The position numbers and the translations under genes are program-made. This document shows positions 1 through 64,000 of a stretch of 64,000 nucleotides of DNA, piece by piece. Under the pieces are notes generated by a model, which saw only the letters and a program-made list of their open reading frames with translations, was not told the DNA's origin and did not search any database. Position 1 is the first letter of the stretch; each line of letters opens with the position of its first letter. Source of the DNA: Chloroflexota bacterium (GTDB taxonomy: Bacteria > Chloroflexota > Anaerolineae > Anaerolineales > Villigracilaceae); contig JACRBN010000005.1 in NCBI GenBank assembly GCA_016213105.1, positions 124,001 to 188,000 of the forward strand, in the 5' to 3' direction.

Positions 1-2421
<2,421 letters not shown>

Positions 2422-2430
2422 CGTGAAATC

Positions 2431-3081
2431 CTATTCTTCGTTTAAAGACTTCAAAAGGTCGGCCAGATGGACACCGTCCAGGCTGGGGAAGACGGCCTGG
2501 GCCTGCCCAACCCGTTCGCGCGGGCCCAGCCCAACGGCGCGGAATCCGCCCGCGAGCGCGGCTTCGATTCCCGCCGCCGCATCCTCCACCACGACGCAAT
2601 CCGCCACGGAGAGTCCGAGTTGTGCCGCCGCATGCAGGAACAGGTCGGGCGCGGGCTTCTGGCGCTCCACGCTGTGACCGTCGGAGAGGGCGTCAAACAG
2701 GTCGCGGATGCCCAGTCGGTCGATGACCTCGGGCGCGTTCTTGCTGGCCGAGCCGAGCGCATTCTTTCGGCCCGAGGCATGGATCTCCTCCAGCAGTTCG
2801 CGCGCGCCTGGCAGCAGATCGCGCGGGGAGATCTCCTTGATGAAGTCCAGGTAGTAGTTGTTCTTGCGTTCCATCATTTCCAGGATTTTTTCCTCGGGGT
2901 AGCTGCGGCCCTTGAGGATCAGCATCAGCGACTCGCGGCGCGGGACGCCGCGCAAGTGCTCGTTGTCCTCGCGCGAGAAGGGCAGGCCCTCCTCGTCTGC
3001 CAGGCGCTTCCAGCCGCGGTAATGATATTCGGCGGTATCGGTCAACACGCCGTCGAGGTCGAAGATGAAGGCTTGGATCAT
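2431..3081 (-). CDS. pgmB: Beta-phosphoglucomutase (HAD superfamily)
   Basis: A 216-residue HAD-fold enzyme that interconverts beta-glucose 1-phosphate and glucose 6-phosphate. The N-terminus carries FDLDGVLTDTAEYHYRGWK, with the phosphorylated Asp and the general acid/base Asp two residues later. The cap-domain segment HLRGVPRRESL and the late motif VVEDAAAGIEAAL match the family. The start is placed at the ATG 3079-3081, preceded by AAAGGAA at good spacing, rather than an upstream in-frame start that would add 17 unrelated residues. A GH65 phosphorylase lies just upstream in the same direction. That enzyme type releases beta-glucose 1-phosphate, the substrate of this mutase, so the pair forms a phosphorolytic disaccharide pathway. 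Confidence 0.93.
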   Translation of the reverse strand: MIQAFIFDLDGVLTDTAEYHYRGWKRLADEEGLPFSREDNEHLRGVPRRESLMLILKGRSYPEEKILEMMERKNNYYLDFIKEISPRDLLPGARELLEEIHASGRKNALGSASKNAPEVIDRLGIRDLFDALSDGHSVERQKPAPDLFLHAAAQLGLSVADCVVVEDAAAGIEAALAGGFRAVGLGPRERVGQAQAVFPSLDGVHLADLLKSLNEE

Positions 3082-3115
3082 GAGTAGGTTCCTTTGATTT
3101 TGATTTGATACTTCA

Positions 3116-3496
3116 CTATATGCCAGCGCCAATGGATGAAAGCACGGAGCCGATGCCCAGCAATCCCAGGGCGGCCAACATGAAGAGGAAGAAACATCCC
3201 ATCGAACTGCTGCTGTTCTCGGCGATGCGCCTGAGGTTCTCGCCCATGTCGCCCGCGCCTGTCAGGGAAAAATCGATGACATCCTTGGGGCGCGCAGCGA
3301 ATCCGCCGATGCCCAAACAGGTGGAGAAAACCGCCAGGGCGATCCCCGCCCAGGTGAGGAAGGTGCCGAAGGCCTCCAGGGTGACCAGGTCGATGGCGAA
3401 GCAGATGACAAGCACCACTGCTGCCACGCCCAGGTCGATCAGCAGGGCAGAGCGTAGAAGGCGCAGGATGATCTGTAAATTTCCTTCGGTTTTCAT
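3116..3496 (-). CDS. Small membrane protein of unknown function
   Basis: A 126-residue protein with three hydrophobic segments: about residues 18-36 (LLIDLGVAAVVLVICFAI), 44-62 and 104-122. I do not recognise a family. The start is the ATG at 3494-3496, which begins MKTEGNLQ and has an AGAAAAGAG ribosome site; the longer open frame upstream is not credible as protein. It sits between the GH65 phosphorylase and beta-phosphoglucomutase genes in the same orientation and is probably co-transcribed. Its role in sugar use, if any, is unknown. Confidence 0.7.
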   Translation of the reverse strand: MKTEGNLQIILRLLRSALLIDLGVAAVVLVICFAIDLVTLEAFGTFLTWAGIALAVFSTCLGIGGFAARPKDVIDFSLTGAGDMGENLRRIAENSSSSMGCFFLFMLAALGLLGIGSVLSSIGAGI

Positions 3497-3549
3497 GACG
3501 ACTCTTTTCTGGACTTTTTCACGTCCGCAAGCAGAGCTTGCGGCGTCCA

Positions 3550-5709
3550 TTATCCGCTTATGTCGACCGTGTGTATCTCGCCGCGATGGAAGAACTTGAA
3601 CGACAGGCGCTTCCAGTTGTGCGGCAGGCGCGGATTCGTCGTCCATCCGTCGGCGGTGATGCGCAGGCCGCCGAAGCCGAAGACCACCGCCTGCCAGGTG
3701 CCGCCCGTCGAGGCGGCGTGGATGCCGTCGCCCGCGTTGCCGCGCACGTCGCGCAGGTCGGCGCGCACGGCGCGGATGAAGTGTTCGTAGGCGTCGTCGG
3801 GCTTGCCCACGTCACAGGCCATGATGGCCATGATCGACGGGCCAAGCGAGGAGCCGTAGGTGTGGTCAGTGCGCGGCATGTAGTAATCGTAGTTGACGCG
3901 CACGGACTCGTCCGTGTAATGGTCGCGCAGCAGGTATTGCAGCATTAGCACGTCGGGCTGTTTGAGGATTTGCGTCTCGTTGCAGCCTTCGATGCCGAAT
4001 ATCTCCTGGGCCGACTTGGTGCGCGGCTCCAGCGCGGCCAGGTTGACTTCCTTGCGCTGGTAGTAGCCTTCGAACTGCTCGATCAGGCCCGAGGGTTCGA
4101 TGTGCAGGTATATTTTTTCGATGACCTCTCGCCATGTGGCAAGCCTATCTGGATTCAGGTCGAGGCGCGCGATTAATTCGTCGGCTTTGGCGGGGGCGTG
4201 TTCGCGCAGCCAAGCCAGCACATCGAAGGCGGCCTGCAAATTCCATTGTGCCAGGCGATTCGTGTAAGCATTGTTGTCGACGTGCTCGTGATATTCATCG
4301 GGGCCGATAACATCATTGAGTTCGTAGCGCTTTGCTTCGGCGTTCCACTCGGCGCGCGAGCCCCAGAATTTGGCGGTGTCGAGGATCAGCTCGGCGCCTT
4401 TCTCGATGTACCAGGCGTCATCGCCCGTGGCCTGCCAGTATTGATACGCGGCGTGCGCGATGTCGGCGGAGATATGCACCTCGATGTCGCCCGTCCAGAT
4501 GCGGACGAGTTTGGTGCGGTCGGCGAAGTGCGGCACCCAGGTGGGCGTGACCTCGTCGCCCGTGTCCGCGCTTTCCCAGGGGAACTGCGCGCCCTCGAAG
4601 CCGTTGCCCTGGGCCTTGCGTTGCGCGCCTGGCAGGTTGCGGAAACGATAGTTGAGCAAGTTCTTCGCGATGTGCGGTGCGGTGTAGATGAAGACGGGCA
4701 GCATGAAGATCTCGGTGTCCCAGAAGGCGTGGCCGCGATAGCCGAAGCCCGAGAGTGTCTTGGCGCCAATGTTGACACGGTCATCGTGGCGCGGGGCGGC
4801 GATCAGCAATTGGAACAGGTTGAAGCGGATCGAGATTTGCGCCTCGTCATCGCCTTCGATGACCACGTCGGTGCGCTCCCAGTCGGCGGCCCAGGCCTGG
4901 GCGTCGGCCGCGAAGGCCGCTTCCCAGCCCGCGCCTGCGTTCACGTGCTGGATGGCAGACGGGATGACCGCATCCGCTGCGACATCGCGCGAGGTGAAGA
5001 CCGCCACCCGCTTTTCCACGCCGACCGTTCGGCCTGGTTCCGCTTCCAGGCGGAGCATCAGCGTCGGGCTGTTCTCCACATCCCAGACCGCGCGCTCCAC
5101 CTCGCGCCCGCCGAATGAGTCGACGCGCATGGCCGAGGCCATGTCGATGCCCGAGGTGCGCGTGCGGTTATGCAGGTATTGCACGCCATCCTGCTCACCC
5201 TGCGCGACCCAATGCCAGTGGACGATGCCCTCGTTGTTCATATTGCCGTTCAAGCCCGCGCGGAACTCGACCATCCCAGCGAACTCGGGGGTGACGCGGC
5301 AGCGCACGTACAGCAGGTGCTCGTCAGCCTGGGACGCGAAACGCTCGAACACCAGGGTCGCCTTCAGTCCAGAAGGGGAGCTCCAGCGCACGGTGCGGAT
5401 CAGCAAGCCCGTGCGCAAATCCAGGCTGCGCTCGAAGCCTTCCACAGTGCCCGTGTCGAGCGAGAAGCGCTCGCCGTTGAACAGTACCTGCAGGGGCAGC
5501 CAGTCGGGCGAGTTGGCCAGCTCGGTGAAGACGATGGGCGCTTCATCGAACACGCCATGCACGAACGTGGCGCGGTGATCCTTGGGATAGCCTTCCTCGA
5601 ACGCGCCGCGCGTCGATAGGTACCCATTGCCTATGGTGAAGACTGTTTCCTTGTGATGCTGTTTTTTTGCGTCGAAGGAATCTTCAGAAACAATCCAGAG
5701 GTCATTCAT
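3550..5709 (-). CDS. GH65 disaccharide phosphorylase (maltose/trehalose/kojibiose phosphorylase family)
   Basis: A 719-residue cytoplasmic enzyme of glycoside hydrolase family 65, full length for the family. Members cleave alpha-linked glucose disaccharides with inorganic phosphate, inverting to beta-glucose 1-phosphate. The catalytic acid is Glu472 in GPDEYHEHVDNNAYTN. Other family segments are GYLSTRGAFEEG near the N-terminus, YRGHAFWDTEIFMLP in the (alpha/alpha)6 barrel, and SSLGPSIMAIMA toward the C-terminus. The ATG at 5709 has AAAGGAT upstream. The downstream beta-phosphoglucomutase would take the product into glycolysis. Maltose, trehalose, kojibiose and nigerose specificities cannot be separated by eye. 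Confidence 0.93.
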   Translation of the reverse strand: MNDLWIVSEDSFDAKKQHHKETVFTIGNGYLSTRGAFEEGYPKDHRATFVHGVFDEAPIVFTELANSPDWLPLQVLFNGERFSLDTGTVEGFERSLDLRTGLLIRTVRWSSPSGLKATLVFERFASQADEHLLYVRCRVTPEFAGMVEFRAGLNGNMNNEGIVHWHWVAQGEQDGVQYLHNRTRTSGIDMASAMRVDSFGGREVERAVWDVENSPTLMLRLEAEPGRTVGVEKRVAVFTSRDVAADAVIPSAIQHVNAGAGWEAAFAADAQAWAADWERTDVVIEGDDEAQISIRFNLFQLLIAAPRHDDRVNIGAKTLSGFGYRGHAFWDTEIFMLPVFIYTAPHIAKNLLNYRFRNLPGAQRKAQGNGFEGAQFPWESADTGDEVTPTWVPHFADRTKLVRIWTGDIEVHISADIAHAAYQYWQATGDDAWYIEKGAELILDTAKFWGSRAEWNAEAKRYELNDVIGPDEYHEHVDNNAYTNRLAQWNLQAAFDVLAWLREHAPAKADELIARLDLNPDRLATWREVIEKIYLHIEPSGLIEQFEGYYQRKEVNLAALEPRTKSAQEIFGIEGCNETQILKQPDVLMLQYLLRDHYTDESVRVNYDYYMPRTDHTYGSSLGPSIMAIMACDVGKPDDAYEHFIRAVRADLRDVRGNAGDGIHAASTGGTWQAVVFGFGGLRITADGWTTNPRLPHNWKRLSFKFFHRGEIHTVDISG

Positions 5710-5735
5710 AGAGTCGTTATCCTTTGTATTTGATA

Positions 5736-5750
5736 AACCTTGCGAAGGTT
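5736..5750. repeat. Short palindrome with 3-nt loop
   Basis: The arms AACCTT (5736-5741) and AAGGTT (5745-5750) flank the loop GCG, in the spacer between the GH65 gene and the small membrane protein gene. It has the 6-3-6 form of the larger family of 3-nt-loop palindromes in this window but is the shortest and weakest member. Confidence 0.4.
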
Positions 5751-5790
5751 ATTGTTTTTAGAATACTTCGGTGGTTGAGCAGGCAGCGGG

Positions 5791-6141
5791 CTAAAGCCTG
5801 CGATTGATTTCTCGTTGCATGAGCAAACCTGCAGCTGCGCCACTGATGCCGAATAAAATGGCTGTTGTGATGACAACTCCAGAATAAGCAATCATCCCAT
5901 TCGCCTGAAGAATTACAAACCCTAAAAGGAATAAAGTCATTCCCAAGAGACCAATAAGCGCCACAACAGCCAAACGACGAAAGTGGGATTTTACTTTTGG
6001 TGTATTCAAATCAGAGAATGTACCTTTGGCTTGCGCGTCAAAAATTTGTTTGGCATATTTCAACCGTGAGGTTATGCCAAAATAAATGACAGGGATCATT
6101 AGCGCTATGAACGCAGCAACGCAGAGCCAGGAAAAGTTCAT
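5791..6141 (-). CDS. Small two- to three-helix membrane protein, unknown function
   Basis: A 116-residue protein with a hydrophobic N-terminus (residues 3-24), a soluble basic loop (LKYAKQIFDAQ to HFRR), and hydrophobic segments at about 57-79 and 84-107. I do not recognise a family. The ATG at 6139-6141 follows TAGGACATC. The stop codon lies within an imperfect palindrome (5786-5801, GCGGGC...GCCTGC), so the repeat contributes the 3' end of the gene. It is co-directional with the GH130 and GH65 genes. Base composition is lower in GC than its neighbours. Confidence 0.65.
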   Translation of the reverse strand: MNFSWLCVAAFIALMIPVIYFGITSRLKYAKQIFDAQAKGTFSDLNTPKVKSHFRRLAVVALIGLLGMTLFLLGFVILQANGMIAYSGVVITTAILFGISGAAAGLLMQREINRRL

Positions 6142-6189
6142 GATGTCCTACATTGGTTGGTTTTTGAAGAAGATTTGAGATATCCAAAT

Positions 6190-7107
6190 TCAGCCAAGCA
6201 CAAAATCGATCAACTCATCCAGCCGACAGGTCGCCAGACCGATGACATGATCCGCGCCGCCGTAGTAGACGTAGACCGTGCCGTCCACCACGGGGTTGGC
6301 GCACGAGAAGACCACGTTGGGCACATCGCCGCGCAGTTCCCACAGCTCGCTGGGTTCGAGGATGAAATCCTTCGGGCGGGCGATGACCTTGGATGGGTCG
6401 TCTAGGTCGAGCAGGCAGGCGCCGAGGCGGTAAACGTGATCGTTGTTGTAGGCGTGATACAGCATCAACCAGCCGTGTTCGGTCTCGATGGGCGCAGCAT
6501 TGCCGCCCACGCGCAATTCATCCCAGCCGTTGCCAGGGCGCGGGCCGAAGATGGGACGCATGCGCTCCTCGGGCCAGTGGACGAGGTCATCGCTTTCAGC
6601 CAGCCAGACCTGCGGAGGTCGTCGATGCAGGGCTACGTAGCGGCCGTTGATGCGGCGCGGGAAGAGCACGTGATCCTTGTCGTCCTCGCCGCGCACAATG
6701 GAGCCGATCCGCTGCCAGGTGATGAGGTTGTCGCTGACGGCGATCATGGGGGTCACGCCGCCGCCCGCGTGGGTGGGGGCGATGCCTGCGGGCGTCTCGC
6801 GGCTGTAGGCGGTGTAGGTCATGTAGAAACGGCCTTCGATCTCGGTCACACGCGGGTCTTCGAGTCCGCGCGCATCCGAGACATCCTGCACATCCAGCAC
6901 GGGGCGGCGCAGGCGGTTCCAGGCGATGCCGTTGGCGCTGACGGCGTAGCCGATGCGGCTGATCCAGTCCATGCCCTGGGCGCGGTAGTGCATGTGGAAC
7001 AGGCCGTCGTGGAAAATCACGGACGGGTTGAAGACGTTGTACGTTTCCCAATCTGAAGTGGGATCGGGCAGGAGCAGGGGATTGGCGGGATGTCTTTGAA
7101 GTTTCAT
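6190..7107 (-). CDS. GH130 family glycosidase/phosphorylase (beta-mannoside phosphorylase-like)
   Basis: A 305-residue five-bladed beta-propeller protein of glycoside hydrolase family 130. Characterised members phosphorolyse or hydrolyse beta-mannosides. Visible family features are NPLLLPD near the start, [20 protein letters not shown], the [20 protein letters not shown] block that carries the catalytic Asp, and the C-terminal [15 protein letters not shown]. The start is the ATG at 7105-7107, with GAAAGG at good spacing; a GTG three codons upstream is possible. The gene follows a GH13 amylase-like lipoprotein gene and is separated from it only by a short palindrome. Whether it is a phosphorylase or a hydrolase cannot be decided by eye. 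Confidence 0.9.
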
Positions 7108-7125
7108 TTTGAACACCTTTCGTAG

Positions 7126-7144
7126 GGCGAGATACTATCTCGCC
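7126..7144. repeat. 3-nt-loop palindrome next to a stop codon
   Basis: The arms GGCGAGAT (7126-7133) and ATCTCGCC (7137-7144) flank the loop ACT. It abuts the stop codon of the GH13 gene at 7145 and precedes the GH130 start. The same arm theme (GCGAGAT) recurs at 36445-36465. Confidence 0.75.
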
Positions 7145-8908
7145 TTACTGTCGCAATTGGATAATCAACCGCCCGTAGGGTGGAATCTCGGGCAGAGGTG
7201 TGTAGCCGTTAAATCCGCCTTGCGCGTCGACTTGCAGCGGGGCGAAGTCGCCCGCGCCGAGCAGCGGGGTCAGGGTGTAGCTGCCCGAGAGCGGACTGTC
7301 GCTGAGGCGCAGTGTGTAATTCGTTACAGGAGCGGAACTCAAGTTGAACAGGATCAACACCGTCTCTTCCTGGCTGACGCGCAGCACGGCGTAGAGCGAG
7401 CGGTTGTCGGCCATAACGCGCTGGAAGTCACCCACGCGCAGGGCGGCGTGCGCATTGCGCAGGTGAATCAGCGTGCGGTAATACGAAAACAGCGAACTGG
7501 GGTCGGCGCTTTGCGCGACCACGTTCTTGAGTGTGTAATCCGAGCCAGGTGTGCGCCAGGGTTTGCCCGTGCTGAAGCCCGCGTTGGCATCTGCGCTCCA
7601 CTGCATGGGCAGGCGGATGTTCTCATCGGGTTTCTTGCCCAACATGCCGATCTCCTCGCCGTAGTAGAGGAACGGCACGCCAGGCGAGGTCAACAGCATG
7701 GCCGCGGCCGACTTGGCCTGTTCCACGTTGTCGTTCAGCACCGTCATGGCGCGATCCTGGTCGTGGTTGGTGAGGAAGACCGCGTACTGCCCAGGGCGGA
7801 AGACGTCCACGTCACGGGCCAGGATGTCCAGCGCGTATTTGGGCGTGCCTGTGCCCGCGCTGAAGACGAAGTTCTTGCCCAGGTCGAAGTCGAAGGCCAG
7901 GTCAAGTTCATCGCCTTGCAGGTAGGTGGCGACCGTGTCGCTGTCATCCCAGATCTCGCCGACCGTCATGGCCTGCGGGTTGATGCTCTTGTAGTAGCTG
8001 CGCAAATCCCTGTACCAGTCATGTGTCTGCGGCGTGTTCTCGATGGTGCCGCCGTCCTCGACGATGTACTTGGCCGCGTCCAGGCGGAAGCCGTCGATGC
8101 CCACGTCTTCGAGCCAGAAGCGCGCCACGTTCTTCATCTCGGCCACGACGGCGGGGTTGGTGTAGTTCAGGTCGGGCATAGGCGCGCCGAAAAAGGCGTA
8201 GTAATACTGATTCCCAGGCGCGGGGATCCAGCCCGAGGTGGTGGGTCTGCCCGTCTGCCAGACGTACCAGTCGTGATAGGGCGAGTTCACGTCCTGGGCC
8301 TGCACGAACCAGTCGTTCTGGCTGGAGGTGTGGTTGAGCACCCAGTCGATGGTCACGTGGATGCCGCGCTTGTGGGCTTCGGCCAGCAGGCGCTTGAAGT
8401 CGTCCATCGTGCCGTATTGTGGATTGACCGCGTAATAGTCGCTGACGTCATAGCCATGATAGGAAGGGGATGGCATGATCGGCATCAGCCACAGGCCTGT
8501 CACGCCCAGGTCTGTACTGGTGGCTGGGTCGCCATCGTTGAGGTAATCCAGCTTCGAGGTGATCCCGTTAAAGTCGCCGATGCCGTCGCCATCTGAATCG
8601 GCGAAGCTGCGCACGAAGATCTCGTAGAAGACGGTGTCGTTCCACCAGGGATAATCGTCCGTGCCCTGCGGCAATCCGACCACGGGTTGGACGGGTTCGA
8701 CCGCGCCCGTGGGGTAGGGCGTGAGGATCAGTCGCGGCGTGGCCGTGGCGGTCGGCTCGCGAGTCGCTGTCAGCGTGGGAGCGGGCTGGGTAACGGTGAC
8801 AGGCGCTTCGGTCGGCGGCGGGGCGGCGGTTTCCGTCGCGGGCGCGGCGCAAGCCGTAAGCAGGATGAGAGTCAAGGTGAGGAGCAGGAGTCGGTGAGTG
8901 AATCGCAT
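7145..8908 (-). CDS. Secreted GH13 alpha-amylase-family lipoprotein
   Basis: A 587-residue GH13 enzyme with a lipoprotein signal: a basic start, a leucine-rich core, and lipobox LTAC. A Thr/Pro/Ala-rich linker follows to about residue 75, so the enzyme is probably tethered outside the membrane. GH13 sites visible are DSDGDGIGDFNGI, the nucleophile region GIDGFRLDAAKYI, acid/base region TVGEIWDD, and TNHDQDR. The start is the ATG at 8906-8908 with an AGGAAAT site; a longer open frame upstream runs into repeat DNA. It probably cuts extracellular alpha-glucans to oligosaccharides for import. The mature protein resembles cyclomaltodextrinase/neopullulanase-like amylases, but the subfamily is not certain. 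Confidence 0.93.
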   Translation of the reverse strand: MRFTHRLLLLTLTLILLTACAAPATETAAPPPTEAPVTVTQPAPTLTATREPTATATPRLILTPYPTGAVEPVQPVVGLPQGTDDYPWWNDTVFYEIFVRSFADSDGDGIGDFNGITSKLDYLNDGDPATSTDLGVTGLWLMPIMPSPSYHGYDVSDYYAVNPQYGTMDDFKRLLAEAHKRGIHVTIDWVLNHTSSQNDWFVQAQDVNSPYHDWYVWQTGRPTTSGWIPAPGNQYYYAFFGAPMPDLNYTNPAVVAEMKNVARFWLEDVGIDGFRLDAAKYIVEDGGTIENTPQTHDWYRDLRSYYKSINPQAMTVGEIWDDSDTVATYLQGDELDLAFDFDLGKNFVFSAGTGTPKYALDILARDVDVFRPGQYAVFLTNHDQDRAMTVLNDNVEQAKSAAAMLLTSPGVPFLYYGEEIGMLGKKPDENIRLPMQWSADANAGFSTGKPWRTPGSDYTLKNVVAQSADPSSLFSYYRTLIHLRNAHAALRVGDFQRVMADNRSLYAVLRVSQEETVLILFNLSSAPVTNYTLRLSDSPLSGSYTLTPLLGAGDFAPLQVDAQGGFNGYTPLPEIPPYGRLIIQLRQ

Positions 8909-8922
8909 GGGATTTCCTGTTA

Positions 8923-9029
8923 TGTCATTGCGAGAGCGGCGTTCGTCCGCTCGAAGCAATCTCATGTTTGAAGTATTAAGCACACCTTCCATGGGGAGGT
9001 TGCTTCGCTGTCGCTCGCAACGACATCAT
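8923..9029. repeat. Inverted pair of interspersed repeats (TGTCATTGCGAG type)
   Basis: The left copy (8923-8963) reads TGTCATTGCGAG...CGAAGCAATCTC. The right copy (about 8995-9029) is an inverted, diverged version reading GATGTCGTTGCGAGCG...CGAAGCAACCT on the other strand. Together they can fold into a long hairpin. They fill the spacer between the ABC-2 permease stop (9029) and the amylase gene start, so they could separate or terminate transcripts. Confidence 0.75.
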
Positions 9030-9829
9030 TATCCTCCCGAACTGGAATAGCGCTGCAAGGCGAAATTCCACAGGCGGGCGGAGAGGTAAACCATGAGGAT
9101 GGCCACGATGGGTGACATGTAGCTGAGCCATCCCCAGCCACCGAGACGGTCGGTCTTGTCGAGCAGCATCAGCGCGGGGTAGTAGTTCATGAAGGCGACG
9201 GGAATCAGCCCCGTGACCACGACGCGGAAGGTGGTGCCAAAGATGTCCATTGGGTAGTGTTGGATCATGCTGTTGAGCTGCATGATCAGGCCGCCCACGC
9301 GGCGCGAGCGTCCCGTCCAGAAAGCGACGCAGGCCACCAACAGGTTGATGGTGGTTTCGAGCAGTGTACCCGACACGATGGCCAGCCCAAAGAAGACCCA
9401 CTTGACCCAGTCCCAGTGCAGGCCAAGATTGGTGTAGGCCAGAACGAAGCCCGCGATGCCGAAGGTGGCATCGGCCAGACCCAGGTATTGAACCTCGCGC
9501 CCGATGAAGAGGATGAAAGGGTTGGCGGGGCGCAGCAGGAACTGGTCGAAGGTGCCCTGGATGAGGTAATCCTCCAGCGCGCGGATGTGCCAGAAGAACA
9601 GGCTGTAGATGCTGTGTCCGAGGATCCACAGGCAGTAGAGGAAGACCATCTCCCACAGCGTCCAGCCATTGAGATTGTTGAAGCGGCTGACCAGGATGCC
9701 GATCAGCCCCAGGTTGACCACGTTGAGCGTGATGACGCCGATGATGCCCGTGAAGAAATCGGCGCGGTATTGCATGCGCGCCTGGAAGGCGATGCGGATC
9801 AGCTTGAAGTACAGTCGCAGAGAGTCCAC
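9029..9829 (-). CDS. ABC-2 type exporter permease
   Basis: A 266-residue integral membrane protein with about six hydrophobic segments, for example FFTGIIGVITLNVVNLGLIGILV and the segment after MNYYPALMLL. It resembles the ABC-2 permease family (DUF990-like) that works with a partner permease and a single ATPase. The motif IQGTFDQFLLRPANPFILFI matches such permeases. The start is a GTG at 9827-9829, one base after the stop of the preceding permease gene. With 9831-10622 and 10619-11602 it completes a heterodimeric exporter. The substrate is unknown. Confidence 0.88.
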   Translation of the reverse strand: MDSLRLYFKLIRIAFQARMQYRADFFTGIIGVITLNVVNLGLIGILVSRFNNLNGWTLWEMVFLYCLWILGHSIYSLFFWHIRALEDYLIQGTFDQFLLRPANPFILFIGREVQYLGLADATFGIAGFVLAYTNLGLHWDWVKWVFFGLAIVSGTLLETTINLLVACVAFWTGRSRRVGGLIMQLNSMIQHYPMDIFGTTFRVVVTGLIPVAFMNYYPALMLLDKTDRLGGWGWLSYMSPIVAILMVYLSARLWNFALQRYSSSGG

Positions 9830-9830
9830 G

Positions 9831-10622
9831 CTAGCCTCCCTGCACCACGAGGCGCGCGTCCATGCGGCTCCAGGCCCAGCGCGCGATGAGGGTCAGGATG
9901 ACGACCCACACCAACTGGAAGCCAATGGCCTGCAAAGCTTCCTGCCCTGTGAATGCGCCGATGTAAATGGACGAGGGGATATAGTAGGCGCTCTTGAAGG
10001 GCAGCACCTCGGCCACGGCCCGCAGGGCAGGCGGGAACAGCCATAGCGGAACCATCTGTCCCGCGAAGAAGGAGATGAGCGAGTAGTAGGCCCAGGCGAT
10101 GCTGCGAATGTCAAGCGTGGCCAGCACCAGCGTACCGAGCAGGAATCCCAGATGAAACAGCACCAGAAATCCCAGCGTGATGCTGACGGCAAACAGCAGT
10201 CCCGCTTCGAGGGTGGGGGGCATCTGCAAGCCGAAGAAAATGAATCCGACCGTGAAGGTGGGCAGGGCCAGCACGCCCAGGCTGAAGAGCATCTCGCCTG
10301 TGCTGCGCGCCAGCATGTGCAGATGGAAGTCGAGCGGCTTCATCAGGTCGGTGTCGATGGCGCCTGTGCGCACCTGTTGTGAGATGTACCACTCGGGGCC
10401 GACATCCATGAAGGTTTCGAGCGCCATGCCTAGCACGCCGTAGGTGACCATCTGTTCGAGGCTGACGCCGAACGCGCCCGGGCGCTGGGTGTAGAGAATG
10501 CGCCAGACCCACTGGATGGTGTACATCCACAGGAAGATCGAGAGGAAGCGCAGCCAGAATTCCACGCGAAACACTACGGAATTGTGGAAGGCCTGGCGCG
10601 TAAAAGCCCAGAAGATCTTCAC
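9831..10622 (-). CDS. ABC-2 type exporter permease
   Basis: A 263-residue membrane protein with about six hydrophobic segments; the segment GAIDTDLMKPLDFHLHMLAR parallels the loop of the partner permease at 9029-9829. The start is a GTG at 10620-10622, inside a GTGA overlap with the ATPase stop codon and with GGAGGTG just upstream, so translation is probably coupled. The longer open frame from 10769 is an out-of-frame shadow of the ATPase gene. It forms an exporter with the adjacent permease and ATPase; the substrate is unknown. Confidence 0.88.
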   Translation of the reverse strand: MKIFWAFTRQAFHNSVVFRVEFWLRFLSIFLWMYTIQWVWRILYTQRPGAFGVSLEQMVTYGVLGMALETFMDVGPEWYISQQVRTGAIDTDLMKPLDFHLHMLARSTGEMLFSLGVLALPTFTVGFIFFGLQMPPTLEAGLLFAVSITLGFLVLFHLGFLLGTLVLATLDIRSIAWAYYSLISFFAGQMVPLWLFPPALRAVAEVLPFKSAYYIPSSIYIGAFTGQEALQAIGFQLVWVVILTLIARWAWSRMDARLVVQGG

Positions 10623-11602
10623 GCCACCTCCGCCGTCCCCTGGTAAATGGTGCGGACGATGGCTTCGATCTCGGGTTCCTCCACGGCCAGGTCGAGGATC
10701 GGGTAACTGGTGCTGATGTGCGCGATGAGCGAGGAAGGCGAGGTCTCGAAGCGGTTGAAGGCGAACCACTTTTTGCGTCCCTCGCTCTTGACGATCTTCG
10801 CGTGGGGCGTCTCGAAGTCTGGGACGTGCTCCTCGAACTCGACCACCAGCGTGCGCTGTTTGCCGTACTGGTTGCGCATCTGGTCGGCGTTGCCGTCGTA
10901 GACGATGCGGCCGTGGTCGATGATCATGATGCGCGAGCAGACCTTCTCGATGTCGATCATGTCGTGCGTGGTCAACAGCACGGTCACCTTGCGTTCATGG
11001 TTGATCTGCTGGATGAAGGTGCGCAGGCGCTCCTTGACAACCACGTCCACGCCGATCATGGGTTCATCCAAAAACAGCAGGCGCGGATTGTGCAGCAGCG
11101 CGGCGGCCATGTCGGCGCGCATGCGCTGTCCGAGGCTCAACTGGCGCACGGGCGTGTTCTGAAATTCGTGCAGGTCGAGCAGGTCATTGAACAGTTCGAG
11201 GTTGTGCTTGTACTGCGCCCCCGAGACCTTGTAGATGTCGCGGAACAGGCGCAGACTTTCGATGACGGGCACGTCCCACCAGAGCTGGGTCTTCTGCCCG
11301 AACACCGCGCCGATCTGGCGCGCGTTTTCCATGCGATTCTCGTGCGGCGTGAGCCCATTGACCTTGATGTCGCCGCTGGTTGGCACCAGAATGCCGCACA
11401 GCATCTTGATCGAAGTGGACTTGCCCGCGCCGTTCGGGCCGATGTAGCCGACAACCTCGCCTTCGTCGATGTGGAAGGAGATGTCGTCCACGGCCTGGGT
11501 GGTCTCGTATTTGGTGCTGAAAAGGGTGCGGACGCTGCCGAGGAAACCTTCCTGGCGCACGGGCCGTTGGTAATATTTTTTCAGATGGCTAACGGTAATC
11601 AT
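10619..11602 (-). CDS. ABC transporter ATP-binding protein (ABC-2 exporter, YhaQ/NatA-like)
   Basis: A 327-residue nucleotide-binding subunit. The Walker A is GPNGAGKSTSIKML, the signature is RQLSLGQRMRADMAAALLH, and the Walker B is LLFLDEPMIGVDV, followed by the switch His in LLTTHDM. The C-terminal ~90 residues are an accessory domain seen in drug- and polysaccharide-type ABC-2 ATPases. The ATG at 11600-11602 overlaps the upstream gene by four bases (ATGA), and its own stop overlaps the next permease. It powers the two permeases that follow. Confidence 0.95.
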   Translation of the reverse strand: MITVSHLKKYYQRPVRQEGFLGSVRTLFSTKYETTQAVDDISFHIDEGEVVGYIGPNGAGKSTSIKMLCGILVPTSGDIKVNGLTPHENRMENARQIGAVFGQKTQLWWDVPVIESLRLFRDIYKVSGAQYKHNLELFNDLLDLHEFQNTPVRQLSLGQRMRADMAAALLHNPRLLFLDEPMIGVDVVVKERLRTFIQQINHERKVTVLLTTHDMIDIEKVCSRIMIIDHGRIVYDGNADQMRNQYGKQRTLVVEFEEHVPDFETPHAKIVKSEGRKKWFAFNRFETSPSSLIAHISTSYPILDLAVEEPEIEAIVRTIYQGTAEVA

Positions 11603-13623
11603 GGCAATTTACACTCTATCGGTTTCCTTGTCTTGAGTTCCAATTGCGAGGGTAATTCGATGCCAATATAGGGCCTGGGATCGAGCACCATTTCGGGGGT
11701 GACCTCGGCTGGGAAGTCCGCGCTGTCGGCGCGAAGGACGGCAAACAGCACGTGCATCCAGGTGGCCCAGCCTGGGCGTCCGTTCCACGTGCCCTGGTAG
11801 CCGACGATCTGCCCCGCCTTGACGGGCATGTTCGTCACCCCAGGCGGGAAGTCTTCGGCCACGAAGGAGGTGAATCCGTCCGAGCCGCCCATGTTGCTGT
11901 AGATGCTCCAGACCTGCTGGCCCGGGTTGAGCGGGTCATCGTGCAGGATGGCGACCGTATCGAACCAGTCCTCATTGCGGGTGAGCAGGCCGTCGGCGGC
12001 GGCGTACACGGGCACCTTGCCCTCCTGGCCCCAGCCGTAGAAGTTGAGGCCGTTCTGGTTCCACAACACACCCGTGGAGGAATTATTGGGCAGTTGCCAG
12101 GCTGCGCCGGGGCAGGCGGCGAGAGTCTCCATTTCGACCTGTTCCACCAGCGTATAGACTTTGTTGCCCGCAACCAGGCCCGAGAGGGTGTAGTTGCTGT
12201 AGATCGCATCCAGCATTTCCTGCGTCCAGCGCTCGTTCGACCAGGGCTGATCGTAGAGGATTATGGCGGCAAACTCGCGGTTGCGGATGCTTTCGAGCAG
12301 CGGGGTCTGATCCCACACGCCTGCCTTGGACAGTTGGGTGACCTCGAAGGGCTGGATAAAGAGCGGGCGTCCCTGCAGGGTGAGCATGCCCATGTACTCG
12401 TCCGCCAGAATGTCGCCAGGCGTGTCCTTGACGAGGGTCTCCAGTTTGTTGAGTTCGGTGGAATTGACCTGGCGGTTGCGCATGTCGCCCGTTTTTTCCA
12501 TCAGGGTGATATGCATCATACGGCCCAATCCCAGCGCGAGCAGGATCAGGAGCAGCGCCCGCAGGCTGTGGGGGACGGCGGCTTGCGTGCGGCTCCAGGC
12601 GATGACCGCGCCCGCGGCCAGTCCGAGCGCGGCGCACAACTCCAGCAGGTAGTTGACGTTCGAGCCGACCTTGCCGATGGTCAGCGCCGAGAGCGACGCG
12701 CCGATCAAATAGGGGGCTGCCAGCGCCCAGAGCGGATTCTTCCAGCGCGGGAGCAGGAAGAGCGAGAGGCCGCCGATCAAAAGCGGGAACAACGCGGCGG
12801 ACACGAGGGTGTCAAAGTTATAGCGCAGGATGTCCATGCGGAACTCGTTGATGTTGGCGGTTACGATATTGAAGAAGAAACCGCCGCCTGTCAGCATGTT
12901 GAGAATGAAGAACATGACCAGCGAAGTCCCGCCGACCAGGGCCGCGTAGAGCAGGCCGCGTTTCCAATTCCACGTGGGACTGATCAGCCAGACGAAGGCC
13001 GCCAGTGGGGCGGCCAGCGCATAGGACTGGCGCGTGAAGATGGCCGCCGTCAAAAGCAGCCCCGACAGGATGAACCTGGGCAGGGAGACGGGTAGGGAGG
13101 CCAGCAGGGCCAGTCCCGCCATGCTCAGGGCCAGGGCGAACAGGTCGATGCGCAGCAGGGGCGACCAGAAGGTCACGAACGGGAGGGCGATGAAGACCGC
13201 CGCGGCGATGAATGCGGCCAGGCGATCCTTTGTCACTTTGTGGAGGATGAACGCAATGCACAGCGCGGCGATCCAGGCCGAGAAGGCCGAGAGCGTGCGT
13301 CCCGCCGCGAAGGCGCCTGCGGGGCCGACAGCCTTGACCGCCAGCGCCACCGCGGCCACGTACAACGGCGGGTAATTGGAGATGGTGTAGGGCGGGGTGG
13401 AAATGTCGGCGCGGTAGATGTTCTGTCCGTTCGCCAGGCGCATGGCCTGGTCTACCAGCGGGGCCTCGCCGTAGTCCATTGAGTAGCGGATGGGGATGAC
13501 CTGCGCCTGGTAGATCAGGCAGATCAGCAGGGCCAGCGCCGCGAAGATCATGAACATGATCCTGCCGCCATCTGCAAGAATGGGGCCGACGTACGAATCG
13601 AATTTTCGCAGGAATTGAGTCAT
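11599..13623 (-). CDS. Membrane glycosyltransferase-like protein with C-terminal degenerate M23-like domain
   Basis: A 674-residue protein in two parts. Residues about 20-370 are a polytopic region (ten or so hydrophobic segments) like GT-C glycosyltransferases/mannosyltransferases, including MDYGEAPLVDQAMRLANGQN and TISNYPPLYVAAVALAVK. The periplasmic-side C-terminus (about 520-660) reads like an M23/LytM beta-barrel: VPVYAAADGLL, VKAGQIVGYQGTW, and MHVLFAV where a peptidase would have HLHFEV. The metal-binding residues are not conserved, so it is probably non-catalytic. The ATG at 13623 follows AGGAACC. It overlaps the ABC ATPase gene by ATGA, suggesting a role in export or attachment of a glycan. 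The domain calls are by motif only. Confidence 0.6.
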   Translation of the reverse strand: MTQFLRKFDSYVGPILADGGRIMFMIFAALALLICLIYQAQVIPIRYSMDYGEAPLVDQAMRLANGQNIYRADISTPPYTISNYPPLYVAAVALAVKAVGPAGAFAAGRTLSAFSAWIAALCIAFILHKVTKDRLAAFIAAAVFIALPFVTFWSPLLRIDLFALALSMAGLALLASLPVSLPRFILSGLLLTAAIFTRQSYALAAPLAAFVWLISPTWNWKRGLLYAALVGGTSLVMFFILNMLTGGGFFFNIVTANINEFRMDILRYNFDTLVSAALFPLLIGGLSLFLLPRWKNPLWALAAPYLIGASLSALTIGKVGSNVNYLLELCAALGLAAGAVIAWSRTQAAVPHSLRALLLILLALGLGRMMHITLMEKTGDMRNRQVNSTELNKLETLVKDTPGDILADEYMGMLTLQGRPLFIQPFEVTQLSKAGVWDQTPLLESIRNREFAAIILYDQPWSNERWTQEMLDAIYSNYTLSGLVAGNKVYTLVEQVEMETLAACPGAAWQLPNNSSTGVLWNQNGLNFYGWGQEGKVPVYAAADGLLTRNEDWFDTVAILHDDPLNPGQQVWSIYSNMGGSDGFTSFVAEDFPPGVTNMPVKAGQIVGYQGTWNGRPGWATWMHVLFAVLRADSADFPAEVTPEMVLDPRPYIGIELPSQLELKTRKPIECKLP

Positions 13624-13630
13624 GGGGTTC

Positions 13631-14812
13631 CTATTTCGATTGCTCCGCGTTCCTCACCAGGAAGCGGTTATTAACGATAATGATGCCGATGACGATGACC
13701 AGCAATACGATGACCATGCCAAAGGCCTTTTGCAGGCCGAGGCCGTCAGCCAGCGACCCAAGGATGAGCGGCGCCACCAGCAGGGCTGTGCCCACTCCCA
13801 GCGTGACGCGCGTGCTGGCCTGGTTGGTCTTTTCCTTTGCCAGCCCAACCGCGATGGACAGGGTCAGCGGATACTGATTGGCGATGCCCAGTCCCATGAT
13901 GACCAGCCCCAGGATGTTGAGGGCGGGGATGCGCGCCAGCCAGAAGAGCGGGAAGCCAATCAGGGTCAGGCCGAGGGCAAAGGCCAGCAGGGTTTTGGAG
14001 GGCCAGCGGCGGGTGAGGCGGCTGCCCGCCAGGCGTCCCGTCAGCATGGAGGCGGGGAAGGCGCCGTAGGCCAGGATGGCATCCTTGCCGCTCAGGCCGA
14101 CCACGCTGATGAAGAAGTCCGTGGCCCAGACGGCGATGGTCATCTCCATCGCAACCATGAAAACCAGCGTGATCCAATACAACCAGAAGGGGAGCGGCAG
14201 GCCACCCTTCCCGTCGGCCTTCCCAGGGGCGGCTTGAACGCTGTTGGGAACGGGGACGCGGCGGAAGGAAAGCGCCAGTGTGCCGAAGAATAGAACGGAC
14301 AGGATCGAGATGGCCCGCCAGTCCACGCTGATGCGCTGCAAACCGCTGAGCACGAGCGGGGTGACGGTGGTGCTCAGGCTGGCGGCCACGTTGGCCTCGG
14401 TGATGGCGATGGCGCGCCGCTCGCCGTGATGGTCCGAGAGCAGGGCCTGGATCATGGCCTGGGTCAGCGAACCACCCACGCCCATGCACAGGATGGTGAT
14501 CAGCACCAGCCCAAAGGTGTGGCTGAACGTCAGCAGCACGATGCTGACGGCCAGGGTCGAGGCGCCGCCCCAGAACAGGATGCGGCGGTCGATGTAGCGG
14601 GAGAGCCAGCCGCCGAACAGACCCGTCAGGATCAATCCCGTGGCGGCGGTGGCGGGCAGAAATCCGCCTTGCGTGTAGTTAAGGTTAAGCTCATTACGCA
14701 GGAAAGGCATCAGCGGCCCCAGGATGGCCTGGGAGAAGCCGATGAAAGCCAGCATCGAATAAGCCAGCCAAGTCAGGCGGTCACGGGCGAAGGCGGGGGG
14801 GGAGATGGTCAT
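13631..14812 (-). CDS. MFS transporter
   Basis: A 393-residue major facilitator protein with 12 predicted hydrophobic segments. The loop 2-3 motif is GLFGGWLSRYIDRRILFWGG, the usual G-x-x-x-D-R/K pattern, and LVIMGLGIANQYPLTLSIA lies near the C-terminus. The start ATG at 14810-14812 lies in an ATGA overlap with the stop of the cyclase/ATPase gene; the longer open frame to 15022 is a shadow. The glycosyltransferase-like gene follows after 7 bp. The substrate is unknown. Confidence 0.88.
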   Translation of the reverse strand: MTISPPAFARDRLTWLAYSMLAFIGFSQAILGPLMPFLRNELNLNYTQGGFLPATAATGLILTGLFGGWLSRYIDRRILFWGGASTLAVSIVLLTFSHTFGLVLITILCMGVGGSLTQAMIQALLSDHHGERRAIAITEANVAASLSTTVTPLVLSGLQRISVDWRAISILSVLFFGTLALSFRRVPVPNSVQAAPGKADGKGGLPLPFWLYWITLVFMVAMEMTIAVWATDFFISVVGLSGKDAILAYGAFPASMLTGRLAGSRLTRRWPSKTLLAFALGLTLIGFPLFWLARIPALNILGLVIMGLGIANQYPLTLSIAVGLAKEKTNQASTRVTLGVGTALLVAPLILGSLADGLGLQKAFGMVIVLLVIVIGIIIVNNRFLVRNAEQSK

Positions 14813-17800
14813 AGTTTTTGCAGGGTGTAGGCAGCCAGTATCTCGCGGTGCAACTGAATGTTTCCGATGAAGGTGTTGCGGTAGGCGCTGTCGGGGGGGA
14901 TCAGCGCGTGTTTGCGCATCATTTCCTCGTAGGCGCGTTTCAGGAATTCGAGGGCCTCGGGCTTGCGGTCGTTGGCGTACAGGGCCTGCCCGTGGCCGAA
15001 GAGGATTTCCTCGGCGGTGCATTCCACGACCTGCACGAAGCCGAATTGGTCATAGAGGTTGACTGCCGCCTGCGAGGATTCGAGCGCCTGGCGCAGGTGT
15101 TCGCTGCGGACTGCGGCGTTCTTTTCCCCGCGGAACTTCCTGGACAGACCCAGGTGACTCGCGGCGGCCTTGCAGGCGGCGGCCATCTGGTATTGACGGG
15201 AGACCAGGTTGCTGGACGCCATGCGCTGGATCTGCGAGACGATCTCCAGCGCCATGCTCAGGTGTTCCTTGTCGCCCAGCGTGTTGTAGACAATCACGTC
15301 CACCAGCCCCAGCCCGGCGCGGCCGATGTCCCAGACGATCTCCTGGCCCAGCGGGCGGACAGAATCGAGCGTGACCAGCGCCTCGTCGCACTGTCCACGG
15401 GCGGCCTGGATCTGGGCGATGCGCAGCAGCGGGAACAGGCGCGAGTTGATATTTTCCCAGATGTGCAGGGCCTGCCTTTCCGTCTCAAGGCCGCTTTCAT
15501 AGTCGCCCAGGTACAGGGCCTGGATCTGGCCGCAGAACATGAGCGCGCTGCCCTCCTCCATGCGGTTGCCGATCTTGCGGCTGATGTGCAGGCGCTTCAT
15601 CTCGTAGTCGGTCAACTGGCGGAAGTAATCCCCGTCGCGCTCGAACTGCTGCCCGATGGCCGAAAGCAGGGATATTTCCGTGGCCTTGTCGTTGAGTTTT
15701 TCGGATTTGGACAGGGCCTCCTGCAGGTACTCGCGGCTGCGCGGCAGGTCGTCGAGGCCATAGGCGTCGCCGATGCCGATCAACAGCTGCACCTCGGTCT
15801 TGAGGTCGCCCATCTGGCGGGCCATGGAAAGGGCCTGCCCGGCCGCATCGTGCCAGTTGTGATCTCTGAGCAGGAAGAGGTCGTCGGCCACGCGGATCAG
15901 GCTGCGCATTTCCCGATTGCGGTCGCCGATCTTCCTGGATAGCTCAAGGGCTTCCCTGGCGGCCTGCAACCCCTGTGACAGGGACTCCAGGTTGTGGTGG
16001 GAAATTTCGGCTTCGGCCAGGAGCGCGTCGATCAGCCAGGTGGGGTCGTCCCCCATCTGGCGGGCCAGCGGCAGGAGCGCGCGCGTGTCTGCGTGGGCGG
16101 CCACAACCTGTCCCAACTGGTACAGCACCTCCCGACGATTATTCAGTACCTCGAAACGCTCGGTGCGCAGCAGGTGGGTCTCTTCATTCGAATGGCTTGA
16201 TTCCTCCAGGCATGCGAGCAGTTCCACCGCGCGGGAGTAATGCTGGAGCGCTTCGGTGTTGGCATAGATCTTGCGGGCATGGTCGGCCGCCAGCAGGGTA
16301 TAGAACAATTCCTTGCGCGACTTGCCTGCGCCGCGATAGTGATAGGCCAGCATTCCATCGTATCCGCCCAGGGCGTCGGTGGTGGAGAGGCCTTCGAGAT
16401 ATTCGGCGACCCTGAGGTGGTAGGCCGCCCGCTGGCCGCTGAGCAGGCTTTCGTAGGCGGTGTCACGCAGCAGCGGGGAGCGGATGGCGTACTGCATTCC
16501 CAATTCGGGCACGCGCCCACTTTCCTCGATGAATTGGGCGCGCTGCAGGGCGGCCAGGTCGGCTTTGAGGGTGGGGGTATTGCCCAGCAAGGCTTCCAGG
16601 ATATTGAACCAGAAAACCGACCCGATCACGGCCGCCACCTGGAAGACCAGCCGTTCGTGGGCCGACAGGCGGTCGAGGCGGGCGACGAGCAGTTGCTGCA
16701 AACTCTCGGGCAGGTCGAGGGTGGTCATGGCGCGGGTCATGTGCCATTCGGTGCAGTCCTCGTTGCAGGCCAGCACGCCGCGCGAGATCAGCACGCGCAC
16801 CAGTTCCAGGATGTAGTAGGGATTCCCGCCCGCGTTGCGGATGATCAGGTCGCTGGTTTCGGTGGGCAGTACCTCGGAGCCGATCAGGTGGCCGATCAAT
16901 TCGAGGCTTTGGGCCTCGGTCAGCGGCGAGAGGGTGATGCTGGTCAGGCGGTGCGGATATTCCGCGTCCAGGTATTGATTGAAATTCCACGCGACCGTTT
17001 CACGCTCCAGGCGCAGGGTGAAGACCCACAACAGCGGCTCATTGTCGCAGACGGGCAGGCAGTATCGCAGCAGGGCCAGCGAGGAGTCGTCTGCCCATTG
17101 CAGGTCCGAGAAAACCAGTACCAGCGGGCTTTTGTGACTGGCCGCCTCGATCCAACTGCGCACGGCCAGGAAGATGCGCTGGCGCAGGCTTTCGCCATCC
17201 AGGTGGTGAATCTTTTCGCTGAAGATTTCCTCCAGCGGCAGGTCGAGGAAGGTGGCGATATACGGGTAATGCTCGCCCAGATCGCTGCCCCATAATTCCC
17301 CGGCGTGGCTGCGCAGGCAGGCCAGCTTTTCCTCGCGCGAATCGTCGGGACTGAATTGCAGCCAGTCGCGGAACAGGTCGAGCCAGGTGGAATAGGGCCA
17401 GGTCTGGCTGTATGAGCGGCAGCGTCCGCTGCCCCAGGACAGTTTGGAGGTTTCGGGCGGAGAGACCGGGTGAGACTCGGCCAGCAGCGATCCGCGGTGT
17501 ACGAAGTATTGCTGCACCTCGCGCGTCAGGAAGGATTTGCCGCTGCCCTGGTCGCCCTGCACGACGGCGATGCGTCCGCGCCCGGCGAAGAGGCCCTTCA
17601 CGCAATCCTTCAGGGTGTGGAATTCGAGCTCGCGTCCGATGCGCGGAATGAAATTGGGGAAGGACTGGATCTGGGGAATCTCATTCGGGCCGACCACGTG
17701 CGTCAGCGGGCGATAGACAGCCATCGGCTGGCTGACGCCCTTGACGGTGATCCTGCCCAGGTTTTGCCAGGTGAACAGCGGGGCGACCAGCTCGTAGGTG

Positions 17801-18498
17801 TGCTCGCTAACCAGGACGGTGCCCGGCTCGGCGGACACCTCCATGCGCGCGGCCCCGGTCACGGCCATGCCCATGGCGGCCTCCTCCCAGTGCTGTCTGC
17901 CGCTGACGTTGACCACGATCACCTCGCCGGTGTTCACGCCGATCCGCATCTTCAGCTCGACCGATTCGTTCTGGTGCCATTCGCGCATGTACAGGTCGAA
18001 GGCGCGCTGCATAGAAAGCGCCGCCAGGATGGCCCGCTCGGGGTCGTCCTCGTGCGCCAGGCTGGCGCCGAACATGGCCACCAGCCCGTCGCCGCGGAAC
18101 TGGCTGACCTCGCCGCCGAAGCGGTTCACCTCGGATTCGAGCACGTGCAGGATGCGGTTCATCAACTCGACCCAGTCCTCGGTGCCCAGTTTTTCCAGGA
18201 GGCGGGTGGACTCGGTCAGGTCGGTGACGATCACCGTCACCACGCGGCGTTCGCCCTCCAGGGGCTGGGCCGTCTGGATGGGGACCGGGGCGCCCAAGGT
18301 CTCGAGCGGGGCGGGCAGAGGCTCCGCGGCGGGCCTGGCAATTTCCGCGTTCAGACTCGCGCCGCACATGCCGCAGTAACGGTAATTCAACGGATTGGAA
18401 AATCCGCACTCGGAACAGGCGACGGTCAATCGCGTTCCGCACATGCCGCAATAGCGCATTTCGGGCGGGCTGTCAAAGCCGCAGTGAGGGCATTTCAT
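14809..18498 (-). CDS. Zinc-ribbon / class III cyclase-like / AAA ATPase / TPR regulatory protein
   Basis: A 1229-residue cytoplasmic protein. Two zinc-ribbon motifs lie at the N-terminus (Cys3/6/17/20 and Cys28/31/42/45). A class III nucleotide cyclase domain (about 84-265) has the metal aspartates Asp93 (VTDLTES) and Asp137 (FRGDG). The usual base-selecting Lys is Gln133 and the usual Asn of VNxAAR is Thr214, so catalytic activity is uncertain. An ATPase domain follows, with P-loop GDQGSGKS at 315-322 and Walker B LVLVFSDLQWADD. The rest is helical, TPR-like. It resembles the cyclase-AAA-TPR regulators of Actinobacteria and Chloroflexi. A terminator lies just upstream (18513-18550) and the ribosome site is weak. 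An adjacent cyclic-nucleotide-binding protein gene suggests a signalling pair (inference). Confidence 0.85.
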   Translation of the reverse strand: MKCPHCGFDSPPEMRYCGMCGTRLTVACSECGFSNPLNYRYCGMCGASLNAEIARPAAEPLPAPLETLGAPVPIQTAQPLEGERRVVTVIVTDLTESTRLLEKLGTEDWVELMNRILHVLESEVNRFGGEVSQFRGDGLVAMFGASLAHEDDPERAILAALSMQRAFDLYMREWHQNESVELKMRIGVNTGEVIVVNVSGRQHWEEAAMGMAVTGAARMEVSAEPGTVLVSEHTYELVAPLFTWQNLGRITVKGVSQPMAVYRPLTHVVGPNEIPQIQSFPNFIPRIGRELEFHTLKDCVKGLFAGRGRIAVVQGDQGSGKSFLTREVQQYFVHRGSLLAESHPVSPPETSKLSWGSGRCRSYSQTWPYSTWLDLFRDWLQFSPDDSREEKLACLRSHAGELWGSDLGEHYPYIATFLDLPLEEIFSEKIHHLDGESLRQRIFLAVRSWIEAASHKSPLVLVFSDLQWADDSSLALLRYCLPVCDNEPLLWVFTLRLERETVAWNFNQYLDAEYPHRLTSITLSPLTEAQSLELIGHLIGSEVLPTETSDLIIRNAGGNPYYILELVRVLISRGVLACNEDCTEWHMTRAMTTLDLPESLQQLLVARLDRLSAHERLVFQVAAVIGSVFWFNILEALLGNTPTLKADLAALQRAQFIEESGRVPELGMQYAIRSPLLRDTAYESLLSGQRAAYHLRVAEYLEGLSTTDALGGYDGMLAYHYRGAGKSRKELFYTLLAADHARKIYANTEALQHYSRAVELLACLEESSHSNEETHLLRTERFEVLNNRREVLYQLGQVVAAHADTRALLPLARQMGDDPTWLIDALLAEAEISHHNLESLSQGLQAAREALELSRKIGDRNREMRSLIRVADDLFLLRDHNWHDAAGQALSMARQMGDLKTEVQLLIGIGDAYGLDDLPRSREYLQEALSKSEKLNDKATEISLLSAIGQQFERDGDYFRQLTDYEMKRLHISRKIGNRMEEGSALMFCGQIQALYLGDYESGLETERQALHIWENINSRLFPLLRIAQIQAARGQCDEALVTLDSVRPLGQEIVWDIGRAGLGLVDVIVYNTLGDKEHLSMALEIVSQIQRMASSNLVSRQYQMAAACKAAASHLGLSRKFRGEKNAAVRSEHLRQALESSQAAVNLYDQFGFVQVVECTAEEILFGHGQALYANDRKPEALEFLKRAYEEMMRKHALIPPDSAYRNTFIGNIQLHREILAAYTLQKL

Positions 18499-18512
18499 CA
18501 GTCACTTTTCGC

Positions 18513-18550
18513 AAAAACAGGGCGCTCCGGCATCGACGGGTGCGCCCTGT
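18513..18550 (-). terminator. Intrinsic terminator after the cNMP-binding protein gene
   Basis: On the minus strand, ACAGGGCGC (18542-18550) pairs perfectly with GCGCCCTGT (18517-18525) and is followed by TTTTG. It lies about 30 bp past the stop at 18580 and ends only about 15 bp before the start of the cyclase/ATPase gene, so it may act as an attenuator for that gene. Confidence 0.85.
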
Positions 18551-18579
18551 AATAAACACCGTGAATTCGACGAAACCTT

Positions 18580-19017
18580 TTACAGCGCGTCCAACGCCCG
18601 TCGGAAGCGCTTGGCCAGTTCCTGCAGGATGGTGACGGACATTTCCGCGTCACTTTCCCGCAGGGCGGTCAGGAAATCCCAGCGGGTGAGCACCAGGCAC
18701 TGGGTCGATTCCTGGGCAATGACCGAGGCGGTACGCGGGCCGTCATCGAGCAGGGCCAGTTCGCCGAAGAAATCGGTGGGGCCAAAATTGTTCACCTCGG
18801 CTTTGACGCCGTCGGCGCGCTGGCGGAAGGCCTCGGCCTTGCCCGAAATGATGACGAAGAATCCTTCGCCACCCTGCCCCTGGTTGACGATGGGCTGCCC
18901 GGCGGCATAGACGCGTTCCACCATGCGCACAGCCAGGTGTTCCAGGTGTTTGGGGGTCAGGCCCTGGAAGAGGGGCACATTTTGCAGGAAGCCAACGGTT
19001 TGTTTCAGGTCACTCAT
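18580..19017 (-). CDS. Stand-alone cyclic nucleotide-binding domain protein
   Basis: A 145-residue single cNMP-binding domain with no DNA-binding or channel part. The phosphate-binding cassette reads FGELALLDDGPRTASVIA, including the Glu that contacts ribose and the Arg that contacts the cyclic phosphate. The N-terminus LQNVPLFQGLTPKHLEHLA is typical of the family. The ATG at 19015-19017 has GAAAGG upstream; the long open frame to 19485 is a shadow of the GH13 gene. It lies between a GH13 alpha-glucosidase gene and the cyclase-like regulator, and is the last gene before a strong terminator. It probably acts as a cAMP- or cGMP-responsive partner protein, with an unknown target. Confidence 0.9.
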   Translation of the reverse strand: MSDLKQTVGFLQNVPLFQGLTPKHLEHLAVRMVERVYAAGQPIVNQGQGGEGFFVIISGKAEAFRQRADGVKAEVNNFGPTDFFGELALLDDGPRTASVIAQESTQCLVLTRWDFLTALRESDAEMSVTILQELAKRFRRALDAL

Positions 19018-19055
19018 GGTTTTGCCTTTCTGTCGGGCCGCATGGGCCGCAACGA

Positions 19056-20768
19056 TCAGGAGATCAACTCGGTTACAAGTACTTCGAACGGCGCCAGTTG
19101 CAGCCCGTTGAGATGGAGTGCGCCGTTTTCGGGCCTGTGGGTGGAGAACAAGCAACGCGCCTGAGTATACCCTTTCAGGTCGAAATCCGCCTGCTGAACT
19201 TGTGCAGACAGATTCAACATGACCAGGCAGGTCTGTTTCCCGTCCGCGCTGCGACGCAGGAAGGCCAGGTAGTCTTCCGCGTTTTCGTTCACGGCGATGT
19301 AGGCGCCATCGACCAGCGCTGGGGTCTGGCGGCGAAGGCGCAGCAGGCGCTTGTAATGATTGAGCATGGAGCCCGGGTCGGACTGCTGGCTGGCCACATC
19401 GACGCCCTGTTTGTAGTTCGGGTTGAGCGGCAGCCAGGTGGTCACACCTGCGGGCGAGAAGCCGGCGTTGGGCGAGTCGTCCCACTGCATGGGGGTGCGG
19501 CAGCGGTCACGGCTGTAATCGGCAGCCAGTTCCACGGCCTGCTCCACGGGGGTGCCTTCCTCCAGTTCGTGTTTGTAGAACCAAACGGCGGGCGGGTCGC
19601 GGAACAGGCTGATGTCGGTGAGGCGATAATCGGACATGCCGATCTCCTCGCCATTATAGAGGAAGGGCGTGCCCCACATGGTCAACATCAGCGCCGCGGA
19701 GGTGCGGGCGATGGCGTCTGTGTGGACGCCGTCGCTATAGCGGCTGTAGACGCGCGAGGCGTCGTGGTTGTTGAGGGTGTTGCAGGGCCAGGCTCCGGGC
19801 GGAAGCAGGGATAGGCGTTCCTGCTGGTTGGCGCGGATCCAGTTCGGGGTCAGGCGGCTGGTCTTCATCAGCGGGAAGTTGAAGGCCATTTGCAGTTCGT
19901 TCGAGCCGTTGCCGTAGTAGCTGACGTCATCGTTCTCGCCGACCAGGATGCGCTCGTCGTACTCATCCAGCACGCGGCGCAAATCCTGCATCAACTCATG
20001 CACGCCGGGCTGTTCGACTTGCAGTTTGTACATGGCGTCCCAGGCGTCGAGCAGTTCCTGATCGCCCTCGTAGGGGAAGCCGTGTTTGAGCTTGCGGCGC
20101 AGGTCGTCCTGCGAGAGCTTCGAGGTGTGATCGGCCAGGGATGGGTCTTCGAAGATGGTTCCGATGGCGTCCAGGCGGTAGCCGTCCACGCCCAGGTCGA
20201 GCCAGAAGCGCACCGCGTCCCACATGGCCTGCCTGACTTCGGGATTGCGCCAGTTGAGGTCGGGCTGTTCCTTGAGGAAGAAGTGGTAGTAGTACTGGTC
20301 GGTGGCAGCGTCATACTCCCAGGCCGAGCCGCCGAAGGGCGACATCCAGTTATTGGGCGGGCCGCCGTTCTTCCCGTCGCGCCAGACGTACCAGTCGCGT
20401 TTGGGGTGGTTGCGGTCCGAGCGCGAGTCGATGAACCACTGGTGCAGGTGCGAGGTGTGATTGAGCACCAGGTCGAGGATGACCTTCATGCCGCGTTCGT
20501 GCGACCCGTCCAGGAATTTCTTGAAATCCTCCAGGCTGCCGTATTCAGGGGCCACACTGACGTAATCCGAAATGTCGTAGCCCACGTCGAACTGCGGGGA
20601 TGGGAAATGCGGCGAGATCCAGATGGCATCCACGCCCAGGTCGACCAGGTGGTCGAGCTTCGCAGCCATGCCGATGAAATCGCCGATCCCATCGCCGTTG
20701 CCGTCGGCAAAACTGCGGGGATAAATTTGGTAGAAAACCGCCTTCTGCCACCACTTCAATTCAGTCAT
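19056..20768 (-). CDS. GH13 alpha-glucosidase / oligo-1,6-glucosidase-like
   Basis: A 570-residue cytoplasmic GH13 enzyme. Conserved regions are WWQKAVFYQIYPRSFADGNG at the start, LDLVLNHTSHLHQWF, the nucleophile region GVDGYRLDAIGTIF, acid/base region ILVGENDD, and NNHDASRVYSRY. It lacks the extra segment found in the 766-2421 paralogue. The ATG at 20766-20768 has AAAGGAG at good spacing. It is downstream of a complete family-5 ABC importer and is probably the intracellular hydrolase for the imported oligosaccharide. Confidence 0.94.
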   Translation of the reverse strand: MTELKWWQKAVFYQIYPRSFADGNGDGIGDFIGMAAKLDHLVDLGVDAIWISPHFPSPQFDVGYDISDYVSVAPEYGSLEDFKKFLDGSHERGMKVILDLVLNHTSHLHQWFIDSRSDRNHPKRDWYVWRDGKNGGPPNNWMSPFGGSAWEYDAATDQYYYHFFLKEQPDLNWRNPEVRQAMWDAVRFWLDLGVDGYRLDAIGTIFEDPSLADHTSKLSQDDLRRKLKHGFPYEGDQELLDAWDAMYKLQVEQPGVHELMQDLRRVLDEYDERILVGENDDVSYYGNGSNELQMAFNFPLMKTSRLTPNWIRANQQERLSLLPPGAWPCNTLNNHDASRVYSRYSDGVHTDAIARTSAALMLTMWGTPFLYNGEEIGMSDYRLTDISLFRDPPAVWFYKHELEEGTPVEQAVELAADYSRDRCRTPMQWDDSPNAGFSPAGVTTWLPLNPNYKQGVDVASQQSDPGSMLNHYKRLLRLRRQTPALVDGAYIAVNENAEDYLAFLRRSADGKQTCLVMLNLSAQVQQADFDLKGYTQARCLFSTHRPENGALHLNGLQLAPFEVLVTELIS

Positions 20769-20783
20769 GCAGGAACACTCCTT

Positions 20784-21110
20784 TTAGAGCAGGTAGTAGA
20801 GGATCAGAATGCTCAATTCGACTGTAAGCGACCAGCCGAACAACCGCCAGGATTGGATCTGCCCGACCCACTTGCGATGATACTCGGTCATGCCGATCAC
20901 AAATACCAGGAAAACCACGCCCAGGAAGAACACAAACAACAGCACCAGTCTTGCGGCCGCTTCTATGGCGCCGCCAAGCTGAACGAAGACCAGATAGAAG
21001 ATCTCCTTGCTGGTGTAGATGGCTTCCATGCCCAGGCCGATGGCGGCAAGCCACAGCACAAATGCCAGCGCCATGGGCGCAGCTTTCCTTGCGTTCGATT
21101 GCAGGCTCAT
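20784..21110 (-). CDS. Small membrane protein of unknown function
   Basis: A 108-residue protein with three hydrophobic segments: about residues 11-31, 50-72 and 90-107. I do not recognise the family. The ATG at 21108-21110 lies 4 bp after the OppF-like stop, and a GH13 gene follows after 15 bp, so it is embedded in the transporter operon. Function unknown. Confidence 0.7.
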   Translation of the reverse strand: MSLQSNARKAAPMALAFVLWLAAIGLGMEAIYTSKEIFYLVFVQLGGAIEAAARLVLLFVFFLGVVFLVFVIGMTEYHRKWVGQIQSWRLFGWSLTVELSILILYYLL

Positions 21111-21114
21111 TGAG

Positions 21115-22176
21115 CTAGATTCCTTCGAGTTTCAATTCCTCCGCGCGATGGCAGGCCACGAAGTGATCGGGTTTGAGTTCGCGCAGCTCGGGGTTCTTCA
21201 GTTTGCAGACCTCCTGGGCGTAGCGGCAGCGCGGATGGAAGTAACAGCCGCTGGGCGGGTTGGACGGGTCGGCCACGTCGCCCTGCATCACGATGCGGTC
21301 CGACTTGTAGAGCGGGTCGGCCTTGGGCACGGCGGAGAGCAGCGCCTCGGTATACGGGTGGAGCGGGGCGGAGTACAGTTCCTCGGCATCGGCGATCTCG
21401 GCCACCTTGCCCACGTACATGACGGCGACGCGGTCGGAGATGTGCTGGACGACGCTCAGGTCGTGTGCGACGAAGATGTAGGACAGGTTGAAATCCTGTT
21501 GCAAATCCTGCAGCAGGTTCAGGGTCTGCGCCTGGATGGAGACGTCGAGGGCCGAGACCGGCTCGTCGCAAATGACCAGTTGCGGGTTGAGCGAAAGGGC
21601 GCGCGCGATGCCGATGCGCTGGCGCTGTCCGCCCGAGAATTCGTGCGGATAGCGGCGCAGGTGGTCGGGGCGCAGCCCCACGCGTTCGAGCAGATTCACG
21701 ATGACGGCTTCCGTTTCGGGGCCCATCCTTTGCCCGTGGATGAACATCGGTTCCCCGACGATGTCCGAGACGGTCATGCGCGGGTTGAGCGAGTTGATCG
21801 GGTCCTGGAAAACCATCGAGATTTCCTTGCGGATGGTCTTCATCTTATCGGGCGGCAGGCCCATCAGGTTGATCAATCCGTTGCCTTCCCCGCCGAGATG
21901 GCGGGACCTGAAGAGCACGTCGCCTGCGGTGGGTTCGTACAGGCGGATGATGGAGCGCCCGGCGGTGCTCTTGCCGCATCCGCTTTCGCCCACCAGGCCC
22001 AGCGTTTCACCTTCACGGACGAAGAAGTTCACATCATCCACGGCTTTAACGTAGCCGACGGTCTTGCGCAGCAGGCCCTTCTGGATGGGGAAATACTTCT
22101 TCAGTCCCTTGACTTCCAGCAGGTTCCTGGGTTTGGCTTTGGCTTCCGTAGTTTGTGTTTGCATATCAGGGGCCAT
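21115..22176 (-). CDS. Peptide/oligosaccharide ABC importer ATP-binding protein (OppF/DppF-like)
   Basis: A 353-residue ATPase. The Walker A is [14 protein letters not shown], the signature is [16 protein letters not shown], and the Walker B is [13 protein letters not shown]. The C-terminal oligopeptide-type extension has the [11 protein letters not shown] motif of the OppF family. The ATG at 22176 has GGAGGCG upstream; an ATG 12 bp later is an alternative. It pairs with the OppD-like ATPase 12 bp upstream to drive the OppB/OppC permeases. Operon context (ROK regulator, alpha-glucosidase) favours oligosaccharides over peptides, as known for some family-5 systems. Confidence 0.94.
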
Positions 22177-22188
22177 ATCTACGCCTCC

Positions 22189-23277
22189 TCATTCGTAAAG
22201 TAAACAACTGACACTGTGATCCTCGCCAACTTTCTTCCATTGGGGCGCGATCTTGTCACACTTGCCGGCCATGAACATCGGACAGCGCGGGTGGAATACA
22301 CAGCCAGTGGGGAGGTTGAAGGGATCGGGCACCATGCCGGTAATCGAGGCCAGGCGTTCGCCCGTCTTCTTTTTGCCAAGTTTCGGAATGGAGCGGAGCA
22401 GGGCCTGGGTGTAGGGGTGTTTTGGGTTCTGGAAAATTTCCAGCACCTTGCCCTGTTCCACCGCCTTGCCCATGTACATCACCACGATTTCCTCGGCCAT
22501 GCTGGCGATCACTCCCAGGTTGTGGGTGATGAACATGATGGCCATGTTGGCCGATTGCTGGAGGTCGCGCATGATGTCGAGGATCTGGGCTTCAATGGAG
22601 ACATCCAGCGCGGTGGTCGGCTCGTCGGCGATCAGCATGGCGGGTTCGCAGGAGAGCGCCACGGCGATCATGACGCGCTGGCGCTGTCCGCCGCTCAACT
22701 GGTGGGGATAGTTATCCACGCGTTCTTCGGGTTTCGGAATACCGACGCGTCTGAGCATGTCGATGGCGATGACGCGGCTTTCTTCCTTGGTCACCTTGCG
22801 ATGGGCCTGGACCTGCTCTCCAATCTGATCTCCCACTTTTTGAAGGGGGACCAGGTGATGCAGGCTGACGGCCTCGTTGATATGCACACCGGCGGTATAG
22901 ACGGGTGTGAGGGAACTCATCGGCTCCTGGAAGATCATGCCAATCTCGCCGCCGCGGATCTGGCGGATGACCTTCCCATCGGGGTCGACCTTGGTCAGGT
23001 CGATGATGTCATCCACCTGCGATTCGAGGGAGTTCTTCATGCGGCGATGGTAGATGATCTCGCCGTTGGTGATCTTGCCCGGCTTGGGGATCATGTTGAG
23101 AATGGCGCGGGCGGTCATGGATTTGCCGCAGCCGCTTTCGCCGATCACTCCCAGGGTTTTCCCGCGATGAATGGTCAGGGTGAGGCCATCCACGGCCTTG
23201 ACAATGCCGGCGCGGACATCGAACTCCACGCGCAGATCTTTAACTTCGATCAATGGGTCATGTAAGGGTTTGCTCAT
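22189..23277 (-). CDS. Peptide/oligosaccharide ABC importer ATP-binding protein (OppD/DppD-like)
   Basis: A 362-residue ATPase. The Walker A is [15 protein letters not shown], the signature is QLSGGQRQRVMIAVAL, and the Walker B is MLIADEPTTALDV. The C-terminal domain CVFHPRCPMFMAGKC is typical of the OppD/F class. The start is the ATG at 23275-23277 (MSKPLHD); the longer open frame upstream is a shadow of the permease gene. It works with the OppF-like subunit and the two permeases. Confidence 0.94.
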   Translation of the reverse strand: MSKPLHDPLIEVKDLRVEFDVRAGIVKAVDGLTLTIHRGKTLGVIGESGCGKSMTARAILNMIPKPGKITNGEIIYHRRMKNSLESQVDDIIDLTKVDPDGKVIRQIRGGEIGMIFQEPMSSLTPVYTAGVHINEAVSLHHLVPLQKVGDQIGEQVQAHRKVTKEESRVIAIDMLRRVGIPKPEERVDNYPHQLSGGQRQRVMIAVALSCEPAMLIADEPTTALDVSIEAQILDIMRDLQQSANMAIMFITHNLGVIASMAEEIVVMYMGKAVEQGKVLEIFQNPKHPYTQALLRSIPKLGKKKTGERLASITGMVPDPFNLPTGCVFHPRCPMFMAGKCDKIAPQWKKVGEDHSVSCLLYE

Positions 23278-23288
23278 GGCATTCTCCA

Positions 23289-24431
23289 CTAACGGGTGCC
23301 GTACGGGTCGAGGGCATCGCGCAGGCCGTCGCCAAGCATGTTGTAGGCCAGGATCGTCACGAGAATGAATGGGACGGTCCACAGTTCCCAGGGCGTGGTG
23401 TGAATGGCGCGAACCGTCGCCGCGTCTTGCAGGAGCACGCCCCAACTGGTCAACGGCGCGCGCAGGCCCAGTCCCAGCCAACTGAGGGCTGTTTCGGAGA
23501 GGATCATGCCGGGGATGGCGAGGGTTGCGATCACGATAACGTGGCTCATGGTGCCAGGCAGCAAATGACGGAACATGATGCGGGCATCAGACGCTCCGGC
23601 GCTCTTGGCTGCCAGCACGTATTCGCGCTCACGCAGGGAGAGGATCAGGCCGCGCACCTGGCGCGCCAGACCGCCCCAACGCACAAAGGAAAGAATGATG
23701 GTGAGCATGAAATAAACCGCGATGGGCGACCAGAAGGTGGGGATGGCGGCCGCCAGCGCCATGAACAGCGGAATATCCGGGAAGGCGTTCAGGAACTCCG
23801 TGGTGCGTTGGATCACCTGGTCGATCATGCCGCCATAGTATCCAGACATCACCCCGAGGGTCATGCCAAATATGATGGTCATGACCTGGCCGATCAAGCC
23901 GATCATCAGGGACAAGCGGCCGCCGTACAGGATGCGTGTGAACCAGTCGCGGCCCAACGCGTCGGCGCCCATGATCAGAACGATGGCTTCAGGATTGGCC
24001 TTTTGGTCCACACCGTAGAGATGCAGATCCGAGGGAATGAAGCCCAGCAGTTTGTATTCATCCCCGTGTATGAACAGGGAGATGGGATACATCCTGGTGG
24101 TGTCTTCCACGTAGGTGCGCGCGCGGGTTTTGAAATCCAGCTTTCTTTCCATGCCATAGACGAAGGGCTGGAGGTGGAACTTTCCTTCTGTGTCGATGAA
24201 ATGGAGTTTGGTGGGGGGCGCTTCGACAAAGTCGGATGTGTGGTTCAGTTCATAGGGGGAGAGGAACTCCGGGATGAACACAAAACCAAAATAGAAGCTG
24301 AGCAGGAGGATGCCGCCCAGCACGGCGATGCGGTTGCGTTTGAATTTCCACCAAACCAAGGCCCAGTAACTCTGGCTTACTTGCTTTTGCTTGGCGGGAG
24401 CAGCGGGTGTGGTTTGTTCTACGACAGTCAT
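23289..24431 (-). CDS. ABC importer permease (OppC/DppC-like)
   Basis: A 380-residue membrane protein with an N-terminal transmembrane segment (LGGILLLSFYFGFVFI), a ~120-residue extracytoplasmic insertion, then five more segments. The EAA-like loop is AAKSAGASDARIMFRHLLPG, which docks the ATPases. The ATG at 24429-24431 has AGGAGAAG upstream. The insertion between segments 1 and 2 is larger than in typical DppC. An aldo/keto reductase gene separates it from the OppB partner. Confidence 0.92.
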   Translation of the reverse strand: MTVVEQTTPAAPAKQKQVSQSYWALVWWKFKRNRIAVLGGILLLSFYFGFVFIPEFLSPYELNHTSDFVEAPPTKLHFIDTEGKFHLQPFVYGMERKLDFKTRARTYVEDTTRMYPISLFIHGDEYKLLGFIPSDLHLYGVDQKANPEAIVLIMGADALGRDWFTRILYGGRLSLMIGLIGQVMTIIFGMTLGVMSGYYGGMIDQVIQRTTEFLNAFPDIPLFMALAAAIPTFWSPIAVYFMLTIILSFVRWGGLARQVRGLILSLREREYVLAAKSAGASDARIMFRHLLPGTMSHVIVIATLAIPGMILSETALSWLGLGLRAPLTSWGVLLQDAATVRAIHTTPWELWTVPFILVTILAYNMLGDGLRDALDPYGTR

Positions 24432-24459
24432 AGTTTCTTCTCCTAATCGTGTCTGGCGT

Positions 24460-25473
24460 TCAGCGGCCTCGACTGGCGCGCTGTTGGGCAAGAAGTTCGT
24501 AAGGATAAGGCAGCGGCAGTCTGCTGACTTGATCCAGTCGGGCCACCTGATCGGATGTGAGCGCCCAGCCGGTTGCGCCGAGGTTGTCCTCCAGATGGGC
24601 CAGGGTGCGCGCGCCCAGGATGGGCGCGGTGACAACCGGGCTCTGCAACAACCAATTCAACGCGACTTGCGCAGGCGTCTTGTTCAATTCCGTGGCAATT
24701 TCGGACAGGCACTCAATCACCTGCCAGGTTCGTTCGTTGGCATAGGCCTTCCATGATTCGCTCCAGCCGCGCTTCTCCGCCTCTTCGATGCGCGTATCGG
24801 GCAGGGGAGCATCCATGCCGCGCTGATACTTTCCACTCAACCAGCCTCCGCGCAGGGGACTCCAGGGAATGACTCCCACGCCTTCCGCTTCGCAGACCGG
24901 CTCGAGTTCCCATTCAAAGGAACGGTCAAGCAAATTGTAGAGCGGTTGCAGGCAGACGAAGGGTTCCCAGCCGCGCTGGCGGCTCAAGTCCACGGCTTTC
25001 TGAAGCTGGTACCCGGCGTAATTGCTGGCGCCCAGGTACCGCACCTTGCCGTTGACGACCAATTGCTGGAGGGCGTCTAGGGTTTCTTCTAGCGGGGTGC
25101 CGGGATCCCACATATGCACCTGATACAGGTCGATGTGGGAGGTGTTCATGCGGCGCAGGCTGTCATCGACAGCGGACAGGATATGTTTGCGGCTCAGGCC
25201 AACATCGTTCGGGCCGGGTCCCATGGGAAAACGCACCTTGGTGGCAATGACGAAGTCATCGCGGCGTTTACCGGCCAGCCAGCGCCCCAGGATCTCTTCC
25301 GAGATGCCCTGAGAGTACACGTCGGCTGTGTCGATGAAGTTGCCGCCCGCGTCCACGAAGCGGTCCAACATGCGATAACTGTCTGCCTCTGACGTTTCAC
25401 GACCGAAGGTCATGGCGCCCAGGCACAGTTCGCTGACTTTCAAGCCGCTGCGGCCAAGGTAACGATATTGCAT
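24460..25473 (-). CDS. Aldo/keto reductase
   Basis: A 337-residue NADPH-dependent aldo/keto reductase with a TIM-barrel fold. The catalytic tetrad is visible: Asp and Tyr in [12 protein letters not shown], Lys in FVIATKVRF, and His in LYQVHMWD. The C-terminal cofactor region [19 protein letters not shown] is also conserved. The ATG at 25473 has AAAGG upstream. The gene interrupts the usual opp order, lying between the OppC- and OppB-like permeases with 28 and 15 bp spacers, so it is almost certainly co-expressed. It may reduce the imported sugar or a derivative; the substrate is not known. Confidence 0.93.
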
Positions 25474-25488
25474 GGAAAGCTACCTTTC

Positions 25489-26475
25489 CTAATCCAGGCG
25501 GATGCGAGGATCGGCCCAGGCCAGGGCCAGGTCTGCAAGCAGGTTTCCCACCAGCAACAGCATGGTGATGAACACGATGCAGGTGCCTGCCATGTACATG
25601 TCCAGCTTGCGCAGGGAATCCACGAACAGCGGGGTGATGGTGGGCAGGTTGAGCACGATGGAAACCAGGCCGCCGCCGGTGATGATGCCGGGGATGGCTT
25701 CCGAGCCTAGGATCACGATCAGGGGATTGATGGCGATGCGCACCGCGTGCTTCCAGATGACGGTGCCATTGGCCAGGCCGCGGGCGCGGGCCGCCTCCAC
25801 GAAGGGCTGACCGAGCGTGTCGAGCAGGTTGCCGCGCATGATGCGGGTCAGGCCGCCCGTGCCGGTCACCGCGCTGATGAAGGCCGGTATCCACAGGTGG
25901 TTTATCAGATCCCCGACCCGTGCCCAACTCCAGGGGGCATCGATGTAATCCTTGGAGAACAGGCCGGTGGCTTCCACGTTCAGCACCGTGATTGCAAAAT
26001 ACAAGACCAGCAGGGCCAACAGGAAGCCTGGCATGCCCAGGCCCAGGAAACTTATCGTTGTGATGATTTGATCCCCCATGGAATATTGTTTTACCGCCGA
26101 ATAAACTCCCAGGGGAATGGCCAGGATCCAGACGACAATGAGGGTCGCGACCGACAGGATGATGGTCATGGTGACGCGTTCACCAAGCATCTCGCTGACG
26201 GGGCGCTCGTATTCAAAGGACTCGCCAAAATCACCTTGAATGAAGTTCCAGGCCCAGGTGGAATATTGCCACATGAATGGCTTGTCCAGATTGTAGCGTT
26301 TGCGGTAGGTCTCGATCTGCCCCTCTGCACTTCGATCGCCGCGCGCGCGTAACTGGGCCAATTTTTGAGTGAGGAAATCACCCGGGGGAAGTTTTATGAT
26401 CACAAAGCTGACAAAGGAAACCAGCACGATCATGATGACAGCATAGAGGATGCGCCGGATAATATAATTGACCAT
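25489..26475 (-). CDS. ABC importer permease (OppB/DppB-like)
   Basis: A 328-residue membrane protein with six segments, starting IIRRILYAVIMIVLVSFVSF and including the EAA-type loop VEAARARGLANGTVIWKHAV. The start is the ATG at 26473-26475, with a strong GGAGGTTG site. The segment KLPPGDFLTQ after the first helix is typical of OppB. It lies 110 bp after the binding-protein gene, with palindromes in between. Confidence 0.93.
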   Translation of the reverse strand: MVNYIIRRILYAVIMIVLVSFVSFVIIKLPPGDFLTQKLAQLRARGDRSAEGQIETYRKRYNLDKPFMWQYSTWAWNFIQGDFGESFEYERPVSEMLGERVTMTIILSVATLIVVWILAIPLGVYSAVKQYSMGDQIITTISFLGLGMPGFLLALLVLYFAITVLNVEATGLFSKDYIDAPWSWARVGDLINHLWIPAFISAVTGTGGLTRIMRGNLLDTLGQPFVEAARARGLANGTVIWKHAVRIAINPLIVILGSEAIPGIITGGGLVSIVLNLPTITPLFVDSLRKLDMYMAGTCIVFITMLLLVGNLLADLALAWADPRIRLD

Positions 26476-26494
26476 GATCAACCTCCACGGCACA

Positions 26495-26531
26495 GCCTGA
26501 CAGGTCCACCAACGCGGCAGACCTGTCAGGC
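26495..26531. repeat. Palindrome GCCTGACAGGTC...GACCTGTCAGGC
   Basis: Perfect 12-bp arms at 26495-26506 and 26520-26531 with a 13-nt loop, in the spacer between the binding-protein and OppB genes. It looks like an interspersed repeat rather than a terminator, because no T tract follows on either strand. Confidence 0.7.
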
Positions 26532-26542
26532 CTGCAAGATAG

Positions 26543-26571
26543 AATGGCGGGCAGGGTTACTGCCCGCCATT
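26543..26571 (-). terminator. GC-rich hairpin after the solute-binding protein gene (attenuator candidate)
   Basis: AATGGCGGGCA (26543-26553) pairs perfectly with TGCCCGCCATT (26561-26571) over a 7-nt loop, 15 bp past the stop at 26586. On the minus strand only a broken T stretch follows. Partial termination or 3'-end protection would give the usual excess of binding protein over permease. Confidence 0.65.
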
Positions 26572-26585
26572 TTGCGTTATTCGAA

Positions 26586-28670
26586 TTACTTGTCCATCCA
26601 CCACAGTGCGGCAATCTGGTTGCCAGGCGTGGAGGGAGCCCACGGACCGACCACACCAAAGTCGAGGATGTTGCGCATGTAATCCTTGACGATGATAGGC
26701 ATCGGCTGGTCACCGGCGACGCCGATGACGAACGGGCCCTGCTCGATGTGGATGTTGATGGCTTCCCAAACAACCTCGTGGCGACCCTGTTCGGTGCTGG
26801 TCTCGCGAGCCTTGTTGTACAGCGCCTGCAGGAGCTGGGCGGGGCTGCCATCTTCAGGCTTCAGACCGCACGGATACTTGTTGGTATCGGTGGGTTCCTC
26901 GGCGCAGGCGTCACCGCCCTTGGCGAACCAGCGGCCTTCCAGCGGGAAGTAGTAGCGGTTCACGACGGGGAACAGCCAGTCGGGGTAGGTCAGGATGTCG
27001 ATTTCGGAGATGTGCGCGCCGCGGAGCATGAAGTAGCCTTCGTTGGTGCGGGTGTCAAGATCGGGCTGGCCCTGGAGGTTGTTGATCTTCACCTTGATGC
27101 CCAGGTTGGTTTCCCATTGCTTCTTCATTTCTTCGGAAGCATCGACCTGAACCTTGAGGCTGCCGCCCCAGTCGGAGATGTCGATCACGAGTTCGAAGGC
27201 CTTGCCGCTGGGCAGGTTGCGGAACCCGTCCGCGCCCTTTTCCATGCCGATTTCGTCGAGCAGGGCATTGAAAGCGTCGGCGTCGAAGTTGATGAAGTTT
27301 TCGGCCCACTTCTTGTACACGGCCTGGCCGTCAGCGCCGGTAAAGTGCCAGGACTGCGGGCTGAGGGTGTAGTTCTTGACATCAGCGATGCCGCCCCAGG
27401 CTACATCGATCACGCGCTGGCGATCGAAGCCCATGGAGAGCGCCTGGCGGAACTTGGCGTCGCGCAGCAGGTCACGGATTTCCTTGGCGTGCTCGGGGGT
27501 GTCATCCTCGTAGTTCTTGCCACCTTCGACGTAGTCCTGGTTGACCATGTAGCCAGGCCAGGCGCCAGCGCCGTTCATGTAGTTCTCGAGGAAGTGGTAG
27601 CCACCCGCAGCAGCGTTTTCCTGCAGGAAGGGGATTTCGTTCGGGCCGCCGCAGATGCGGAAGGCGGTGTCGTACTTGCCCTGCGAGCAGTTCAGGATGC
27701 GGGTCTGTTCGTCGGAGACGATCTCGACGCTGACGGCATCGATGTAGGGCAACTGGTTGCCGTCGCCATCCACGCGCCAGTAGTACGGGTTGCGGGTGAA
27801 TGTGTAGTTCTGGCCGTCGGAGGACAGTTCAGTCAGACACCAGGCGAAGAGGCAGGGGTAACCGGGGGTCTGCCACCACTTGTCCTGGTTGGCGAAATCT
27901 TCCCAGGTCTTGCCGGAGGTGGTGTAGGCAGGGTGGTATTCCTTGAGGTAATGAGCCGGCTTCATGAAGTTCTTGGCGAATTCCCAGAAACCCTGGGCCA
28001 TGAAGTAGGGGTCGACCCACAGGCCACGATCCTTGGACTTCCACACGATGGTGTAGTCATCGGGGAATTCCATATCGATCGGGGAGCCGTCGGCATTGCG
28101 CAGGTAAGCCGGGATGCTCCACAGCTTCTGGTCAGGATTCTTGGCGAAGTCTTCCCACCAGAACTTCCAGTCAGCGGTGGTGTAGGGCTCGCCGTCCGAC
28201 CACTTGAGGCCCGGGCGCATGTGCATGGTGAAGGTCTTGCCGTCTTCCGACCACTCGTAGGACTCAACCAGGCCGGGTTCGTAACCGGTCAGGTCGGCTT
28301 TCCATTTGACCGGGGCTTCGACAGCGAAGTACAACTGAACGTTGCCGACTTCAGGCCACCAGGAGGCGGAGTACAGCGTGCCGCCGTACTTGCCGATTTC
28401 AGCATAGTCAGCAACGGTCACGACCGGGGTGTCGGGCAGGCGCTCTTCCACGGGGGGGAGGGTGCCGGCGGCAACCTGCTCGGCCAGGGCGGGGGCTTCG
28501 CCGAACGCGGAAACGGCTTCAGTGGCGACCGGTTCGACCGGCTTTTCAGTGGCGACCGGTTCGACCGGCTGGTCGGTGGCCGGAGCAGCTGTCTGGGTGC
28601 CGCCGCAGGATGCAATCAACATGCTGGCGATAACCAGGAGGCTGAACAGCAGTGTATATTTGGTCTTCAT
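26586..28670 (-). CDS. Family-5 extracellular solute-binding lipoprotein
   Basis: A 694-residue binding protein of the oligopeptide/oligosaccharide ABC class. The signal peptide ends in lipobox IASC, so the protein is anchored outside the membrane. A linker with two near-identical VEPVATEKP-type repeats (also repeated in the DNA near 28527-28580) follows. Family features are SYEWSEDGKTFTMHMRPGLK and the later AKFRQALSMGFDRQRVIDV. It is longer than typical OppA/DppA proteins. The first gene of the importer operon, it follows a ROK regulator gene. Ligand: probably an oligosaccharide given the context, but a peptide cannot be excluded. Confidence 0.93.
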   Translation of the reverse strand: MKTKYTLLFSLLVIASMLIASCGGTQTAAPATDQPVEPVATEKPVEPVATEAVSAFGEAPALAEQVAAGTLPPVEERLPDTPVVTVADYAEIGKYGGTLYSASWWPEVGNVQLYFAVEAPVKWKADLTGYEPGLVESYEWSEDGKTFTMHMRPGLKWSDGEPYTTADWKFWWEDFAKNPDQKLWSIPAYLRNADGSPIDMEFPDDYTIVWKSKDRGLWVDPYFMAQGFWEFAKNFMKPAHYLKEYHPAYTTSGKTWEDFANQDKWWQTPGYPCLFAWCLTELSSDGQNYTFTRNPYYWRVDGDGNQLPYIDAVSVEIVSDEQTRILNCSQGKYDTAFRICGGPNEIPFLQENAAAGGYHFLENYMNGAGAWPGYMVNQDYVEGGKNYEDDTPEHAKEIRDLLRDAKFRQALSMGFDRQRVIDVAWGGIADVKNYTLSPQSWHFTGADGQAVYKKWAENFINFDADAFNALLDEIGMEKGADGFRNLPSGKAFELVIDISDWGGSLKVQVDASEEMKKQWETNLGIKVKINNLQGQPDLDTRTNEGYFMLRGAHISEIDILTYPDWLFPVVNRYYFPLEGRWFAKGGDACAEEPTDTNKYPCGLKPEDGSPAQLLQALYNKARETSTEQGRHEVVWEAINIHIEQGPFVIGVAGDQPMPIIVKDYMRNILDFGVVGPWAPSTPGNQIAALWWMDK

Positions 28671-28774
28671 ACGTCCCTTCTTCTCCTAATTTGGTAGGAA
28701 TTTGAGTTGAATTGTTTGAACTTGCTCGAACACACGGTTTGGTTGGATGGGTTGAATATTATTGGGCCAGGTCA

Positions 28775-30061
28775 TCACCTCCTTGCAGCAACTTCGGATA
28801 GTTGTTTTCCCTTTGGGTAAACAACCTCAGACACGGGAGTTCTCCATTCCACCATATTGTGGATGGCAACACCGGCGGCCTGGACCATCGCACCGATCAG
28901 GGTGGAATGGCGGCCAAGCATGGCGGTTGTTATCTTGACGGCGTGTTCAGAGGCCGGCAGAGATCTTTCCTTGACCATCTTACGGATCGGCGCGGTCAGG
29001 ATATCACCCACTTCGGCCACGCCTCCGCCGATGATAACAACGCTCGGGTTGACTAGGTTGATCAGACCGGCGATGGCAATCCCAATGAATGTCCCGGAGC
29101 GGTTCAGGATCTCCTGAGCCTCCAGGTCGCCTCTTCGCGCCGCATCGGCCACATCGCTCACACTGATATGCTTGCGGTTGAATTCGGCCAGCAAGGTGCG
29201 CCTGCCGCTTTCCACCAGCTTTTGAGCCTGAAGCTCGATGGCATTCCCGCTGGCGAAAGCCTCCAGGCAGCCATAGTTGCCGCAGGTGCATAATGGGCCG
29301 TTCTTGTCGATGGTCAGGTGCCCAATCTCGCCAGCGGAGCCGGTTGCGCCCACAAAGATCTGCTGGTTGATGATCAGGCCGGCCCCGATGCCGCTGCCCA
29401 CCTTGATGTAAGCGAGGTTCTTTTCACCCCGCCCGGCGCCATAAGCCCATTCCCCCAGGGCGCCCAGGTCGGCGTCATTGTTCAAGGTGACCGGGACGTT
29501 CCATTTTGCTTCGAGCGTGTCGCGGATCGGGAAGCGGTCCCAGCCTGGCATGATCGGCGGGGCCATGACCATACCCGCGTCCGTGATGACCGGGCCCGGG
29601 ACGCTGACGCCGACCGCGGACAGATCCTTGAGTTCGACCCCGCATTTTTCCAGCACCGTCTGCAAAGCCTGGGCGGCTTCCTTCAGACAACGCTCGGGGC
29701 CGTTCGAGATTTTAAAGGGCAGTTCCACTTCATCGATGATGCGGGCCGAAACATCTCCCAGTGCGACGCTCAGGTGAACGGCGCCCATGTCGATGGCGGC
29801 CACCAGGCCGCACTTCGGGTTTACCTCCAGCACGACGGGCGGCCTCCCGCTGGGGGTGGAGCGGCTGTCGGTTTCGAGGATAATTCCATTGTCGATCAGT
29901 TCATTGATGATGACGGTGACCCCGGCGCGTGTCAACCCCAATTCCTCGGCAATATCCGTCCGGGAAACACCCTTGCTCGCGAAGCGGATTAAATCAACCG
30001 CTGCGTGTTTGTTATATTTCTTAACATTATGATTGGCGGGGAGAAAATATGAAGCGCTCAA
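28775..30061 (-). CDS. ROK-family transcriptional regulator
   Basis: A 428-residue sugar-responsive regulator. The N-terminal winged helix-turn-helix covers about residues 15-75 (SRTDIAEELGLTRAGVTVI). The ROK domain includes GSAGEIGHLTIDKNG and the zinc-binding CTCGNYGCLEAF. The start is a TTG at 30059-30061; nearby ATG and GTG triplets are out of frame. A good promoter lies at 30103-30131. It reads toward the importer operon with a 104-bp gap and probably represses it, with a sugar or sugar phosphate as the signal, as known for NagC/XylR-type ROK proteins. Confidence 0.92.
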   Translation of the reverse strand: MSASYFLPANHNVKKYNKHAAVDLIRFASKGVSRTDIAEELGLTRAGVTVIINELIDNGIILETDSRSTPSGRPPVVLEVNPKCGLVAAIDMGAVHLSVALGDVSARIIDEVELPFKISNGPERCLKEAAQALQTVLEKCGVELKDLSAVGVSVPGPVITDAGMVMAPPIMPGWDRFPIRDTLEAKWNVPVTLNNDADLGALGEWAYGAGRGEKNLAYIKVGSGIGAGLIINQQIFVGATGSAGEIGHLTIDKNGPLCTCGNYGCLEAFASGNAIELQAQKLVESGRRTLLAEFNRKHISVSDVADAARRGDLEAQEILNRSGTFIGIAIAGLINLVNPSVVIIGGGVAEVGDILTAPIRKMVKERSLPASEHAVKITTAMLGRHSTLIGAMVQAAGVAIHNMVEWRTPVSEVVYPKGKQLSEVAARR

Positions 30062-30102
30062 AGCTCACCATATTGGATACTTTTGGCCGAATAACTTCCT
30101 AT

Positions 30103-30131
30103 ATATTATCACGAGGTAAATCATTTTTCAA
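30103..30131 (-). promoter_or_regulatory. Promoter of the ROK regulator gene
   Basis: On the minus strand, TTGAAA (30126-30131), a 17-bp spacer, then TAATAT (30103-30108). The expected start is near 30096, giving a ~35-nt leader. Confidence 0.65.
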
Positions 30132-30451
30132 GTAGTTTAATAAATTGGTTTGGGAATTTGATAAAGTAGTCCTATTTTGTTGGAGGGGATCAGCGAGGGG
30201 TAAAAAAACGACGGATTGTGAAAGCAGTTTCATTGTATCACGGCCAAGGGGAATATTCAATGTAGATTATGCAAAATGCTGACCTAAATGCTCCCGCCGG
30301 ATTACAAATCCGCAGGAACGTGAACCCGCAAAGATTGAACGGCAATACGATATAGAACACTGACATGGAACCATCCCTGGCATATCTTCGTCTCTCTACA
30401 GATCGTGATTCGGTCGGCCGATAAATTTCGTGTAGCATAATAGCCGCGCGC
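30132..30451. other. Intergenic region between divergent ROK and alpha-2-macroglobulin genes
   Basis: No credible coding sequence. It is AT-rich near 30120-30190. It contains one truncated palindrome at 30297-30313 (CCGGATTACAAATCCGC) related to the perfect copy at 39044-39066. Nothing else is recognised. Confidence 0.5.
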
Positions 30452-30480
30452 TTGACAGGCTGTCCTTCCAAAGGCATACT
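30452..30480 (+). promoter_or_regulatory. Promoter of the alpha-2-macroglobulin gene
   Basis: TTGACA at 30452-30457, a 17-bp spacer, then CATACT at 30475-30480. A GGGGAGG ribosome site precedes the ATG at 30519. Confidence 0.65.
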
Positions 30481-30518
30481 CACCCAATACATACTGGCTT
30501 CGCGCCGGGGAGGTTGGA

Positions 30519-33500
30519 ATGAAAAAACTGCACTATGCAATTTTCTACCTGATCCTGATTTTATTGGCAGGCTGCACGCCCTTGGAGCCGGCCGAACTCC
30601 AGGTGAAGGTTGCGCCGATGGGGCCGCAGGTCATCGCCCAGTCTCCCAGCACGGGGGAGCGCCTGGTGCTGGAACCCGTCATCGAGGTGCGCTTCGACCG
30701 CGAGATGAACAAGGCCAGCACAGTGGCGGCCTGGACTCTGCTCGATGCGCAGGATCGGCCCGTACAGGGCGATCTCGCCTGGGTCGACGGGACCCGCTTG
30801 CAGTTCAAGCCGGCCGCCAGGCTCGAGGCTGGCTCCGCCTATACGGGCGTCCTCGCCGCCACGGCAACCGCCCTGGATGGGATTCCCCTGGCGGGGGAAT
30901 TGCGCATCCCATACCTGACCGTGGACGCCTTGACGGTCAGCCAGGTATTCCCGAAGGATGCAGTGGGGAATGTCACGACCGATACGAACATCACGGTCAT
31001 TTTCAATAAACCCGTCGTGCCCCTGACCATCCTGGAGGAGCGCGGGGAGTTGCCCGACCCGCTTACGATCTACCCTGCCGTGGACGGCACGGGCGAGTGG
31101 ATCAACTCCTCGGTCTACGTTTTCGAGCCTGCTGCGCCCATGACCAGCGCAACGCAATACAAGGTATTGATCCGCCCGGGCCTGACCGATACGACCGGCA
31201 GCGAGCTGGCGGAGACCCACACCTGGACATTTACCACCATGCCGCCGCTGGTCTCGCATTATTCGCTGGTCAATGGGGAGATGAATCCCACCGACCTGGT
31301 CAGGAACGTCCTGCTGGATCAGGCGTTCGAGATCGCCTTCACCCAGCCCATGCAGGCAGGCAGCGTGGAAAATGCGCTGGCGCTGACCAACCGTGAGACG
31401 GGGGCGGCGGTCGCGCTCGACCTGACCTGGAATGAGAACGTGACCCTGCTGACGATCAAGCCCAAACAGCAGCTGGAGCTGGCCAGCTTCTATGATTTGG
31501 TGCTGGCTGACAATATCCAGGCGGCCGATGGGGGCCTGGTGCCCCAGGGCGTCACCCTGAAAATCTCCACGGTGCCCCAGCCGCAAATCCTGGGCACGGA
31601 TCCATCTGCGGACAGCAAAGCCAAAAGCTATTTTTCGCGGGCGATCATCAATTTCGCGTCGCCCATGGACGAAACCAGCTTCGAGGGCAGGATCAAGATT
31701 TCCCCCCAGCCCGAAAACATCGATATGTACTACTACAATTATGGCAGTTGGAGCCTGTCGATTGGCAGCTTCGAACCCTCCACGGAATATGTGGTGCGCA
31801 TCCTGCCGGGCTTGAAGGATATTTACGGCAACGAGATCCAAAGTGAGTATGCCTTCAGCTTCACCACCGGGCGGCGCGATCCCTTTGCGTATATGCTGCT
31901 GCCGTACGACACGCTGGTCTATCGCGAACAGGGCAAACAGGAAATCTATTTCCAGTACACCAACGCGACGGATATCAACATATCGGTTTATGAACTCAGC
32001 TTCGAGGAATTCTCCCGTTACGAATATGGGGATGCGCGCGCTGCCTACTTCAACCCCGGGGAAAAGGCGCCTGTTTTGAGTTGGACGCCCGCGGGCGAGA
32101 TGGAGGAGAATGCCATCCGCCGCGTCAGGCTTGACTTTGCGCAGTTGGGCGGAGCGCTCAAAACGGGATACTACGTCATCGGTCTGCAAGCCGAGCCGTT
32201 CGAAACCAGCAGGCATTTCCTGCAGGCCGCCACCTTTGTGGTCGCCTCGGACAACCTGACCTTCAAGACCACTCCCACCGAGGCCCTGGCCTGGCTGGTG
32301 GATGTGGAGACGGGCGAGCCGGTCGAAGGCGTACCCGTCACCGTGTATAACGATAAAATGGCGGCCCTGAAAACGGTGAAAACGAACCGCGACGGGTTGG
32401 CGTATTTTTCCAACGTGGACAAGCCCTTCTTCGCCCGCGCCGAGGGTGGGGAACGCCTGGCCTATGCCGCGCGGAATTGGGGCAGCGGGGTATCCTTTGG
32501 CGAGTATGGGGTCTGGACGCAATATTACGGCGACACGTCCGGGCCTTTTGCCTACCTGTACACCGACCGTCCGCTCTATCGCCCGGGCCAGGACGTGATG
32601 TTCAAAGGCATCGTCCGCAACCAGGATGACCTGCATTACAGCCTGCCCGGTGAAACCCAGATTTTCGTGAAAATCTTCAACAGCGAAGGCGAGGAGGTGT
32701 ATCGCGAAACGCTGAATCTTTCGGAGATGGGCACCTTCGACGCGAAGTTCAAGATCGCAGAAGATGCCATGGTGGGCACCTACGACATATACGCCGGCTT
32801 CGAACCTGACGAGATATTTGCCAGCATGTCCTTCCGTGTGGCGGAGTATCGCAAGCCCGAATTCGAGGTGACGACCAGCGCGAAGGAGGCGGGCGTGCTG
32901 GCGGGCGACCCTGTCACCTTCGAGCTGGATGCGGCCTATTACTCGGGCGGCAGCGTGGATGGCGCGCAGGTCGAGTGGTTCACCGAGGCTTCCCTTTATA
33001 GCTTCAATCCTTCCCCTGAGTATGCAAACTACAGTTTCAGCGACTCGAACTTCGACTGGTACAGTTACAACGCCAGCCAGCCCTCGGGCGGGACTTTGAA
33101 TGAAGGCTCAGGGGAAACCGATGACCAGGGTCGCTTCTCCGTGGAGCAGCCCTCCAGCCTGGGCGAGGATAACCTCAGCCGCCGCATCAACTTCAGCGCG
33201 AACGTGACCGACGTGGCGGGCAACCTTGTCAGCGCGGGTACCAGCGTGGTCGTGCATCAGAGCGCGGTCTATGCAGGCATCCGCCCGCTGCAATATCTGG
33301 GCAGGCAGGGCGAGGCGCAGGCATTCGAAGTGGTCGCGCTCGATTGGGATTCCATTCCGCAGGCGGGAGCCACCGTCAGCGTGGAGATGATCAAGCAGGA
33401 ATGGTTCAGCGTCCAAAAGCAGGACAAGAACGGCAAGTTGACGTGGGAGACTTCCCTGAAGGAAACGCCGGTCGGTCAGGAGCCCGCCGTCCTCCTGGAT

Positions 33501-36410
33501 GAAAATGGGCTGGCCCAGGTCGAGTTTACGCCGGCCGAGGGCGGCACCTACAAGATCGTCGTCACTGTGAACGATGCGCAGGGTCACACGCACAAAGCCT
33601 CCACCCGTATCTGGGTGACGGGCAGGGACTTCATCCCCTGGCGGCAGACGAATGACCGCTCCTTTGAGCTGGTGGCCGACAAGGCACAGTATGCCCCGGG
33701 CGATACGGCCAAAGTCCTGATCGCCTCACCCTTCGATGGGGAAGTGTACGCGCTGGTGACCTATGAGCGCGGGCACGTCTACGAGCGCGAAGTTATCCTG
33801 CTCAAAGGCAACAGCACCATTTACGAACTGACTATTTCCAAGGATATGGCGCCTGGCGTCTATCTCTCGGTGACGGTCATCCGCGGTGCGCAGCAGGGCG
33901 GGCTGGACTTCAAGATGGGCGTGACACAGCTCAAGGTGGATACGACCCAGCAGGAACTCACGGTGAGTGTGACTGCCGATAAAGAGACGGCGGGTCCCGG
34001 CGACGAGGTGACCTATACGGTTGAGACCAAGGATGCCTCGGGGCAACCCGTTTCGGCTGAGGTCTCACTGGCCCTGGTGGACAAGGCCGTGCTGGCTTTG
34101 GCACCGTCCAATACCCTGCCGATGATCGAGGCTTTTTATCCGCAGCGGGCGTTGAGTGTGCAGACCGCGGTCGGCATTGTGCAAAATGCGGAGGATTTCA
34201 ACGCGAACTATGAAGGCACCGAAACCGACGGCCTGGCCATGGGCAGCGGCGGAGGCGGCAAAGGCGCGGGCGACCTGGGCGTGATCGACGTGCGCCAGAA
34301 CTTCAAGGATACGGCCTACTTCCGCGCCGTGGTGCAGACCGACGAGAACGGCACCGCCAGCGTGACCGTGACCCTGCCTGACAACCTGACCACCTGGCGG
34401 ATGGATGCCCGCGCCGTAACGGAGGATTCCCGCGTCGGCCAGACGACGAGTGAGCTGGTCTCCGCCAAACCGGTTTTCATCCAGATCCAGACGCCGCGCT
34501 TCTTTGTCGTGGGTGATTCTGCGCAGTTGGGCGCAGCCGTCCACAACAACACGGATGTCGATATGCAGGTCACGGTGGCGCTGGATGCGCAGGGCGTGAC
34601 GATGAAGAGTGGGAAGACGCACGTGGTGGATGTGCCCGCCCGCTCCCAGGCTTACGTGACCTGGGACGTGAAGGTCAAGGCCGATGCCACACGCGTGGAC
34701 TTGCTAGCGAGCGCGGTCGGCGGCGGATACGAAGACAGCACCCGTCCCACCCTGGGTACGTTGGATGGGAACGGCATCCCCGTCTACTCCTATCGCGTGA
34801 CGGAAACGGTCGGCACCTCGGGCATCCTGACGGAGGCGGGGTCGGCCAACGAGCTGGTCGTCCTGCCCGAGTCGATCGACGCCAGCCGCGCCGAACTGTC
34901 GGTGGAGCTTTCGCCCTCACTGGCCGCCTCCATGACCGACGGCCTGACCTTCCTGCGCGATTATCCGCACCTGTGCATGGAGCAGACCGTTTCACGCTTC
35001 CTGCCCAATGTGCTCTCCGCGCGCGCGCTCAAACTGGCGGGGATGAAGAGTCCGCTCGAGGATGGCCTGGATGTAAACGTCAACCTGGCCCTGCAGAGGA
35101 TCTACGCCAACCAGATCAGCGATGGCGGCTGGGGCTGGTGGAGCAGCAACGAGAGCCAGCCATTGACCACGGCTTACGTTTTGCTGGGGCTGGTCGAGGC
35201 GCGCCATTCAGGTTATGCGGTCTCGAAGGATGTGATCGAACGCGGCCTGGATTATTTAACCTCCCGCCTGCCGAAACTGCACGTCAATTCGAGCACGACC
35301 GATTACAACCGCCAGGCCTTCATTATCTACGTGCTGGCGCGGGCAGGCGAGCCGCACGCCACGCAGATGAACTTCCTGTTTACCCATAAGGAAAAACTGG
35401 ATGTGTATGCGGAGGCCTACCTGACCCATGCCCTGTTCCTTGCCAACCCCGAGGACGAACGCATCGCGACCCTGTTGTCCGATATCACCGGGACGGCGAT
35501 TTTGTCCGCGGCGGGCACGCACTGGCAGGAGAAGGCGCCCGATTATTGGAACTGGAACACCGACAAGCGCACAACCGCCATCGTGCTGAACATGCTCACG
35601 GATGTCGATCCAAAGAATCCGCTGACAGCCAACGCCGTGCGCTGGGTGATGGCCAACCGCAGGGGCGGCAGCTTCGACTCGACCCAGGAGACGGCCTGGA
35701 CTCTGATGGCCCTGACCAACTGGCTGAAGGTCTCGGGCGAGTTGGAGAGCAATTATCACCTGGCGGTGGGATTGAACGGCACGTTGGTGCAGGAAGCCAG
35801 CATCACAAAGGAGAATCTCTCCGACCCGTTGGTGGTCAGGCAGGCTCTGGTGGACGAGGTCAACACCCTGGTCATTTCCCGCGACGGGAACAAGGGCAAC
35901 CTGTACTACAGCGCCTACCTCGACGTATCCCTGCCCGTCGAACAGATCGAGGCGTATGATCACGGTATCGCGGTCTCGCGCCAATACTATGCCTTGAATG
36001 ACTTCGAGACGCCCATCACCGAGATCCAGCGCGGGGAACTGGTGCAGGTGCGCGTGACCGTCGTGGTATCCGAGTCCCTGCATTATGTTGTGGTGAACGA
36101 TCCGCTGCCCGCAGGCTTCGAAGGTGTGGACGCTTCGCTGAATACGAGCGCGGAAGTGCCCACGTCCCTCTCCAGGGAAACGTTCAAACTGCGCGGCTGG
36201 GGTTGGTGGTACTTCAACTATATCGGCATGTTCGATGAGAAGGTGGTGCTCTCTGCAGAGTATCTTCCCCAGGGAACCTACGTCTTCACCTACCTGGCGC
36301 GCGCCAGCACGGCGGGCACCTTCCAGGTCATCCCAGTCACGGCTCAGGAGTTCTATTTCCCCGATGTGGCGGGACGTGGGGATGGGAGTATCTTTGTGGT
36401 GAAGCCGTAG
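30519..36410 (+). CDS. Bacterial alpha-2-macroglobulin family lipoprotein
   Basis: A 1963-residue envelope protein that traps proteases by a thioester mechanism. The signal peptide ends in lipobox LAGC (Cys19). Several Ig-like/Big_5 domains follow in the first ~450 residues (PVIEVRFDREMN, ATQYKVLIRPGL). Then come macroglobulin domains (VDVETGEPVEGVPVTVYNDK, YLYTDRPLYRPGQDV), the alpha-2-macroglobulin domain (TWRMDARAVTEDSRVG), and the thioester motif CMEQ with Cys1486. The helical complement-like domain continues to the C-terminus. Longer than E. coli YfhM (about 1650 aa), mainly at the N-terminus. Convergent with the PBP1C gene, the partner known from E. coli and others. A terminator lies at 36445-36465. 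Confidence 0.95.
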   Translation: MKKLHYAIFYLILILLAGCTPLEPAELQVKVAPMGPQVIAQSPSTGERLVLEPVIEVRFDREMNKASTVAAWTLLDAQDRPVQGDLAWVDGTRLQFKPAARLEAGSAYTGVLAATATALDGIPLAGELRIPYLTVDALTVSQVFPKDAVGNVTTDTNITVIFNKPVVPLTILEERGELPDPLTIYPAVDGTGEWINSSVYVFEPAAPMTSATQYKVLIRPGLTDTTGSELAETHTWTFTTMPPLVSHYSLVNGEMNPTDLVRNVLLDQAFEIAFTQPMQAGSVENALALTNRETGAAVALDLTWNENVTLLTIKPKQQLELASFYDLVLADNIQAADGGLVPQGVTLKISTVPQPQILGTDPSADSKAKSYFSRAIINFASPMDETSFEGRIKISPQPENIDMYYYNYGSWSLSIGSFEPSTEYVVRILPGLKDIYGNEIQSEYAFSFTTGRRDPFAYMLLPYDTLVYREQGKQEIYFQYTNATDINISVYELSFEEFSRYEYGDARAAYFNPGEKAPVLSWTPAGEMEENAIRRVRLDFAQLGGALKTGYYVIGLQAEPFETSRHFLQAATFVVASDNLTFKTTPTEALAWLVDVETGEPVEGVPVTVYNDKMAALKTVKTNRDGLAYFSNVDKPFFARAEGGERLAYAARNWGSGVSFGEYGVWTQYYGDTSGPFAYLYTDRPLYRPGQDVMFKGIVRNQDDLHYSLPGETQIFVKIFNSEGEEVYRETLNLSEMGTFDAKFKIAEDAMVGTYDIYAGFEPDEIFASMSFRVAEYRKPEFEVTTSAKEAGVLAGDPVTFELDAAYYSGGSVDGAQVEWFTEASLYSFNPSPEYANYSFSDSNFDWYSYNASQPSGGTLNEGSGETDDQGRFSVEQPSSLGEDNLSRRINFSANVTDVAGNLVSAGTSVVVHQSAVYAGIRPLQYLGRQGEAQAFEVVALDWDSIPQAGATVSVEMIKQEWFSVQKQDKNGKLTWETSLKETPVGQEPAVLLDENGLAQVEFTPAEGGTYKIVVTVNDAQGHTHKASTRIWVTGRDFIPWRQTNDRSFELVADKAQYAPGDTAKVLIASPFDGEVYALVTYERGHVYEREVILLKGNSTIYELTISKDMAPGVYLSVTVIRGAQQGGLDFKMGVTQLKVDTTQQELTVSVTADKETAGPGDEVTYTVETKDASGQPVSAEVSLALVDKAVLALAPSNTLPMIEAFYPQRALSVQTAVGIVQNAEDFNANYEGTETDGLAMGSGGGGKGAGDLGVIDVRQNFKDTAYFRAVVQTDENGTASVTVTLPDNLTTWRMDARAVTEDSRVGQTTSELVSAKPVFIQIQTPRFFVVGDSAQLGAAVHNNTDVDMQVTVALDAQGVTMKSGKTHVVDVPARSQAYVTWDVKVKADATRVDLLASAVGGGYEDSTRPTLGTLDGNGIPVYSYRVTETVGTSGILTEAGSANELVVLPESIDASRAELSVELSPSLAASMTDGLTFLRDYPHLCMEQTVSRFLPNVLSARALKLAGMKSPLEDGLDVNVNLALQRIYANQISDGGWGWWSSNESQPLTTAYVLLGLVEARHSGYAVSKDVIERGLDYLTSRLPKLHVNSSTTDYNRQAFIIYVLARAGEPHATQMNFLFTHKEKLDVYAEAYLTHALFLANPEDERIATLLSDITGTAILSAAGTHWQEKAPDYWNWNTDKRTTAIVLNMLTDVDPKNPLTANAVRWVMANRRGGSFDSTQETAWTLMALTNWLKVSGELESNYHLAVGLNGTLVQEASITKENLSDPLVVRQALVDEVNTLVISRDGNKGNLYYSAYLDVSLPVEQIEAYDHGIAVSRQYYALNDFETPITEIQRGELVQVRVTVVVSESLHYVVVNDPLPAGFEGVDASLNTSAEVPTSLSRETFKLRGWGWWYFNYIGMFDEKVVLSAEYLPQGTYVFTYLARASTAGTFQVIPVTAQEFYFPDVAGRGDGSIFVVKP

Positions 36411-36444
36411 AGAGGGAGAAGAGAGTAGAGAGAAGTGAGCAGTA

Positions 36445-36474
36445 GCGCGAGATATTATCTCGCGCCACTTTTTT
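36445..36474 (+). terminator. Terminator of the alpha-2-macroglobulin gene, built from a 3-nt-loop palindrome
   Basis: GCGCGAGAT (36445-36453), loop ATT, ATCTCGCGC (36457-36465), then CACTTTTTTG. The stem is perfect and the T tract follows after two bases. Confidence 0.75.
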
Positions 36475-36501
36475 GTAGGGCAAATTGCCAATTTGCCCTA
36501 C
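36475..36501. repeat. 3-nt-loop palindrome covering the PBP1C stop codon
   Basis: GTAGGGCAAATT (36475-36486), loop GCC, AATTTGCCCTAC (36490-36501): a perfect 12-3-12 palindrome. The right arm contains the stop codon of the PBP1C gene (36498-36500). A related copy is at 40619-40637. Confidence 0.8.
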
Positions 36502-38903
36502 GGGCTTAGAACGGTGATAACGATAGGCGGTGTGGTGAGGATTTGTCCATCCACGGTGACGGCCTCCAGCCAGATGCGGTGTTCGCCGACGGCCAGCGGC
36601 CACCAGGTTCGATACGGCGCGGAGGTGAGCGTGATGAAGACGTTTCCGTCCACGATGACCGAGAGGCTGGTCAATGCCTGGCGGCTCTCGGCCTGGATGG
36701 GAATCTGCTGGGACTGCGGGTCGAGGTCAGCAGAGAGGCGATAGGTGATGTCGGCGGCGGGGGAGATCATCACCAGGGGCGAGGCTTGGGAAACGGGAGC
36801 AGTCGACAGGTCAGCGAGCAGGGGCAAGCCCTGGCTGCGCGCCCAGGGAAAGGCCGAGGCGGGCAAATCCAGCGCGATGACGGGGAGTCCATCCACCTCA
36901 ACTTGTTGATACAGAGTATCGGGCTGGGTTGGCTCGGTGCCCGCAATGAACCATTCCGTGCTGGTATTCGGGCAGAGCGGCGTGGGTAACATGCCTGAGA
37001 GCGTACAGACCTGCGCCTGGACGAGTCCCTCGGGGCGGACGAAGGGTTGGTCTGGCTGACCCGTCAGGGTGGCGCGCATGAAGTTGTTCCAGATGGGCGC
37101 CGCGCCCGTCAAGCCCGTGATGTTGTGCATGGCTTCGTAGTTGCTGTTGCCGACCCACACGCCGACGACCAGACTCGGCGTGTAGCCAATTGTCCAATTG
37201 TCGTGGAAGTTGGTGGTGGTGCCTGTCTTGACGGCGGCGGTGCGGTCGAGCTTGAGGGTGCTGTTGCGCCCAAAGCCGATCTTGCGCGCCCCGTCGTCGC
37301 TGAGGATGTCGCTGATCAGCCAGGCTACGCGCGGATCGAAGAGCTGCACCTGCGGACTTTTCTGCTCGGTGTAGAGCAGATGGCCGTCGAAGTCGCTCAC
37401 ATCCAGGATGGCGTAGCGGCTGGGATACGCGCCCTGATTGGCGAAGGCCGCGTAGGCGCTGGTCAGTTCGAGCAGGGACATCTGTCCGCCGCCGAGGGCC
37501 AGCGAGAGGTCATACTCGTCTGGGTCGGGACTCAGGGATTGGATGCCGAGCTTCCTGGCGAGGGTCAGGGTCGCGTCCACGCCGACATGGTCGAGGGTCA
37601 GCACGGCGGGAATGTTGAGCGACGATCCCAGCGCAATGCGGACGGGAATCGGGCCGTGTTCGAGGTTGTCGTAATTTTTTGGGATATAGGGCGTGCCGTC
37701 GTGGGTGGGGAAGGTCGTCTCCACGTCGAGCAGCGGTGTGGCGGCTGTCCACGGGGCGGGGGAGTTGGGAGAGAGGGCCTGGGCGTAGATGAAAGGCTTG
37801 AAAGCGGAACCAGACTGACGCGGCGAGATGGCCATATCCACCGAGCCGTTGATCTCCTCGTTGAAATAATCCGCGCTGCCGACCAGAGCCAGGATCTCGC
37901 CCGTGCGCGGATCCATCGCGACCAGCGCGGCGTTGTTGACGTTCTGGTCGAGCTCGCCTTCCTTCGGCGCGTACAAGGCGAGGCGGCGGGTGATGGTCTC
38001 CTCGGCCAGCTGTTGATAATCGAGGTCGAGCGTGGTGCGAACGATCAGGCTTTGCGTCGGCGCGAGTTCTCCGCTCTCGAAGAGTTTATCCATGCGGGCT
38101 TTGACGATCCACACGAAATGCGGCGCGTGGATCGGGAAAGGCGCGGGGTTATAGGCCAGCGGCGTGATCTCGGCCAGGGCGCGTTCCTCGGCTGTGATGA
38201 AGCCATCCTTCTGCATGAGTTCGAGTACGATGCGCTGGCGTTCCTGCGCGGCGGCGGGATCGATGAACGGGTTGTACAGGCTGGGCGCCTGCGGAAGCCC
38301 TGCAATCAGGGCGCACTCGTGCAGGAGCAGTCCGCTGGCGGGTTTATCGAAATAGATTTGCGCAGCGGCTTCCACGCCGTAGGCGAAACTGCCGTAGTAG
38401 GTCTGGTTGAGGTAGAGTGCGAGAATTTCATCCTTCGAGAGCTGGCGTGACATCTGCCAGGCCAGCACGGCCTCGCGCAGTTTACGGCGTAGCGTGCGCT
38501 GACTGAGTTCCTCGGGCAGGAGCAGGTTGCGCGCCACCTGCTGGGTGATGGTGCTGCCGCCCGCGATGGTCTCACCGCCGGTCAGGTTGATCCAGAAGGC
38601 GCGCGCGATCCCTTCCACATCCACGCCTGGGTTCTCGTAAAAGTTGCGATCCTCGATGGCGATGGAGGCATCCTGCATACACTGCGGGATGGATTCCAGC
38701 GGCAGGACGGCGTTGCGTCCGCCCACCTCAGGCATGATCTCGTAGAGCAGGCGTCCGTTGCGATCCGTGACCCGGATGCTGGGTTGGTTCAGCTTCGACG
38801 GCAGGGAATCCACTGAAGGCAGGTCGTGGAAGAGATAAATGGAAACGCCCGCGATGAGCAGGAGGATGGTGAGGATGAAGTACCAGAAGTTTTTTCGTTT
38901 CAT
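36498..38903 (-). CDS. pbpC: Penicillin-binding protein 1C (bifunctional peptidoglycan synthase)
   Basis: An 801-residue class A PBP. It has an N-terminal membrane anchor (about 6-25), a GT51 transglycosylase (IAIEDRNFYENPGVDVEGIA, ATNGGSTITQQ-like segment), and a transpeptidase with Ser366 in SAFK, SLN in GSSLNIPAV, and KTGTTT. A C-terminal BiPBP_C-type domain (ISPAADITYRLSADLD to the end) is specific to PBP1C. The start is the ATG at 38901-38903; a TTG six codons upstream is less likely. Convergent with the alpha-2-macroglobulin gene; in other bacteria the two are an operon and are thought to guard and repair the envelope. Confidence 0.94.
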   Translation of the reverse strand: MKRKNFWYFILTILLLIAGVSIYLFHDLPSVDSLPSKLNQPSIRVTDRNGRLLYEIMPEVGGRNAVLPLESIPQCMQDASIAIEDRNFYENPGVDVEGIARAFWINLTGGETIAGGSTITQQVARNLLLPEELSQRTLRRKLREAVLAWQMSRQLSKDEILALYLNQTYYGSFAYGVEAAAQIYFDKPASGLLLHECALIAGLPQAPSLYNPFIDPAAAQERQRIVLELMQKDGFITAEERALAEITPLAYNPAPFPIHAPHFVWIVKARMDKLFESGELAPTQSLIVRTTLDLDYQQLAEETITRRLALYAPKEGELDQNVNNAALVAMDPRTGEILALVGSADYFNEEINGSVDMAISPRQSGSAFKPFIYAQALSPNSPAPWTAATPLLDVETTFPTHDGTPYIPKNYDNLEHGPIPVRIALGSSLNIPAVLTLDHVGVDATLTLARKLGIQSLSPDPDEYDLSLALGGGQMSLLELTSAYAAFANQGAYPSRYAILDVSDFDGHLLYTEQKSPQVQLFDPRVAWLISDILSDDGARKIGFGRNSTLKLDRTAAVKTGTTTNFHDNWTIGYTPSLVVGVWVGNSNYEAMHNITGLTGAAPIWNNFMRATLTGQPDQPFVRPEGLVQAQVCTLSGMLPTPLCPNTSTEWFIAGTEPTQPDTLYQQVEVDGLPVIALDLPASAFPWARSQGLPLLADLSTAPVSQASPLVMISPAADITYRLSADLDPQSQQIPIQAESRQALTSLSVIVDGNVFITLTSAPYRTWWPLAVGEHRIWLEAVTVDGQILTTPPIVITVLSP

Positions 38904-38926
38904 CAGTGAAATTGTATCCAATCAAA

Positions 38927-38990
38927 TTTCGGGAGTCTGCGGGAAGATTCTCTTTAAAGACTCCGAAAGAACCTGCGAAGTTCCGAGGTG
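38927..38990. repeat. Degenerate inverted repeats upstream of PBP1C
   Basis: TTTCGGGAGTCT (38927-38938) faces AGACTCCGAAA (38958-38968), one base missing. It is followed by AACCTGCGAAGTTCCGAGGT (38970-38989), itself an imperfect palindrome. They look like worn copies of interspersed elements. Confidence 0.45.
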
Positions 38991-39043
38991 GGTGAATTAA
39001 CTCTCTCCTAAATTTTGACAATGGACGTGAAGCAAAATGAATA

Positions 39044-39066
39044 GCGGCGGATTACAAATCCGCCGC
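39044..39066. repeat. 3-nt-loop palindrome GCGGCGGATT-ACA-AATCCGCCGC
   Basis: Perfect 10-bp arms (39044-39053 and 39057-39066) with loop ACA. A truncated relative is at 30297-30313. Confidence 0.8.
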
Positions 39067-39093
39067 AAGCGTTTAAGATTCAAAACAATTTTT

Positions 39094-39159
39094 ACCGCAG
39101 AGTCGCTGAGGTCGCGGAGTCTTTTAAGGATGTCTCTGCGCTCCCTGTGACTCTGCAGT
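39094..39159. repeat. Interspersed inverted repeat ACCGCAGAG...CTCTGCAGT
   Basis: ACCGCAGAGTCGCTGAGGTC at 39094 onward faces an imperfect inverted copy ending CTCTGCAGT at 39159; about 20 of 28 arm positions match. It lies 20 bp downstream of the 39180-39962 gene. Confidence 0.6.
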
Positions 39160-39179
39160 GAAGGCTTGCGGTGAGATTC

Positions 39180-39962
39180 CTACCACTCGCATCCTGGGGT
39201 GGTCGTGATGCCTGCGTGTTTTCCCACACGTTTGTACATGGTCACATTCGTGAACGGCTCGCCCAAAATCCCGTCGTGGATGGCCCACGAGCGGCGGCGG
39301 ATTCCGTTCCCCGCATCGGGCTGGCGGAATGGGGTCGAGCCATCCAGCAAAGCGGAGATGTCGCCGCCTGGCTGGAAGCCCGCCTGGATGCTGTCCATCA
39401 GGCGTTTGCCCATCTGGTAGGCGAACCCGTAGCGCTCGAAGATGACGGCGTTGTGATAATACAGCGGCTCGACAAAATACATATCGTGTCCCAGGCTGGT
39501 GACGAAGCCCTCGAAGGCCTCGATGGCGTCACCCAGCAGGCGCACCCCGCGCCGCACCTGACCTGGGGCCAGCCCCGCTTCGAGGGCGGCCTGCTCCGCT
39601 GCGAGGTTGCGGTGGAGCGTGCCGAAGCGCGTGGGCGTGCCGTCGGGAAGCTTGTCCACGTCGAAGCGCTGGGAAGCGGGATTGTTCAGAATGTAGAGCA
39701 GGATGTGGATCTGGCCGTTGATGGTGTCGGTCAGATGCGCGTACAGGATCGGGTCGGGGAAATTCTGTTCGTGGTACAGGCTCATCTCCACGTCGCTGGA
39801 GCCTGGCGCGAACCTGAACTGCATGAAGGATTGCAATCGCTGGGAATCCGCTTCGGGCAGGTTGAAGCGCTCCAGCAGGGATTTTGGGATGTAGCGGGCG
39901 TAGATGGCCCGTTTTTCATCCTCGGGGAGTTTGTTGATGCCGCCGATGGTTGATGGGTTCAT
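39180..39962 (-). CDS. Conserved-looking hypothetical protein
   Basis: A 260-residue soluble protein that I do not recognise. It has no signal peptide or membrane segment. The first third is charged (INKLPEDEKRAIYARYIP); the middle has FRFAPGSSDVEMSLYHEQNF and ILYAHLTDTINGQIHILLYIL; the last third is glycine/arginine-rich. Codon pattern and the strong AGAGGAG site before the ATG at 39960-39962 support a real gene. It lies 18 bp after smpB and is probably co-transcribed with it. Function unknown. Confidence 0.75.
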   Translation of the reverse strand: MNPSTIGGINKLPEDEKRAIYARYIPKSLLERFNLPEADSQRLQSFMQFRFAPGSSDVEMSLYHEQNFPDPILYAHLTDTINGQIHILLYILNNPASQRFDVDKLPDGTPTRFGTLHRNLAAEQAALEAGLAPGQVRRGVRLLGDAIEAFEGFVTSLGHDMYFVEPLYYHNAVIFERYGFAYQMGKRLMDSIQAGFQPGGDISALLDGSTPFRQPDAGNGIRRRSWAIHDGILGEPFTNVTMYKRVGKHAGITTTPGCEW

Positions 39963-39980
39963 GTGCTCGCTCCTCTTTGC

Positions 39981-40439
39981 CTACCGTGCGCGTGATTCTC
40001 GATCTGCCTCGCGCGCCTGGTCGCGTTTGGCGATAGCCTCGCGCTTGTCATAATTCTTCTTGCCCTTGGCCAGGGCGATCTCGATCTTGGCGCGTCCGTC
40101 CTTGAGGTAGATGCGGATGGGCACCACCGTCATGCCCTTCTGGCGGACTTGATTCCACATTTCGCGGATTTGCTTCTTGTGCAGCAACAGACGGCGCTTG
40201 CGCTTGGGTTCATGGTTGAAACGGTTGGCCTGCGCGTACGGCGCGATGTGCGACTCGATCAGCCAGGCTTCCTCCCCGCCTTCGATGTCCACGTAGGCTT
40301 CCACGATGCTGACCTGCCCCGCGCGGATGGACTTGATCTCACTGCCCTGCAACGACAGGCCCGCCTCGAACCTTTCGAGCAGGAAATATTCGAAACTTGC
40401 CTTGCGATTGGTGGCGACCACCTTAACGTCTTCTGTCAT
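39981..40439 (-). CDS. smpB: SsrA-binding protein SmpB
   Basis: A 152-residue tmRNA-binding protein needed for trans-translation, the rescue of stalled ribosomes. Family segments are ATNRKASFEYFLLERFEAGL, LQGSEIKSIRAGQ, and PIRIYLKDGRAKIEIALAKGKKNYDKRE, followed by a basic C-terminal tail (RDQAREADRESRAR). Length is normal. The ATG is at 40437-40439. tmRNA itself was not seen nearby. Confidence 0.97.
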   Translation of the reverse strand: MTEDVKVVATNRKASFEYFLLERFEAGLSLQGSEIKSIRAGQVSIVEAYVDIEGGEEAWLIESHIAPYAQANRFNHEPKRKRRLLLHKKQIREMWNQVRQKGMTVVPIRIYLKDGRAKIEIALAKGKKNYDKREAIAKRDQAREADRESRAR

Positions 40440-40466
40440 AGGAAGTTCATTTTAACACAATAGGAT

Positions 40467-40560
40467 ATGTCATTCTGAGCGACCTGCGCAACGGGAGCGA
40501 AGGATCCCCTGTTTCGTAAACGAAAGAGATTCTTCGGCGCTTTGCGCCTCAGAATGACAT
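40467..40560. repeat. Interspersed repeat with ATGTCATTCTGAG inverted ends
   Basis: ATGTCATTCTGAG (40467-40479) and its exact complement CTCAGAATGACAT (40548-40560) bound a 94-bp element with internal GCGAAGGATC and GAAAGAGATTCTTCGGCGC. It sits upstream of smpB. Confidence 0.8.
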
Positions 40561-40595
40561 GTTGGAACCTAGTACCGCTGCCAGATGAAGTTGTA

Positions 40596-40637
40596 GCGCA
40601 ATTTGCTAAATTGCGCCTGGCAAATTGGCAATTTGCC
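40596..40637. repeat. Two adjacent 3-nt-loop palindromes downstream of an MFS gene
   Basis: First: GCGCAATTT (40596-40604), loop GCT, AAATTGCGC (40608-40616). Second: GGCAAATT (40619-40626), loop GGC, AATTTGCC (40630-40637). Both perfect. They lie within 70 bp of the MFS stop at 40662. Confidence 0.8.
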
Positions 40638-40661
40638 CTACATCTTTAACTTGTGGAGATA

Positions 40662-41912
40662 CTAGCCCCACTTCAAAATGGCCGCGCCCGCCAGGAAGCG
40701 CAGCACGCCGAAGACGATCAACGCTGTGGCGATCCCGATCCCGTCTGCGACGGCGGGGCCTGCCAGCGAGCCGAACAGCACCGCCGCGTTGAGTACCACG
40801 TTATACCAGGCCAGGTGCGCGGGGCGGTCGTGGGCGGGGATATGTTCGAGCAGGTAATTGGCATACGCGCCGCCGACCAACGCCCATACAAATCCGCCCA
40901 GGATGGAGAATCCGTAAAACTGCCAGACCTGCGTCGAGAGCGCCATCAGGATGGGATAGAGCGCCAGGCCCATCACGCCGTATCCTGTCACGCGCTTATG
41001 TCCCAGGTGTTGGACGATGCGCCGCAATTGAGTCGAACCGAGCAGGACAGTCAGGTAGAACAGGGCGGTGCCGATGCCGATGTGGTCATCGGTCAGCCGC
41101 AAGTTGTTGACCATGTAGAGTGAGAATAATGGAAGGGCAATGTATTGCGCGATGTGGAATCCCAGCAGAACGAGCAGGTGGCGCCGATAGTCCGTCTTCC
41201 AGATGTCGAGGCGCAGGCTGGCGCGCCAGTCGCGGCGGGGGGAGGCGGCATCTTTAACGAGATCAGGCGCGGGGGCGGATGGGGGCTGGTCCGTTTTCAG
41301 GGGGCGGATGAAGTAGAGGTGGAAACTGCTCATCACCGCGCCGACGAATCCAATCGCAAAGACGACCTGGTATCCCGTGGGGAAGGGCAGGTGTTCGAGC
41401 AGGGTTCCGCTCAGAATCGAGGAGAGCATGAACATGATCGAGAGCAGCACGTTGCGCATGCCCGCCACGTGGGCGCGGAATTCGGCGGGCACGGCGGTGG
41501 CGAACAACGCGTTGAAGCCGACCGACAGCGCGGTGAGCGGGATGCCCATCAGGAGCGAGATGCCGATCAGCGCCCAGATCTGTCCCTGGCTGCCGAAGAG
41601 CCACGGCAGGGGAATCCACAAGGCGAAGCCGATGCGGTACAGGACCGAGGTCCAGAAGACGGCCCTGCCAACCGAGCGCTTTTCGAGCCAGCGGCCGGCC
41701 GGGATGGCGAGGAACAGGCTAACCATGGCCGAGACCGCCCCCAGCAGGCCGATCTGGGAGGCGCTTGCCCCGAGGCGGGCGGCGTAGACGTTCAGGAAGT
41801 TGATGGCCGACCCGCTGAGCAGGCCGAACCAGCCAATGTCCAGATATAGATGAATGAAGTTGGCCCGATATTCGGGCGGGACGTCGGATTGACGAAAGAG
41901 TTTGTTGAGCAT
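40662..41912 (-). CDS. MFS transporter
   Basis: A 416-residue major facilitator protein with about 12 hydrophobic segments. The loop 2-3 motif is AIPAGRWLEKRSVGRAVFWT, and the segment FSILGGFVWALVGGAYANYL lies near the C-terminus. The start is the ATG at 41910-41912 (MLNKLFR). It is preceded by TATAAT only 9 bases upstream, so the mRNA may be leaderless. Substrate unknown; the nearby genes give no clue. Confidence 0.88.
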   Translation of the reverse strand: MLNKLFRQSDVPPEYRANFIHLYLDIGWFGLLSGSAINFLNVYAARLGASASQIGLLGAVSAMVSLFLAIPAGRWLEKRSVGRAVFWTSVLYRIGFALWIPLPWLFGSQGQIWALIGISLLMGIPLTALSVGFNALFATAVPAEFRAHVAGMRNVLLSIMFMLSSILSGTLLEHLPFPTGYQVVFAIGFVGAVMSSFHLYFIRPLKTDQPPSAPAPDLVKDAASPRRDWRASLRLDIWKTDYRRHLLVLLGFHIAQYIALPLFSLYMVNNLRLTDDHIGIGTALFYLTVLLGSTQLRRIVQHLGHKRVTGYGVMGLALYPILMALSTQVWQFYGFSILGGFVWALVGGAYANYLLEHIPAHDRPAHLAWYNVVLNAAVLFGSLAGPAVADGIGIATALIVFGVLRFLAGAAILKWG

Positions 41913-41927
41913 GACTGGACGATTATA
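41913..41927 (-). promoter_or_regulatory. -10 element placed for a leaderless transcript
   Basis: TATAAT on the minus strand (41922-41927) ends 9 bases before the ATG of the MFS gene, so transcription would start within about 3 bases of it. No good -35 box was found. Confidence 0.4.
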
Positions 41928-42069
41928 CCCACTGCAATCAATTCCTGCTTCCCAAGGCGACCTTTCCCACGGGGACTTTTCAAAGGCGCTGGTTCCACCT
42001 CGATGGCACACGGATTGGATGGATTTGCCTGTGGGTGAAAATGATACCTGATGAAAATGCCATCCAATT

Positions 42070-42098
42070 TTGGAAGTTTCGAGAAAAAAGTCTATAAT
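42070..42098 (+). promoter_or_regulatory. Promoter of the 42135 gene
   Basis: TTGGAA (42070-42075), a 17-bp spacer, TATAAT (42093-42098). AGGAGAGG follows at good distance from the ATG at 42135. Confidence 0.75.
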
Positions 42099-42134
42099 GT
42101 GAGGGTCGGAATTTAATAGGAGAGGTAGGACGGT

Positions 42135-42560
42135 ATGGAACTTCAGTTTCGTGAGACCAGGGCATTATGGGAAGGGACGCTCGAACAGCCAGCGCTTGGT
42201 TTTCGCGGCGTTGAAAATGTCCTTGCGAGTATCGGTGAGCCCTTTCAATGGGCGGACGGGGAAATGTTGGGCGGCAATTGGAAAGCGCCAGTCGGCGGCA
42301 ATCGTTTTTATCTTGTACAACTGGCATTCACGCTTGATCCCGGCGGGAAGACGAGAGTGTCTTCGGCGGAATTTTGCCTGACGCTGGGCAAGCAGGGAGA
42401 TAAAAGGGCGATGGGCTTTGATGCGTTTCCTCGTGAGCAAACCATCGCAATCGATGATTCAGTAACGCTTCGCATTGGTCCCGATTTCAAATTTGGGACA
42501 ACGGATGTTTCGCTTGCAAAAGCAGACGCAAATAATAACCGAGCAAGCAAACAGGATTAA
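42135..42560 (+). CDS. Unrecognised small soluble protein
   Basis: A 141-residue protein without signal peptide, membrane segment or known motif. It looks like a beta-rich domain (RFYLVQLAFTLDPGGKTRVSSAEFCL; AIDDSVTLRIGPDFKFG) with a polar C-terminal tail. It has a consensus promoter and strong ribosome site. An ATPase fragment begins 5 bp later, so the pair may once have been a two-gene operon whose second gene was destroyed. Function unknown. Confidence 0.7.
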   Translation: MELQFRETRALWEGTLEQPALGFRGVENVLASIGEPFQWADGEMLGGNWKAPVGGNRFYLVQLAFTLDPGGKTRVSSAEFCLTLGKQGDKRAMGFDAFPREQTIAIDDSVTLRIGPDFKFGTTDVSLAKADANNNRASKQD

Positions 42561-42565
42561 AAGTC

Positions 42566-42947
42566 GTGGCCATTACTACCAACCCATACATCGCTGGTGA
42601 TCCAGTTGGAAAAACTTCCTGCTTCGTTGGGCGTAGTGATGTATTGCTTGCAGTAGAGAACCTTCTTCGGCGCCCTACCGAGAATGCCATTACGCTTCAT
42701 GGACAACGTAGAATTGGGAAAACTTCAATTTTGCACTATCTTGCGATGCATCTTCAAGATACTGGACCAAGAGGAAGGCCAGCGCCTGATGCGCTCGGCC
42801 ATGAGCCAGCTTAACCTCTCGGCGCGCGCCTATCATCGCATCCTCAATCTATCCCGCATCATCGCCGATTTGACTGGGAGCGAAGAAATCCAGTCCGTAC
42901 ACCTGGCAGAGGCGCTGCAATATCGTCCGAAGATTATGATGGGGTAA
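42566..42947 (+). pseudogene. Chimeric scar: ATPase N-terminus joined out of frame to ComM/YifB C-terminus
   Basis: From 42566 the frame encodes an ATPase start: [18 protein letters not shown] and a Walker [15 protein letters not shown]. It resembles the P-loop ATPase domain of NTPase/STAND-type proteins. Around 42762-42770 the homology ends, and a different frame encodes [20 protein letters not shown] and [18 protein letters not shown] up to the stop at 42947. That is the typical C-terminus of Mg-chelatase-like ComM/YifB proteins. Both genes are truncated at the junction, as expected from a deletion or illegitimate recombination. No complete comM gene is in the window. Neither piece is likely functional. 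Confidence 0.75.
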
Positions 42948-43009
42948 TAGGAAGGGATTTTTGGAAGATTTCCTTTCGGACATCTTTTCTTTTTAATTTA
43001 ATTTCCCTC

Positions 43010-43037
43010 TTGAAATTTCCCCAAAAAATGCTATGAT
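43010..43037 (+). promoter_or_regulatory. Promoter of the DeoR-regulated catabolic locus
   Basis: TTGAAA (43010-43015), a 16-bp spacer, TATGAT (43032-43037), 25 bp before the ATG at 43063. ATGATTGATTGTGACGG nearby could include an operator. Confidence 0.6.
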
Positions 43038-43062
43038 TGATTGTGACGGATTTTGATTGAAA

Positions 43063-43839
43063 ATGAGTGATTTTATCCCCACCCCTGAACGACAAAAACA
43101 GATCCTTTCCCTGCTTTCCAGGCAGGGAAGTTTGAGCGTGGCCGAGATCGTGGAGCAGTTCGCGATCAGTGAGGCCACCGCCAGACGCGATCTCGAGTCC
43201 CTCACCTCGCAGGGCAAGGTCCATCGTGTGCATGGCGGCGTGATCGCCATCGAGCAGGCGCCGCCCGAGCAACCCATCCTGCAGCGCGAAAGTGAACAGG
43301 CTGTGGAAAAGGCCGCCATCGGGCGCGCCGCCGCGGACCTGATCCACGACGGCGAGACGGTTTTCCTCGGTTCGGGGACCACAGTGCTGGAGGCGGCCCG
43401 TCATTTGCGCGAGCGCCGCAATCTGACCGTGGTCACCAACTCGCTGTCTGTGTTGAATGCGCTGGCTGGCCTCAAGAACATCACGGTCGTCTCATTGGGG
43501 GGACAACTGCGCGAGAGCGAACTCTCCTTTATAGGTCACATAACCGAGCAGGCGCTGTCTGAGTTGCGCGTAGGCAAAGTTGTAATTGGTACGCGTGGGT
43601 TGAGCCTGGAATATGGCCTGACCAACGATTACCTGCCCGAGACGTTGACCGACCGCGCCATTTTGAAGATCGGAAGCGAGGTCATCGTGGCGGCGGACCA
43701 CACCAAGATCAACCGCGTGTCCACGGCTTTGCTGGCCCCGCTGAGCAGCATGCACACCTTTGTGACGGACGTGGGCGCGGACAAGAAATTTCTGCAGGCT
43801 TTGAAGAAACTTGATATCCAAGTGCTGATCGCAGAATAA
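43063..43839 (+). CDS. DeoR-family transcriptional regulator
   Basis: A 258-residue repressor type protein. The N-terminal helix-turn-helix (about 6-60) has the family signature RQGSLSVAEIVEQFAISEAT and RRDLESLTSQGKVHRVHGG. The sugar-phosphate-binding domain (DeoRC) covers the rest, including VFLGSGTTVLEAARHL and VIVAADHTKINRVSTALLAP. The ATG at 43063 is preferred to a TTG two codons upstream. It heads the sugar locus that follows and probably represses it, released by a phosphosugar such as tagatose or galactosamine phosphate (inference from AgaR and LacR). Confidence 0.93.
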   Translation: MSDFIPTPERQKQILSLLSRQGSLSVAEIVEQFAISEATARRDLESLTSQGKVHRVHGGVIAIEQAPPEQPILQRESEQAVEKAAIGRAAADLIHDGETVFLGSGTTVLEAARHLRERRNLTVVTNSLSVLNALAGLKNITVVSLGGQLRESELSFIGHITEQALSELRVGKVVIGTRGLSLEYGLTNDYLPETLTDRAILKIGSEVIVAADHTKINRVSTALLAPLSSMHTFVTDVGADKKFLQALKKLDIQVLIAE

Positions 43840-43848
43840 GGAACAGCC

Positions 43849-44889
43849 ATGCTTCTGGAAAATTTTCGCCCCAGGTCGCAACTGGTGACCAAAACAACCC
43901 TGGTGAACAAGCCGCGCTTTCCCGTCATCGATGCGCACGACCATCTGGGCGAAGAGTTTGGTGGCGGGTGGGATCAGAAACCATTGAGCGAATTGCTCGA
44001 CCTGCTCGACGAGGCGGGCGTGACCCATTACGTCGACCTTGACGGCGGCTGGGGCGAGGATATCCTTGCCGCACATCTGAAGCATTTCAAGGAAGGCGCG
44101 CCTGAGCGTTTCCAAATCTTCGGCGGGGTGGATTGGTCGAAGTGGGAAAGCCTGGGCGATGGATTCCCCGCATGGGCAGCGGCCAGGCTCAATGTCCAGA
44201 AGGGGATGGGTGCGCAGGGCTTGAAGATCTGGAAGCCGTTCGGCCTGCACGTCCGCGATCACCACGGGAATCTGGTCCAGGTCGACGACCCGCGCCTGAT
44301 TCCGTTATGGGAAGCGGCGGGTGACCTCGGGTTGCCTGTCCTGGTCCACGTGGCCGACCCTGTGGCCTTCTTCGACCCAATCGACGAGACCAACGAACGT
44401 TGGGAGGAGATCGGCGCGCATCCCGATTGGGCTTTTACCAGCCCGCCGTTCCCCCCGTTCATGGAGATCATGAGTGGCTGGTTCAACCTCGTGAAGCGTC
44501 ATCCGCACACGACCTTTATCGGTGCGCACGTGGGGTGCTACGCTGAAAACCTGGGATGGGTTGGCAGGATGCTGGATGCCTGCCCGAATTACTACATTGA
44601 CATTTCTGCGCGGCTGGGGGAATTGGGACGTCAGCCGTACACAGCGAGAAAATTCTTCCTTCAATATCAAGATCGAATTCTATACGGCTCGGATATGAGT
44701 CCCGATCTGGAAGCCTATAGCCTGAGCTATCGCCTGCTTGAAACGGACGACGAGTATTTCAATTACAACCGAGGCGATCTGCCGCGCCAGGGACGCTGGT
44801 ACGCGTATGGGCTGCACCTGCCCGATGAAGTCTTGCGCAAGGTGTATCGTGAGAACGCAATGCGCGTTTTGGGATTGGAGATGAAATGA
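43849..44889 (+). CDS. Amidohydrolase-family TIM-barrel protein
   Basis: A 346-residue protein of the amidohydrolase_2 type. Metal-site motifs are HDHLGEEF near residue 27 (VIDAHDH), VLVHVADP, FIGAHVGC and the final ILYGSDMSP. It is not the NagA/AgaA deacetylase family by appearance. The ATG at 43849 has AAGGAAC upstream; the stop overlaps the next gene by ATGA. Placed in a catabolic sugar operon, it may be a lactonase or deacylase acting on an amino-sugar or uronate; the substrate is unknown. Confidence 0.88.
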   Translation: MLLENFRPRSQLVTKTTLVNKPRFPVIDAHDHLGEEFGGGWDQKPLSELLDLLDEAGVTHYVDLDGGWGEDILAAHLKHFKEGAPERFQIFGGVDWSKWESLGDGFPAWAAARLNVQKGMGAQGLKIWKPFGLHVRDHHGNLVQVDDPRLIPLWEAAGDLGLPVLVHVADPVAFFDPIDETNERWEEIGAHPDWAFTSPPFPPFMEIMSGWFNLVKRHPHTTFIGAHVGCYAENLGWVGRMLDACPNYYIDISARLGELGRQPYTARKFFLQYQDRILYGSDMSPDLEAYSLSYRLLETDDEYFNYNRGDLPRQGRWYAYGLHLPDEVLRKVYRENAMRVLGLEMK

Positions 44890-46100
44890 ATGAACTGAAC
44901 TTTTCTGCCATCGGTGATAGTGCAGGGGATATTGAAGAGATTGGCCGCCTGGTAAAGGAATTTCAGGCCGCCAACGATCTGAAGGTCAACATCATGCGCC
45001 TTCCTTGGGACAGGGCCTGGCAGGCGTTGCTGATGACCGCCATGGAAGGCAAGGGCGGCGACGTCTCGCAGGTGGGTTCCACCTGGGCGCCGACCCTGGC
45101 CGCGCTCGACAGCCTGCGCTGGTTCAGCGAAGCCGAAGTCCGCGAGTTGGGCGGACCGCTGGTCTTCGCCCCTGCCGTATGGCAGACGGTGCGCGTGGAG
45201 GGCGTGGGCAAGGTGTGGGCCATTCCCTGGTCGGTGTACACTTTCGTCATCTTCTATCGGCGTGACCTGCTGCAGAAAGCAGGTGTGGATGAAACCACGG
45301 CCTTTGCCACACCCGAGTCCATGCTCGAGACCTTCCAGGCTTTGCAAGGTGCAGGCATCACACCCTGGACCGTCCCCACCGCTTTGCATTACTTCGACCT
45401 GCCGCATATTGCATCCTCGTGGGTGCGCGCCTACGGCGGCGACTTCATTTCCGCGGATGGCAGGCAGGTGATCTTCAATTCGCCGCATGCCCGCCAGGGA
45501 TTGGTGGAGTTCTTCAGCCTGTATCGTTTCCTGCCCAAACAATTGCGCGGGTTGAGTTATGAAGCCTGCCTGGATGAATTCTTCTGCAAGGGCAACACAG
45601 CGGTGATGATCGCGGGTGTGGAATCATACAGCGATGCGCTGGCAAACAACGTCCTGACCGAGGAACTGCGCGACCAGATTGGCGTGGCCTGTGTGCCTGG
45701 CGTGCCGTGGATCGGCGGTGACCACCTCGTGGCGTGGAGGAGCGTCCGCACCGACCCCGAAAAGGAGCGGGCCGCCCTGGCGTTGATCAAGTCGCTGGCC
45801 TCGGCGGAGAATCAGATCCGCTTGCATCGCGAGACCACCATCCTGCCCGCGCGCCTGGATGCCTATCCCGACCTGGAGTTCCGCCCCGATGAGATGCGGC
45901 CTGTGCTGGAGCGCATCCTGCAAGTGGCGCGGCCGCATCCGCCCACACGCTTGTGGCGGCGCATCGAGTCCATGCTGGTGGATATGCTGTTCGATATTGG
46001 GCGCAGTGTGATGGATTTTCAAAAGCAGGAACCCGCCGAGATCGTGGAAGCCAAACTCGCCGATTACGAAAGACGCTTCTCACTGGTGCTTGGCGGATAG
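44886..46100 (+). CDS. Family-1 solute-binding-protein homologue without signal peptide
   Basis: A 404-residue protein with the fold of sugar ABC binding proteins (family 1), for example FQAANDLKVNIMRLPWDR and MIAGVESYSDALANNV. The start at 44886, in an ATGA overlap with the amidohydrolase, leads directly into the first beta-strand; there is no signal peptide, lipobox or upstream in-frame extension. It is therefore predicted to be cytoplasmic, unlike the lipoprotein paralogue at 47157-48434 in the same operon. It might be a sugar sensor or a recycled enzyme-like domain. Confidence 0.85.
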   Translation: MNELNFSAIGDSAGDIEEIGRLVKEFQAANDLKVNIMRLPWDRAWQALLMTAMEGKGGDVSQVGSTWAPTLAALDSLRWFSEAEVRELGGPLVFAPAVWQTVRVEGVGKVWAIPWSVYTFVIFYRRDLLQKAGVDETTAFATPESMLETFQALQGAGITPWTVPTALHYFDLPHIASSWVRAYGGDFISADGRQVIFNSPHARQGLVEFFSLYRFLPKQLRGLSYEACLDEFFCKGNTAVMIAGVESYSDALANNVLTEELRDQIGVACVPGVPWIGGDHLVAWRSVRTDPEKERAALALIKSLASAENQIRLHRETTILPARLDAYPDLEFRPDEMRPVLERILQVARPHPPTRLWRRIESMLVDMLFDIGRSVMDFQKQEPAEIVEAKLADYERRFSLVLGG

Positions 46101-46130
46101 CCCGAACGTTGAGAGAACATTCAGGACATC

Positions 46131-47141
46131 ATGGATAACTTTTATACCTATCAGGAAATCAAATCGCAGACCGAAGCCTGGGCGCAGGCTCTGAAAGTGA
46201 CCAGCGCCGCGTCCCTGCCATCGGCTGGGGATTATGAACAAGTCATTTTTACGGGCTGCGGCTCGACCTATTATCTGTCGCTGGCTGCGGCGGCGCTGTA
46301 CCAGGAGTTGACGGGTCGTCCCGCACGGGCCGTGCCTGGCAGCGAGTTGCTGCTGAATACGTTCACTGTGTTAACGAACGCGAAGACCCTGCTGGTGGCG
46401 GTCAGCCGCTCAGGCACGACGACCGAGACGCTGAGGGCCACGCAGAAATTCAAGGATGAGCGGCGCGGCGACGTGATGGTCATCAGCAACTACGATGAGG
46501 TTCTTTCGCGCTCGGCAGACGTAAATATCCTGATCGATAAAGGTCAGGAAGAGTCGGTGGCACAGACGCGCTCGTTCGCTTCGATGTTCGTGGCAGCCTC
46601 TGCCTTTTGCGCGCGCATGGCGGGGCGCGATGACTTTCTCGAATCCATGTGCGGACTGCCCGCCGCGGGCGAGCGCCTGGTGAGTAAATATGAATCCTTT
46701 GCGAAGGAACTCGGCGAGAATCTGGACTTTGACCGCTTTTATTTCCTCGGTTCGGGGCTGCGCTACGGGCTGGCATGTGAAGTCAATCTTAAGATGAAAG
46801 AAATGACCCTGACGCACAGCGAGCCATTCCACGTGCTGGAATTCCGCCACGGACCGATGAGCATGGTCAATCAAAACACGGTCGTGCTGGGGCTTCTGTC
46901 TGATGCGAACCGCGTCCATGAGGCGAAGGTGCTGACCGAGATGAAGGCGCTCGGGGGCACGGTGATAAGCCTGGGGGAGGAGGATGCGGACGTCGTCTTC
47001 GAGTCGGGCGTTGCTGAAAGTGTGCGCGGCGTCCTGTATCTGCCTGTGCTGCAGTTGATGTCCTATTATCGTTCGCTGGCCAAAGGTTTGAATCCCGACC
47101 GTCCCTCCAACCTGACGACGGTCGTGAAGTTAACTTTCTAG
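46131..47141 (+). CDS. SIS-domain sugar isomerase/deaminase (AgaS/FrlB-like)
   Basis: A 336-residue protein with two SIS domains, like the isomerase half of GlmS and AgaS (galactosamine-6-phosphate deaminase/isomerase). Visible: GCGSTYYLSLAAAALYQEL, VAVSRSGTTTETLRATQKF, and EVNLKMKEMTLTHSEPFHVL followed by FRHGPMSM in the second half. No glutaminase domain. Starts at the ATG 46131, 30 bp after the previous stop. In this operon the likely reaction is galactosamine 6-phosphate to tagatose 6-phosphate plus ammonia, feeding the kinase and aldolase genes downstream. Fructosamine deglycase-type activity is an alternative. Confidence 0.88.
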   Translation: MDNFYTYQEIKSQTEAWAQALKVTSAASLPSAGDYEQVIFTGCGSTYYLSLAAAALYQELTGRPARAVPGSELLLNTFTVLTNAKTLLVAVSRSGTTTETLRATQKFKDERRGDVMVISNYDEVLSRSADVNILIDKGQEESVAQTRSFASMFVAASAFCARMAGRDDFLESMCGLPAAGERLVSKYESFAKELGENLDFDRFYFLGSGLRYGLACEVNLKMKEMTLTHSEPFHVLEFRHGPMSMVNQNTVVLGLLSDANRVHEAKVLTEMKALGGTVISLGEEDADVVFESGVAESVRGVLYLPVLQLMSYYRSLAKGLNPDRPSNLTTVVKLTF

Positions 47142-47156
47142 GAAAAGGAGAGAAGC

Positions 47157-48434
47157 ATGAAAAACCGAATCGCCACCATCCTGATTTTGGTTCTGATCGC
47201 CGCGCTGCTGCTCAGCGCTTGTGGGAGCAGCAAGCCCACCTCAAGCGGGCCTGTGGAGATCACGTTTATGATGTGGGGCGCGCCCGAGGAGCAGACCGTC
47301 TGGCAGGCAGTGGTGGATGACTTCCAGGCCGCCAATCCGAACATCAAGGTCAATGTGGAAGTCTCCGACTGGGATTCGTACTGGACGAAGCTCAACACGC
47401 TGTTCGCTGGTGGGACTCCGCCTGACGTGTTCGCGATGGATGCGCCTCTGTACCTGGACTGGCAAAGCCGCGGTGCGCTGCTGAACCTCCAGCCCTACAT
47501 CGACGCCAACCCTGGTTTTCTGGATGGCTTCTATCCGCAAACCCTGATGGCCTATAAGCTCGACGATGGTTATTACGGCCTGCCGCGCGATTTCCAGACC
47601 ATCACTTTGTTCTACAACAAGGACATGTTCGATGCCGCTGGCATGGCCTACCCGACCGCCGACTGGACTTACGACGACCTGCTCTCGGCTTCCAAGCAGT
47701 TGACCCTCGACAAGGACAACGACGGCAAGACCGACCAGTATGGCCTGTGGACCGACACCTGGGACATGGAGTTGTTCTGGAGCGAGTTGATCTGGGCCAA
47801 TGGCGGCGAGATCATCAGCCCCGACCACACCAAGACCCTGATCGCTGAAGGCGGCGCGCGCGATGCGTGGACTTACATCGACACGTTGTACAAGGAAGGC
47901 ATCATGCCCACGCCTGCCACGGCGGGCGAATACGGCGGCGACCTGTTCCAGTCGGGACAGGCGGCCATGACCACCATCGGTCACTGGGCGGTGCCTGGCT
48001 ACGTGGCGTCGAACATCAACTTTGGTGTGGCGCCCATGCCTAAGGGTCCGAAAGGCGCAGCCACCAGCGTGAACAGCGCGGGCTTCGTCATCTCCAAGGA
48101 TTCGAAGAATCACGACGCGGCTTTTGCCTTCATCAAGTTTGCGTTGAGCGAAGCGGGGCAGAAGCGCCTGGCCGAGTTGGGCTTTGCCATCCCCGTGTTG
48201 AAGTCTGTGGCGGAGAGCGATGCCTACCTCAAGCAGCCTGGCGACCTCGACCAGCAGGTCTTCCTTGACTCGCTGGCCTTCGCGCACATGAAGCCTGTCT
48301 TCAAGGGCTATGAGGAATGGGCGGGCGTCGTCGGCGACGGGCTGATTCCCGTTTGGGACGGTGAGGCCGACCTGAACACCGCGCTGGATGCAGTGGTCCC
48401 GTCGGCGGATGAGATCCTGGCGAACAATAAATAG
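47157..48434 (+). CDS. Sugar ABC transporter solute-binding lipoprotein (family 1)
   Basis: A 425-residue extracytoplasmic binding protein. The signal peptide has lipobox LSAC. Family features are FMMWGAPEEQTVWQAVVDDF, KLNTLFAGGTPPDVFAMD and the C-terminal FIKFALSEAGQKRLAELG. The ATG at 47157 has AAGGAG upstream. It serves the two permeases downstream. A hairpin and a 119-bp interspersed repeat follow its stop. No ATPase gene is in the locus, so a shared MsiK-like ATPase is probably used. Confidence 0.94.
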   Translation: MKNRIATILILVLIAALLLSACGSSKPTSSGPVEITFMMWGAPEEQTVWQAVVDDFQAANPNIKVNVEVSDWDSYWTKLNTLFAGGTPPDVFAMDAPLYLDWQSRGALLNLQPYIDANPGFLDGFYPQTLMAYKLDDGYYGLPRDFQTITLFYNKDMFDAAGMAYPTADWTYDDLLSASKQLTLDKDNDGKTDQYGLWTDTWDMELFWSELIWANGGEIISPDHTKTLIAEGGARDAWTYIDTLYKEGIMPTPATAGEYGGDLFQSGQAAMTTIGHWAVPGYVASNINFGVAPMPKGPKGAATSVNSAGFVISKDSKNHDAAFAFIKFALSEAGQKRLAELGFAIPVLKSVAESDAYLKQPGDLDQQVFLDSLAFAHMKPVFKGYEEWAGVVGDGLIPVWDGEADLNTALDAVVPSADEILANNK

Positions 48435-48448
48435 TTGATATCCATCTG

Positions 48449-48473
48449 ACAGAGTGTTGTAAAAATACTCTGT
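48449..48473 (+). terminator. Weak hairpin after the solute-binding protein gene
   Basis: ACAGAGT (48449-48455) pairs with ACTCTGT (48467-48473) across an 11-nt AT-rich loop, 14 bp after the stop. It has no T tract, so it may attenuate or protect rather than terminate. Confidence 0.4.
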
Positions 48474-48592
48474 TGGTCGAGTAGGCGGTGCTCGTCCGCC
48501 GTATCGGGACCACCGATAAACAGAAATACTTCAAATTCGAGGCAAGCGTGGTCTCGGTACGCCCTCCGCTAGCGCGTCGGGCTACTCGACCA
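48474..48592. repeat. 119-bp interspersed inverted repeat with TGGTCGAGTAG ends
   Basis: TGGTCGAGTAG (48474-48484) faces CTACTCGACCA (48582-48592). Inner parts include GTATCGGGACCACC on one side and GGTCTCGGTACGCC on the other, also inverted. It lies between the binding-protein and permease genes. Confidence 0.75.
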
Positions 48593-48633
48593 CCTGTAGT
48601 TCCAAAAGTGTCATAGATAGAATGTTGATAATT

Positions 48634-48668
48634 TTTTCTCCCTCCTCCACAGAGGGGGAGGGAGAAAA
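48634..48668. repeat. GC-rich palindrome next to a permease start
   Basis: TTTTCTCCCTCCTC (48634-48647) faces GGGGAGGGAGAAAA (48655-48668), one mismatch in 14. It ends 14 bp before the permease ATG and is related to the copies at 1974 and 50428. Confidence 0.7.
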
Positions 48669-48681
48669 CTTGGAGCCATGC

Positions 48682-49569
48682 ATGGAATACGGTCTCAAAC
48701 CGCTCGGACGCGAAAAACTCTGGTTATGGTTGATGCTGGTGCCGACCATCATCGGTCTGTTGTTTGGCACCATCGGCTCCCTGCTTGCCACGCTGACGCT
48801 GAGCTTCTTCGATTGGGACCTGATCGGTTCACCCACTTGGGCAGGCATCTCCAATTACGATGCACTGTTCAAAAACGAATCCTATATGGAGGCGTTTTCG
48901 AACACGTTGAAGTTCTCGGCCATGTACGTTCCAGGCGTGGTCATTATCTCTCTGCTGCTGGCGGTCCTGCTCAACCGCAAGATCCGCGGCGTGGGCATCT
49001 TCCGCACGATCTACTTCCTGCCAACGGTCACCTCAGCGGTAGCCACGGCTCTGGTCTGGAACATGATCTACGGCAGGGACACGGGCATCCTGAACTTCAT
49101 GCTTGAGTCGGTCGGCATGTCGCCCATCTGCTGGCTGTGTACGAACAATGCCATGCTGTCGGTGGTGATCGTCAACGTGTGGGGTGCGATCGGCGAAGGC
49201 ATGATCATCTTCCTGGCGGGGCTGACCGCCATCCCGCGCGATTATTACAAGGCGGCCGAACTCGACGGCGCGAGCGGCTTCCAGCAATTCCTGCGCGTGA
49301 CGATTCCGCTGGTGACGCCCAGCATTTTCTTCCAGACGCTGATCGCCGCCATCAACGCCTTTCAGGCCTATGACTACATTTACATGCTCACCCGTCGCAG
49401 CGGCGGCGATAGTTCCGTGCCTGTGGCGGTCTTTTCGATCTACCGCAATGCCTTCCACTTCTTCCGCATGGGCGATGCCAGCGCGCAGGCCATTCAACTG
49501 GCCGTGCTGGTGGCTCTCTTTATGGGCGTCATGTTCTGGTGGGAACGCCGCTACGTGGTCTACGAATAA
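48682..49569 (+). CDS. Carbohydrate ABC transporter permease (MalF type)
   Basis: A 295-residue membrane protein with six segments. The EAA loop is YYKAAELDGASGFQQFLRVT. The first helix is LWLWLMLVPTIIGLLFGTIG. The start is the ATG at 48682-48684 with GGAG six bases upstream. An in-frame ATG at 48622 would extend the protein through repeat DNA and is less likely. It pairs with 49579-50427. Confidence 0.93.
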   Translation: MEYGLKPLGREKLWLWLMLVPTIIGLLFGTIGSLLATLTLSFFDWDLIGSPTWAGISNYDALFKNESYMEAFSNTLKFSAMYVPGVVIISLLLAVLLNRKIRGVGIFRTIYFLPTVTSAVATALVWNMIYGRDTGILNFMLESVGMSPICWLCTNNAMLSVVIVNVWGAIGEGMIIFLAGLTAIPRDYYKAAELDGASGFQQFLRVTIPLVTPSIFFQTLIAAINAFQAYDYIYMLTRRSGGDSSVPVAVFSIYRNAFHFFRMGDASAQAIQLAVLVALFMGVMFWWERRYVVYE

Positions 49570-49578
49570 GGTGCTGCC

Positions 49579-50427
49579 ATGACCAAGTCACTGCAAAAGA
49601 CCATCCTCGATACCCTGGCTTATCTCGTGCTTGTCATCGGCGCGCTGACCATGCTCGTCCCGTTCCTGTGGATGATCTCGGTCTCCTTCCGCGAACCCGC
49701 CCAGCAGTATTCGCGCAGCCTTATTCCCAACCCGTTCGTGTTCCAGAACTACGTCGACCTGTTTCGGGTGCTGCCCAATAATGCCTTCCTTGCGCTGGTT
49801 TTCAACAGCTTTAAGATCTCGACCCTGACCGTCATCGGCCAAATTCTGACCTGCGCCATGGCGGCCTTTGTCTTCGCCGTGGTCAAGTTCAAGGGACGCA
49901 ATTTCCTGTTCGCCCTGCTGCTGGCCACCCTGATGATTCCCCCACAGGTCTCGCTCATCCCGAACTTCATCATTTTCAAGTACATGCATCTGATCGGCAC
50001 GCAGTGGCCGTTGATCCTGCCCGCGTTCTGGGGCGGAGCCTTCGGCACCTTCCTGCTGCGACAATATTTCCTGACCATCCCGCGTGACCTGGTGGATGCC
50101 GCCCGCATGGACGGCGCTTCGCTCTTCGACATTTTCTGGCGCATCTACCTGCCGCTCTCGAAGCCTGCCGTGGCGGCGCTGGCGATCTTTGTCTTCAAGG
50201 ATGCCTGGAACGACCTGCTGCATCCGCTCGTGTACCTGCCCACCGACATGCAGCAAACCACTCTGACGGTTGGCCTGGCTTTCTTCCAACAGCAATTACA
50301 GCTCGGCGGCAAGTTCACCGTGTTGATGGCGGGTGCGTTCCTGTCCATCCTGCCGCTGCTGATCATCTTCTTCATCGCCCAGAAGCAATTTATCGAAGGC
50401 ATTGCGCTGAGCGGCGTGAAGAGATAA
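49579..50427 (+). CDS. Carbohydrate ABC transporter permease (MalG type)
   Basis: A 282-residue membrane protein with six segments and the EAA loop LVDAARMDGASLFDIFWRIY. It begins YLVLVIGALTMLVPFLWMIS. The ATG at 49579 follows AAGGTG by a short spacer, 9 bp after the partner permease. Together with the lipoprotein it imports a sugar, probably an oligosaccharide released by the GH114/GH4 enzymes next door. Confidence 0.94.
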   Translation: MTKSLQKTILDTLAYLVLVIGALTMLVPFLWMISVSFREPAQQYSRSLIPNPFVFQNYVDLFRVLPNNAFLALVFNSFKISTLTVIGQILTCAMAAFVFAVVKFKGRNFLFALLLATLMIPPQVSLIPNFIIFKYMHLIGTQWPLILPAFWGGAFGTFLLRQYFLTIPRDLVDAARMDGASLFDIFWRIYLPLSKPAVAALAIFVFKDAWNDLLHPLVYLPTDMQQTTLTVGLAFFQQQLQLGGKFTVLMAGAFLSILPLLIIFFIAQKQFIEGIALSGVKR

Positions 50428-50462
50428 CCCTCACCCCAACCCTCTCCCGCGGGGAGAGGGAG
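50428..50462. repeat. GC-rich palindrome upstream of GH4
   Basis: CCCTCTCCC (50440-50448), loop GCG, GGGAGAGGG (50452-50460), preceded by CCCTCACCCCAA. It starts directly after the permease stop codon. The G-rich right arm may serve as part of the ribosome site for the GH4 gene. Confidence 0.75.
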
Positions 50463-50475
50463 ATAGGAAAATGTT

Positions 50476-51807
50476 ATGACCAAAATCACCTTCATCGGCG
50501 CAGGCAGCCTGGGATTCACGGGCGAACTGGTGCGCGACATCCTGACCTTCCCGCTGCTGGAAGATGCCACCATCTCGTTGATGGACATCCACCCCGAGCG
50601 CCTCGAATGGGCCAAGCGCGGAGTGGAGAAATTGATCAAGGCGGGCAGGCGCCCCGCCAGGATCGAGGCGACGCTCGATTGCGCGGAGGCACTCAAAGGC
50701 GCGGATGTGGTCCTGACCACCATCCTGGCAGGTTCCACCGAGGTCTGGCGTCACGATATCGAGATCCCCAAAAAATACGGTGTGGACATCAACGTCGGCG
50801 ACACACGCGGGCCGAGCGGCATCTTCCGCTTCCTGCGCACCATCAACCCCATGATGGACATCGTGCGCGACATGGAAAAATATTGTCCGAACGCCGTGCT
50901 GCTCAACTACACCAACCCGATGGCCATGCTGGTCTCGGCCATTCAGAAGCAGTCCTTCATCACCACCACGGGCCTGTGTCATTCCGTGCAGGGCACGGCC
51001 ATGATGCTGGCCGAATGGATCGGCGCAAAATACGAAGACATCGATTACCTGTGCGCGGGCATCAACCATCAGGCCTGGTATCTCGAATACAAGTGGAACG
51101 GCGAGGACGCCTATCTGCTGCTTCATAAGGCCATCACCGAGCGGGCCGAGATCTACAACGCGGAACCTGTGCGCAACGAGATGTATCTGGCCATTGGCAA
51201 ATACGTCACCGAGAGCAGCGGCCACAACTCCGAGTACAACCCGTGGTTCCGCAAGCGCCCCGACCTGATCGAAAAATACTGCACGCACGGCACTGGCTGG
51301 AACCCAGGCGAATACGCCTACATCCTCAAGGAATATCAACACAACGAAGCCACCTGGAAGGATCAGGTCAAGGAGCGCCTGGCGCAGCCGCTGACCGAGC
51401 AGGACTTGCAGCGCGAGCACGAATACGCGGCCCACATCATCAATGCGCTCCTCGGCGGTGAGATGTTCAAGTTCAATGGCAACGTGCGCAATACGCATCT
51501 CATCACCAATCTGCCCGAGGATACCTGCGTCGAAGTGCCCGTCGTCGTCGACCGCGCTGGCTTTCATCCCATCCACGTTGGCGCGCTGCCCGCTGAGTGC
51601 GCTCTGCTCACGCAGCTTTCCAGCGGCATCGAGGAACTGGCCATCCAGGGCTCGCTGACGGGCGACCCCGTTGCCATCTACCGCGCCATCTGCCACGATC
51701 CGCTGACCTCCGCCGTGCTGTCGTTGGCCGAGATCAGGCAGATGACCAACGAAATGTTCGCCCAGCAAAAGGATTATCTGCCGCAGTTCAAAACGCACAA
51801 AGTCTAA
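50476..51807 (+). CDS. GH4 alpha-galactosidase-like enzyme
   Basis: A 443-residue NAD- and Mn-dependent glycosidase of family 4. The nucleotide-binding start is [16 protein letters not shown]. The metal-ligand motif is CHSV with Cys168 (GLCHSVQGT), which in family 4 is characteristic of MelA-type alpha-galactosidases. The second site is [11 protein letters not shown], and [11 protein letters not shown] follows. The family uses an oxidation-elimination mechanism in the cytoplasm. The ATG at 50476 has AGGAAAA upstream. Alpha-galactosidase-type activity fits alpha-1,4 galactose/galactosamine oligomers in this locus (inference). Confidence 0.93.
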
Positions 51808-51863
51808 GGTCTAAAGTCGAAGGCACCATGCGCAACTCGACTTTTGACGTTCGACTTTTGACC
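51800..51863. repeat. Inverted TTTGAC/GTCAAA-type low-complexity repeat over a gene start
   Basis: AAGTCTAAGGTCTAAAGTCG (51800-51819) faces TCGACTTTTGACGTTCGAC (51836-51854). The right half encodes the first residues of the GH114 lipoprotein (MRNSTFDVRLLTL). Confidence 0.6.
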
Positions 51864-52706
51864 CTGTTCATCCTCTTTCTTCTTTCAGGATGCACCACCA
51901 CTTCATCGACCCCGCTACCTGATCCCGTTTCGACGAAAGACTCAACTCTTATGCCTTCAACCTTACAACCTTCCAACCTGCAACCTGCAACGGCCTGGTG
52001 GCGTCCCAGCCTGGGACTCACCTGGCAATGGCAGATCGGTGACCTCGACATCGACACTTCCGTTCAGGCCGACGTCTACGACATTGACCTGTACGTGGAC
52101 CAGGCCATCATCGACGAACTGCACGCCCAGGGCCGCAAGGTCATCTGCTACTTGAGCGTTGGCTCCTACGAAGATTGGCGCCCCGACAAAGACCAGTTCC
52201 CTGCCGAAGTGCTTGGCAAGGATTACGACGGCTGGCCTGGAGAGAAGTGGCTCGACATCCGCCGCATCGACCTGCTGGCGCCCATCATGCTGGCGCGGCT
52301 CGACCTGTGCAAGGCCAAAGGCTTCGACGCTGTGGAGCCCGATAATATGGAGATCCACACCAACGATACAGGTTTCCCGTTGACCTACGAAGACCAATTA
52401 AAGTACGCACTCTGGCTGGCCGACGAGGCTCACAAGCGTGGACTCGCCATCGGTCAGAAGAATGCATCCGACCAGGTGGTTGACCTCGTCAACGTTTATG
52501 ATTTTGCCATCACCGAAGATTACTTCTATTACGGCGATGCCGAGTCCATGTTGCCTTACATTCAGGCGGACAAACCAGTCTTCGCCGCCGAATACACCGA
52601 CCTGCCTGGCGACTTTGCCGCATTCTGCGAGCAGTCCAAACAACTGCGCTTCAGCACCATTCTCAAGAATCGTGATCTGGATGCGTGGCTGCAAACCTGC
52701 CCCTGA
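51828..52706 (+). CDS. GH114 endo-alpha-1,4-polygalactosaminidase-family lipoprotein
   Basis: A 292-residue secreted TIM-barrel protein of family GH114 (TM1410-like). The signal peptide ends in lipobox LSGC, then a short Ser/Thr/Pro linker (STLQPSNLQP) whose DNA is repetitive. Family features are KVICYLSVGSYEDWRPDKDQ, GKDYDGWPGEKWLDIRRID, GFDAVEPDNMEIH (where many members have an Asp in place of the Glu), and GLAIGQKNASDQVVDLV. Characterised members cleave alpha-1,4-galactosamine polymers. Start at the ATG 51828-51830. It is attached outside the cell and probably feeds the ABC importer upstream. Confidence 0.85.
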   Translation: MRNSTFDVRLLTLFILFLLSGCTTTSSTPLPDPVSTKDSTLMPSTLQPSNLQPATAWWRPSLGLTWQWQIGDLDIDTSVQADVYDIDLYVDQAIIDELHAQGRKVICYLSVGSYEDWRPDKDQFPAEVLGKDYDGWPGEKWLDIRRIDLLAPIMLARLDLCKAKGFDAVEPDNMEIHTNDTGFPLTYEDQLKYALWLADEAHKRGLAIGQKNASDQVVDLVNVYDFAITEDYFYYGDAESMLPYIQADKPVFAAEYTDLPGDFAAFCEQSKQLRFSTILKNRDLDAWLQTCP

Positions 52707-52716
52707 TAGAGTCAAA

Positions 52717-52761
52717 AGTCAAAGGTCGAAAGTCAGGACCTTCGACTTTTGACCTTTGACT
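52717..52761. repeat. Palindrome AGTCAAAGGTCGAAAGTC type between GH114 and aldolase genes
   Basis: AGTCAAAGGTCGAAAGTC (52717-52734) faces GACTTTTGACCTTTGACT (52744-52761) with one mismatch. Related words recur at 51800-51863 and 53730-53752. It fills the intergenic space. Confidence 0.7.
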
Positions 52762-52782
52762 TCTCTCTCTGGAACCTGATAC

Positions 52783-53730
52783 ATGAAACCTATCACCATC
52801 GGAAAACTGCGCGGATTGCAACAATGCACCTCTCCGCGCGGAACGTTTACCTGCCTCGCGCTCGACCATCGTCAGAACCTGCGCAAGGCCAATCCTGCCT
52901 TCGTGGACGATGCCGAACTGAGCCGCTTTAAAGTGGACGTCACTGCTGCGCTTGCGGCTGAGTCCACCGCTGTGCTATTCGACCCCGAGGTCTCTGCCGC
53001 GCAAGCGATTGCGGCGGGCGTCCTCCCTGGCAGGACCGCCTTCGTCGTGGCGGTCGAGTCCACGGGCTATACAGGCGATGCAAATGCGCGCCGCGCGCAG
53101 ATCATCCCTGGCTGGACTGTGGAGAAGGCCAAGCGCATGGGCGCCAGTATGATCAAGCTGCTGGTCTACTATCATCCTGACTCTCCCACCGCTGCCGAGG
53201 CCGAAGCCTTCACAAAGGATATCGCTGCCGAGTGTATCCAACACGACCTTGGCCTGATGCTTGAACCGCTGTCCTATTCGCTGACCGATGCCAAGCTCAC
53301 CAGCGGGGAGAAACGTTACGTTGTTGTTGAAACTGCGCGCCGCCTGACACCCATCCCAGGCGTGGATCTGCTCAAGGCTGAACTTCCGCTCGATACGGCC
53401 GACACCGACCCTGCTCAGCTCTTCGCCACCTGTGCCGAAGTCAGCGCTGCTTCGGTCACGCCGTGGATATTGCTTTCCGCCGCTGTCTCGTTCGAGACCT
53501 ATCAGCGCCAGATCATCGCGGCCTGTCAGGCAGGCGCGAGCGGCATCGCCGTGGGACGCGCTGTCTGGCAGGAAGCCGTCAGCATGCCCGCCGAGGCGCG
53601 CGTTGATTTCTTGCGCACCACCGCGAAGGAACGCCTGATCCGCCTCAACGCGTTGTGCACCGCGCTCGCCAAACCCGTCAGCGATTTCTACACCGCCGAC
53701 GCGCCCTTTGACTGGTATAAGACTTACTGA
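52783..53730 (+). CDS. LacD-like tagatose-1,6-bisphosphate aldolase family protein
   Basis: A 315-residue class I aldolase. Features are CLALDHRQNLRK near the N-terminus, MIKLLVYYHPD, LMLEPLSYSL, and the Schiff-base lysine Lys198 in GVDLLKAELP, which matches the LacD catalytic position. The expected reaction is tagatose 1,6-bisphosphate to glyceraldehyde 3-phosphate plus dihydroxyacetone phosphate. Start at the ATG 52783, with a weak GGAACC site. It lies directly before two PfkB kinases, one of which resembles tagatose-6-phosphate kinase. Related aldolases for sulfo-sugars exist, so the substrate is inferred from context. Confidence 0.85.
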   Translation: MKPITIGKLRGLQQCTSPRGTFTCLALDHRQNLRKANPAFVDDAELSRFKVDVTAALAAESTAVLFDPEVSAAQAIAAGVLPGRTAFVVAVESTGYTGDANARRAQIIPGWTVEKAKRMGASMIKLLVYYHPDSPTAAEAEAFTKDIAAECIQHDLGLMLEPLSYSLTDAKLTSGEKRYVVVETARRLTPIPGVDLLKAELPLDTADTDPAQLFATCAEVSAASVTPWILLSAAVSFETYQRQIIAACQAGASGIAVGRAVWQEAVSMPAEARVDFLRTTAKERLIRLNALCTALAKPVSDFYTADAPFDWYKTY

Positions 53731-53760
53731 CCTTTGACCTTCAACCTTTGACCCCTGGAC
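53730..53760. repeat. Short direct repeats of CCTTTGACC-type words
   Basis: ACCTTTGACCTTCAACCTTTG and following CCCTGGAC form the spacer before the next ATG. Same words as in the palindromes at 51800 and 52717. Confidence 0.5.
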
Positions 53761-53762
53761 TC

Positions 53763-54683
53763 ATGACCCCCACACCTTTCGACCTTCTCGTTGCAGGCGA
53801 GATCAACCCTGACCTGATTCTCGCGGGTGATGTCGCGCCCGCTTTTGGTCAGGTCGAGAAGCTGGTTGATTCGGCGGCGCTGACCATCGGCTCGTCGTCG
53901 GTCATCTTTGCATGCGGCGCGGCGCGGCTTGGGCTCAAGGTCGCGTTCATCGGCAAATGCGGCGACGATATTTTCGGCCGTTTCATGCTCGAACAAATGC
54001 AGGCACATCAAGTGGATATCGGGAACGTGATCGTTGTCGAAGGTGGAGCGACGGGCTTGAGCGTGATCCTCAACCGCGGCGTGGACCGCGCGATTCTGAC
54101 TCACCTCGGGCTGGTCGCCGATCTCCAGGCCGAAGATGTCGCTGACAGTTTGTTGAGCCAGGCGCATCACCTGCACGTCGCGTCCTATTTTCTGCAAACG
54201 AAATTACAAGCAGGTCTGCCTCATCTCTTCGAGCGTGCCCATTCCCTGGGGCTGACTACTTCACTCGATACCAATTATGATCCTTCTGAGCAATGGATTG
54301 GATTCGATGAACTGCTCTCTGTCACGAATGTCTTCCTCCCTAACGAGCGTGAAGCTATGTCGCTCACAGGCATGTATGATGTCCACGAAGCGGCCGCCAG
54401 GCTAGGGTCCAGGGTGGAGGTGGCGGCGCTCAAGCTTGGGGCGGATGGGGCGCTGGGAGTCAGGTCAGCTCATAGCGTGCGAGTCGACTCGATCCCCGTG
54501 AAGGTTGTGGACACAGTGGGGGCAGGCGATAGCTTCGATGCGGGTTTCATCTATGGATATTTGCAAGACTGGACATTGGAGAAGTCGTTGGGGCTGGGCA
54601 CAGTATGCGGCGCGCTCTCGACGCGCAAAGCAGGGGGGACCGCCGCGCAGCCCACGCTGGCAGAAGCGATGACGTACTTATGA
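53763..54683 (+). CDS. PfkB-family carbohydrate kinase
   Basis: A 306-residue ribokinase-fold sugar kinase. The first signature is GSSSVIFACGAARLGLKVAF; the catalytic/anion-hole motif is DTVGAGDSFDAGFIYG. The start is the ATG at 53763 (MTPTPFDLLV); a TTG five codons upstream is an alternative. It overlaps the next kinase by ATGA. In this operon a galactosamine kinase role (AgaK-like) is plausible. Confidence 0.9.
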   Translation: MTPTPFDLLVAGEINPDLILAGDVAPAFGQVEKLVDSAALTIGSSSVIFACGAARLGLKVAFIGKCGDDIFGRFMLEQMQAHQVDIGNVIVVEGGATGLSVILNRGVDRAILTHLGLVADLQAEDVADSLLSQAHHLHVASYFLQTKLQAGLPHLFERAHSLGLTTSLDTNYDPSEQWIGFDELLSVTNVFLPNEREAMSLTGMYDVHEAAARLGSRVEVAALKLGADGALGVRSAHSVRVDSIPVKVVDTVGAGDSFDAGFIYGYLQDWTLEKSLGLGTVCGALSTRKAGGTAAQPTLAEAMTYL

Positions 54684-55618
54684 TCCTTTGTGTGATTCCC
54701 AATCCTGCCATTGACAGAACCCTGCATGTGGAAGAATTACGCGTGGGCGAGGTACATCGCGCCACGCGTGTATTGTCTGCGGCGGGCGGCAAGGGGATCA
54801 ACGTGGCGCGCGCCGTGCACACATTGGGCGGAGATCCTTTTTGCCTGGGGTTGATCGGCGGGCATGCTGGAGCTTTGCTGGCAGATTTGGTGGCACAGGA
54901 AGGCCTGTCTGCGCATTGGACAAGGATGAAAGGCGAGACCCGCACCTGCGTGATCGTGACGCAATCCGATCACGATGCAACGCTTATAAACGAGCCTGGG
55001 ACAGAGGTGAGCCTGGAGGAATGCAGCGCATTCCTTGCAGATGTGGAACAGTTTTCGACTCTGGCGGAACTGATTTGTATCAGTGGAAGCCTGCCGCCAG
55101 GATTCCCTTTGAGTCTGTTCGAGTCTTTGTTGAAGAGGCTGACCGCGCGCGGTAAGTCCGTTTGGGTGGATACCAGTAAACAGGCGTTGAAAATTGCGCT
55201 GGGCGTGCCAGGCCTCAATGTCAAGGTGAATGCCGCCGAATTGGGTGATGCGCTTGGTGTGGAGATTTCCAACGCGGAACAGGCGATGGATGCGGCTGGC
55301 GAATTGCGCAAAGCTGGGCTAGAGCAAGTCGTAATTACGCTGGGAAAAGATGGCGCGATCTGGATATCTGCGGCGGGAAGCTGGAAGGCATCATCGCCGA
55401 AGATTCAGCCTGTCAGCAGCATAGGCAGCGGGGATGCGTTTCTGGGCGGCTTGGCTGTGGCATTGACGGCTGGACTGCCTTCCGAAACTGCCCTGCGTCA
55501 GGCGGTGGCGGCAGGCGCAGCGAATGCGCTTACGTTTGGTGGTGGATTGTTTTCGCGTCAGGATTTTCAAGCTATCGTTCAGAATACGAGTTCCATCATA
55601 TTTCCAAGTCATCCTTGA
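54680..55618 (+). CDS. 1-phosphofructokinase/tagatose-6-phosphate kinase family (LacC-like)
   Basis: A 312-residue PfkB enzyme of the FruK/LacC type. It opens ILCVIPNPAIDRTLHVEEL and has the substrate-site AAGGKGINVARAVHTLGG and the anion hole IGSGDAFLGGLAVALT. This subgroup phosphorylates ketose phosphates such as fructose 1-phosphate or tagatose 6-phosphate. The ATG at 54680 overlaps the previous stop. With the LacD-like aldolase it completes a tagatose route. Confidence 0.9.
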   Translation: MILCVIPNPAIDRTLHVEELRVGEVHRATRVLSAAGGKGINVARAVHTLGGDPFCLGLIGGHAGALLADLVAQEGLSAHWTRMKGETRTCVIVTQSDHDATLINEPGTEVSLEECSAFLADVEQFSTLAELICISGSLPPGFPLSLFESLLKRLTARGKSVWVDTSKQALKIALGVPGLNVKVNAAELGDALGVEISNAEQAMDAAGELRKAGLEQVVITLGKDGAIWISAAGSWKASSPKIQPVSSIGSGDAFLGGLAVALTAGLPSETALRQAVAAGAANALTFGGGLFSRQDFQAIVQNTSSIIFPSHP

Positions 55619-55636
55619 CAGCCAATAATCAGTAGA

Positions 55637-55866
55637 TCACGAAAGCGGCCAATAAGCATGGGGTAGTAGGACATCAGCCAAGCCAAACAAATTTTGAATA
55701 GCAAGAGTCATCCTATGCGCTAAGCGGCGCAAGGTCAACCAGTAATTGGAAATTGGCTTGACACGATATTTTAAGACAGCAGCCGCCAAGCCAACCAACA
55801 GTAAACGGATCACTGGATTTTGAGAGGGTGTTCGAGCGCGTACCTGATTCATCTGGCAATATAGGA
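55637..55866 (-). pseudogene. Transposase remnant (DDE, C-terminal part)
   Basis: The minus strand encodes a fragment with YCQMNQVRARTPSQNPVIRLL near 55866-55795, typical of the region after the catalytic Glu in IS4/ISH3-like DDE transposases. The rest of the gene is missing: upstream it is cut by the 94-bp TIR element at 55861, and downstream the reading becomes unrecognisable (LFGLADVLLPHAYWPLS). No function expected. It marks past mobile-element activity at the edge of the oxidase/heliorhodopsin region. Confidence 0.65.
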
Positions 55867-55954
55867 CTTACGCAAAACTACCCATATATGCCGTTTATCG
55901 ACCTTGTCAAGCACCATATTTGGTGGTTTTGCGCTCATTTTGCGTAAGTCCTAT
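55861..55954. mobile_element. 94-bp MITE-like element with perfect 17-bp inverted repeats
   Basis: ATAGGACTTACGCAAAA (55861-55877) and TTTTGCGTAAGTCCTAT (55938-55954) are exact complements. The GGACTTACGC termini are flanked by TA on both sides, as in TA-targeting (IS630-like) elements. The interior, about 60 bp, is too short to code. Confidence 0.75.
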
Positions 55955-56040
55955 CAAAATAAGAATTAGATAATAATTGTAATAAATATCACAATATAGA
56001 TATATAATGTCCACATTGATCTTGTTTAGAAAGAAAAAAT
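55955..56040 (+). promoter_or_regulatory. AT-rich leader of the lactate dehydrogenase gene with a -10 box
   Basis: A very AT-rich stretch. TATAAT at 56003-56008 is a good -10; TTGTAA at 55977-55982 is too far (20 bp) to be a convincing -35. AAAGA precedes the ATG at 56041. Confidence 0.45.
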
Positions 56041-57009
56041 ATGGATACTCTCTGGAAGTCTCGAAAAGTTGTGATCGTTGGAGCGGGTGCAGTTGGCTCG
56101 ACCTTTGCATATGCCCTGGCGCAGAAAGGACTGGCTGATCAAATTTGTTTGATCGATGCCAACCCCGATTTTGCCGAAGGACAGGCGCTCGATCTGGCGC
56201 ACGGACTGCCTTTTTACCCGTCTGTGCAGATCCGCGCAGGCGATAACCGCGATTATGCTGACGCGCAGGTGATCGTCATTACAGCTGGAGCAAAGCAGGC
56301 TGTGGGCGAATCGCGCTTGAACTTGTTGCAGAAAAACGCCGCAATCATCGAAGGTATTGTTGATCAGATCGTGGCTCAAAAATCCCAGGCGGTTTTATTG
56401 GTAGCCAGCAATCCAGTGGATATTCTGACCCATGTGGCCCTAAAACGCTCCGGCTGGACCAAGAACCGTATCATCGGCTCGGGAACAGTGCTCGACAGTG
56501 CCCGCTTCCGTTATCTCATCAGCCAGCATTGCAAAGTGGACGTGGGCAATGTCCACGCCTATATTTTGGGAGAGCACGGCGACAGCGAAGTGGCGGCCTG
56601 GTCAATGACGCATGTGGCGGGTGTGCCGATAGACAATTATTGTCCGCAGTGCGGCAACTGCCGCGACTGGCACGGCGAACGCGACCGCATTGTCCGCGAG
56701 GTAAAGGATTCAGCTTATCACATCATCAATTACAAAGGTTCCACTTACTTTGGGATCGGCATGTCACTGGCGCGTATCGTTGGAACAATTTTACAGGACC
56801 AGAACAGCGTGTTGACGGTTTCCACTTATCTTGAAGGCGAATATGGCCTGAATGACGTATGCCTGAGTATTCCCTGTGTCGTTGGGCAGGGCGGAGTCAA
56901 ACGGATTGTGGAGACGGAACTATACCCCGAGGAACAGTCTGCCCTGGAACGTTCAGCGCACATACTGAAAGATGGCCTGACCGGTCTGAAGCAAGTGGAA
57001 AAAGCATAA
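56041..57009 (+). CDS. ldh: L-lactate dehydrogenase
   Basis: A 322-residue NAD-dependent enzyme reducing pyruvate to L-lactate. The dinucleotide fold is VIVGAGAVGSTFAYALAQKG. Substrate and catalytic residues appear in AGAKQAVGESRLNLLQKN, NPVDILTHVALK and the active-site histidine motif GEHGDSEVAAWSMTHVAGVP. Length is normal. It regenerates NAD+ in fermentation, next to an oxidase gene that would also dispose of reducing power. Malate dehydrogenase is less likely because of the active-site loop. Confidence 0.92.
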   Translation: MDTLWKSRKVVIVGAGAVGSTFAYALAQKGLADQICLIDANPDFAEGQALDLAHGLPFYPSVQIRAGDNRDYADAQVIVITAGAKQAVGESRLNLLQKNAAIIEGIVDQIVAQKSQAVLLVASNPVDILTHVALKRSGWTKNRIIGSGTVLDSARFRYLISQHCKVDVGNVHAYILGEHGDSEVAAWSMTHVAGVPIDNYCPQCGNCRDWHGERDRIVREVKDSAYHIINYKGSTYFGIGMSLARIVGTILQDQNSVLTVSTYLEGEYGLNDVCLSIPCVVGQGGVKRIVETELYPEEQSALERSAHILKDGLTGLKQVEKA

Positions 57010-57046
57010 ATATATTTCCAGATGGGTATGTTATTCCCCATATCAT

Positions 57047-57074
57047 CTTTGAACAAATAGCCATTAAATATAAT
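57047..57074 (+). promoter_or_regulatory. Candidate promoter of the alternative oxidase gene
   Basis: CTTTGA (57047-57052), 16-bp spacer, TATAAT (57069-57074). AAAGGAG follows 6 bp or so before the ATG at 57105. Confidence 0.5.
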
Positions 57075-57104
57075 TAAGCAAGTTAAGCTCAAAGGAGCAT
57101 CCCA

Positions 57105-57719
57105 ATGTCTACTGAAATGCCGTTGAAACAACATCACCTCCCTAATGGTTTTTCCGATCGATTGGCGCTGTCTTTCACCAAATCTGCGCGCTTCTTCGCT
57201 GATACTTTTTTTGCCCGCCGTTACGGTCACCGCGCGGTTGTGCTGGAAACGGTAGCCGCGGTTCCGGGCATGGTTGGAGGCGCTCTGCAGCATCTGCGCG
57301 CCTTGCGTCGCATGGAAAACGATAATGGCTGGATTCACACCTTGTTGGATGAAGCCGAAAACGAGCGGATGCACTTGATGACCTTCATTAACATCGCCCA
57401 CCCGACACGGCTGGAGCGTCTGATCATCCTGCTGGCCCAGGGCGTTTTCTTCAACGGCTTTTTCCTGCTCTATCTTTTATCGCCAGGAACTGCCCACCGC
57501 GTCGTTGGCTACTTTGAAGAGGAAGCCGTTCATAGCTACACAGAGTACCTCCATGATGTCGACAGTGGAGCAATCCCCAATGTCCCTGCGCCCAAAATTG
57601 CGATTGACTATTGGAAACTGGCCCCGGATGCGCGCTTGCGAGAGGTGATCATCGCCGTCCGTGAAGATGAGCGCCATCACCGCGATGTTAATCACGGATT
57701 CGCCAACGAGCTGGCTTGA
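57105..57719 (+). CDS. aox: Alternative oxidase (ubiquinol/menaquinol oxidase, AOX)
   Basis: A 204-residue di-iron membrane-bound quinol oxidase that passes electrons to oxygen without pumping protons. All six metal ligands are seen: Glu48 ([14 protein letters not shown]), Glu87 and His90 (NERMHLM), Glu139 (EEEAVHSYT), Glu189 and His192 ([12 protein letters not shown]). The hydrophobic segment [20 protein letters not shown] matches the membrane-surface helix. The N-terminus is short, as expected for bacterial forms without a transit peptide. It has its own promoter and strong AAAGGAG site. AOX is known mainly from mitochondria and some Proteobacteria. Confidence 0.95.
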
Positions 57720-57834
57720 TGCCAAAAACATGCACGCATTTCCCAACGATTTTCTTCGCTCTAAATTGCTGCCTGTTTCACCAGGAAGCTCTTATGACAA
57801 CTTTTTGCCGTTACCCTATTTATAGGAGTTGAAC

Positions 57835-58746
57835 ATGAAAATCGTCAGGCGTGTTTTATTGGGGTTGCTGTTTGTTATGGTTTTAGCGGTTGTGTTGTTG
57901 GTCGGCTCGGTTGCCGTGGATTACGCCTTGGGCGCTGGGCGTATTGACCGAATTTCCAACACCACCATTCCTGGAATAAACGGCACACCCGAAGTAAGAG
58001 CTTACGTTGCAAAGCCTGAGGGCGCTGGCCCCTTTCCGGTTGTGATAATGATTCATGAATTCTTTGGCTTGAATGAATCCATTGTTGGCAAGGCGGAAGG
58101 GCTGACCGCCGAAGGTTACCTGGTTGTTGCCCCCGACACGTTTCGCGGCTCCACAACCGCCTGGATTCCCCGCGCGATTTATCAGGTCAGCACCACCAAG
58201 CCTGAACAGGTCAACGCCGACCTGGATACAGTCTACGCCTGGCTGGAAACCCAACCGACTGTCGATAACTCGCGGATTGCGATTATCGGGTTTTGTTATG
58301 GTGGGCGTACTGCGCTTGCCTACAGCCTGCATAACAACCAGCTGGCGGCCACCGTTGTTTTCTACGGTTCGCCCGAGACTGACCCCGCTGTGTTGAAAAA
58401 CCTGCCAGGCCCCGTTTTGGGAATTTTTGGCGGAGCCGATCAATCCATCCCGTTAGAGAACGTGACAGACTTCGAGACGGCCTTGACCCAGGCCGGGGTC
58501 CAGCATGAAATCACGATCTATCCTGATCAGCCGCATGCTTTTGTCCAGGATATGGCGGGTATTCGCGCTGGTGGCGCTCAGGGACAGGCTTGGGCGCAAA
58601 TGCTCAATTTTTTGGATGTCCACCTCAACCAGTCCGACGCGGGACAAACCGGCCACTCAATCGCATATCTCCCTGGGTTTGATTGGCAGTATTATCTGAT
58701 GTTAGCCTACGAACATGCTTTTGGCCCAGCCAGTCATATGCACTGA
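57835..58746 (+). CDS. Dienelactone hydrolase-family alpha/beta hydrolase, membrane-anchored
   Basis: A 303-residue hydrolase with an N-terminal membrane segment (about residues 7-29, LLGLLFVMVLAVVLLVGSVA). The nucleophile is the Cys in IIGFCYGGRTAL, and the catalytic Asp and His lie in GIFGGADQ and DQPHAFVQD. The start is the ATG at 57835 with AGGAG upstream; an in-frame TTG two codons earlier is less likely. The fold faces the outside or is released. Substrate unknown; dienelactone is only the family name. Confidence 0.9.
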   Translation: MKIVRRVLLGLLFVMVLAVVLLVGSVAVDYALGAGRIDRISNTTIPGINGTPEVRAYVAKPEGAGPFPVVIMIHEFFGLNESIVGKAEGLTAEGYLVVAPDTFRGSTTAWIPRAIYQVSTTKPEQVNADLDTVYAWLETQPTVDNSRIAIIGFCYGGRTALAYSLHNNQLAATVVFYGSPETDPAVLKNLPGPVLGIFGGADQSIPLENVTDFETALTQAGVQHEITIYPDQPHAFVQDMAGIRAGGAQGQAWAQMLNFLDVHLNQSDAGQTGHSIAYLPGFDWQYYLMLAYEHAFGPASHMH

Positions 58747-58870
58747 TTAGCGACCTGGTCCGCTGAGGGCTGGATTTATTCGCCTGATTGCACGTAATGA
58801 ATTCTATTGGCGAAAGTCATGCGTACAAAGAGCAAGAATGTAGGATAACAAGAGGAAAAGAGAGACATAA

Positions 58871-59440
58871 ATGACCGAAAGCCCAAAGTATTCCGTATCC
58901 AGGAAACAAAACGAAATTGAACTTCGGCAATATCCAGGTTATATCCAGGCCGAGGTGACTGTCGAAGATAAGAACTATAAATCGGCGATTGAAAAAGGGT
59001 TCAATCTTCTGGCGGGCTATATTTTCGGCAATAATATTTCGCGTCAGAAAATCGAGATGACCACGCCTGTTCAGGCTTCTCGATCCGAAAAAATTGCCAT
59101 GACCACACCGGTGACCGTCAGTGGCGAATCGAGCTTCACCGTGGCTTTCATTATGCCTGCGGAATATACCCTGGAAACGCTGCCGCAACCGAAAGATAGC
59201 CGTGTTCACTTTACGTGCCTCCCAGCCCGGACGATGGCCGCCATTCGTTTTTCCGGGTATTTCCAAAAAGAAACAATCGAGAAAAACAAGCAGTGTCTCC
59301 GTCATTGGCTGGAGGAACAGGGACTGGAAACCGAAGGTGATTTTATCGTGGCTGGTTACAATCCCCCCTGGGTGCCGGGTTTTTTGGCGCGCAATGAAGT
59401 TCTGATTCAGCTCAAAACTGAACTCCAGGAGAAAAGATGA
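58871..59440 (+). CDS. SOUL-family haem-binding protein
   Basis: A 189-residue cytoplasmic SOUL protein (NEIELRQYPGYIQAEVTVED, IEMTTPVQASRSEKIAMTTP, NPPWVPGFLARNEVLIQL). The family binds haem or other tetrapyrroles. Starts at the ATG 58871 with AAGAGG upstream and overlaps the next gene by ATGA, so translation is coupled. Its role in bacteria is poorly known; placement beside a heliorhodopsin and a TspO-type protein suggests a light/tetrapyrrole link. Confidence 0.93.
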   Translation: MTESPKYSVSRKQNEIELRQYPGYIQAEVTVEDKNYKSAIEKGFNLLAGYIFGNNISRQKIEMTTPVQASRSEKIAMTTPVTVSGESSFTVAFIMPAEYTLETLPQPKDSRVHFTCLPARTMAAIRFSGYFQKETIEKNKQCLRHWLEEQGLETEGDFIVAGYNPPWVPGFLARNEVLIQLKTELQEKR

Positions 59441-59838
59441 TGCGATATCTTAAACTTTACCTGGTCTCATTGCTGGCCTTCCTCGCGATTGACATGCTTT
59501 GGCTGGGACTGGTGGCGCGCTCATTTTATCAACAGCGACTCGGTTTCATCATGGCCCCCAGCGTCAATTGGTTTGCGGCAGCCATTTTCTATCTGCTCTT
59601 TCTCGCGGGAATCTTGTTCTTTGTGGTCGTTCCCGGGTTGGAAAGCGGCTCACTCAAAACCACCCTGCTGCGGGCGGCCCTGTTCGGGCTGATCACCTAT
59701 GCCACCTACGATTTAACCAATCTCGCCACCCTGAAAGACTGGCCTGTGCTACTCAGCGTGGTGGACATGCTTTGGGGAACATTCTTGAGCGTTTCCGTCA
59801 GTGCTATAGGCTTTATTGCGGGCAAACGCATCAATTGA
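59437..59838 (+). CDS. DUF2177 family membrane protein
   Basis: A 133-residue protein with four hydrophobic segments, starting YLKLYLVSLLAFLAIDMLWL and including the family segment GLITYATYDLTNLATLKDWP. Function unknown. In Proteobacteria this family occurs among light- and stress-inducible genes next to photolyases. The gene overlaps the SOUL gene and is followed by the heliorhodopsin gene. Confidence 0.88.
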   Translation: MMRYLKLYLVSLLAFLAIDMLWLGLVARSFYQQRLGFIMAPSVNWFAAAIFYLLFLAGILFFVVVPGLESGSLKTTLLRAALFGLITYATYDLTNLATLKDWPVLLSVVDMLWGTFLSVSVSAIGFIAGKRIN

Positions 59839-59864
59839 GACTATAATAAATAATTAACTATACC
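59835..59864 (+). promoter_or_regulatory. Candidate promoter of the heliorhodopsin gene
   Basis: TTGAGA (59835-59840), 18-bp spacer, TATACC (59859-59864). The leader of about 65 nt ends with AAAGGAG before the ATG at 59936. Two overlapping ATGs occur; the one at 59931 meets a stop after two codons. Confidence 0.4.
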
Positions 59865-59935
59865 CTGCAGCGATTTCAAACACTCAGGCGAATGCTGAGA
59901 TTGACCCGTTCATTCGCACCAAAGGAGATCATGAA

Positions 59936-60748
59936 ATGAAAACCACAGGTACCAAAGCAGATAGCTCGACGGACGCAATGGAACGCAAGTTTACCGGTCT
60001 GCGGCGTTTCAACGCCATCATGGGCTTCCTGCATCTCGTTCAGGGTATTTTCATGATCGCGGTCAGCCGGGCGACCACCTACCCCATCTTCACCAATTAC
60101 CTGAGTTTTGATGTGGCCACCCGCTCCTTGAAACCAGGCACCGCACTTTTCTATGAACTTCCTTTTGGCCCAGCGGTTGCCATGTTCTTGCTGATCTCGG
60201 CTGTGGCGCACTTCTACCTGGCGACGATTGGCTACGGACGCTATGTGGAAAACCTGAAAAAAGGCATGAATCCGGTGCGCTTCTATGAATATGCTCTGAG
60301 TTCTTCGCTGATGATCGTGCTGATCGGCATGTTGATTGGGCTTTGGGATCTGGGTGCAATCATCCTGATCTTCACGCTCAACGCCACGATGAACCTGTTT
60401 GGCATCATGATGGAACTGCATAACCAGCACACCAAAAAGACGGACTGGACAGCCTTTATCTATGGCTGCATTGCTGGGTTCATCCCGTGGGTGGTAATCA
60501 TGCTGTACTTCGTGGGTGCGGTAAATTCTGGTGATGGCAGTGCCAAGCCGCCTGCTTTTGTGTACGCCATCGTTCCCACACTGTTTGTCTTCTTTAACAT
60601 TTTCGCCATCAACATGGTTTTACAATATAAAAAGATTGGTCCCTGGAAGGATTACCTGTTTGGGGAACGCGCCTACATCATCCTGAGCTTATTAGCCAAA
60701 ACCGTGCTGTGCTGGCTGATCTGGACCGGCACCCTGGCCCCGGTCTAA
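59936..60748 (+). CDS. Heliorhodopsin
   Basis: A 270-residue seven-helix retinal protein of the heliorhodopsin family. The retinal lysine is Lys255 in TM7 (ILSLLAKTVLCW). The Schiff-base counterion is Glu118 in RFYEYALSSSLMIV. The pocket histidines are His33 (GFLHLVQG) and His92 (AHFYLATIGYG), as in characterised heliorhodopsins. A ~30-residue cytosolic N-terminus (Lys/Arg-rich) fits the inverted topology of the family. It does not pump ions; the function is thought to be light sensing or signalling. The ATG at 59936 has AAAGGAG eight bases upstream. It sits among SOUL, DUF2177, flavin-related and TspO genes. No rhodopsin pump or retinal-synthesis gene is in the window. Confidence 0.96.
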   Translation: MKTTGTKADSSTDAMERKFTGLRRFNAIMGFLHLVQGIFMIAVSRATTYPIFTNYLSFDVATRSLKPGTALFYELPFGPAVAMFLLISAVAHFYLATIGYGRYVENLKKGMNPVRFYEYALSSSLMIVLIGMLIGLWDLGAIILIFTLNATMNLFGIMMELHNQHTKKTDWTAFIYGCIAGFIPWVVIMLYFVGAVNSGDGSAKPPAFVYAIVPTLFVFFNIFAINMVLQYKKIGPWKDYLFGERAYIILSLLAKTVLCWLIWTGTLAPV

Positions 60749-60782
60749 GCAAAACGTCCAACAAACCATCCTCAGCCTCAGC

Positions 60783-60820
60783 GTGGATTGGCTCCATCCA
60801 AAATGAATGATCCAATCCAC
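60783..60820 (+). terminator. Hairpin after the heliorhodopsin gene
   Basis: GTGGATTGG (60783-60791) pairs perfectly with CCAATCCAC (60812-60820). There is no T tract, so termination is uncertain. It lies between the heliorhodopsin stop and the FMN reductase start. Confidence 0.5.
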
Positions 60821-60849
60821 ACTGGGGTTCGAAATCCGGAGTAATTCTG

Positions 60850-61413
60850 ATGACAACTTCCAATCGGCTCCACGTGCTGGGCATCTCCGGAAGTCTGCGT
60901 CAAGGCTCGTATAACTCGGCCCTCTTACGAACGGCCACTTAGCTAATACCTCCCGGAATGACACTCGAAATCTTTGACCTCGCGCCCCTGCCAATTTTCA
61001 ACGCAGATTATGAGAAGCCGTTTCCTGAAGCCGTGCTTGAGTTCCGCACCCGGCTGGCGCAGGCCAATGCCCTGCTCATCGCCACCCCTGAATATAACAG
61101 TTCGATCAGCGGCGCTCTGAAGAATGCCATCGACTGGGCCTCGCGCTCGCCCCAGCAGCCTTTGAACGGCAAGCCGGTTGCCATGATTGGCGCCAGCACA
61201 GGCAACTCTGGTACGCTCAGAGCCCAATTGCATCTTCGCCAGATTTTGACCCATGTGGGCGCATTGCCGCTCGGCAAGCCTGAGGTACTGGTTGCGCGCG
61301 CCGAGCAAGTTTTCGACGCTGACGGGAACCTGATAGACGAAGCGGCGCGCGGCTTCCTGCGCTATTTACTCACAGCGCTGGCCGGATGGATACAGCGAGT
61401 CTCCCCGGTCTGA
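60850..61413 (+). pseudogene. NADPH-dependent FMN reductase with an in-frame stop
   Basis: Reading from the ATG at 60850 gives a flavodoxin-fold reductase start (LHVLGISGSLRQGSYNSALL) and then TAG at 60940-60942. The same frame continues as LIPPGMTLEIFDLAPLPIFN and TPEYNSSISGALKNAIDWAS to the stop at 61413. The homology runs through the TAG, where a Glu codon (GAG) would be expected, so this is a single nonsense change. The ATG at 60958 lacks a ribosome site and would omit the FMN phosphate loop. It may be a recent pseudogene or a sequencing error. Confidence 0.85.
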
Positions 61414-61424
61414 GGTGGTAAAAC

Positions 61425-62447
61425 ATGCAAACCAGAAAAGTTGACATCGTGGTGATCGGCGCCGGCATGGCTGGCCTGAGCTTTGCGCGAACCATGCAAC
61501 AGCACGGGCGCGAGGTTTTGATTCTGGAACGCAGTCGCGCCGTTGGCGGACGCTGCGCCACCTGGCGGCACGCGGACCTGGCCATGGATTACGGCGTGCC
61601 TTTTTTACATGCCCGCTCGCCGCTCTTCTGGCAGACTGTTGATGAGCTGCTGGGGGCGGACGTTTTGTCTGGTTGGCCCCAGCGCGTGCAGGGCAACGGG
61701 CCTACCTGCCAGCCGCGCGCATTAGACCCGGGTGTGCGCCATGCCGCTTTGCGCGGCGGGCTCAACACGCTGGCCAAGAAGCTGGCTGAGGGGATTGAGA
61801 TTTTGCGCGAGTCAGAAGTGACCAACCTCAAAACTCTGCAGGGCAGTCTTCAACTGAGCGGCGCGAATGTCTCACTCAGCACCCAAACGCTCGTCCTAGC
61901 CGGGGCAAATGCTGAAAGCCTGCGTCTGTTACAAGCTTCGGATTTCGGCCCGTCCACGGCTGGAGCGATGGCCCTCTTCGGCCTGGCCCCAACCCTTCCA
62001 ACACTGTCCCTGCTCGCCTGCTACGAGACCCCGCCGACTCAGCCGGACTGGGAACTGCTTTTGCCAGAAACTTCAGCATCCATTCAACTGATCAGCAATG
62101 AAAGCAGTAAGAACGCGGCTGGGCATAAACTCTGTTTGTGCATTCAGGCGCGGCCCGCCTGGAGTCGTCAGCGCCTCAATTCATCCGCCGAGGAGTGGGC
62201 CTGTGACCTCTTGCGCGAGACAGCCATGCTTCTCGGTGACTGGATGATGAAGCCAGACTGGCAGCGACCGCACCGCTGGCTTGAGTCGCGCCTCGATAGC
62301 GCCAGTCGCCTGCGCGGACCGCTCCTCTATACCCTCGCTGGTTGCCAACTGGGAATCATCGGTGAATATTTCAACCCCGCCGGTGGACTGGAAGGGGCCT
62401 TCCTTTCGGGGCGCCACCTGGCCGACTTGCTCAAGGAGACAACATGA
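61425..62447 (+). CDS. FAD-dependent oxidoreductase (renalase/amine-oxidase-like)
   Basis: A 340-residue flavoprotein. The FAD-binding start is VVIGAGMAGLSFARTMQQHG, then RAVGGRCATWRHADLAMDYG, typical of renalase-like proteins. The C-terminal FAD contact is GIIGEYFNPAGGLEGAFLSG. The substrate is unknown. The gene is 12 bp after the FMN reductase and overlaps ribA by ATGA. Confidence 0.88.
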   Translation: MQTRKVDIVVIGAGMAGLSFARTMQQHGREVLILERSRAVGGRCATWRHADLAMDYGVPFLHARSPLFWQTVDELLGADVLSGWPQRVQGNGPTCQPRALDPGVRHAALRGGLNTLAKKLAEGIEILRESEVTNLKTLQGSLQLSGANVSLSTQTLVLAGANAESLRLLQASDFGPSTAGAMALFGLAPTLPTLSLLACYETPPTQPDWELLLPETSASIQLISNESSKNAAGHKLCLCIQARPAWSRQRLNSSAEEWACDLLRETAMLLGDWMMKPDWQRPHRWLESRLDSASRLRGPLLYTLAGCQLGIIGEYFNPAGGLEGAFLSGRHLADLLKETT

Positions 62448-63190
62448 AAAAACAAGTTTCACAAAAATTGCTCGACCTGGTCGAAAAAGACAAAGAACAT
62501 AGTTGTGCGGGCTACGGTCCTGACCACGTCTGTGTCCGCGCGGCCGGCGTTGCAGACCTGCCGACCGAGTTCGGCCACTTCAACATCGTCGCTTTTTGGA
62601 ACAATCGTGACGAGAAGGATCATATTGCGATTGTGCATGGTGAAGTGGTCGGTCTGGAAAATGTCCCCGTACGCCTGCATTCTGAATGCCTGACCGGCGA
62701 TGCGCTCGGCTCACTGCGCTGTGACTGCCGTGACCAACTGAAGGTCTCGCTGCAACGCATTGCCGAGGAACCTTTGGGGATTGTGCTCTATCTGCGTCAG
62801 GAGGGACGCGGTATCGGCCTGCTCAATAAAATTCGCGCCTACCAATTGCAAGATGGCGGACTCGATACCGTTGAGGCTAATCTCGCGCTTGGTTTTCGTG
62901 ACGACGAACGCGACTTCGCCGTGGCCGCGCACATGTTGCACTCATTGGGGATTAAGAGCGTGCGCCTGATGACCAATAACCCCAAGAAAGTGGACGAACT
63001 CCGCCAATACCAAATCAATGTGGTCGAACGTTTGCCGCACATCATTCCGCCCAACGAACATAACCGTTTCTATCTCGAGACCAAATCGCGCCGCTCGGGC
63101 CATTGGATTGATTTCGAGGGCCATCCGCACCTGCCGGAGCAGGCCGATGGTGTCCAGGTGGCCGGAATGGCCTCCACAGACGCTGAATAA
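62444..63190 (+). CDS. ribA: GTP cyclohydrolase II
   Basis: A 248-residue enzyme of riboflavin synthesis, without the RibB domain. Zinc ligands are in HSECLTGDALGSLRCDCRDQ; the catalytic region is LYLRQEGRGIGLLNKIRAYQ. The C-terminal RLPHIIPPNEHNRFYLETK is typical. Translationally coupled to the flavoprotein gene. It may raise flavin supply for neighbouring flavoproteins or photoreceptors. The N-terminal ~60 residues are longer than in E. coli RibA. Confidence 0.93.
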   Translation: MKKQVSQKLLDLVEKDKEHSCAGYGPDHVCVRAAGVADLPTEFGHFNIVAFWNNRDEKDHIAIVHGEVVGLENVPVRLHSECLTGDALGSLRCDCRDQLKVSLQRIAEEPLGIVLYLRQEGRGIGLLNKIRAYQLQDGGLDTVEANLALGFRDDERDFAVAAHMLHSLGIKSVRLMTNNPKKVDELRQYQINVVERLPHIIPPNEHNRFYLETKSRRSGHWIDFEGHPHLPEQADGVQVAGMASTDAE

Positions 63191-63223
63191 TGGTCAGACA
63201 CTTTCCCTGTGAGTGAGGAGAAT

Positions 63224-63988
63224 ATGAAAGATCAATTGCGACGGATTGCTGTCATCGTGACCATCCTGGCCACCCTGGTGGTCAACGGGCTGGCAAACAC
63301 CCTGCCTCTTAACGGACTGAACACCGGTCAGATTTCCGACCGCTTCAATGTCTATTTCGTCCCGGCGGGGTACGTGTTTTCCATCTGGGGCTTGATCTAC
63401 CTCGCATTGATAGCCTTTGCCGTTTTCCAAGCCTTACCTTCCCAACGAGAGAATCCCCGCCTGCGCGCCACGGGCTGGTGGATTTCCCTGGGCGGTCTGG
63501 CCAACAGTGTCTGGATTTTCTTTTGGCACTATGAGCAGTTCCCGCTGACGCTGATCGCCATGCTGGTCTTGCTTGGCACGCTGATCGTCACTTACCTGCG
63601 CCTGGGCATCGGACGAACCACGGCCCCCGCGGCTGAGACCTGGTTTGCGCGCCTGCCCTTCAGCATCTATCTCGGCTGGATCACGGTCGCAACCGTGGCC
63701 AATGTCACTTCCTTGCTGGACTACCTGAACTGGAACGGGTTCGGAATTGCCCCCGAAACCTGGATGGGCATTGTGCTGGCGACCGTGCTGGTGATTGCGG
63801 TGCTGATGAATTTCACCCGCCGCGACATCGCTTACACGGCGGTGATTCTGTGGGCGCTGGCTGGGATTTCAGTTAGGCACGCCGCCGTTCCATCGGTAGC
63901 CATCCCCACCTGGATTACCTTTGGGTTGGTTGCGCTGACTCTCATTGCAGCGTTTTTCCTGCGACGGACAGAAAAGACTGTCAGATAA
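63224..63988 (+). CDS. TspO/MBR-family tryptophan-rich membrane protein
   Basis: A 254-residue membrane protein with about seven hydrophobic segments (AVIVTILATLVVNGLANTLP; FVPAGYVFSIWGLIYLALIA; YLGWITVATVANVTSLLDYL). The FxPxGYVFxIWGxIY segment places it in the TspO/MBR-related group, longer than classical TspO. TspO proteins bind porphyrins and are linked to light and oxidative stress. The start may be the ATG at 63224 (GAGGAG close upstream) or the GTG at 63209. Confidence 0.85.
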   Translation: MKDQLRRIAVIVTILATLVVNGLANTLPLNGLNTGQISDRFNVYFVPAGYVFSIWGLIYLALIAFAVFQALPSQRENPRLRATGWWISLGGLANSVWIFFWHYEQFPLTLIAMLVLLGTLIVTYLRLGIGRTTAPAAETWFARLPFSIYLGWITVATVANVTSLLDYLNWNGFGIAPETWMGIVLATVLVIAVLMNFTRRDIAYTAVILWALAGISVRHAAVPSVAIPTWITFGLVALTLIAAFFLRRTEKTVR

Positions 63989-64000
63989 AACCATTTGAGA

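Follow-up and report, generated by a model that had tools for sequence, protein, structure and literature searches.

Protein partners have been published for some heliorhodopsins (HeRs), namely glutamine synthetase and photolyase (PMC9529153, PMC9769723) and an ABC transporter (PMC11109279). The original prediction for the gene described here, which stated that HeR partners are mostly unknown, therefore holds only in part. It also stated that HeRs fit no known pump role, which is too absolute because the HeR of a giant virus transports protons (PMC9448325). The genes that accompany HeR have been described as well. DUF2177 is one of ten frequent operon neighbors of HeR (PMC11109279), carotenoid and photolyase genes lie on either side of zinc-finger HeRs (Znf-HeRs), other HeRs have been linked to oxidative stress through neighboring glutaredoxin/peroxidase genes (PMC8612252), and the cultured SAR202 strain JH545, which is inhibited in growth by light, has two HeRs that follow photolyase at a distance of one gene (PMC10444878). 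Links of HeR to DUF2177, DegV, MerR regulators and photoprotection genes are thus already in print, as is the photoprotection idea itself.

Regarding the B12-dependent photoreceptor CarH, no paper in the literature searched contained both heliorhodopsin and CarH as whole words; subscription papers lie outside that search, and a prior mention is possible. The parts considered of two papers on heliorhodopsin and cobalamin (PMC7110647, PMC11245477) draw no link to CarH, and heliorhodopsin and singlet oxygen were mentioned together in the literature searched only via a reference title.

A full-length heliorhodopsin and its host

Within the window, which is the whole 64-kb stretch of DNA that was analyzed (G000:C2:124001-188000), the open reading frame at 59936-60748 (+ strand) starts with ATG, ends with TAA and encodes a protein of 270 aa; inspection by eye revealed an upstream AAAGGAG. 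The product had been predicted to be a heliorhodopsin, and a Pfam scan of the window reading frame matched the Heliorhodopsin family PF18761 with an E-value of 6.2e-98 and 327 bits (cut-off 26.7), with residues 22-267 aligned to positions 1-242 of 242, i.e., the full profile. The HeR profile matched none of 14 control genomes, and one HeR copy was found in the genome that contains the window. Six distinct solved sequences matched the window HeR, all of which are heliorhodopsins, and the best match was PDB 6is6 (TaHeR; 1e-76).

The four residues named in the original prediction, His33, His92, Glu118 and Lys255, are all present at those positions. To examine their conservation, we used an alignment of the window HeR with 25 of the 53 Chloroflexota loci (26 rows) and another with 39 of the 80 loci from named records (40 rows). 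Glu118, the counterion in helix C, and Lys255, the Schiff-base residue in helix G, are invariant in both (26/26 and 40/40), and the column of Glu118 holds Asp in the E108D mutant structure 7clj. His33 and His92 are invariant in the 40-row alignment, whereas their conservation in the Chloroflexota alignment does not reach 90%, which indicates that the retinal-pocket histidines are not universal in the HeR family. The window HeR probably binds retinal.

An AlphaFold model of the window HeR, generated with the 39 HeRs of named records as additional input, reached a pLDDT of 90.4 and features seven helices, the first two of which (A and B) are joined by a long loop that forms two strands (48-59, 64-76). 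In a Foldseek search, the top ten PDB matches were all HeRs, the best of which showed a TM-score of 0.89 at 1.6 A (7clj/6is6), whereas other rhodopsins among the matches listed showed TM-scores of 0.44-0.64. The closest structures are those of TaHeR from a Thermoplasmatales archaeon (6is6, 7clj, 7u55), with TM-scores of 0.87-0.89, deviations of 1.6-1.8 A, 48-49% identity and the same counterion and Schiff-base residues. Heliorhodopsin 48C12 (6su3, 6su4, 6uh3) is more distant than TaHeR, with TM-scores of 0.83-0.85 and 40-42% identity. TaHeR differs in its archaeal source, and for both proteins the likeness concerns the protein and not its gene context. The charged N-terminus that had been predicted is real, and the Lys/Arg residues of the modeled loops number 13 on the side expected to face the cytosol, compared with 4 on the opposite, outer side, a distribution that in the model fits an inverted topology with a cytosolic N-terminus. 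Based on the profile, the alignment and the fold, we conclude that 59936-60748 encodes a genuine, full-length heliorhodopsin.

HeR was detected in 56 of the 400 Chloroflexota genomes searched and is common in this phylum, so that the window HeR adds one more member to an established family. The assignment of the host to Chloroflexota agrees with its relatives: named records with HeRs that are 79-88% identical carry the labels Aquidulcis, Longilinea, Anaerolineaceae, Anaerolineae, Anaerolineales, Caldilineales and Chloroflexi, and the closest HeR on a tree of 133 HeRs, at 94% identity, is from a genome of the same family. HeRs with 72-75% identity also occur in records labeled as other phyla (Trueperaceae, Spirochaetia and Caldisericum; L098, L101, L106, L108), and these labels may reflect mis-binning or gene transfer.

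The gene cluster that contains heliorhodopsin

The genes that we followed across 56041-63988 are all on the + strand and encode, in order, an LDH-type dehydrogenase, an alternative oxidase (AOX), a dienelactone-hydrolase-type alpha/beta hydrolase (DLH), a SOUL protein, a DUF2177 protein, HeR, an FMN reductase, an FAD-dependent oxidoreductase, GTP cyclohydrolase II and a TspO-like protein. Immediately upstream of HeR, from which it is separated by 97 bp, is the gene for a predicted DUF2177 membrane protein (59437-59838; PF09945, 8.6e-47), which overlaps by 4 bp with the gene for a SOUL haem-binding family protein (58871-59440; PF04832, 4e-52). The DLH gene lies farther upstream (57829-58746; PF01738, 2.4e-47), and its product has by eye a hydrophobic N-terminus. 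Homologues of this hydrolase occur at two other loci: upstream of SOUL-HeR in L053, and next to DUF2177-HeR in L087, where the hydrolase gene is on the other strand.

Downstream of HeR, after a gap of 101 bp, is a frame for an NADPH-dependent FMN reductase (60850-61413), which is open except at codon 31, where one TAG interrupts it in frame (60940-60942); the part after the stop matches PF03358 (6e-35). A recent mutation and an assembly error are indistinguishable here as the source of this TAG. The next gene encodes an FAD-dependent oxidoreductase of the NAD_binding_8/Amino_oxidase type (61425-62447; PF13450, 7.1e-16; PF01593, 2.4e-15) and overlaps by 4 bp with the gene for GTP cyclohydrolase II of the riboflavin pathway (62444-63190; PF00925, 6.4e-67). 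The last gene of the window encodes a TspO/MBR-like membrane protein (63209-63988), for which the match to PF03073 (2.5e-4, 21.3 bits) is below the cut-off of 24. Beyond the window end, a DUF4345 gene begins 23 bp after the TspO-like gene and is followed by genes for DegV and a ferritin-like protein.

The AOX gene (57105-57719; PF01786, 8.7e-84) is nearby and is a candidate module member at most. It is an odd gene for Chloroflexota: among 231 genomes of this phylum, the genome that contains the window was the only one with a match over the cut-off, with one sub-cut-off fragment elsewhere. The gene lies on the same 398-kb contig as HeR and adjoins the LDH-type dehydrogenase. No near homologue of AOX, the FMN reductase, the FAD enzyme or GTP cyclohydrolase II was found in the other HeR loci compared. 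Elsewhere in the window, at about 49579-55618, the translations suggest by eye a row of genes for a sugar ABC permease, a GH4-like enzyme, an aldolase and two PfkB-type kinases, an arrangement that resembles a cluster for the catabolism of sugars or amino sugars.

CarH-type regulators and heliorhodopsin

In eight loci, a pattern search identified a regulator with a MerR signature no more than five genes from HeR, and L118 contains a ninth. Seven of the nine, with L074 and L121 left out, were scanned with Pfam, and all seven have a MerR domain and both B12-binding domains. A guess at CarH from protein length in three loci (L081, L124, L125) was wrong and was replaced by the pattern search and Pfam. 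The genome that contains the window also encodes a CarH/LitR-type regulator (L196:8144-9508), in which Pfam detected a MerR DNA-binding domain and two B12-binding domains (PF13411, PF00376, PF02607, PF02310). This protein and all nine HeR-linked regulators share W-x9-EH and an aligned His, the motif and axial His of adenosylcobalamin photoreceptors, and the own-genome protein aligns with Thermus CarH at these positions. From their sequences, the own-genome and HeR-linked regulators are predicted to be CarH-type B12-photoreceptor repressors.

In three loci (L116, L118, L119), on which the gene order CarH-HeR-DegV rests, CarH immediately precedes HeR on the same strand and DegV immediately follows it. 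Farther along these runs, DUF1295 is present in all three and photolyase in two. With x for unnamed genes, the order in L118 is CarH-HeR-DegV-x-DUF1295-DUF4345-x-AhpC-SDR-MFS-x-photolyase, and in L119 it is CarH-HeR-DegV-x-DUF1295, followed later by SDR, MFS and photolyase. The genome that contains the window has an HeR-free run on contig C1 (L196:5459-18001) with the order crtB | crtI-CarH-DegV-DUF1295-DUF4345-AhpC-SDR-PPOX-MFS-photolyase-GNAT-P450, for which ten genes were scanned with Pfam and PPOX, MFS, GNAT and crtI (Amino_oxidase in Pfam) were named by eye. Its HeR and this CarH cluster are on different contigs. A similar HeR-free run is present in G005, in which HeR is elsewhere. In G072, a genome of the same family, CarH-like, crtI, crtB, DUF1295, photolyase, TspO-like and HeR genes lie within about 20 kb (C1:25392-44871), and lycopene cyclase is matched 2.4 kb past HeR. 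For the difference between runs with and without HeR, its insertion and its loss are indistinguishable.

The promoter of crtI in the genome that contains the window and the CarH-HeR promoter of L116 share the -35/-10 string TTGACA-N3-ACTGNACA-N5-TATAAT exactly. The published CarH repeat (PMC8156234) falls in this string twice, once in full and once as a 4-of-5 copy. Among the loci compared, no other match within two mismatches was found except in a duplicate stretch of the same genome (L198), a uniqueness that is only descriptive because the pattern was derived from these two sites. We also searched 17 regions for tandem arrays of the published 11-bp repeat and compared the scores with those of 200 shuffles. 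The crtB|crtI region and L116 each scored 12/15 (3/200 shuffles each), and further scores were 13 for L119 (2/200), 12 for L118 (3/200), 10 for L078 (12/200) and 10 for L080 (23/200). Arrays before the SOUL, HeR, DLH, AOX and FMN reductase genes scored no better than shuffles. The array before LDH, where the run in the window begins, scored 12/15 (6/200 shuffles); four arrays with this score were found across the whole 64-kb window, compared with 1.8 expected. These searches thus yielded one weak candidate, the array before LDH, and no convincing CarH operator at the HeR cluster of the window.

Recurrent neighbors and the possible role of heliorhodopsin

We propose, as a reading that we consider evenly balanced, that HeR is a membrane light sensor or regulator in a photo-oxidative-stress module of Anaerolineales-type Chloroflexota and not an ion pump; it is the neighboring genes that place HeR in such a module. 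Retinal bound at Lys255 would be isomerized by light, and the resulting change would be read by a partner on the cytosolic side. In relatives with a CarH-HeR run, light would break the adenosylcobalamin of CarH, which would free the promoter and lead to the joint production of HeR and the other products of the run. HeR would in turn provide proteins, or the lipid and porphyrin metabolism, of the module with a second light signal from the membrane. In the genome that contains the window, HeR would be part of a second, related cluster with SOUL, DUF2177, TspO-like, DUF4345 and DegV proteins. Light induction, the function of HeR and the neighbor on which it would act are all points that we infer. 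A more specific circuit with two tiers, in which CarH switches on the HeR run in light and HeR, using outside retinal, reports light from the membrane to proteins of lipid, porphyrin and singlet-oxygen defence (DegV, DUF1295, DUF2177 and SOUL), is possible but doubtful.

To determine which genes recur near HeR, we assembled 53 loci from 52 Chloroflexota genomes, 80 from named genomes and 2 from viral contigs, which resulted in 133 loci after the removal of duplicates (contigs L109 and L110). Four of the 56 Chloroflexota genomes with HeR contained fragments only and were omitted, and two of the six HeR loci found on viral contigs entered the set. The Python gene caller was incomplete, and HeR was forced in four loci. 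Using home-built profiles, we compared 698 genes within three genes of HeR to 1215 genes farther away by Fisher tests that treat related genomes as independent. Near and far from HeR, the counts were 12 and 0 for DUF2177 (p 5e-6), 12 (one weak, 3e-5) and 3 for DUF1295 (p 7e-4), 14 and 5 for DegV (p 0.001) and 5 and 0 for SOUL (p 0.006). The DegV gene of the genome that contains the window, six genes from HeR, was counted as far, and the DUF2177 gene of G250 (L075), 1.6 kb from HeR, was absent from this count. Photolyase was not enriched next to HeR in the 133 loci (4 near, 5 far). When counted again with different profiles and with four genes as the near limit, near and far values were 12/0 for DUF2177, 16/3 for DegV, 11/3 for DUF1295, 5/0 for SOUL and 8/1 for CarH-like regulators (p 0.012, with related genomes again treated as independent); in this count DUF4345, crtI, DLH, TspO, AhpC, MFS, SDR, PPOX and crtB were not enriched near HeR at p 0.05. 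Proteins with DUF1475 directly adjoin HeR in two loci (L087:8022-8465, L121:9643-9984).

The recurrence of close neighbors would also be expected if HeR were a direct enzyme regulator that binds the product of one neighbor (DUF2177, alpha/beta hydrolase, SOUL or DegV) and alters its activity upon illumination, a reading that we regard as somewhat unlikely. Among the 86 same-strand neighbors of HeR within 120 bp, nine encode DUF2177, eight DegV, three MerR-B12 regulators and two DUF1295. The interactions with glutamine synthetase, photolyase and an ABC transporter provide a published precedent, and the DUF2177 and alpha/beta hydrolase groups share operons with each other (PMC11109279). However, the partners vary by locus, with several families in the same place, a pattern that suits a common regulon equally well.

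It is distinctly less probable that the neighborhood lacks function, with HeR hitch-hiking in an often-rearranged region and the enrichment arising from shared descent. The rows are related, the Fisher tests ignore kinship, and none of the five marker families is near HeR in 100 of the 133 HeRs, some of which are on short contigs. However, the label of linkage to DUF2177 changes nine times for 12 rows on the tree of 133 HeRs, which indicates that the HeR-DUF2177 link is not one inherited block, and it reaches a record labeled Dojkabacteria (L146). SOUL genes occur on the strand opposite to HeR, at a distance of two or three genes, in two archaeal-labeled records (L131 and L154; Euryarchaeota and Methanomassiliicoccus).

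The distribution of these families in 400 Chloroflexota genomes was also determined. DUF2177 is encoded in 26 of them (25 over the cut-off), 13 of which also have HeR, and in 10 of these 13 the two genes lie within 2 kb of each other, compared with about 0.03 expected by position; in G005, DUF2177 is alone, 1.6 Mb from HeR. SOUL is encoded in 18 genomes, of which seven have HeR, with SOUL within 2 kb of it in three. Around DUF2177 or SOUL genes away from HeR, we took 20 loci and tested ten neighbor proteins with Pfam, which identified four as DUF1295, two as photolyases, one as PNPOx and one as HIT, with two lacking a match. In HeR-free Chloroflexota genomes, DUF2177 is adjoined, directly or one small frame off, by DUF1295 (L174, L175, L177, L180) and by DNA photolyase (L176, L177), which account for six of the ten proteins. 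The genes for SOUL, DUF2177 and DUF1295 all appear in a table of SAK1-dependent, singlet-oxygen-induced Chlamydomonas genes (PMC4067076), a table from which we claim no enrichment.

The reading of HeR as a light sensor is weakened by the 100 HeRs that lack nearby markers and by the CarH operator search in the window, as well as by an actinobacterial HeR transcript that stays fairly constant in light and increases in darkness (PMC8591293). A light-driven transporter of protons or other ions, like the giant-virus V2HeR3, is an improbable alternative to this reading: transport has been reported for a viral member of the same family (PMC9448325), but viral HeRs, for which no operon partners were found in the part of the study considered, are set apart from prokaryotic HeRs (PMC11109279). 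By eye, the cluster also encodes no obvious user of an ion gradient.

Concerning the supply of retinal, BCD/Blh was detected in none of the 52 HeR genomes, including that of the window, which is a weak negative since no control matched either. An RPE65-type oxygenase is encoded in one of the 52 genomes, which is not that of the window, and 15 of the 52, including that of the window, have a phytoene/squalene synthase match. No full-length match to Pfam Lycopene_cycl was found in the genome that contains the window, a result that concerns this cyclase type only. This genome, in which no known retinal pathway was found, may not make retinal, so outside retinal or another route would be needed. 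That need and the enrichment of DegV near HeR would suit a role in which HeR and the fatty-acid-binding DegV capture or protect retinal or other polyenes without signaling, but the conservation of Glu118 and Lys255 is consistent with a functional photoreceptor, DegV is not known to bind retinoids, and we consider this role very unlikely.

Although heliorhodopsin structures have been solved, most of these proteins have no established role, and the CarH-HeR runs make that role directly testable because runs of the same kind exist in HeR-bearing and HeR-free forms, a promoter string is held in common, and three partner families are linked to singlet-oxygen stress elsewhere. The gene set described here is a more pointed clue to HeR function than the earlier general idea. 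Among published HeR neighbor groups, DUF2177, alpha/beta hydrolase, MerR family and photolyase are like those found here, and DUF2177 adjoins HeR in the window too (PMC11109279). The MerR group may well be the CarH-type regulators of our loci, and the HeR-CarH link may therefore be partly known under another name. That study differs in that, in the sections considered, the MerR group is not called CarH or B12-binding, and SOUL and DUF1295 are not mentioned. It also reports that none of the nine remaining groups occurs in an operon with the MerR group, a statement that does not extend to the DegV and DUF1295 of the runs described here. DegV and Blh are named as HeR neighbors in another paper, which cites its reference 4 (PMC9385722), and DegV is near HeR here too. 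The HeRs flanked by photoprotection and oxidative-stress genes (PMC8612252) share the same general functional idea; they concern another protein variant and other partner genes, and CarH, MerR and B12 are absent from the text.

The SAK1 response of Chlamydomonas (PMC4067076) belongs to a eukaryote, depends on another regulator and, in the part considered, includes no heliorhodopsin, yet it resembles the loci described here in that SOUL, DUF2177 and DUF1295 are all strongly induced. The CarH/LitR regulons (PMC8156234, PMC9758184) differ in that no heliorhodopsin is named in the sections considered, and the HeR of the window is on another contig than the CarH cluster. They are alike in that the genome that contains the window clusters crtB, crtI-type, CarH-type and photolyase genes, and its relatives have HeR inside such a run.
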